Origin: Nitratifractor sp.
Lineage (GTDB): Bacteria > Campylobacterota > Campylobacteria > Campylobacterales > Sulfurovaceae
Assembly (NCBI GenBank): GCA_015491955.1
Contig: WGFZ01000065.1
Coordinates: forward strand, 1 to 34,307
DNA: 34,307 bases
Direction: 5' to 3'
Under the pieces are notes generated by a model. It saw only the letters and a list, made by a program, of their open reading frames with translations. It was not told the DNA's origin and ran no database searches. The translations under genes and the position numbers were made by a program. Positions 1 through 34,307 of this stretch are shown one piece after another. The stretch's first letter is position 1, and each line of letters begins with the position of its first letter.

Positions 1-260
1 AAACGATTTGTAAAATATTGTAATTGTGTTAATAGAGATGGTTTTAATCGTTTTTTATATAGATTACTATAGACTCTCTCACCCTCTTGGGTAAGCTGCC
101 AACTATTCTTATTATTAATCTCCTGCCCTCTTCTAATAATACCCGTTAACTCAAATCCAAGAAGTAACTTTTCATCAAGATATCCCTCTAACTCATCTAA
201 ATAACCTCTTTTATGCTCATATAGATACTTTAAGGCTTCTTTTCTCGATAGATTACCCAC
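1..260 (-). CDS. hypothetical protein, N-terminal part, truncated by window start
   Basis: Open minus-strand frame from GTG at 260 to the window edge: (V/M)GNLSRKEALKYLYEHKRGYLDELEGYLDEKLLLGFELTGIIRRGQEINNKNSWQLTQEGERVYSNLYKKRLKPSLLTQLQYFTNRF. AAGGAG lies upstream. Not in the ORF track because it runs off the window. Confidence 0.6.
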   Translation of the reverse strand, partial: MGNLSRKEALKYLYEHKRGYLDELEGYLDEKLLLGFELTGIIRRGQEINNKNSWQLTQEGERVYSNLYKKRLKPSLLTQLQYFTNR

Positions 261-381
261 CTCTCACTCCTTGAGATTCATTTGGGTAGGAGTTTAAATC
301 AAACCCATCTAGCCTTTTAGGCAATTTAAAAATTTTATATGGGCTATGCCCCTACTCTTCACTATTCTAACATATTTTTTA

Positions 382-501
382 CTATTTTATTCTTCTTTTA
401 TAGTAAGAGACTAGAGCTAAACCTACAGCTATACAGACAATAATAAATCCAATAGAGGCTTCAATTACCCACAACGGTACTGGCTGAGAGAGATTAGGCA
501 T
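382..501 (-). CDS. small 39-aa single-TM membrane protein, overlaps the ileS stop
   Basis: Minus-strand ATG at 501 overlaps the ileS TAA (494-496): [39 protein letters not shown]. One hydrophobic helix followed by a basic tail. Confidence 0.55.
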
Positions 502-3250
502 TGAGTACCTCAGCACAACGTGTACAAACTTCGCCCTCTTCCTTAGCACTATAACGCCAACATCTTGGACATTTATATCCTGTGGCTATATTTATTGTAA
601 AGTGGCGATTATCTACATCAAAACTTGCTAACTCCTCTCCCTTACTTTTTCTTTTAATTGCACTAACTACAAACCAATCTTCTAAATCTTTGCTATCTTT
701 TAGTAATATATCATCTATATCACCAGCAATCTCTAACTCTAGTGTAGCTTTGATAAGCTTCTCTTTTTTCAACCTATCAACTATCTCAAAGAATGACTCA
801 CGAACTTCCAATAACAACTCTGCATTAATTGAAGATTCAATATAAGGAAGCTCCTCATACACCAAATCAAATACATCTTCAATATCTCTTTTAATAAGAG
901 CTGGAGCATACTCTAATACTTCATCAGCTGTATATGTAAGTGTTGGAGCTATTAGTCCTAGCATACTACGAGCAATCATAGCCATTGCTATTTGAGCTCC
1001 TCTTCTTGATGTGGAGTTTGGGGCATCACAATATAGGCGGTCTTTACAAATATCCATATATATACCACTAAGCTCATTTGTAAGGAAGTAATTTAAAGTA
1101 GAGAATCCTCTTGCAAACTCATAATTATCAAAAGAGTTTTTAACACTAGCAAATACCTCATACGCCTTAGCTAATATCCATCTATCTAACTCACCTAACT
1201 CTTCTAATGGAAGTAAACTATCTAAATCATTGACATTAGCAAGAAGAAATCTAAAGGTATTACGGATTTTTCTATACTGTTCTGCTGTCTGCTTCAAGAT
1301 TGAATCACTAATTTTTAAATCACTTTGATAATCACTAAGTGCTACCCAAAGGCGTAAAATCTCAGAGCCAAACTGCTGTGTTACCTTTTTAGGTGCTACA
1401 ACATTTCCTTGAGATTTTGACATCTTCTCGCCCTTCTCATCAACAGTAAATCCGTGGGTTAGAATTGATTTATAAGGTGGAGTGAAGTTGATTGCTGAAC
1501 TAAGGAGTAGTGAACTTTGAAACCAACCTCTATGCTGGTCGCTACCTTCTAGGTACATATCAGCAGGAAAAGCTCCAGCATCATAGTTTCTTGATTTAAG
1601 TACTGCATTCCAAGTAGAACCACTATCAAACCAGACATCTAAAATATCATCTACTTTCTCTAATTCATCTGGCTTATATCCACTTCCTGGATATAGAAGT
1701 TCAGCAATAGGACGGTCATACCAAGCATCACACCCCTCTATCTCAAAGATACTAGCAATAAAGTTTAATACCTTCTCATCTAAAATTACCTCTTTAGTCT
1801 TTTTGATACGGAAAAATGCGATAGGTACTCCCCAAGTACGCTGACGAGAGATACACCAATCAGGTCTCCCCTCTACCATAGAACCAAGACGGTTGCGTCC
1901 CCAATCAGGATAGAAAGTAGTATCTTTAATACCCTTTAGTGCTAATTGTCGAAGAGTATCATCACTACCTTTTGGATTCTCATCAACAGCTATAAACCAC
2001 TGTTTAGTTGCTCGATAAATTACTGGTTTTTTTGTACGCCAACAGTGAGGATATGAGTGAGTAAACTTACTAACTTTTAGTAATGAATCACCAAGAAGCT
2101 CTAAAATCTCCTCATTAGCTTTAAATATGTGCATTCCTACAAATTTCTCTGGATTTGGTAAGAGTTGATGCCCTATAATACTCTCATCATAACAACCCTT
2201 ATCATCAACAGGCATTAAAACCTCTAAACCATATTTAAGTCCTGCAAAGTAGTCATCTTCACCGTGTCCTGGAGCTGTATGGACGGCTCCAGTCCCACCA
2301 TCAAGTTCTACGTGTTCACCTAAGATTATGTGTGAGCTTCTTCCATTGAGTGGATTTATCGCTAACTTATTCTCCAACTCTTTTGAAGAGAATTTTCTAA
2401 TACTATGACCAGATACTACACCCTCTTTAATCAATTCATCATAACGACTTTGAGCAACTATATATCCATCATCAGTTAATACGTAGAGTTCATCATTAGC
2501 TAAAGCTATTCCACTATTTGCCGGTAGTGTCCAAGGTGTTGTTGTCCAAATTACAATTGAGGCTTTAGAGTGTAAATCTAGCTCCTCTTTAGCCTTATCA
2601 GAGAGTTCAAAAGCTACATATATAGAGTAATCCTCTTTGTCTTTATACTCCACTTCCGCATCTGCCAAAGCACTCTCAGCCGACCAAGACCAATACACAG
2701 GCTTATTTCTCTCTACTAATAGACCTCTTTTAGCAACTTCACAAAGAGTTCTATAGATATTGGCTTCAAATTTAAAATCCATAGTTACATAAGGATTTTC
2801 CCAATCACCTATAACACCCAAAGATTTAAAACCCTCTTTTTGAATAGAGATATATCTACTTGCGTGTTCTCTACACAATGCTCTAAACTCACTTACTGGC
2901 ATAGAGTCTTTTTTTGCCTTACCTATACGCTCTTCAACCTTTTGCTCAATTGGTAAACCATGACAATCCCAACCGGGAGTATATCTGACTGCTTTACCTT
3001 GAAAATAGTGATATTTAATGATGAGATCTTTTAGAATTTTATTTAAGGCATGACCTATATGAATCTCTCCATTGGCATAAGGAGGTCCATCGTGTAAGGT
3101 AAACATCTCACACCCTTCTCTTTTTGCCTTCATCTTCTCATAAACACCCTCATCAAACCATTTTTTATAGCGTAAAGGCTCATTTTTAGGAAGATTTCCT
3201 CTCATTGGAAAGTTAGTTTTAGGTAGTAGTAGAGTATCTTTGTAATCCAT
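494..3250 (-). CDS. ileS: isoleucyl-tRNA synthetase
   Basis: 918 aa with [19 protein letters not shown] (HIGH motif), KMSKSQGN (KMSKS motif), [12 protein letters not shown], and a C-terminal CPRCWRYS...CTRC zinc site. Confidence 0.98.
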
Positions 3251-3353
3251 TTTATTCTATCCTTCTCATCTATATAATTGGGGCGATTATATCTTAAAGA
3301 GGGTTAGGAGTTCGTTATAATTATCTATCATATCCTGATTAAAGGTTCTTATT

Positions 3354-4424
3354 ATGGATAATCTATTAAAACTGATTTATATAGGAACACAAAACTATAA
3401 TAATCCTATTTTAAAATCATATTTACAAAGAGAGCTAGATGAGATAGGTCAAAGAGTTAAATCCATAGACTTTTGGCACACCTCAGATTCAAATATCATA
3501 TCAAGAGTTAAAGAGATAATAGAAAATAGAGGCTTATATTTGATTGCTACAGATAGAGAGCATTTTGCTCTACTTAATCAAATACTATTAGAACTTAATG
3601 CAAAGATACAAAAAGATAGCACTCTAAATAAAAATAGCTATCTTTATAAAATTAATGACTCCCTAATTAATCTAATTAGTATTGAGCTAAATCAAAAGAT
3701 ACCAAAACTACTTTTAAACTCTGAAAGCTCTTATACGTGGCATATTTTTCCAAAGACCTCATTAGAGCTAAAAAGATTAAGAGAACTTCTATTAAAAAAT
3801 CCTGATAACTTAGAGCTAATAGAGCTTATTGAGGGGTGGATAAAAATAACAGCTTATGGTAAAGATACTATAGAACTTATTCAAAGAGAACTAAAAGCGA
3901 TAAGTAAACAGATAATCCCTAAAAAATCTATAGTTGAATCTCTTATAATCTATCTATCAGAGCAAAAAAAGAAGATAACTTTTGCAGAAAGTTGTACAGG
4001 GGGGCTACTTGCAAGTGCTTTTACTGCTAAATCTGGTGCTTCAACTATTTTAGAGGGTTCATATATAAGCTATGCCAATCGTATAAAATCAAATTGGCTG
4101 GGAGTAAAAGAAGAGACGCTTATTAAATATGGAGCTGTTAGCAAAGAGTGTGTAGAGGAGATGGCATTAGGTGCTCAAAAAAACTTAATGGCTGATATTG
4201 CTATTGCTATTAGTGGTATTGCTGGTCCAACAGGTGCGACAGAGGGAAAGCCAGTAGGAACAATATATATATGTTTGAGAAATGAAGAGAATAGTCAAGT
4301 TATCCGTCTAAACATAAAAGGAGACCGTAATGCTATACAGTATCAAACCCTCTTATATAGCCTCAAATATTTAGTTGAAAGTGAAAAAAATAAAATTTTT
4401 GATTTTTTTTTGAAAAACCCTTGA
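3354..4424 (+). CDS. CinA-family protein: divergent N-terminal region plus C-terminal CinA/PncC domain
   Basis: C-terminal half carries TFAESCTGGLLASAFTAKSGAS...GSYISYAN...SGIAGPTGATEGKPVGTIYI, typical of CinA_C. The N-terminal ~180 aa only weakly resembles the COG1058 domain. Confidence 0.85.
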   Translation: MDNLLKLIYIGTQNYNNPILKSYLQRELDEIGQRVKSIDFWHTSDSNIISRVKEIIENRGLYLIATDREHFALLNQILLELNAKIQKDSTLNKNSYLYKINDSLINLISIELNQKIPKLLLNSESSYTWHIFPKTSLELKRLRELLLKNPDNLELIELIEGWIKITAYGKDTIELIQRELKAISKQIIPKKSIVESLIIYLSEQKKKITFAESCTGGLLASAFTAKSGASTILEGSYISYANRIKSNWLGVKEETLIKYGAVSKECVEEMALGAQKNLMADIAIAISGIAGPTGATEGKPVGTIYICLRNEENSQVIRLNIKGDRNAIQYQTLLYSLKYLVESEKNKIFDFFLKNP

Positions 4425-4449
4425 CATAAGTATATTCTTGCGATATACT
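4421..4449 (+). promoter_or_regulatory. sigma70-type promoter of the tRNA operon
   Basis: TTGACA (4421-4426), 17-nt spacer, TATACT (4444-4449), just upstream of tRNA-Lys. Confidence 0.8.
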
Positions 4450-4485
4450 TCTGCCCACATAAGCCAACAGGTGCTTATCAAGTAC

Positions 4486-4561
4486 GACCCGTTAGCTCAG
4501 TCGGTAGAGCAACTCCCTTTTAAGGAGTGGGCCCTTGGTTCGAATCCAAGACGGGTCACCA
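4486..4561 (+). tRNA. tRNA-Lys(TTT)
   Basis: Acceptor GACCCGT/ACGGGTC, anticodon loop CTTTTAA, GGTTCGAATCC T arm, encoded CCA. Confidence 0.95.
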
Positions 4562-4598
4562 TCATATAGATGATTTTTGATGACTGTTTGGACTAGAT

Positions 4599-4674
4599 GA
4601 CCCTTTCATCTAGTGGCCAAGGATGCTGTGTTTTCCGCACAGATACAGAGGTTCAAATCCTCTAAGGGTCGCCA
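4599..4674 (+). tRNA. tRNA-Glu(TTC)
   Basis: Acceptor GACCCTT/AAGGGTC, anticodon stem CTGTG/CACAG with TTC anticodon, GGTTCAAATCC T arm, encoded CCA. Confidence 0.95.
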
Positions 4675-4699
4675 AAATATAAAAACATAAATTACAGTT

Positions 4700-4775
4700 G
4701 GTCGCTTAGCTCAGTTGGTAGAGCGCCACCCTTACAAGGTGGATGTCAGTGGTTCGAGTCCACTAGCGACCACCA
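4700..4775 (+). tRNA. tRNA-Val(TAC)
   Basis: Acceptor GGTCGCT/AGCGACC, anticodon stem CCACC/GGTGG with loop CTTACAA, GGTTCGAGTCC T arm, encoded CCA. Confidence 0.95.
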
Positions 4776-4788
4776 TCTTTTAGTCAAT

Positions 4789-4865
4789 GCGGCGGTAGTT
4801 CAGTTGGTTAGAATACCTGCCTGTCACGCAGGGGGTCGCGAGTTCGAGTCTCGTCCGCCGCGCCA
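4789..4865 (+). tRNA. tRNA-Asp(GTC)
   Basis: Acceptor GCGGCGG/CCGCCGC, anticodon loop with GTC (CCTGCCTGTCACGCAGG), GTTCGAGTC T arm, encoded CCA. Confidence 0.95.
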
Positions 4866-4943
4866 CGATTTATTTTTCTCCTTTTGATTGATTTATTTTA
4901 TAGTGATCCCTCCTCCTTTATGTTAAACTATAAAATCTTTTAT

Positions 4944-4970
4944 GAGCCTCTACCTAGGCTCTATTTTTAT
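4944..4970 (+). terminator. rho-independent terminator downstream of the tRNA operon
   Basis: GAGCCT-CTACCT-AGGCTC stem-loop followed by TATTTTTAT. Confidence 0.7.
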
Positions 4971-5011
4971 CTGTTATAATTGTCTTTAAAATAAATTAAG
5001 GGATTGTAATA

Positions 5012-5356
5012 ATGTCTATACCCTCTGAGCCTATTAAAAATGGAACTCTTCTAACTATAACTGCTGAAATTGTCTCTATTGAGCCTAAAGGTTTTATCAT
5101 AAAGATTCATAATAGTGAAACAGACGAAACATTTGAAGCCAATAGTGTACGTGAGTATGCTGAATATCTAATACAAAGTGTAAATCAATCTAGTAAAGAT
5201 AATTTTGTAGCAAATTGGATACCTTCTCCAAATGCACGAAAATATGATATTGATTTAATCGGAATGCAACTAGGAATGATGCAAGAGTGGATGGATAAAG
5301 AGTTGTCAGGTATAGAAGATGATGGAGATATAAGTGAGGCTATAAAAGAGGACTAG
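5012..5356 (+). CDS. hypothetical protein (114 aa)
   Basis: Complete ORF; TTATAAT about 32-38 nt upstream as a plausible -10. No family recognised. Confidence 0.7.
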   Translation: MSIPSEPIKNGTLLTITAEIVSIEPKGFIIKIHNSETDETFEANSVREYAEYLIQSVNQSSKDNFVANWIPSPNARKYDIDLIGMQLGMMQEWMDKELSGIEDDGDISEAIKED

Positions 5357-7629
5357 AATAGAGTATCACCATTGGCGTTTTCATCCTCTTGTGTAGGAGT
5401 TATTGGAGTATCCTCTTCTTGTATTGATGGTGGATTATTATCAATAGGTTCATCTTTTACACCATAGTCAGTAGTTGAAGAACTACTTTGAGTTGGATTA
5501 TCTTCTGGTATAGAGGTATCGCTACTATTATAATTATCTTCTTGATATGTATCTGATTTATAATCTCTTTTAGGAGTTGTGTCTATAATATCTTCTTGCA
5601 ACTTAGCAGGTTCTCTATTTATATAATTTCTTTTACTTTTAGGAGGAGTATCCTCTTTAGTAGTATTCTTTGAATATTTTGTTGGGTTAAAGCCACCATC
5701 TAATATACTTTTATGCTCTTTAGTTGGAAAAGGTGAGAGATTAGTGTATAACTCTCTTTTGCCTTCAAACTCACCAAACTTAACACCTTTTGGTACCCAA
5801 AAGTCTCTAGGAATTGCTGGTTTAAATTTGATAAGTTTTTTATAAAAATATGAAAAAACTGGTGCAGATACATAACCTCCTGTTGCCCTATGTCCAATAG
5901 GTTTATTATTGTCTCTACCATACCATATAATAGTTGTAATAGAAGGAGAGTAACCACAAAACCAAGCATCAACATTATCATTAGTTGTTCCTGTTTTTCC
6001 TGCTAACTCTATCCCTTTAACCTTTGCCTTTCTACCAGTACCTCTTTTAATAACATCTTCAAGAATACTAGTCATTAAATAGGCTTGAGCTGGTGTAGTA
6101 AAGTTTGCAATCTCTTTTGGCTTAGTCTCATAAAGCACAGCTCCCTCTTTCGAGACAATTTTACTTACTAATCTTGGTGCAATAATATGACCATAGTTAG
6201 AGAATACTGTATAAATTTCTGCCATCTTTTCTGGACTAATTGCTAAGTTTCCTAAAGAGATTGATAAGTTATGAGGAATATTTTTTACATCTAAAAGTGC
6301 TAAACGTCTGCGAATTGTCTCAACACCCAAATCATCAACTAGATTTATTGTTGCTAAGTTACGTGATTCAATTAAAGCTTCTCTTAAGGAAATCAAACCT
6401 TTAAAATTATTCTCATAATTCTTAGGAGCCCATATCTTTCGTTTCCCATTTTTATAATATGAAAATGTTCTAGCAAGGTCTGTTAATTTACTAGCTGGAT
6501 TATATCCCATATCTAGTGCTGTTTGATAAATAAAAGGCTTAAAAGAAGAACCTGGTTGTCTTCTACTCATAGTAACACGGTTAAAACTACTCTTTTTATA
6601 ATCTACTCCTCCAACCATTGCTAAAATATCACCACTAGAGCTATCTACTGAAATTAAAGCTCCATTTAATTTCGTCTTTTTAGGATTCTCTTTATATCTT
6701 TTTATAAGTCTATTAAATCCATACTTAACCGATTCTCTTGCTATATCTTGCATCTTTAAATCTATAGTTGTATATATTTTATATCCGCCTGTACGTAAAT
6801 CTCCCAATCTTCCTTTAAAACGACGCAAAACTTCATCTACAATATAAGGAGCAATATTTTGAGTAAGAGTAGTGTTATATATCTTTGGAGTCTCTTTTAT
6901 AGCCTTTTTATACTCTTTATATGTAATCCAACCTAAACTCTTCATACGATAAAGGATTGCATTGGCTCTATTTAAAGCTCTTTTATAGTGGCGACGAGGA
7001 TTATAATAACTTGGTGCATTTGGTAATCCTATTAATATAGCTATCTCTTTTAATGTTAAATATTGGAGTTTTTTATGAAAATATCCTTGTGATGCTGTCT
7101 TTACTCCATGGTAATTATTACCATAAGATATCTCATTTAAATAACGTTCAATAATTTGTTCTTTAGTCAATACACGCTCAATCTTGATTGCTAAAATAGC
7201 CTCTTTTATTTTACGTAATAATTTCTTTTTATTAGATAGTAGTTTATTTTTTACAAGTTGTTGAGTTAGAGTTGAACCACCCTCAACAAAATGCCCAGCC
7301 TTAATATCGGCAATCACAGCACGAAAAATTGCATCTGGATTTATACCGTGATGCTCAAAAAATTGAGTATCTTCTGTAGCAATCAGAGCTTCAATAAGTT
7401 GTGGGGGAAACTCTTCAAATGTAGCATACAGACGATGGTAACGTTTAAAAACATAGGCTATGTGTTTTCCATGTCTATCTAAAATCTCACTAGATAGTTC
7501 TGGGTGATAATCTATGATCTGTTTTGCATCAAGTTTAATCTCTTGATAGGCATATATAAAAACTCCAATGAGTGATGCTAAAAAAAGAGCAGTAAGTAAA
7601 ATAAATCCTTTGATAAAACGGTTTATCAT
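5353..7629 (-). CDS. penicillin-binding protein 1A (bifunctional transglycosylase/transpeptidase)
   Basis: TEDTQFFEHHGINPDAIFRA and GGSTLTQQLVKN (GT51); SSFKPF, SRN and KTGTTNDNVDAWFCGY (transpeptidase motifs). Long low-complexity C-terminal tail. Confidence 0.95.
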   Translation of the reverse strand: MINRFIKGFILLTALFLASLIGVFIYAYQEIKLDAKQIIDYHPELSSEILDRHGKHIAYVFKRYHRLYATFEEFPPQLIEALIATEDTQFFEHHGINPDAIFRAVIADIKAGHFVEGGSTLTQQLVKNKLLSNKKKLLRKIKEAILAIKIERVLTKEQIIERYLNEISYGNNYHGVKTASQGYFHKKLQYLTLKEIAILIGLPNAPSYYNPRRHYKRALNRANAILYRMKSLGWITYKEYKKAIKETPKIYNTTLTQNIAPYIVDEVLRRFKGRLGDLRTGGYKIYTTIDLKMQDIARESVKYGFNRLIKRYKENPKKTKLNGALISVDSSSGDILAMVGGVDYKKSSFNRVTMSRRQPGSSFKPFIYQTALDMGYNPASKLTDLARTFSYYKNGKRKIWAPKNYENNFKGLISLREALIESRNLATINLVDDLGVETIRRRLALLDVKNIPHNLSISLGNLAISPEKMAEIYTVFSNYGHIIAPRLVSKIVSKEGAVLYETKPKEIANFTTPAQAYLMTSILEDVIKRGTGRKAKVKGIELAGKTGTTNDNVDAWFCGYSPSITTIIWYGRDNNKPIGHRATGGYVSAPVFSYFYKKLIKFKPAIPRDFWVPKGVKFGEFEGKRELYTNLSPFPTKEHKSILDGGFNPTKYSKNTTKEDTPPKSKRNYINREPAKLQEDIIDTTPKRDYKSDTYQEDNYNSSDTSIPEDNPTQSSSSTTDYGVKDEPIDNNPPSIQEEDTPITPTQEDENANGDTLF

Positions 7630-8318
7630 TTACGAAACTCCCTTTTAGCAAAACTAGCCTCTATTAACTTTTTTGTATAGATATTTTTGGGATTATTTAT
7701 AATAGAGGCACTATCTCCACTCTCAACAACCTTACCATCTTTAATTACCAACATATCGTTACAAATTTTTGATGCTAGATTGATGTCGTGTGTAACAAAA
7801 AGCATACTAAAGTTAAAGCTATCTTGTAATTTTATTAAAAGATTACTCAACTCCTCTCTAAGTTTTGGGTCAAGTGCTGTTGTAGGTTCATCTAATAGTA
7901 TCAATTTTGGATTGTTACTTAATGCCATTGCTAAAATAATACGTTGTAATTGACCCCCACTTAATTGAGGTGGATATGAGTTTAAAAGAGTAAAATCAAG
8001 TTTTAATAGTTCAAAAAGCTCTTTAGCTCTATCAATATGGTTAAACCACTGTTTAGATATTTTTGTCATAGGAGATAGAGCTGTAAATGGATTTTGGGGT
8101 ACAAAAGATATTGTTTTGCCTCTAATTAAATCAAAAGCTGATTCAATCTCTAATTTAAGTTCAAGATTAGTAGGTAATAATCCTAATAGTGCTTTTAGGG
8201 TAAGAGATTTACCACTACCACTTTGTCCAACTAATGCTAAAGATCTCCTTATTGAAAATGATAAATCTACAATAGGAGTACTATTTTTACTAATTAAAAC
8301 TCTCTTTATATCTATCAT
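7626..8318 (-). CDS. ABC transporter ATP-binding protein (peptide/nickel DppD/NikD-like)
   Basis: Walker A GQSGSGKS, Q loop FVPQNPFTALSP, signature LSGGQLQR, Walker B LILLDEPTTALD, H loop VTHD. Confidence 0.9.
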   Translation of the reverse strand: MIDIKRVLISKNSTPIVDLSFSIRRSLALVGQSGSGKSLTLKALLGLLPTNLELKLEIESAFDLIRGKTISFVPQNPFTALSPMTKISKQWFNHIDRAKELFELLKLDFTLLNSYPPQLSGGQLQRIILAMALSNNPKLILLDEPTTALDPKLREELSNLLIKLQDSFNFSMLFVTHDINLASKICNDMLVIKDGKVVESGDSASIINNPKNIYTKKLIEASFAKREFRK

Positions 8319-9424
8319 AGTGATACTCTTATCAAATTTAACATAGCTTTTAAACTCTTTTTTGAAACAGATAATCTTGGGATAACTCTTAAAATTGGAC
8401 TCTTAACTGTTGGCTGACGAATAGCACCAACAATATACCCTCTCTCTTTTAATAGTTGTTGAATATATAAAGCTTCTCTATTTGAAGAGATAGAGATAGG
8501 AAGAATCTGAGAAGAGATAGAGATACCTAAAATATCTTTTACAATCTTACGACGTTTAATAAGTTTATAGTTTAGTTTATAAGAGTGTTTTTTAATATAT
8601 TTGAGATTTTCTAATGCTAAGGTAGTATCAATTACAGATGGAGCTGTAGAGTATATTATGGGTTTAGCTCTATTTTCAAGAAAACTTATAATAGAGTTTG
8701 AAGCTAATATATAGGCTCCATAACTACCATAAGCTTTTCCAAGTGTACCCATCTTTATATGCCAAGCTTGAGGAGTAATTTTATAAAAATCAAAAATACC
8801 TAAAAGCTTATCTCCTAAAACTCCTGAGCTATGTGCTTCATCTACAATCATCAAAGCCCCAAACTCTTCAACTACATCAAAAATTTCACGATTTAGTAGC
8901 TCTCCACTCATAGAGTAAACAGCCTCTACGGCTACAATCTTACGTTTAGCTTGACTCTTTAAAAGCAGATTACGTAGAGCTTTAGGATTATTATGAGAGA
9001 AGTAGTTCACCCTATTATCCAATAATCTAGTAGCAACCATTCCACTAGCGTGGTACTCTTCATCTATAAATAGCTCATCACCCCTTCTTACCAAAGCTTC
9101 AATAAGTCCAAAATTTGCAAGAAACCCACTTCCTACAACAATAGCACTCTCAAAACCATTCAATAAGGCTATCTCCTCTTCAAACTCTTTATGAATTGGG
9201 TGGTAACCATTTACAAGCATACTTGCTTTAGGAGAGAAGGAATCAAATCTATCAAGATATTTTATAGCTTTTTTTAGTTGAGATTTTTTTTGAGATAGCC
9301 CTAAGTAGTCATTAGATGCAAAATCTATAAGCTCTTTATCGTAAATATAACGCTGACGAAAACGCCCAGCCTTTTTGAGTGTATTAATCTCTTTTGTATA
9401 AGGCATAAAAATTTTATCCTTCAA
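8315..9424 (-). CDS. bioF: PLP-dependent alpha-oxoamine synthase family (8-amino-7-oxononanoate synthase-like)
   Basis: IDFASNDYLGLSQ, VVGSGFLANFGLIEALV, VDEAHSSGVLG, GTLGKAYGSYGAY (PLP lysine). Confidence 0.75.
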   Translation of the reverse strand: MKDKIFMPYTKEINTLKKAGRFRQRYIYDKELIDFASNDYLGLSQKKSQLKKAIKYLDRFDSFSPKASMLVNGYHPIHKEFEEEIALLNGFESAIVVGSGFLANFGLIEALVRRGDELFIDEEYHASGMVATRLLDNRVNYFSHNNPKALRNLLLKSQAKRKIVAVEAVYSMSGELLNREIFDVVEEFGALMIVDEAHSSGVLGDKLLGIFDFYKITPQAWHIKMGTLGKAYGSYGAYILASNSIISFLENRAKPIIYSTAPSVIDTTLALENLKYIKKHSYKLNYKLIKRRKIVKDILGISISSQILPISISSNREALYIQQLLKERGYIVGAIRQPTVKSPILRVIPRLSVSKKSLKAMLNLIRVSL

Positions 9425-9968
9425 TCCAAGGAAGAATAATCTCTACTTGAAGCCCCATCGCTGTAGTCTCTAAACCACGTACCTCTTTAATAAAAGATTT
9501 ACAAAATCCCTCAACCATACAAGCACCAGCTTTACCCTCCCACTCTCTACTCTCAAGATAACCTTCTAATGAGTTATCATCAAATTTATTAAAGTGATAG
9601 TGTGTAGCAGACGTATCTATAAAGTGATATTTTGATGATTTAAGATGAGTACAACTAATAATAGCTATCCTATTACCACTTATTAAATGTAAAATTTCTC
9701 TAGCATCTTCAAGAGATTTTGCCTTACGTAACATCACTCCAGACTCTGTTGATATAACACTATCTGCTGTTAAGAGTGGAATATCCAATCCAAAAGTCTC
9801 CTTAGCACTCTCAAGCTTCCCTTTAGAGGCGTGATATACAAAACGGTATGGATTATCAAAATTTAGGCTATCCTCATCAAACTCTATAGGAGATTGAATA
9901 AAATCAATACCAAAACTCCTAAGAAGTTTTGCACGACTTGATGAAGCAGAGCAAAGACGTATCATCAA
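9414..9968 (-). CDS. maf: Maf-like nucleotide pyrophosphatase
   Basis: IRLCSASSSRAKLL, LTADSVIST, EGYLESREWEGKAGACMVEGFCKSFIKEVRG match the Maf family. Confidence 0.9.
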   Translation of the reverse strand: MMIRLCSASSSRAKLLRSFGIDFIQSPIEFDEDSLNFDNPYRFVYHASKGKLESAKETFGLDIPLLTADSVISTESGVMLRKAKSLEDAREILHLISGNRIAIISCTHLKSSKYHFIDTSATHYHFNKFDDNSLEGYLESREWEGKAGACMVEGFCKSFIKEVRGLETTAMGLQVEIILPWIEG

Positions 9969-10444
9969 TAGCCTCTCAAACTAACCCCTAACCAAATAGC
10001 TACTACTCCTAAAATAATATTAATAGGTAGTAGTAGATTGGGGATATTTGCTATAAGTGCTTTAGCTTGTATAAGTTCTCCACTATCAAAGAGCTTTTTA
10101 GCTTTTGAACGTTTAAAGTACATAAAGGAAAAATTTAGTGTCATAACTGTCCAAATTGCCTCTTTCGCAATAAATAAAAATTTATTTGAACCGTGATGAC
10201 CATTCATAGCAACACTCATAATCAAAGCTGTTAATAAAATTAATACTATAAATGGTAGTACTAAGTTAAAAAGTTTTCCTGTAATTTCAAGTATCTTTCC
10301 TAACTTTATCTTAGGCTCTTCAATACTTTGCATTACAGGGTGTACTGCAACACGCACAGCAATCATTCCACCAATCCAAATAATTGCTCCTAATATATGA
10401 ATAAATACAATTAAATGAGCATAATTTTGAAATAGACTCTGCAT
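9965..10444 (-). CDS. multi-pass membrane protein, CopD/HemJ-like fold
   Basis: 159 aa with four hydrophobic segments and an N-terminal HLIVFIHILGAIIWIGGM motif resembling CopD/HemJ-type proteins; no precise assignment. Confidence 0.6.
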   Translation of the reverse strand: MQSLFQNYAHLIVFIHILGAIIWIGGMIAVRVAVHPVMQSIEEPKIKLGKILEITGKLFNLVLPFIVLILLTALIMSVAMNGHHGSNKFLFIAKEAIWTVMTLNFSFMYFKRSKAKKLFDSGELIQAKALIANIPNLLLPINIILGVVAIWLGVSLRGY

Positions 10445-10460
10445 AATAATCCCCTTTTTC

Positions 10461-13028
10461 CTATTTTAATTTTTCATCTATATAGGTTCTTGAAACCTCC
10501 ATAGCTTCAGAAATTTTTTCAGGCTCTTTACCTCCAGCTTGAGCAAAATCACTACGACCACCTCCACCTCCACCAAGAACTGGAGCTACTTGCTTAATCC
10601 AATCACCAGCTTTAATAGGACTATTTTTACTTCCACAAGCTAAGAGTACCTTATTACCTCTCTTTTGAAAAAGCATTACCACTACTTTTTCATACCTATT
10701 TTTAATATCATCAATAAGCTTTTTAATATCTCCTACATCTACCTCATCAATAACTACAACAATATCACCAATCTTATCTATCTTTAACTCTTTAGCCCCA
10801 CTAGCTAGAGCTTTATCTAGTTCACCCTTAAGGTTCTTAATCTGCTCTTTTAGTTTTTGAACCCCCAAAAATGGATCTTGATTTTTAAGTTCATCTACTA
10901 AGGTACTTCTCTCTTGACGTAAAATAGCTACTTGACGAAGAGCCTCTTTGCCACAAATTGCCTCAATTCTTCTAACTCCAGCACTTACACCAGACTCCTT
11001 AGTAATTAAGAAGAGTCCAATCTCTGAACTATTATTTACGTGAGTTCCACCACAAAGCTCTATAGAGGCTTCCCCCATTTTAACTACACGAACTTCATTA
11101 CCATACTTCTCACCAAAAAGAGCCATAGCCCCTACTCTTTTAGCATCTTCAATATTCATTATTTGAGTATTTGTAGGAATAGCTCTATCTACTTTATCAT
11201 TTACCCACGCTTCAACCAAACGAAGCTCCTCACCACTCATAGCCTTAGGGTGAGAAAAGTCAAACCTAAGACGATTTTCTTCAACTAATGAACCAGCTTG
11301 AGAGACATGCTCACCAAGAATCTCTCTTAATGCTGAGTGTAGTAAGTGTGTAGCACTATGATGTTTAGCAATTTGATGACGTGAATCATCTACTTTTGCC
11401 TCTAGGCTCTCACCTACTCTTAATATACTCCCCTCTGTATCGATAAGAGATAGATTTAAGTTATTAAACTTTCTAGTATCTAAAACTTTAATATTTGGTC
11501 CACCATCATTTACAATAAGCTCACCTCTATCTCCAACTTGTCCACCAGAGAGTGCATAAAAAGGGGTAGGATTTAACATTACCCAGCCCATACCACTAAG
11601 CTCTTGAACCTCTTTGTAGTTATTATCAAGAAGTGCTACAACCTTAGTATCTACATCTTTTAAATCATATCCAACAAAGTGATTAACTCCATACTTCTCT
11701 TCAAGAGCTTTAAAGTCTCCACTTACACTAGCATCACCACTACCCTTCCAAGCAGCTCTTGACTTTGCCTTTTGTTCTGCCATTTTAGCTTCAAAAGTAT
11801 CAATATCAAGAGATACACCCTTTTCTCTTAGCATATCTTGAGTTAAATCAAGTGGAAAACCATAAGTATCATAGAGTTTAAATGCCACTTCCCCACTAAA
11901 TATATTTTTAGTACTATCTAACTCTTGAGCAAAGAGTTTTATACCAGCTTCAATAGTCTCAAAGAAACGCTCCTCTTCAAGCTTCATAGCCCCCTTCACA
12001 GCCTCCATTCTTTTAGGAAGATAATCATAATGCTCTCCCATCTGCTCTACAAGGATATCAACCAATTTATACATAAAAGGCTCTCTAAGTCCTAAAAGAT
12101 AACCGTGCCGAATGGCTCTACGCATAATTCTTCTAAGCACATAACCTCGCCCCTCTTTATCAAAGTTTACACCCTGAGCAAGAAGAAAAGTGGTTGAGCG
12201 TAGATGGTCAGCTATAACACGATAACTAGCTATTGTATCTTGAGTTGGTTCTTCACCTACAATCTCTATAATCTTTTTAATCAATGGAGTAAATAGTGAA
12301 GAGTCATAATTATTAAATACTCCCTCTTTGATTGCTACAACTCTCTCCAAACCCATTCCTGTATCAATAGATGGTTTAGGAAGTGGATGAAGTACACCTT
12401 CACTATCACGCTCATACTGCATAAAGACAAGATTCCAAATCTCTAAGAAACGGTCTCCATCTCCACCCATATAATCTTCTGAACTATGAAAATTCTCTTC
12501 ACCTTGGTCATAAAAAATTTCACTACAAGGTCCACAAGGTCCAGTATCTCCCATTTGCCAAAAGTTATCTTTATCCCCAAAACGCATAATTCTATCTTCG
12601 CTTATATGCTCTTTCCACAACTCATAAGCCTCATCATCACTATCGTGAACAGTTACCCATATACGCTCAATAGGAAGATTTAAATACTCTTTCCCTGTTA
12701 TAAACTCCCAAGCATAAGCGATGGCATCTTCTTTAAAATAATCACCAAAACTAAAATTCCCTAACATTTCAAAAAAAGTGTGATGACGAGCAGTATAACC
12801 GACATTATCTAAGTCATTATGCTTACCACCTGCTCTAATACAAGTTTGAGAGCTTGTAGCACGAGGTGGATTTGGTATAGATGCCTCTCCTGTAAAGATA
12901 CTCTTAAACTGCACCATACCAGCATTTGTAAATAGGAGTGTCGGGTCTTCAGGAACTAAAGGAGAGCTAGATACAATCTTATGCCCCTTTGAAGCAAAGT
13001 AATTAAGAAACTTATTTCTAATATTCAT
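10461..13028 (-). CDS. alaS: alanyl-tRNA synthetase
   Basis: 855 aa; [81 protein letters not shown]-terminal [15 protein letters not shown]. Confidence 0.98.
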
Positions 13029-13141
13029 ATTTTTTCCTCAATAATCGGATACACCTAGACATAAAAAAGTGCCTTGGTTTATTGCTTGATATTTTAGCGA
13101 AAAGGACTTTATTAAGGTAGATTTTATAGAATAGAAAACTC

Positions 13142-14158
13142 TTATTTAGCTACAGACTCTATTAGCTTGGCTATCTCTTTAGCACCATTGGGTAAGAGAA
13201 CTTCCATTAGACCTCGACTAATCCTATTTAAATCTTCATCAAAAAGCTTTAATATATCATAGTGATTTAAATCATCTTCACGTTTGAGCCAAGCAAGATT
13301 TTTATCTACTAAAAATTTTGCATTATAGTACTGATGGTCTTTTACAGCATAAGGGTATGGTATAAATAGTGTAGGTAGAGCATTGGCAACTAACTCCCAA
13401 AGGGTTGAAGCTCCTGCTCTTGCTATAGCAAAATCAGCTCTTGCCATAAAATTTGGAATATCTCTACTAAATCCAAAGACTTCAGCTTCAATTCCCATCT
13501 CTTCATAAGCACTCTTTACACTATCAAGATGTCCCTCACCTGCTTGATGAGTAATTTTTATACCACGCTCATTTAGAGCAGGAGCTAAAGCTAGGGCTAG
13601 ATTATTTATAGCTAATGCCCCTTGAGAACCTCCTAAAAATAGAATCTCTTTAACTCTATCACGAACTCTAGCTTTTTGAAAAAAGATATATTTTACAGGA
13701 TAGCTATGAATTGGACTATCCACTTCATAAGAAGATATAAAATATTTTGAATATGGACGAAGTAAGCGATTTAAAGTTCCCAAAACTGCATTTTGTTCGT
13801 GAATAACAAGAGGGATTCCAAAAAAAACAGCAGATAGTGAAGCAGGAGCAGAAGAGTATCCACCAACAGAAAAGACTACATCTACTCTCTCTTTCTTAAA
13901 TATCTTTTTAACTTTTAAAATAGCTTTTATTAGGATAAAAATAGAGATAATCTTGCCTAAAAATCCCTGATTTACTACTCCCCGACTCTTAAGAAAATAT
14001 TTTGAACTAAAATCCTCATCATCACCAAACCACGCTCTATCTTGTCCTCTAGTTGAGCCTATGTATATTAGATTATGCTCTTTTAATTTAGATTTTACTG
14101 CATCAACAATAGCAAGATGTCCACCTGTTCCACCACCTGTCATTAAAATAGTTGCCAT
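13142..14158 (-). CDS. murG: UDP-GlcNAc:lipid-II N-acetylglucosaminyltransferase MurG
   Basis: MTGGGTGGHL, GGYSSAPASLSAVFFGIPLVIHEQNAVLGTLNRLL, FLGGSQGALAIN, ARAGASTLWEL. Confidence 0.96.
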   Translation of the reverse strand: MATILMTGGGTGGHLAIVDAVKSKLKEHNLIYIGSTRGQDRAWFGDDEDFSSKYFLKSRGVVNQGFLGKIISIFILIKAILKVKKIFKKERVDVVFSVGGYSSAPASLSAVFFGIPLVIHEQNAVLGTLNRLLRPYSKYFISSYEVDSPIHSYPVKYIFFQKARVRDRVKEILFLGGSQGALAINNLALALAPALNERGIKITHQAGEGHLDSVKSAYEEMGIEAEVFGFSRDIPNFMARADFAIARAGASTLWELVANALPTLFIPYPYAVKDHQYYNAKFLVDKNLAWLKREDDLNHYDILKLFDEDLNRISRGLMEVLLPNGAKEIAKLIESVAK

Positions 14159-15318
14159 TAATCTTCAATCCTCTTAGAGACCATTAAGACCATACCAATA
14201 GCAATAGAGTTTGCAAGAATTTGAGAGCCACCATAACTTAAAAATGGTACAGCAATACCCTTAATAGGAGTAATTCCAGCAATTCCATAGCTATTTACAA
14301 CAAAGGCAAAAAAGATTAAAAGTCCTATACCTATTGTAAAGAGGTAATAAGTAGGCTCTTTTAATCTAGCTGCAATTTGAAAAAGCCTAAATGTGATAAA
14401 GGTCAAAAGAGCTACAACAAAAGCTAAAGTTATAAAGCCAAGCTCTTCAGAGAGACCTGATAAGATAAAATCTGTATGAACTTCACTAAGATAACCTAGT
14501 TTAAATTGACCATTACCCAATCCCTGTCCAAACCAACCACCATTATAGATAGCATTAAGTGAGTTTGAGATTTGATATGGTTCACTTACCTCTGGTACTC
14601 TTAAATTTGCAACCATATCAGCTGGGAAAAAACTCAAAAAGTGGTCTTGGACTGTGGACCACCACGTCTTAATCCTATACATTCTATGAGGAGCTATCAA
14701 AACAAGTACTACTATTCCAATAATTCCTAAAAAGACTGAAGTTACAAAAAATTTAACACTACGTCCTGCCATTAGTGTTAAAAATAGTATGGTACTTGCT
14801 AAAACAATAACTTGACCAAGGTCTTTTTGAAAAATAGCTATTAAAACAACTGCCAATGCAAATAGAAGAAAATATGGTAATAAGATAATAAACTCTTTCC
14901 AAAGAGATACCACACCGTGTTGTATAACTTTCCTAGCAAAACTCCAAGATATAAAAAATATAAATCCAACTTTAAAAAATTCCACAGGAGCTAAAGAGAA
15001 TGAGCCTATACGAATCCAACGCTTAGCTCCTAATACTGCATTTACAAGAGAAGATGGTAAAAATGGCATAAGTATCATTGCTACTAATGATACAAAGAAG
15101 AGTCCTAATCCAATTCTTACAAACCAGTGTTCTGGCTCAAGCCAACTCAATCCAAACATAATTAAAATACCTATTATTGTTGCAAATAGTTGTCTAAGAA
15201 AAAAATGAAAATCTCCATATCCATAATAGTGTACAGTAAATACTGAAAGGGAGTAGGTCATAATTAATGATATTGTCATTAAAATTGAAACTGCATAAAA
15301 GAGTGCTTTATCCGCCAT
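14158..15318 (-). CDS. ftsW: FtsW/RodA/SpoVE family lipid-II flippase/polymerase
   Basis: Multi-TM SEDS protein: GAKRWIRIG, FQKDLGQ, GNGQFKLGYLSEVHTDFILSGLSEELGF, GIKGIAVPFLSYGGSQ motifs. The track starts at 15375, but the ATG at 15318 (MADKALFYAV) has a GGA upstream, and the extension reads through a promoter-like AT stretch. Confidence 0.92.
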   Translation of the reverse strand: MADKALFYAVSILMTISLIMTYSLSVFTVHYYGYGDFHFFLRQLFATIIGILIMFGLSWLEPEHWFVRIGLGLFFVSLVAMILMPFLPSSLVNAVLGAKRWIRIGSFSLAPVEFFKVGFIFFISWSFARKVIQHGVVSLWKEFIILLPYFLLFALAVVLIAIFQKDLGQVIVLASTILFLTLMAGRSVKFFVTSVFLGIIGIVVLVLIAPHRMYRIKTWWSTVQDHFLSFFPADMVANLRVPEVSEPYQISNSLNAIYNGGWFGQGLGNGQFKLGYLSEVHTDFILSGLSEELGFITLAFVVALLTFITFRLFQIAARLKEPTYYLFTIGIGLLIFFAFVVNSYGIAGITPIKGIAVPFLSYGGSQILANSIAIGMVLMVSKRIED

Positions 15319-15450
15319 TAAAATTCCATTTTTTTTATAGTATATAATTATAGTCAATCTGAAGATAATTTTCACTAAAATACCATTTTATCTTTTTTAT
15401 CTTTGAGTATAAAAAGTAAAGTTAGGCTAAAGCTATTAGTATGGAGATTT

Positions 15451-17547
15451 ATGGGTAGTCAGCATTTTCATAATACAAGGAGTATTAAACTCCTATTCCT
15501 TTTTTTTATTGTTCTTATCTTAGCAATGGGATTTCTTAGTTCTATTTTTTATACTCTTAAAACAGATAGAAAACTTCCTCCTCATACAGCAGTAGTATAT
15601 GATAGAGCATTAAGAGGAGCTATATTTTCAAAAGATGGGTATATAATTAGTCGTTCAAATAAAAGATATACTGCAACTATCAATAGTAAAAGTATCGATT
15701 CATCTAAAAAAGAACTTTTTATAAAACTATTTTCTATATATAGTGGCATAAGCATACAAAAGATTCAAGCTGCTTTTTTAGATAGAAATGGAAATCCTAA
15801 AAAGGGATTTATTACACTTAGCAAAAAAATTAATGCAACTACTGCAATCCAACTTAAATATCTTGCATATCAACTTAGAAGATTAAATGTGTTTCGTTCA
15901 TTTACAAATAGTCATGGTGTTCAGATTCTTTATGGTCTTGATATTTTAGAAAATGGTGAAGAGCGTGAATTTCAGTTAAAAGATACACTAACTCCAGCTA
16001 TAGGATATGTACGAAGAGACAATGTTGGAAGATATAAAAAAGTCTATGGTGTAAAGGGCTTAGAGAAGTACTACGAAAAATATCTTAATAAGAGTCAAGA
16101 TGGAATGGTTCGTGGGAAAAGAGATGTTATAGGTACTATTATTAGAACAAAAAGTAGTATTCATATACCTCGCCAAGATGGGTATAGTCTTCATCTAAAT
16201 ATTCTTATGAATCTACAAAAGTATGTAGAGGCAACTCTTGATAAGATGAAACGTGATACTCATGCAAAAGAGATTATTGCTGGTGTAATGAAGAGTAAAA
16301 CAGGAGAGATTATCGCTTTAGCTAGTAGTAATCGTTATGACCCAACTCATATTACTAAAAAAGATATTTCTAAACTAAATGATAAATTTACTGAATACCC
16401 TTATGAACCAGGTTCTGTCATCAAACCTATAACTTTAGCCATTGCTTTAGATAGTGGTAAAGTTACTCCAAAAACTATATTTAATACACACAATGGTGGT
16501 CCTTTTAACATTGGTAAGAGACAAAGGATTCACGATGATACACCATACAAATCTCTAAGTGCTACTGATATTATTGTCCACTCCTCCAATATTGGTATAT
16601 CTCAAATTGCTTGGCTTTTAAGTGGAAAGGAGTTTTATGAAGGACTTAAATCATTTGGTTTTTCTCAAAAGAGTGGGATTGATTTATCAAGAGAGCTTGT
16701 TGGTAAGATTAAACCAATAAAACTCCTCTCTCGTAAATCTCACTCTGCCAATCAAGCCTATGGTTATGGAATGGAGGCTACATTTATACAGCTTCTAAAA
16801 GCACATAATGTATTTAATAATAATGGAGTGATGGTAACTCCCCATCTAATTGACTATTTAGAAAACTCTAAAGGTGAACATTTTAAACTTAAATCAAAAA
16901 CTTTCCCATCAAAACGTATAATTAGCTCTAAAACTGCTAAACAGATGCATAAAATTTTACAAAAAGTTGTACTTGAAGGTACTGCTAAAGCGACTATATA
17001 TCCTGGACTTGATGTAGGAGGTAAAACAGGAACTGCTCATATTGCTCAAAATGGTGGATATAGCCAACGCTACAACAGCTCTTTTTTTGGATTTGTAAAT
17101 GATAATAAGGGTAATAAGTATGAGATAGGTGTTTTAGCTATTGAGCCTAGTGTAAATATGAATAAATATTTTGCCTCAAAAAGTTCTGTTCCCACATTCA
17201 AGGCTATTATAGATGATTTGGTAGATTTAGGCTATCTATACTTAAAACTTACACCTGAGCAAAAAGCTCAAAAGATAGCATTGGAGAAGAAAAGAAGAGA
17301 GACTCAACGTAAAATCCAACAAGAGAGAACTCGTAAAATTAAGGAAATATTAAGAAGACAAAGAGAAAAAATTCATCAAAAAGAATTAGAGGAGAAAAAA
17401 ATAAATGACTCTTATAATCTTAATAACAAAAGTAACTCTTCGCTAGATAATATAGATAAAAATAACTCCTCTTCATCCTCTACTCCAAAGACTCCAAAGG
17501 AGGTAGCTCCTGATGTATTTGACACTTCTCCACCTGATGTATTCTAG
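15451..17547 (+). CDS. penicillin-binding protein 2/FtsI-type transpeptidase
   Basis: EPGSVIKPIT (SxxK), SSN (HSSNIGIS), KTGTAHIA. The track starts at a TTG (15403); the ATG at 15451 with ATGGAG spaced upstream is preferred. Confidence 0.92.
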   Translation: MGSQHFHNTRSIKLLFLFFIVLILAMGFLSSIFYTLKTDRKLPPHTAVVYDRALRGAIFSKDGYIISRSNKRYTATINSKSIDSSKKELFIKLFSIYSGISIQKIQAAFLDRNGNPKKGFITLSKKINATTAIQLKYLAYQLRRLNVFRSFTNSHGVQILYGLDILENGEEREFQLKDTLTPAIGYVRRDNVGRYKKVYGVKGLEKYYEKYLNKSQDGMVRGKRDVIGTIIRTKSSIHIPRQDGYSLHLNILMNLQKYVEATLDKMKRDTHAKEIIAGVMKSKTGEIIALASSNRYDPTHITKKDISKLNDKFTEYPYEPGSVIKPITLAIALDSGKVTPKTIFNTHNGGPFNIGKRQRIHDDTPYKSLSATDIIVHSSNIGISQIAWLLSGKEFYEGLKSFGFSQKSGIDLSRELVGKIKPIKLLSRKSHSANQAYGYGMEATFIQLLKAHNVFNNNGVMVTPHLIDYLENSKGEHFKLKSKTFPSKRIISSKTAKQMHKILQKVVLEGTAKATIYPGLDVGGKTGTAHIAQNGGYSQRYNSSFFGFVNDNKGNKYEIGVLAIEPSVNMNKYFASKSSVPTFKAIIDDLVDLGYLYLKLTPEQKAQKIALEKKRRETQRKIQQERTRKIKEILRRQREKIHQKELEEKKINDSYNLNNKSNSSLDNIDKNNSSSSSTPKTPKEVAPDVFDTSPPDVF

Positions 17548-17553
17548 GTATTC

Positions 17554-18381
17554 TTATAGCCATAGATTATCAATGAGGCGAGTATCTCCTACCCAAGCTG
17601 CAATAAGAACTATTGTATTACCCTCTTCTATATCTTTAAGTAGTTTAAACTCACGATTTACAATAGCAATATAGTCTAAACAATCTACATCTTTTTCTAA
17701 TATACTTTTCATAGCCTCCTTGATAACATCTACACGATATTCACCACTTTGAACTAACTTGACACCTCTCTTTAGAGAACGAGATATACTTAAAGCTCTT
17801 TTTCGCTCACTTGAACTTAGATATACATTACGACTACTTAGTGCCAAACCATCACTATCTCTAACTATTTCACAAGGAACTATCTCAATATTCATAAAGT
17901 AGTTACGTACCATCTGCTCTATTAACAGTAACTGCTGTGCATCTTTTTTACCAAAATATGCTCTATTAGCTTGAGTTATATTTAGTAATTTCATAACAAC
18001 TTGAAGCATTCCATCAAAATGACCAGGGCGTTTTGCACCCTCAAGAATATAACCTCTTATCTTTGGAGCCGATATTAAAAGTTCATCTTCCTCATAGATT
18101 TGTTCAACTGTTGGCAGATATAGTAAATCTACACCAGCTAATTGGCATATCTTTTTATCTGCCTCCTCTTTTTTTGGATATTTATCTAGGTCTTCACCCT
18201 CAAGGAACTGTGTCGGATTTACAAAAATTGAGACAATTACATAATCATTTTCTTCTTTAGCTCTACGGATTAAGGATAGATGTCCCTCGTGTAAAGCCCC
18301 CATTGTTGGAACAAAGCCAACACTTCCTTTTAATTTTTCTCTGACTTTACTAAAACTTATATAATCTCTTGCTACAACCAT
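17554..18381 (-). CDS. panC: pantoate--beta-alanine ligase
   Basis: [67 protein letters not shown]. Confidence 0.97.
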
Positions 18382-18486
18382 CTGCCTACCTTCTATAAAA
18401 TTTTGCTAAAATCTTACCTCAAGTTATATCACCAAATGTTAAAAAATTCTTTATTATAAAGTATGAAATGAAAAAGGATTATTTCA

Positions 18487-19593
18487 ATGGACGCATATGA
18501 ATATAGTGAATTACTCAAAAGTTTGAGTACAAAGATGCAAAATATTACAAATATTGTCAAGCCAAATCTTATTCAAGATAGACTAGATGAAATTGAAAAT
18601 ATGCAACAAGAGCCTGAGTTTTGGAGCGATTCAGATAGAGCTGGAAAAATTTCTCAAGAGAAGACTCGACTAGAGAGAACACTAAACAAGTACCAAGATG
18701 CAAATGGTGCTTTAGAGGATGCTCAAGAGTATTTTGAACTAGCTAAAAGTGAAAATGATGAAGAGACACTAGAGATGCTATATGATGATGCACCAAATCT
18801 AAAAGAGCATATCCAACAACTTGAAATTGCTATTATGCTTAGTGGTGAACACGATGGTAACAATGCCATTGTAACAATTCACCCAGGAGCTGGTGGAACA
18901 GAGAGTCAAGATTGGGCAAGTATGCTATATAGAATGTACTTAAGGTGGGCAGAACGCCACAACTTTAAAGTAGAGGTTCTTGATTATCAACCAGGTGAAG
19001 AGGCTGGAATAAAAGATGTGAGTTTTATCATAAAGGGTGAAAATGCCTATGGCTATTTAAAAGTAGAAAATGGAATCCACCGTTTGGTACGTATTAGTCC
19101 ATTTGATTCAAATGCTAAACGCCACACCTCCTTTAGTTCTGTAATGGTATCACCTGAAGTTGATGATGATATAGAGATTGAGATTGAAGATAGAGATATA
19201 CGAATAGATACATACCGTGCTAGTGGTGCAGGTGGACAACATGTCAATAAGACTGAATCGGCAATCCGTATCACTCACGAGCCAACTGGTATTGTAGTAC
19301 AGTGTCAAAATGACCGTTCACAACACAAAAATAAAGCTTCAGCTATGAAAATGCTAAAGTCTCGCCTATTTGAGTATGAAATGGCAAAAAAACAGGCTGA
19401 GATTGATGGTATAGAAAAGAGTGAAATTGGTTGGGGGCATCAAATTAGAAGTTATGTACTTCAACCATATCAACAGGTAAAAGATAGTAGAAGTAATCAA
19501 GCTTTTAGTAATGTAGATGCTATTTTAGATGGTGATATTGACAAGATGCTAGAGGGTGTATTAATTGCCCAAGCTAGAGAAGTACAAGAGTAG
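18487..19593 (+). CDS. prfB: peptide chain release factor 2
   Basis: [41 protein letters not shown] (GGQ), [17 protein letters not shown]. Single uninterrupted frame. Confidence 0.97.
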
Positions 19594-19595
19594 AA

Positions 19596-19614
19596 GCTAA
19601 GGAGATACCTTAGC
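19596..19614. terminator. perfect stem-loop between convergent prfB and the lipoprotein gene
   Basis: GCTAAGG-AGATA-CCTTAGC (7-bp stem, 5-nt loop) spanning the convergent stop-codon region. No strong T-run, so terminator function is uncertain. Confidence 0.45.
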
Positions 19615-20158
19615 GAAATTTCAAGATAAGATTACCTCTTTGGACTTTAATCCATTGTAAAGAGTGTCCTTGGAATGTCATACCCATTTGATAGAGTGGA
19701 ATTTTGGATAAATCACTTTTTATCAATATTGGAATATTTCTTCTTGCCGAAGATGATACATAGGATATAACAGATGGATTTGCTTTGAAGTTTATATTAC
19801 GTGCTTGTAGATTGGAAAAGTATAATATTCTCGTATTTGGGTCATAGCTTAAAGTTCCATCATATCTAACAAGACCTGCAATACCTTCTGGAATCTCAAA
19901 ACTCTTCATAAAGAAAGATGCACTAACACTCAATGGTAACTTACCATCTCCATCTTGGATAACCACACTCAATAATTTAACTTTTCCAAAGTGCTTTTTA
20001 TGCGTTATAGGTAAGACCCTTTGACAACTATTTGCCATATCACTCAACGCAATGGTTGTCTTTAAACCGTCATCTTTATTACCTAAAATAGCTGGTTCTG
20101 GAACTGAACAACCACTTATAAAAAATAGTAATCCTAAAATAAGATAAACTCTTTTCAT
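19610..20158 (-). CDS. predicted lipoprotein, DUF1439/YceB-like
   Basis: Signal peptide with lipobox (LFFISGCS); later segments resemble YceB/DUF1439 lipoproteins. Confidence 0.6.
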   Translation of the reverse strand: MKRVYLILGLLFFISGCSVPEPAILGNKDDGLKTTIALSDMANSCQRVLPITHKKHFGKVKLLSVVIQDGDGKLPLSVSASFFMKSFEIPEGIAGLVRYDGTLSYDPNTRILYFSNLQARNINFKANPSVISYVSSSARRNIPILIKSDLSKIPLYQMGMTFQGHSLQWIKVQRGNLILKFR

Positions 20159-20211
20159 ATCTCTCCCTCTTTTTATCTTTTACTACTAAATTATAGCCAT
20201 TTTATTATTTA

Positions 20212-20502
20212 TTATTCTTCTATTTGCCCTAGAAATAGTTCAAATTTTTCAGTATATGGAAACTCTAAAATTTTAATTTTAGCTGTTTTACCACTTCTAA
20301 ATTTAATAGAACTTTTAGGAACTTTAAATCTCTTAGATAAAAATTTTACCAACTCTTTATTAGCCAAACCTTCAACAGCGGCTGCTGCTATACGAATTTT
20401 TATAGCTTCATCTCCATAAAGTCCAGAAAATTCACTACGACTAGCCCCCGGCTGAGCCTTTATTTTAAGAGATACTAAATCCCCTCTTCTTTCATAAAAC
20501 AT
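20212..20502 (-). CDS. DUF167 (YggU-like) family protein
   Basis: LKIKAQPGASRSEFSGLYGDEAIKIRIAAAAVEGLANKELVKFLSKRF...SGKTAKIK is the DUF167 pattern. Confidence 0.9.
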   Translation of the reverse strand: MFYERRGDLVSLKIKAQPGASRSEFSGLYGDEAIKIRIAAAAVEGLANKELVKFLSKRFKVPKSSIKFRSGKTAKIKILEFPYTEKFELFLGQIEE

Positions 20503-21658
20503 TACGAATCTCCTCCTCTATAATCTCTATAGGGTCTTTAACAAATTTTAAACGAGTCTTAGGTAAAAGTTTTGGATATTTAAGAGTATCGACCAAGCTA
20601 TCACGCTCAATAATAGTTATACCTTCAATATTGGCAAATAAATCTCTTTGATTAAAGAAATGCTCTCCTGTAATGATAGGAATTTCAAATTGGGCTACTT
20701 CAGCTGCATTATGTCCACCAATTGGCTCAAAAGCACCACCTAAAATAACTAAATCGCTTATGGCATAACAATTTACCAATTCACCCATCTTATCTACTAA
20801 GATTAAGTCAGCCTCCATATTTTCATTCTCACTAAAACGCTCAATCTTCCAATTTTGGAACTTTGCAAAGGAACGAATCATACGCCATACACTATCAAAT
20901 CTCTCTGGGTGGCGAGGAACAATTAACATTTTAGCTTCTGGACGAATAGATTTTAATTCACGGAAAGCTTGAATAATCTCACTCTCCTCACCCTCGTGTG
21001 TACTTCCTGCACATACTAAAAAGCCATTAGGTTTTTTAAGCTCTCTTGTTGGTTTTGATATTTGTGATAATTTAATACTACCTAATACTTTTATATTATA
21101 TGCACCTAGTGCTTCAAGACGTTCTCTATCAATTTCAGATTGGGCATACACATAATCAATCTTAGAAAATATATATCTATAAAACCATCTAAAGCGGTAA
21201 TATTTTGACCAAGAACGGTCACTAATACGTGCATTTATTAAAAATGTTTTAGCACCTTTTGCCTTTGCTAAGGCGAAGAGTAGATACCAAAGTTCAGCCT
21301 CTACTACTACCAAAGCTCTTTGAGGTCGTATCCAAAACCAAAGAAGAGGTTCAAATGGTAGATAACGACTCTCATTAGGAGTAAGCTCTTTAATGACATC
21401 AAAACCTGTTTTAGTAGTAGTACTCAAGCGATATAATTTAGAGTCAAAACGTTCAATTAAAGGCTTTGTTGCACGTGCCTCTCCAAAACTACATATATGG
21501 AACCAAATACCATTAGATTCAAATGGAGGATTACGCCAAAGTAAAAAACGAGCTGGAAGTGAAGAACGATATTTTTTTTTAAAGGATAAAATTAAAATAA
21601 ATGGAAAAGATATAACATATAAGATAGTAAGTAAAAAAGTATAAATATAGAGAAACAA
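20492..21658 (-). CDS. waaA: 3-deoxy-D-manno-octulosonic acid (Kdo) transferase
   Basis: ARFLLWRNPPFESNGIWFHICSFGEARATKPLI, ARISDRSWSKYYRFRWFYRYIFSKIDYVYAQSE, GSTHEGEE, GGAFEPIGGHNAAEVA. Start set at TTG 21658; the track start (21721) would overlap the upstream gene by about 60 nt. Confidence 0.93.
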   Translation of the reverse strand: MFLYIYTFLLTILYVISFPFILILSFKKKYRSSLPARFLLWRNPPFESNGIWFHICSFGEARATKPLIERFDSKLYRLSTTTKTGFDVIKELTPNESRYLPFEPLLWFWIRPQRALVVVEAELWYLLFALAKAKGAKTFLINARISDRSWSKYYRFRWFYRYIFSKIDYVYAQSEIDRERLEALGAYNIKVLGSIKLSQISKPTRELKKPNGFLVCAGSTHEGEESEIIQAFRELKSIRPEAKMLIVPRHPERFDSVWRMIRSFAKFQNWKIERFSENENMEADLILVDKMGELVNCYAISDLVILGGAFEPIGGHNAAEVAQFEIPIITGEHFFNQRDLFANIEGITIIERDSLVDTLKYPKLLPKTRLKFVKDPIEIIEEEIRNVL

Positions 21659-21660
21659 GA

Positions 21661-22386
21661 CTATGCCTCTAGGTCTTCTCCTGTCTCTTCTATATATAAG
21701 ATACGTCCACAATGAGGGCAAGTTACAATCTCTTCACCTCTAATTAAATCAGAGTATGTCTTATCATTAATCTTTAGATAACAACCATAACAAGCCTGTT
21801 TCCTAACAGGAACTACTCCAGTATTACCAGCCCATTTACGAATTTTCTCATAAAAGGATAGAATCTTTTGATCCATTTTATGAATTTTATTTTCACGAGC
21901 TTTATATAGAGTCTCTTTCTCTTTCTCTATTGCTTGAAGCTCTTGATTTGCATCACTCTTTACAGTTTCAAAAACCTCTTCAAGAGCCTTTAACTCCTCT
22001 TTTGCCTCCTCAATAAGAGCTGTCTTTGTCTCAATAACTCTATTTAAACGCTCAATCTCTTCATTTGCAAAACTTAATTTCTCTTTAGCAATCTCCTCCT
22101 CAATAGAGAGAGCTTTCATCTCTCTTTCAGTGGAAATCTCTTTACCCTTTTTTTGAATATCTTTAAGTTGCTTACTCAAAGAGCCAATCTGCTCTTCATA
22201 ACTAACAATTTTATCTTTACTCTCATCTATCTGTTTTTGTAGAGTATCTATTCTAGATTGGACACTATCAACTTTATCTTTCTCTTTAGAGACTCTATTT
22301 TGGGCATTATCTATTTGAGGAGTAAAGCTATCTAAGCCTTTATCAATAGTAGAGAGTTCAACTAGCTCTTTGAGGTACTTATTCAA
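21661..22386 (-). CDS. C4-type zinc-ribbon coiled-coil protein (HP0958/FlgZ/CdsZ-like)
   Basis: Long coiled coil followed by CYGCYLKIN...VTCPHCGRILY; neighbours waaA and Nif3 as in the H. pylori HP0956-HP0959 region. Confidence 0.85.
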   Translation of the reverse strand: MNKYLKELVELSTIDKGLDSFTPQIDNAQNRVSKEKDKVDSVQSRIDTLQKQIDESKDKIVSYEEQIGSLSKQLKDIQKKGKEISTEREMKALSIEEEIAKEKLSFANEEIERLNRVIETKTALIEEAKEELKALEEVFETVKSDANQELQAIEKEKETLYKARENKIHKMDQKILSFYEKIRKWAGNTGVVPVRKQACYGCYLKINDKTYSDLIRGEEIVTCPHCGRILYIEETGEDLEA

Positions 22387-22434
22387 TATATATCCTTTTA
22401 TTCAATGAAAGGTCTTGAAGGAAACGTTACACTA

Positions 22435-23157
22435 TTAGATAATAGTAAACGGATTTTTCGATGGCGTGATTATAACCGAAATTGGCAAAGTTTTCAATAA
22501 TTTATATAATAACTTAGCAAAAAAGTGTTCACTCTCCCAATGACCAATATCAACCATCATCAACCCTTGACTCATCGCCTTCATAGCTTCGTGATATTTA
22601 ATATCTCCTGTTAAAAAGCAATCTGCCTCTACACTATCTATCAAAGATGCTCCAGAGCCTGTACATAGAGCAATAGATCCTATATTATCTTTTGGTGAGA
22701 CTATACGTAGGCTATTTAAGCCAAAAGCCTTTTTTATTTTTTCTTGAAGTTCCATAAGAGTCCAATTAACCTTAGCTTCACAAAGAAAGGGCTTTTCCCT
22801 CTCTATCTCTAACTCTAAAACTTCGCGAAATACATAACTATTTAGATGAGTCTTATCAAAATTTGTATGCATTGCTATTAGAGATTGTCCCTTTTGAATA
22901 AGTTTTTCTATGAGATTAGCAGGATATAGCTCAAAATTTAATGATGTAAGTTTTCCAAAAATTAGTGGGTGGTGTACTATAAAAAGAGTTCCCTCTTTTG
23001 CTCTTTCAATCATCATCTCATCAATATCCAAAGATAAAACAACCTCATCAACCTCTCGATTCATATCACCAATAATCAAACCGCTATTATCCCACTTCTC
23101 TTGTAATTCAAAGGGGCTAATAGTATTTAGATACTCATATATTTCACCTATTTTCAT
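22435..23157 (-). CDS. Nif3-like dinuclear metal-centre protein
   Basis: WDNSGLIIGD, VHHPLIFGKLTSLNF, AMHTNFDKTHLNSYV, TGDIKYHEAM, DIGHWESEHF. Confidence 0.92.
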   Translation of the reverse strand: MKIGEIYEYLNTISPFELQEKWDNSGLIIGDMNREVDEVVLSLDIDEMMIERAKEGTLFIVHHPLIFGKLTSLNFELYPANLIEKLIQKGQSLIAMHTNFDKTHLNSYVFREVLELEIEREKPFLCEAKVNWTLMELQEKIKKAFGLNSLRIVSPKDNIGSIALCTGSGASLIDSVEADCFLTGDIKYHEAMKAMSQGLMMVDIGHWESEHFFAKLLYKLLKTLPISVIITPSKNPFTII

Positions 23158-23849
23158 TTAAACCCTTTATTACAATTAACCATACACCTAGTACAAGTTT
23201 TTATTTTATTGTTTTCAATAACCTCTTCCAATGCACAAGTATCTAAAATCGTAATCTTATGCTCTTTATCTATTGAAATCAATCCCTCTCTTTTCATCTT
23301 ATTAAATATACGAGAGAGTGTCTCTGGAGTTAAATTTAAAATAGCAGCTATCTCATTATATTTTAGAGTAGTAAATATATCAATATTTTCTAAAAGAATC
23401 TTAGCCACTTTTGCTTCAGAAGAGAGAATAGTCTCTTTTTGAATAAGAGATGATAAAACCATTATTTTAGATGTAAGAGACTTAATAAGTTCAAGAGAGA
23501 AATCACTATTTGATAGATTTTTATATATATAATCATAAGGTATTAGTGCCATTTTCCCATCTGAAACAAATTCACAAGTGGCAGGGAAAGGCATACGCTC
23601 AAAACAGGCATACTCTCCTATAATTGAAGGTTTATCAAAACGATTTATTTGAATTTGGCTACCTTTTGGAGACGTTTTGTAAAGTTTAACACTACCTTCT
23701 ATAAGAATATATAGATACTCTCCAATATCACCCTCATAAAATACAATTCCATCTTTACTATAACTCTTAATAATAGAGTTATCTTCAATCTCACGAATAT
23801 GATTTTGAGATAGTTTTGAGAAGAGTCCTATTTGACTTAAATCAACCAT
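23154..23849 (-). CDS. Crp/Fnr-family transcriptional regulator with C-terminal cysteine cluster
   Basis: cNMP-binding-like N-terminal domain (FYEGDIGEYLYILIEGSVKLYK) and HTH (EIAAILNLTPETLSRIFNKMKREGLI); C terminus DTCALEEVIENNKIKTCTRCMVNCNKGFK. Confidence 0.9.
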   Translation of the reverse strand: MVDLSQIGLFSKLSQNHIREIEDNSIIKSYSKDGIVFYEGDIGEYLYILIEGSVKLYKTSPKGSQIQINRFDKPSIIGEYACFERMPFPATCEFVSDGKMALIPYDYIYKNLSNSDFSLELIKSLTSKIMVLSSLIQKETILSSEAKVAKILLENIDIFTTLKYNEIAAILNLTPETLSRIFNKMKREGLISIDKEHKITILDTCALEEVIENNKIKTCTRCMVNCNKGFK

Positions 23850-23891
23850 AAATATCTAGCCTTATATATATTCGTTAATATTATTAAATTA

Positions 23892-24641
23892 CTATTTTTC
23901 AAACCAACTCAAATCTTTATGTAGTTTAACAACTTTACCTACAACAATAAGTGCTGGTGTTGGTAAATCCTTTGCTTTTTCATAAATATTGCTAAGTGTA
24001 CCTATAACTGTCTTCTCCTCTGCCCAAGTTCCTTTACTAATTACAGCTATTGGAAAATCTTTTGGCTTCCCAATTTCTAATAATTTCTCTGTAATATGTT
24101 TAAGGCGATGTAAGCCCATTAAAAAGATAATCGTATCATCACTTTTATAATTTTCCCAAGGAATTTGGCTCTTATTTTTACTAGCTTCATGACCTGTAAC
24201 AACTCTAAAGCTTACTGTAATTCCTCTATGAGTTACAGGAATACCCGCATACTCTGGAACTGCAATAGCTGATGTAATTCCTGGAATAAATTCAAATTTT
24301 ACTCCTCTTTGCTTTAGGTATATACCCTCTTCTCCCCCACGTCCAAAAACTAAAGGATCGCCACCTTTTAGGCGAACAACAATATCATATTTTAAAGAGG
24401 CTTGATAGATAAGCTCATTGATCTCATCTTGTGGAAGTGTATGGTGGCTATCAGCCTTACCAACATATATAAACTCACACCCATCTTTTGCCTCTGATAG
24501 AATCTCTGGATTAGCAAGACGGTCATATATGATAACATCAGCCTTACGAATTACTCTAAGAGCCTTTATTGTTAAAAGTTCTAAAGCTCCAGGACCTGCA
24601 CCTGTTAAATATACTCTACCCATTAGCTCTCTCTTTATCAT
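23892..24641 (-). CDS. cobA: uroporphyrinogen-III C-methyltransferase (SUMT; NirE role likely)
   Basis: VYLTGAGPGALELLTIKALRVIRKADVIIYDRL, VRLKGGDPLVFGRGGEE, VPGITSAIAVPEYAGIPVTHR-type motifs; located beside nirJ/nirF. Confidence 0.93.
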   Translation of the reverse strand: MIKRELMGRVYLTGAGPGALELLTIKALRVIRKADVIIYDRLANPEILSEAKDGCEFIYVGKADSHHTLPQDEINELIYQASLKYDIVVRLKGGDPLVFGRGGEEGIYLKQRGVKFEFIPGITSAIAVPEYAGIPVTHRGITVSFRVVTGHEASKNKSQIPWENYKSDDTIIFLMGLHRLKHITEKLLEIGKPKDFPIAVISKGTWAEEKTVIGTLSNIYEKAKDLPTPALIVVGKVVKLHKDLSWFEK

Positions 24642-25740
24642 TTAAATAACAAGATGGGTCTTCTTCCCAAAGTTCTCCTGATATAGCATAGGCTCTACTT
24701 CTACTACCACCATTACAGATATTCACTACTCCACAATTAGCACAATTACCAGATAATTTTCGTGGGTGTTCTCTTAAACGTCTTAAAATATCATTATCTT
24801 CATCTAGCCAAATTTCACTAAAGGGCTTTTGAGTCATATTTCCAATGGTAAAATGGAAAAATGGATCTGGTTTAACATTACCCTTCCAATCGATATTAAC
24901 AAGCCTCCGCCCTGCACTATTACCTCCCCATTTAAGCAGACGCCTACGCATCTCATCTTTTAAACTTGGATAACGATTAGAGAACTCTTCTAAAAATAAA
25001 ATAGAATCCATCTCCATATTTCCAGTAACAATATCAATACCTCTTCCTTGCTCATAATATTCAAATGCTTTATCTATAATAAATTTTACATAAGTGCGAC
25101 GCTCATCTTTAGAGATGTCAATCTTTAGATTATCTAAGCCTCTACCACTATATACAAGATGAGAGATATATATCTTATCTACACCAATATCTTCAGCCAA
25201 TTTAAAAATATCATAAAAGCTAGATTGTGTCTCTTTAGTTAGGGTGAAACGGATACCTGCATTACCTTGATGTTTTTGAATTAGTGCAATAGCTTCAAGA
25301 CTTCTTTTATATGCTCCTTTAAGCCCTCTAAACTCATCGTGAATAGTCTCTATCCCATCTATACTAATTCCAATATAGTTAAAAGTTTCAATAATCTCAT
25401 CTACATTTTTATCATTTATATATAATCCATTTGTAGATAGATATGTAATAATCCCAACCTTACGCATAGCTTGAGCAATTTGAAAAATATCTTTACGAAT
25501 TAGTGGTTCTCCACCACTAAATATTACAAAACGAACCCCACCTTTTAAAAGTTCAGGAATAGATTCTAAAATAAATTCAGTACTCAAAAAATCCTCAGAG
25601 TTAGCATCAGCATAACTATAACAGTGTTTACAAGCAAGATTACATCTATTTGTAAAATTCCAAATAGCAATAACGCCATCTAAAGAACGCTCCCTTTTAC
25701 CCTCAACTACTGAAGATATTAAATTTGATAAGCGAAACAC
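24616..25740 (-). CDS. nirJ: heme d1 biosynthesis radical SAM protein NirJ
   Basis: NRCNLACKHCYSYADA (CxxxCxxC), FSGGEPLIRKD, SPASM-like C terminus CANCGVVNICNGGSRSRAYA; adjacent to nirF and cobA. Confidence 0.88.
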   Translation of the reverse strand: MFRLSNLISSVVEGKRERSLDGVIAIWNFTNRCNLACKHCYSYADANSEDFLSTEFILESIPELLKGGVRFVIFSGGEPLIRKDIFQIAQAMRKVGIITYLSTNGLYINDKNVDEIIETFNYIGISIDGIETIHDEFRGLKGAYKRSLEAIALIQKHQGNAGIRFTLTKETQSSFYDIFKLAEDIGVDKIYISHLVYSGRGLDNLKIDISKDERRTYVKFIIDKAFEYYEQGRGIDIVTGNMEMDSILFLEEFSNRYPSLKDEMRRRLLKWGGNSAGRRLVNIDWKGNVKPDPFFHFTIGNMTQKPFSEIWLDEDNDILRRLREHPRKLSGNCANCGVVNICNGGSRSRAYAISGELWEEDPSCYLNDKERANG

Positions 25741-26880
25741 TTAATGACTCACTTTTGATGATTTTTTTAGATAGTCATCTGGTGCTTCAAAAAGAAAGAT
25801 TCCAGAGGGTTTACGTACTGGCCACATAAAGTGCTTCCACCACTTTTTGGGGTCTGGGTCAGATACTCTATAGGCTAACACTTCATTTTTAGTATTTACA
25901 CTAAAATAGATATGTGGAGTATCTTTTGACCAACGAAGATGTAAAATCCAACCATCAAACTTAAAGGTACGCATAATTTTAAATGTTTTTGTATCTATAA
26001 TCTGTACATAGGGAAAATCCTTACCACTAAAACTAACAGCTAACCACTTTTGATTTGGACTCATAGCAGTAAATACAGGATTTCCTTTAACCTCAATAGC
26101 GCTTATTGGCTTAAAGTTATGGTCAAAGACAAAGACCTTTTTAGCTCCAACAGCTGGAATAAAGAAGTAATCCTTTGAGATACTCCAAAAACCAAAGTGA
26201 GGAACTTTTAAGATTCTATCTTTCCTACCAAGATTTAGAGGAATCTTTTTATACTTCATAGTATCAAGGTTTAATAGACCAACATCAGGAGAGTTAAATA
26301 GCCCTGCTACATATAGATTTTTATGAATCATAGCATCAAAAGGGACTTTTCCAATATCTTTAAACTTCTTAAATAGAACAAAGTGAGCTTTAGCTTTACT
26401 AAGATTTTCATTCTTCATCACCCAAATCTCATCACTATCCATCAATTCAAAGATTAAATAGTTTTTATAAATCTTAATTCCAACATTTCTACTACCTGTT
26501 TTGATAGTTTGTAATGGATTTAAATCTCTATCTAAAATTTCAACTGTCTTATTATCATAGTTGGCTACTGCTAAAAAATTACTCCCTATAATAAATCCAA
26601 TTGCACTTTTAGATGTTTTATACTCTTTTAGCTTTTTGTTATGAATGGGGTCAAATTTGATAACATATCCATCTCTAGTAATGACATATCCATCATTATC
26701 ACGAAACTTAACAACAGCATGATTAAAATTGTGCATATTTTTAATCTTATCTACTAAGAGATTATGGTCAATTACTGCTAAAGCAGAGTTTTCACGCTCA
26801 ACAACAAAAATCTTCTCTCTTGCACTTAAAGAGCTAATAGTAGCTCCTAGTATAAATAGTAAAAAGAGCATCTTTTTCAT
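25741..26880 (-). CDS. nirF: cytochrome d1-like beta-propeller protein, NirF-like
   Basis: Signal peptide plus repeated blades (VVERENSALAVIDHN, FLAVANYDNKTVEILDRD, PVFTAMSPNQKWLAVSF); lacks a CxxCH heme-c motif; position in the heme-d1 cluster. Confidence 0.85.
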   Translation of the reverse strand: MKKMLFLLFILGATISSLSAREKIFVVERENSALAVIDHNLLVDKIKNMHNFNHAVVKFRDNDGYVITRDGYVIKFDPIHNKKLKEYKTSKSAIGFIIGSNFLAVANYDNKTVEILDRDLNPLQTIKTGSRNVGIKIYKNYLIFELMDSDEIWVMKNENLSKAKAHFVLFKKFKDIGKVPFDAMIHKNLYVAGLFNSPDVGLLNLDTMKYKKIPLNLGRKDRILKVPHFGFWSISKDYFFIPAVGAKKVFVFDHNFKPISAIEVKGNPVFTAMSPNQKWLAVSFSGKDFPYVQIIDTKTFKIMRTFKFDGWILHLRWSKDTPHIYFSVNTKNEVLAYRVSDPDPKKWWKHFMWPVRKPSGIFLFEAPDDYLKKSSKVSH

Positions 26881-27212
26881 TTCTTATCCTTAAATGAGAT
26901 TATAAAATCTGTTAATATCTTAATTTGACTAGCATTTAAATCATTAAAAGCTGGCATAGAGTTACGTTTGTAACCAAGTGTTTTATAGACAGCTTGAGGA
27001 TTAACAATTTGAGCCATTATCTGCTGTGGTGTACGCCTATTTGCAATTGAACGAAAAGAGGGACCAAATGCTTCAGCACTTTGATGATGACAACCCCAAC
27101 AGTAACTTTTAAATAGTTTCAATCCAGCCTTTTGCTCAATATCTAAATCACTAGCTAATATTACATAAGGTAATAGCAATATAACGATAACTCTAATAAT
27201 ATTAAAACTCAA
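26877..27212 (-). CDS. small periplasmic monoheme cytochrome c (NirC/NirM-like)
   Basis: Signal peptide, KSYCWGCHHQSAEAFGPSF (CxxCH), NSMPAFNDL (axial Met). TTG start with AAGGGG upstream. Confidence 0.85.
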   Translation of the reverse strand: MSFNIIRVIVILLLPYVILASDLDIEQKAGLKLFKSYCWGCHHQSAEAFGPSFRSIANRRTPQQIMAQIVNPQAVYKTLGYKRNSMPAFNDLNASQIKILTDFIISFKDKK

Positions 27213-27233
27213 GATAGCCCCTTTTTTATTTGC

Positions 27234-27270
27234 AAAGTTATAATAGCAACTATTTTGTTATTATAACTTT
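27234..27270. repeat. 12-bp perfect inverted repeat between the cytochrome c and trkA genes
   Basis: AAAGTTATAATA - GCAACTATTTTGT - TATTATAACTTT; inner bases extend the stem. Confidence 0.8.
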
Positions 27271-27388
27271 ATATAACTAGCTTGATTTAAGCTAATTGTT
27301 ACTCAGTATTACATATATAATATTAATTCTTGATATAAAAGTAGTGATATAATGAACTCTTGTATTGATACTTCTAAAGGATATTTAA

Positions 27389-28708
27389 ATGGATATCATA
27401 ATAGCAGGAGCTGGGAAGGTCGGTTATAATCTTGCTCGTACGCTCTCACCTATTCATAATGTTACTGTTATAGACCGTAATTCTCAAGCACTTAATCGTT
27501 TACAAGAGAACCTTGATATTTTACCTGTAAATGGAGATATTGAAGACCCATTAACTTATAAAAAACTTATAGATAAAAAAGCTGACCTTTTTATTGCCGT
27601 TACTGATATTGATGAAGCAAATATTATCTCAACTCTTATTGCTGGTGATACTATAGATGTAAAGAAAAAATATATACGATTACGTAATGATTTTTTTGCC
27701 AAAAGCTCCATAAGAGAGAAATTGGAGATTGATGAAGCTATTTTCCCTCTACAACTAAGCTCTGAGACTATTGAACAACTCTTTGAGTACCCAAGAGCAA
27801 ATAATGTAAAAAGCTTTGCTTATACAGATTTTAAACTTGTATCTATTCGTGTAACAGCCCAAATAGATGAGATTATACTAAAACCAAATGGTTACATTAT
27901 TGTAGGTATAGAGCGAAATAAGAGATTTATCATACCTAAAGATAGTAATAGCAAAATTTTTAATGGAGATTTAGTCTATCTATTTGGAAGTGAAGATAGC
28001 ATTAAAGAGATATCTCCTAAGCTAGATATAGAGGCTCCAGAAAATATTGAACGCTGTGTTATATTTGGAGGTGGAGATTTAGGAATTGCCATTGCTCGTA
28101 AACTTCTTAAATATGGTAAAGATGTAAAAATTGTTGAAGAGGATATTAATCAATGCAATATTACAGATGAGATTTTAGGTGGTGAAGCTATGACTCTAAG
28201 TTCTAAATATGGAACGAATGAGCTATTTGAAGAGGAGGGATTAGCACACGCTGATATGATGATTTCAGCCACTAGTGATGATGAATATAACATTATTAAG
28301 TGTCTTGAAGCAAAAGAGCGTGGTATTAAGAAAGTTATGGCTATCAATAATGAGATGGAGTATTACAATCTTATGCACTCCTTAGGTCTAATTGTCGTAA
28401 GGGGTCCTAAGATGAGTGCTTATAATACTATTATTGAGAAGATTCACTCAAGTAAGGTTACAACAGAAAGAAAATATTGTGGAGGTCAAGGCTCTGTATA
28501 TCTACGAAAAATATTTACTGATTCATCTTTAATAGATAGGAGAGTTAAACCATATAAAGCTACAAAAGATACTCTAATGTATCTTATTCGCTCCAAAAAA
28601 CTTATACCGTTTATAGAACCTCAAAGAGTAAAAGAAGATGATATATTAGTAATATTTACTCACAATGAAGAGTCTCAAAAAGTAGAGAGTTGGTTAAATG
28701 GACTTTAA
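27389..28708 (+). CDS. trkA: Trk potassium uptake regulatory NAD-binding protein TrkA
   Basis: Two Rossmann NAD motifs (IIAGAGKVGYNLAR, VIFGGGDLGIAIARKL) and TrkA_C-like segments. Confidence 0.93.
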   Translation: MDIIIAGAGKVGYNLARTLSPIHNVTVIDRNSQALNRLQENLDILPVNGDIEDPLTYKKLIDKKADLFIAVTDIDEANIISTLIAGDTIDVKKKYIRLRNDFFAKSSIREKLEIDEAIFPLQLSSETIEQLFEYPRANNVKSFAYTDFKLVSIRVTAQIDEIILKPNGYIIVGIERNKRFIIPKDSNSKIFNGDLVYLFGSEDSIKEISPKLDIEAPENIERCVIFGGGDLGIAIARKLLKYGKDVKIVEEDINQCNITDEILGGEAMTLSSKYGTNELFEEEGLAHADMMISATSDDEYNIIKCLEAKERGIKKVMAINNEMEYYNLMHSLGLIVVRGPKMSAYNTIIEKIHSSKVTTERKYCGGQGSVYLRKIFTDSSLIDRRVKPYKATKDTLMYLIRSKKLIPFIEPQRVKEDDILVIFTHNEESQKVESWLNGL

Positions 28709-30140
28709 GAGTATCTTTAAGGTTATGAGCCTTATTGGAATGGCTGTTGGAGCTTTTTTCCTTACTGAAATTCCAATAGCAATCTATTATAAAGAAAATA
28801 GCGACCGTTTAATACTCTTCTTGGCACTATTTTTAATTATTAATGCTCTTATTTGGATAATACTAAGAGAACATCGTATAGATTTAAAGATTCGTGAGAG
28901 TATTTTATCAGTCAATTTACTTTGGATTTTACTTGGAATTGCTGGTGGAGTTCCACTATATCTATATACACTAATCTCTCCAGCCTCTGCATTTTTTGAA
29001 GCAATTAGTGGTTTTACCACAACAGGGGCAACTATATATACTGATATTGAATCACTTCCTCATTTTATTCTATTTCATCGTAGCTTGATGCACTGGATGG
29101 GAGGAATGGGGATTATTGTTTTAGGTGTTGGTCTATTGTCTATGATAAATCCCTCAGGAAGTCTTAGCCTATTTAAGGCTGAATCTACAGGCATTCAAAT
29201 TGAAAAACTTCGTCCAAAGATTAAAGATACAGCTCTTAGCCTTTGGGGTATATATTTAGGACTTACTATTATAGATGCTATATTACTTCATATATTTGGA
29301 ATGGGTTGGTTTGATGCAATAAATCACGCCTTCTCAACCCTATCAACAGGAGGGTTTTCTACTAAAAATGCCTCTATTGGAGCTTTTAATAGTAATGGGA
29401 TTTTGTGGATAACTACTATATTTATGTTATTAGCAGGTATAAACTTCTTAGCTCACCTACGACTCTTATATAAAGATCCAAGTGGATATTGGAGTGAAGA
29501 GGTTAGATGGTATCTTATTATATTTTTTGCTATATCTATCGCTTTAACACTAACTCATCAAATAGTAGATAATGCTACTTTTCAATTCTCTGTAACGCAC
29601 TCATTCTTTACAGTAGCCTCAGTAATGACTACTACAGGCTTTGCATCTACCAATTATGGAGTATGGGGGCATAATGCAATCGCTTTAATATTTTTAGCAA
29701 TGCTAGTTGGTGGAAATGCTGGTTCAACTGCTGGTGGTGTAAAAGTTATACGCTATGTTGTTATAATAAAGACCCTATTTGCCGAAATGAAGCGAACTCT
29801 TCATCCTCGTGCTTTAATCGCTGTATATGTTGATGGTAAAAAATTAAAAGAGAGTATCTTAGCCTCAACATTTGGATTTTTTGTATTATATATTTTTACC
29901 AATGTTTTACTATCTATTTATCTATATGGACGTGGATTTGATACGATGACCTCAATATCAGGAGCTTTAGCAATAGTTGGAAATATTGGTCCAGGTTTTG
30001 AAAAAGTTGGACCAGCAGATAATTTTGCCTTCTTTAGTGATATTGATAAGATAATTCTATCTATTGGAATGATTATAGGTAGGTTGGAGTGTTATACAGT
30101 CTATATACTCCTTAGCCTCTCATTTTGGAAACGTTTTTAA
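28698..30140 (+). CDS. trkH: Trk/Ktr potassium transporter membrane subunit TrkH
   Basis: FEAISGFTTTGATIYTDIE, MHWMGGMGIIVL, FSTLSTGGFSTKNAS, VGGNAGSTAGGVKVIR, GPGFEKVGP; overlaps trkA by 11 nt. Confidence 0.95.
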   Translation: MDFKSIFKVMSLIGMAVGAFFLTEIPIAIYYKENSDRLILFLALFLIINALIWIILREHRIDLKIRESILSVNLLWILLGIAGGVPLYLYTLISPASAFFEAISGFTTTGATIYTDIESLPHFILFHRSLMHWMGGMGIIVLGVGLLSMINPSGSLSLFKAESTGIQIEKLRPKIKDTALSLWGIYLGLTIIDAILLHIFGMGWFDAINHAFSTLSTGGFSTKNASIGAFNSNGILWITTIFMLLAGINFLAHLRLLYKDPSGYWSEEVRWYLIIFFAISIALTLTHQIVDNATFQFSVTHSFFTVASVMTTTGFASTNYGVWGHNAIALIFLAMLVGGNAGSTAGGVKVIRYVVIIKTLFAEMKRTLHPRALIAVYVDGKKLKESILASTFGFFVLYIFTNVLLSIYLYGRGFDTMTSISGALAIVGNIGPGFEKVGPADNFAFFSDIDKIILSIGMIIGRLECYTVYILLSLSFWKRF

Positions 30141-30212
30141 ACAAGAGTAAAATTATCAGGTATAATACATTTATCCTATTTTATAGGTAAAAAATCTTAG
30201 AAAGGGTTGTCT

Positions 30213-30452
30213 ATGTTTAATATAAAAGTTGAAAAAGAGTGTGGTTGCTTTAAAAAGAGTTCAATACAAAATAATCAAAGAGTTGATAATAAAGATGATG
30301 CTTTATTCAAAGCTCAAAATATGGCTAAAGAGATGAATGAGACTTTCTGCCAAAAACATAACTTTAAAGTAGTTGAAAGTGATAATGACTTTATAATAAA
30401 AGTTGAGGAAAATAAAGCATCTACTTGTTGTGGAGGTGGACACTGCCACTAA
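30213..30452 (+). CDS. small Cys/His-rich protein, possible metal binding
   Basis: MFNIKVEKECGCFKKS...ENKASTCCGGGHCH*. ATG 30213 preferred over the track TTG 30207; AAAGGG upstream and TATAAT at 30161-30166. Confidence 0.75.
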   Translation: MFNIKVEKECGCFKKSSIQNNQRVDNKDDALFKAQNMAKEMNETFCQKHNFKVVESDNDFIIKVEENKASTCCGGGHCH

Positions 30453-30455
30453 ATC

Positions 30456-30818
30456 TTAGGTGGCAAGTTTTACTACAACTACAGCCATAGCTACGCCACC
30501 ATCGTGAGTAATTGATAGTGAACTCTCCTCTATTGGAAAATATTCTAAAGCCTCTTTACTAAGCTCAAAAAATGGAGCACCTTTTTTATCCTTTTTTATT
30601 GTAATATCAAGAAAGGACAACTCTGAGCCAATACCACAGCCCAAAGCCTTAGCTATCGCCTCTTTAGATGCCCAAAGTCCAGCTAATGTTGCATCTGATG
30701 TAGAGGAGTTATACTCATCATCATTTAAATAGTGCCTTAAAAAACGCTCTTTAAACCGTTTTTTACTATTTGCTATCCTATCTATTACAGTAATATCTGT
30801 TCCTACTCGTATCATCAT
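30456..30818 (-). CDS. acpS: holo-[acyl-carrier-protein] synthase
   Basis: IRVGTDITVIDRIANSKKRF...FLRHYLNDDE...AGLWASKEAIAKALGCGIG...LSITHDGGVAMAVVV. Confidence 0.95.
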   Translation of the reverse strand: MMIRVGTDITVIDRIANSKKRFKERFLRHYLNDDEYNSSTSDATLAGLWASKEAIAKALGCGIGSELSFLDITIKKDKKGAPFFELSKEALEYFPIEESSLSITHDGGVAMAVVVVKLAT

Positions 30819-30826
30819 ACTCTACC

Positions 30827-31015
30827 CTATCCAAACTCTAAATATCCTGCAACAATTAAAGAAAATAATATAGTAAAACCAATAACCATAACTTTATACC
30901 ACTTATCACCAATACAATAACGCTCTTGTAACCAATCACTAATCCTCATAGCAGGATAGGCAAAAAATAGAAGCAAAACAGACGTATATACAAGTGTCAA
31001 AACAATATTAATCAT
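30827..31015 (-). CDS. hypothetical small membrane protein (62 aa)
   Basis: MINIVLTLVYTSVLLLFFAYPAMRISDWLQERYCIGDKWYKVMVIGFTILFSLIVAGYLEFG; two TM segments; overlaps the upstream ORF by 4 nt. Confidence 0.7.
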   Translation of the reverse strand: MINIVLTLVYTSVLLLFFAYPAMRISDWLQERYCIGDKWYKVMVIGFTILFSLIVAGYLEFG

Positions 31016-31398
31016 TTATCTTTCACCTGATAGTAATTTTCAATAAAATGTTTCTCTTTCTCACTTTTTAGTGGTATTTTCTTTAACTCTTTAGAACTAC
31101 TATCTAAGATAATCAAAGTTTCACCTTTAAGTTTTAAATGTTTACTCGCCCATTCACGCTCTAACTCTTGAAGCCTAGAATAAAAATGTATAGCATCTGG
31201 CTCCTCTTTAAATTTAGGATTATCCTTACGAAGAATTTTAAGACCACCAAGAGTTTTTTCAATTACAAATGGAGTATATTGCCGTATTATAGGATAAAGA
31301 CGTGCATCACGGTGGGCTGGTCTTCCCAAAATAAAGGCTACAGCTACTAAAAAAAGGACAACCGCCCCCAATCCAAATCCAACTCTTTTACTTAACAT
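31012..31398 (-). CDS. hypothetical membrane-anchored protein
   Basis: One N-terminal TM then a charged domain. ATG at 31398 with AAGGA spaced 7-8 nt upstream; track TTG is at 31401. Confidence 0.7.
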   Translation of the reverse strand: MLSKRVGFGLGAVVLFLVAVAFILGRPAHRDARLYPIIRQYTPFVIEKTLGGLKILRKDNPKFKEEPDAIHFYSRLQELEREWASKHLKLKGETLIILDSSSKELKKIPLKSEKEKHFIENYYQVKDK

Positions 31399-31455
31399 CA
31401 AAAAATCCTTTTAATAAATCAAAACTAAGTATAGAGTCTCATATATTATAAATAG

Positions 31456-31469
31456 TTGATAAATATCAA
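31456..31469. promoter_or_regulatory. perfect FNR-type palindrome TTGAT-AAAT-ATCAA, possibly bidirectional
   Basis: Direct read of TTGATAAATATCAA. Minus-strand TATACT at 31428-31433 and plus-strand TACACT at 31493-31498 lie 22 and 23 nt from the box edges. Confidence 0.75.
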
Positions 31470-31527
31470 GCCAATAACTGCTCCCCTTGCGATACACTAA
31501 CATTTTAATATAAATAAGGAGTAGAGT

Positions 31528-31902
31528 ATGTTAAGAGATTTTTTCTATTTAGAGGGAGCATATTTAATCTTAGCGGTTATTATTATACTAATTACAATTT
31601 TTGTAACTACCCGCCCTTTTATGTCTCCATCTGCTCCTAAAAAAGGATTAGTGGCTGTTAGCTTAATTCTTAGTTTTTTTATAGGTATCCATTTTTGGAT
31701 TACAACCTCACGTATAGCCTATGTAAAAAAAGCATTTTATGAGAATAAACCTATTCTTTGTGAAAGTAGAATGTTACGTAAAATGGCTCAATCTATTGAG
31801 ATTCGTAAATCAACATTATCTAATTGGCAAATAAAAGGTGATAATTTTGTATCTCCTGAGTATAATCGACCTTTTCACCTTGCTCGTTGTATTGTTAAAT
31901 AG
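31528..31902 (+). CDS. hypothetical membrane protein (124 aa) in the nor region
   Basis: MLRDFFYLEGAYLILAVIIILITIFVTTRP...; AAGGAG upstream; 2 or more TM segments and two cysteines in the C-terminal half. Confidence 0.75.
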   Translation: MLRDFFYLEGAYLILAVIIILITIFVTTRPFMSPSAPKKGLVAVSLILSFFIGIHFWITTSRIAYVKKAFYENKPILCESRMLRKMAQSIEIRKSTLSNWQIKGDNFVSPEYNRPFHLARCIVK

Positions 31903-31936
31903 CTACTGTTGATAATTTTAAATATTAATAATATAC

Positions 31937-31978
31937 TTGATTACTATCAACTCTATTTGACGAAAAAATTCTTATAAT
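31937..31978 (+). promoter_or_regulatory. FNR-type palindrome TTGAT-TACT-ATCAA and -10 TATAAT of the nor operon
   Basis: Palindrome at 31937-31950, then 22 nt, then TATAAT (31973-31978); box centre about 41.5 nt from the expected start site. Confidence 0.8.
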
Positions 31979-32021
31979 ACCCTGTGCTTGTTGAGGCATA
32001 AAGTCAAAAGGAGTCCATATT

Positions 32022-32366
32022 ATGGGAAATTTTATTGGGTGGCCAGAGATTGCACCAGAGCAGTTTTTACCTATTTTCATTATTTCAACACTAGTTTTAA
32101 TATTTGGAGTAGGATATGCCTCAATCATTACACTGGCAAAAATGGGATTTTTCTCAAAAAGATGGATGACTCTTGGCTACTTGTTTTGGGGCTTACAAAC
32201 ACTTAGTCTATATAAGCTTGCCATACTTATACATAGTAATCACTATACAACAAAAGTATTACTAGTAACTATGATAGCTTATCTCTTCGTACCTCATCTG
32301 TACTTCTACCTAATATCAGAGTCAGATAAGCGTTACGAACAAGACAATGATAATCAAACAAAATAA
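32022..32366 (+). CDS. hypothetical multi-pass membrane protein upstream of norC
   Basis: MGNFIGWPEIAPEQFLPIFIISTLVLIFGVGYASIITLAKMGFFS...; about three TM segments; AAAAGGAG upstream; precedes norC closely. Confidence 0.75.
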   Translation: MGNFIGWPEIAPEQFLPIFIISTLVLIFGVGYASIITLAKMGFFSKRWMTLGYLFWGLQTLSLYKLAILIHSNHYTTKVLLVTMIAYLFVPHLYFYLISESDKRYEQDNDNQTK

Positions 32367-32376
32367 AGGAGGAAGA

Positions 32377-33045
32377 ATGGCTAAAAAACAAGCATCAGTT
32401 TGGACAAGTATTAGCTTTTGGCGTCGTTCTGCAGCTTGGGTAACAGGCTTTGCGACAATTTTGTTAATCTGGCTAACATTTGATACTATAGGTCAGATTC
32501 GTATGGGTACTAACGATGAGTTGGTAAAGGGGATAAAAAGGAGAGTTCCTGCTCCAACTGTAGTTAATTATAAAATTGGCTACAAATATGATGCAAAACG
32601 TGGTTTAGAAGCTCCTGTAATAGGACCTCAAAAACAGCCACTATTTGGTAAAGAGTTGAGTCCAAAAGAGGCAAGTGAGATGCTTCATCTAGGAAAACTT
32701 ACATCTCAAGCTAAGAACTGTATGGATTGCCATACACTACTTGGAAATGGTGGCTATTATGCACCAGATTTAACAAAAGCTTGGCTAGACCCAATGTGGG
32801 AAAAGACTATGCCTGCTATTACAAATACAAAGACAAAAGAGGATGCTATGGTGGCATTTTTAATGCACCCTGAACTATTTGCTACACATGCTAGACGTAT
32901 GCCAAATTTGGGAATAACCAAAAAAGAGGCAAAGGCTCTTGTTGTATTCTTGAAACATATGTCCTCTATTGATACAAATGGATATCCTAGAGGATTCTCT
33001 AAAACAGTAGAACAATACAAAGCAGGAGGGACCTATGCTAAGTAA
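32377..33045 (+). CDS. norC: nitric oxide reductase subunit C
   Basis: N-terminal TM anchor, NCMDCHTLLGNGGYYAPDLTKAW (CxxCH), ARRMPNLGITKKEAKALVVFLKHM. ATG 32377 has AAAGGAGGA upstream. Confidence 0.94.
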   Translation: MAKKQASVWTSISFWRRSAAWVTGFATILLIWLTFDTIGQIRMGTNDELVKGIKRRVPAPTVVNYKIGYKYDAKRGLEAPVIGPQKQPLFGKELSPKEASEMLHLGKLTSQAKNCMDCHTLLGNGGYYAPDLTKAWLDPMWEKTMPAITNTKTKEDAMVAFLMHPELFATHARRMPNLGITKKEAKALVVFLKHMSSIDTNGYPRGFSKTVEQYKAGGTYAK

Positions 33046-34307
33046 AACTGCACACTTATCACCTTCTAAACAGTTGGCGATGAACTACTTTAGAGTGGCA
33101 ATTGTACTATTTGGTGCACAATTACTAATGGGATTAATTGCTGGATACCAATTCTTAAATCCTAGCTTTTTATATGGTATTTTTGATTTTAGTGTAGCCC
33201 GTATGATACATATCAATGCACTTGTTGTCTGGATGCTCTATGCAATGATAGGCTCAGTCTATCTAATGTTACCAGATGAGACTGGTATTGAAAATCCTGT
33301 ATATATAGGACTGGGTAAACTAGCATTTTGGATATTAACTATTGCTGTTGCTATTGTTGTATTAGTCTTTATCTTTGTTCAAGTTGGACCTGGTAAAGAG
33401 AGTACTATTTGGTTTATTAATGAGGGTCGTGAGTATCTTGAGGCACCACGTTGGGCTGATATTGGTATTGTTGTAGTTGTTTTAATCTTCTATGCTAATG
33501 TATTCTTTACCTATCTCAAAGGTAAGAGAACTGGAATTATGACTGTTATGGTTGCCAACTTGATGGCTGTAGCTGGTCTATATCTTGCTGGAATGTTCTT
33601 TACTGATAATATATCTATGGATCAATACTGGTGGTGGTGGGTTATTCACCTTTGGGTAGAAGCTACTTGGGAAGTATTTGTTGGAACACTAGCTGCTTAT
33701 GCCTTGATTAAAGTAATCGATGCTAAACGTGAAATTGTTGAGATGTGGCTATGGATTGAAGTATTGATGCTATTTGGTTCTGGAATTTTAGGACTTGGGC
33801 ATCACTACTTTTGGATTGGAACTCCTGAATATTGGTGGGAAATTGGAGCCCTATTTAGTTCTCTTGAACCTGTTCCTTTAGTTGCAATGTTTGTTCACGT
33901 ACTCTATGATTGGGGTAAAGAGCAAGGTCAATGTGAAGCACATGGTGAAAAGAGTACTATAAAAAATGGTCCTGTAATGGCTTGGCTTGTTACAAATGCC
34001 TTTGGAAACTTCCTAGGTGCTGGTATTTGGGGATTTTTCCATACACTTCCTCAAGTAAATATCTATACACACGGCTCACAATTTACAGCAGCTCACGGAC
34101 ACTTAGCATTCTTTGGTGCCTATGCAACAATCTTGATTGGTATGATGTATCTTGGTATCCAAGAGAACTATGGAATCAAAAGAATGAAGATGACTTTCAA
34201 CTCTAAAATGGCAATAAGTTTAATTACATTTGGAGTTTTAGGAATGACTGTAGCCTTGACAATTGCTGGATATGAGCAAGTACTTATAGAACGTGCTGAA
34301 CTTGGTG
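33035..34307 (+). CDS. norB: nitric oxide reductase subunit B, truncated by window end
   Basis: Continuous frame from ATG 33035: MLSKTAHLSPSKQLAMNYFRVAIVLFGAQLLMG...VIHLWVEATWEVFVGTL...GLGHHYFWIGTPEYWWEIGALFSSLEPVPL...AAHGHLAFFGAYA. Not in the ORF track because it is open at the edge. Confidence 0.96.
   Translation, partial: MLSKTAHLSPSKQLAMNYFRVAIVLFGAQLLMGLIAGYQFLNPSFLYGIFDFSVARMIHINALVVWMLYAMIGSVYLMLPDETGIENPVYIGLGKLAFWILTIAVAIVVLVFIFVQVGPGKESTIWFINEGREYLEAPRWADIGIVVVVLIFYANVFFTYLKGKRTGIMTVMVANLMAVAGLYLAGMFFTDNISMDQYWWWWVIHLWVEATWEVFVGTLAAYALIKVIDAKREIVEMWLWIEVLMLFGSGILGLGHHYFWIGTPEYWWEIGALFSSLEPVPLVAMFVHVLYDWGKEQGQCEAHGEKSTIKNGPVMAWLVTNAFGNFLGAGIWGFFHTLPQVNIYTHGSQFTAAHGHLAFFGAYATILIGMMYLGIQENYGIKRMKMTFNSKMAISLITFGVLGMTVALTIAGYEQVLIERAELG

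Follow-up and report, generated by a model that had tools for sequence, protein, structure and literature searches.

A Crp/Fnr-family regulator with a conserved C-terminal CxxC pair, the probable master switch of denitrification in Sulfurovum and Nitratifractor relatives

INTRODUCTION

How do the relatives of Sulfurovum and Nitratifractor, denitrifiers of vents and sulfidic sediments, switch denitrification on? Our search of the literature found no paper that addresses this. The question is raised by a stretch of 34,307 nucleotides (referred to as the window here), which carries a gene for a Crp/Fnr-family regulator together with putative heme d1 and nor genes. A preliminary description had proposed that this protein carries a four-cysteine motif at its C terminus in place of the N-terminal cluster of FNR, as a relocated redox site, and that it acts on norCB. 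Regulators of this kind are known from Campylobacterota, where the Nss proteins take nitrate, NO, and N2O as signals and have sites of the form TTGA-N6-TCAA (PMC6682613, PMC11539149).

RESULTS

A regulator of the Crp/Fnr superfamily is encoded next to putative heme d1 genes.

The regulator gene is located on a contig of a Sulfurovaceae (Nitratifractor-like) metagenome-assembled genome (MAG) of 1.11 Mb that is 73% complete, from a family that includes both Sulfurovum and Nitratifractor; among the closest relatives are Nitratifractor sp. and Campylobacteraceae MAGs. It is the only Crp/Fnr protein that we detected in this incomplete genome. Both superfamily domains (PF00027 and PF13545) score over the cut-off, with the cNMP-binding-like domain preceding the Crp-type winged helix-turn-helix (HTH) at residues 160 to 209. 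The open reading frame with its coordinates, its domains, and the missing N-terminal cluster had all been described exactly (Table 1). The six cysteines are at positions 82, 92, 205, 219, 222, and 226, leaving none before residue 82, and the NCBIfam FNR model scores it at 30 bits, below the cut-off of 228, which separates the protein from classical FNR of the E. coli type. The E. coli protein shares with it the E-x2-SR recognition helix, the TTGAT-N4-ATCAA box, and the class II geometry known for FNR, but holds its [4Fe-4S] cluster on N-terminal cysteines and C122, both absent from the regulator. The best PDB sequence matches include DNR of Pseudomonas aeruginosa (3dkw, 5.5e-11), which is also among the best by fold and is likewise a denitrification activator lacking the FNR cysteine cluster; DNR is described as a heme-dependent NO sensor.

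Table 1. Features of the window discussed in the text (- and +, strand)
Feature	Position	Strand	Evidence or remark
Crp/Fnr-family regulator, 231 aa	23154..23849	-	Pfam cNMP_binding 4.1e-17, HTH_Crp_2 6.9e-13
C-terminal tail, residues 214-231	23157..23210	-	Conserved C219 (23193-23195) and C222 (23184-23186)
C226, private to window protein	23172..23174	-	F in 84/93 tail-bearing homologues
C205, private to window protein	23235..23237	-	E/D in 84/93 tail-bearing homologues
Recognition helix TPETLSRIF, residues 174-182	23304..23330	-	E176, T177, S179, and R180 invariant in 93/93
Effector (cNMP-binding-like) domain, residues 28-110	23520..23768	-	Profile match
C92, effector domain	23574..23576	-	Invariant in 93/93 tail-bearing homologues; Ala in Sulfurimonas-type outgroup; retained in tail-less sister clade
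cobA/nirE, uroporphyrinogen-III C-methyltransferase, directly upstream of regulator	23892..24641	-	TIGR01469 1e-87, over cut-off
nirJ-like heme d1 radical SAM protein	24616..25740	-	TIGR04051 1.1e-117, under equivalog cut-off; syntenic in 62/97 loci
Cytochrome D1-type propeller (NirF/NirN-like)	25741..26880	-	PF02239 2.6e-26
Small cytochrome c (NirC-like)	26877..27212	-	PF13442 8.4e-08; syntenic in 56/97 loci
FNR-type box TTGATAAATATCAA	31456..31469	.	Between divergent genes 31012-31401 (-) and 31528-31902 (+)
FNR-type box TTGATTACTATCAA	31937..31950	.	Perfect -10 TATAAT at 31973-31978 (+), spacer 22, toward 32022 gene
nor-operon membrane protein, 114 aa	32022..32366	+	No family match; adjoins norC in relatives
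NorC-like membrane cytochrome c	32347..33045	+	PF00034 1.1e-06, NorB_cytochrome_c-like 3e-4
NorB-like heme-copper oxidase subunit I, cut by window end	33035..34307	+	PF00115 1.3e-56

The genes upstream of the regulator are, judging from their families, those of heme d1 biosynthesis for a cytochrome cd1 nitrite reductase. Most relatives share the order cytochrome c, (propeller), nirJ, cobA, regulator or one much like it. Of 97 loci, a set with many short contigs and paralogues, 65 have cobA upstream of the regulator in the same orientation. No box was found in front of the nir operon in the window; in two relatives (G084 and G061), a box lies upstream of nirC.

Two further features adjoin or overlap the ends of the regulator gene. 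Its stop codon shares an ATGA (23154-23157) with the start of a NIF3-family gene, which suggests translational coupling of the two in this genome. A one-mismatch box, which also fits TTGA-N6-TCAA, lies within codons 2 to 6 (23832-23845) and is probably there by chance, given that relatives start with MYDLRE-type sequences at this place and not with MVDLSQ.

Boxes with class II geometry precede denitrification genes across the Sulfurovaceae.

The two perfect TTGAT-N4-ATCAA boxes reported at 31456 and 31937 are present, compared with 0.12 expected in the window from dinucleotide shuffles, and lie 55 to 71 bp away from start codons of the nor region. The first box has -10-like hexamers on both sides, TATACT at 31433-31428 (-) with a spacer of 22 toward the gene at 31012-31401 and TACACT at 31493-31498 (+) with a spacer of 23 toward the gene at 31528-31902. 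Also in this part of the window, an 81-amino-acid protein (30207-30452) with an early CGC and the ending STCCGGGHCH matches no Pfam or NCBIfam model and is possibly a small metal-binding protein.

The source MAG contains 12 perfect boxes, about half of them in coding sequence; such matches inside genes were taken as background. Its intergenic boxes lie at nor (two), at nap/nirDH, and ahead of genes for a 113-amino-acid protein and a superoxide-reductase-like protein. Four other genomes of the family (G042, G033, G003, and G084) also have a perfect box in the divergent nor promoter, with a second nor box in G003. Elsewhere, intergenic boxes precede napA, nirDH-like (AsnC/Lrp-type) and cysG-like genes, nosZ, and nirC-like cytochromes, as well as the conserved 113-amino-acid gene, ribonucleotide reductase, superoxide-reductase-like, and thiol peroxidase genes, these names being read from the sequences and not from model scans.

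Counting -10-like hexamers at each distance in the 51 promoter orientations that adjoin intergenic boxes, we found one exactly 22 bp past the box in 32, while other distances have 2.9 on average and 8 at most. The 51 promoters include orthologues and thus are not independent; the peak at 22 is nonetheless single and sharp. This spacing places the box center at about -41.5, the position of a class II activator. A control with the reversed pattern gave an apparent 10- to 20-fold enrichment of boxes, which was inflated by the CTA/TAG in the reversed pattern and by the intragenic location of roughly every second perfect match; it was dropped in favor of the shuffles and the -10 spacing. The proposed action on nor is supported by the position and class II geometry of the boxes, the nor boxes of four other Sulfurovaceae genomes, and the wider predicted denitrification regulon.

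The 113-amino-acid protein, which contains the motif KCGPPEPMVNAMAGLK and has a class II box ahead of its gene in five Sulfurovaceae genomes (L213, L220, L192, L204, and L279), had no Pfam match at 0.01 in a scan of the first 110 residues of one copy. It is reminiscent of DUF2249/TusA-like proteins and may be an uncharacterized denitrification protein.

The tailed regulator is a strong candidate for the reader of the boxes.

The recognition helix had been read correctly as TPETLSRIF, with E176, S179, and R180 forming the E-x2-SR pattern. In three relatives (G003, G084, and G061), the regulator with the C-terminal tail is the only HTH_Crp_2 protein found, in genomes with 19, 18, and 24 perfect boxes, respectively. 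Other genomes encode a second Crp/Fnr protein, whose recognition helix in those that were read is TVRHVVxRH and not E-x2-SR. Since the tailed protein is the sole candidate in three relatives and the helix of the second protein differs from that of a TTGAT reader, this elimination makes a strong case for binding of the TTGAT-N4-ATCAA boxes by the tailed regulator. The unusual helix of the second protein (IGTVRHVVxRHxK) was noted in several Sulfurovaceae (L237, L240, L245, L247, L248, and L250).

By its sequence, the regulator would work like an Nss/DNR regulator, very probably as a class II activator of denitrification; we infer both the targets to be activated (nap, nir/heme d1, nor, and nos) and the direction of regulation. 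Boxes with class II spacing are found at nap, nir, nor, and nos, and the Nss proteins (NssA/B/C of Wolinella succinogenes and NssR of Campylobacter jejuni) share with the regulator the Crp/Fnr fold, the E-x2-SR helix, boxes of the TTGA-N6-TCAA type, and the nap/nir/nor/nos target set (PMC6682613, PMC11539149). The similarity has limits, however, as sequence identity is low and the regulator is linked to heme d1 genes. In a genome that we take to be that of W. succinogenes (G311), three Crp/Fnr homologues are 36, 33, and 31% identical to the regulator and form deep branches with long-branch warnings; one adjoins napA and another nosZ. In contrast to the regulator, neither these three nor the Sulfurimonas-type homologues have a CxxC tail.

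Only two of the four C-terminal cysteines are conserved.

The C-terminal sequence and its spacing, C205-x13-C219-x2-C222-x3-C226, had been given exactly. To assess conservation, we used 135 distinct homologues from the fetched loci, 93 of which have a C-terminal CxxC tail; tailed and tail-less homologues together occur in 134 of 150 genomes of the family. C219-x2-C222 is present in 93/93 tail-bearing proteins, a count that is true partly by definition, because tail-bearing was set by a match to CxxC. However, single-cysteine tails do not occur in the clade, and the tail-less proteins group together in one clade of their own. The tailed proteins share 46 to 100% pairwise identity; of their 231 columns, 35 do not vary, C92, N214, C219, and C222 among them, while the tail positions around the last three are mostly variable.

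C205 and C226 fared differently, each being a cysteine in the window protein only, so that the conserved motif reduces to C219-x2-C222 and the four-cysteine motif does not stand as described. We rejected a general C205/C219/C222/C226 cluster on these grounds. That the four residues are a genuine private elaboration of this one protein is highly improbable: their spacing recalls the C-x2-C-x4-C of Bacillus Fnr (PMC3520743), but C205 and C226 are limited to one homologue of 93, encoded in a single MAG, and in the closest relatives (71 to 74% identity) position 226 is F and position 205 is E/D or a different residue. A four-cysteine site formed by C82, C92, C219, and C222 was likewise rejected, as C82 is replaced in 14 of the 93 proteins.

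The notion of C-terminal cysteines taking the place of N-terminal ones holds for C219 and C222 but had missed C92 of the effector domain, which is just as invariant. We considered strict covariation of C92 with the tail and did not uphold it: C92 is retained in the tail-less sister clade and in other tail-less relatives and thus is not tied to the tail.

The tail appears to have been gained once and lost once.

With the tail columns excluded, the tree supports the Sulfurovaceae clade (100/99) and places a clade of 10 tail-less paralogues among the tailed proteins (94/90). On this tree, the tail was gained once within the Sulfurovaceae and lost in one paralogue clade; when the tail columns were included, the tailed proteins fell on one side of a branch (98/96) and the tail had appeared as a single change, a reading that we abandoned. 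A class-wide search of 298 genomes, judged by alignment ranges, revealed no tailed homologue outside the family, and the Sulfurimonas-type outgroup lacks both the tail and C92, with alanine at this position.

Some relatives hold only tail-less versions, showing that the tail is not essential. G050, for instance, has among its close homologues only a tail-less version, with cysG and napA as its neighbors and boxes to either side; in that genome, the role can do without the tail. The tail so appears to modulate the regulator instead of being needed for its job, and the tail-less paralogue clade offers a natural control for its loss. In that clade (L122:5694-6344, L159:5167-5823, and eight further loci), ALF replaces GEY before C92. 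A second tail-bearing paralogue group, with a tail of the KACSDCLSKKK type, is found outside the nir cluster (L143, L144, L153, L154, L156, and L157); in L156 and L157 it adjoins genes that, named by eye, are NifU/IscU-like and phosphatidylserine decarboxylase-like.

DISCUSSION

The regulatory role of the protein is well supported, while its sensor chemistry is putative. In the model that we propose, a dimeric Crp/Fnr regulator would bind TTGAT-N4-ATCAA boxes centered near -41.5 and activate nap, heme d1/nir, nor, and nos as a class II activator. A redox-active or Fe-S site at C219-x2-C222 of the tail, perhaps completed by C92 or by a carboxylate (the invariant acidic columns are E79, E139, E145, E166, and E176, the last of these in the recognition helix), would most likely govern its activity, with O2 and/or NO switching the regulator off or on. 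We hold this model as a whole with evenly balanced confidence.

The analogy with Bacillus makes it plausible that the CxxC tail acts as a redox sensor or a sensory Fe-S site. Fnr of B. subtilis and B. cereus also lacks the N-terminal cluster; its C-terminal extension, beyond the DNA-binding domain, contains three cysteines (C-x2-C-x4-C) that hold a [4Fe-4S] cluster together with Asp141 (PMC3520743). The relocated redox site of the preliminary description thus keeps its conserved cysteines at the C terminus but is not new in kind. The Bacillus pattern itself is absent, as the regulator conserves two tail cysteines plus C92, its third tail cysteine is private to the window protein and spaced by x3, and its tail arose within the Sulfurovaceae. 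With two conserved tail cysteines instead of three, a cluster would need ligands from elsewhere. That C92, C219, and C222 stay fixed in proteins whose tails have otherwise largely diverged supports a redox or Fe-S function, as does the joint absence of C92 and the tail from the Sulfurimonas-type outgroup; against it counts that AlphaFold leaves the tail unplaced (residues 218 to 231 have a pLDDT below 50), making its position relative to C92 unusable. The model is also weakened by the retention of C92 in tail-less proteins, by the tail-less version in G050, and by the nir operon of the window, which has no box ahead of it.

The tail could instead bind zinc or be structural, e.g., by contacting the other subunit of the dimer or RNA polymerase, and have no part in sensing, with the effector domain reading nitrate, NO, or N2O, a mechanism that has been proposed for Nss/DNR proteins. 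We regard this as somewhat unlikely, though several observations point to it. The role seems to be ancestral, as do the box and the regulon, with tail-less relatives adjoining nor genes (L053 to L055) and one (L159) flanked by cysG and napA and accompanied by boxes; one loss of the tail occurred without loss of the gene; and the Nss proteins control the same genes with no described tail (PMC6682613, PMC11539149). The strict paired conservation of the two cysteines in a drifting context, on the other hand, suggests a chemical function of the pair.

Such a function might also be that of a thiol-disulfide switch, with or without C92, in which oxidation by O2, NO, or reactive sulfur species would alter DNA binding. 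The invariant cysteines, a CxxC pair and one distant residue, are enough for a disulfide and short of four cluster ligands, and FixK2 sets a precedent with a redox-sensitive cysteine in a Crp/Fnr DNA-binding domain (PMC12937710). The nearest topological precedent is, however, a [4Fe-4S] protein, and we judge a thiol switch to be unlikely. Doubtful still is the most specific form of the Fe-S reading, an O2/NO-sensing activator evolved in the Sulfurovaceae independently of Bacillus, in which a cluster would bridge C92 of the effector domain and the CxxC tail beyond the DNA-binding domain, and cluster loss would directly unlock these two domains; if true, this would be a third way to wire a cluster into the FNR fold.

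In the proposed class II activator with a redox or Fe-S site at C219-x2-C222, the CxxC tail is the lineage-specific novelty, in a layout that apparently evolved separately from that of Bacillus Fnr, and its conserved terminal pair is plausibly a redox or gas sensor. Should the tail carry a cluster, the FNR redox site would have moved to the C terminus a second time, independently. For the Sulfurovum and Nitratifractor relatives, our analysis offers a likely master regulator of denitrification, a box with class II geometry, a first predicted regulon, and two or three candidate cysteines through which the switch may be set.
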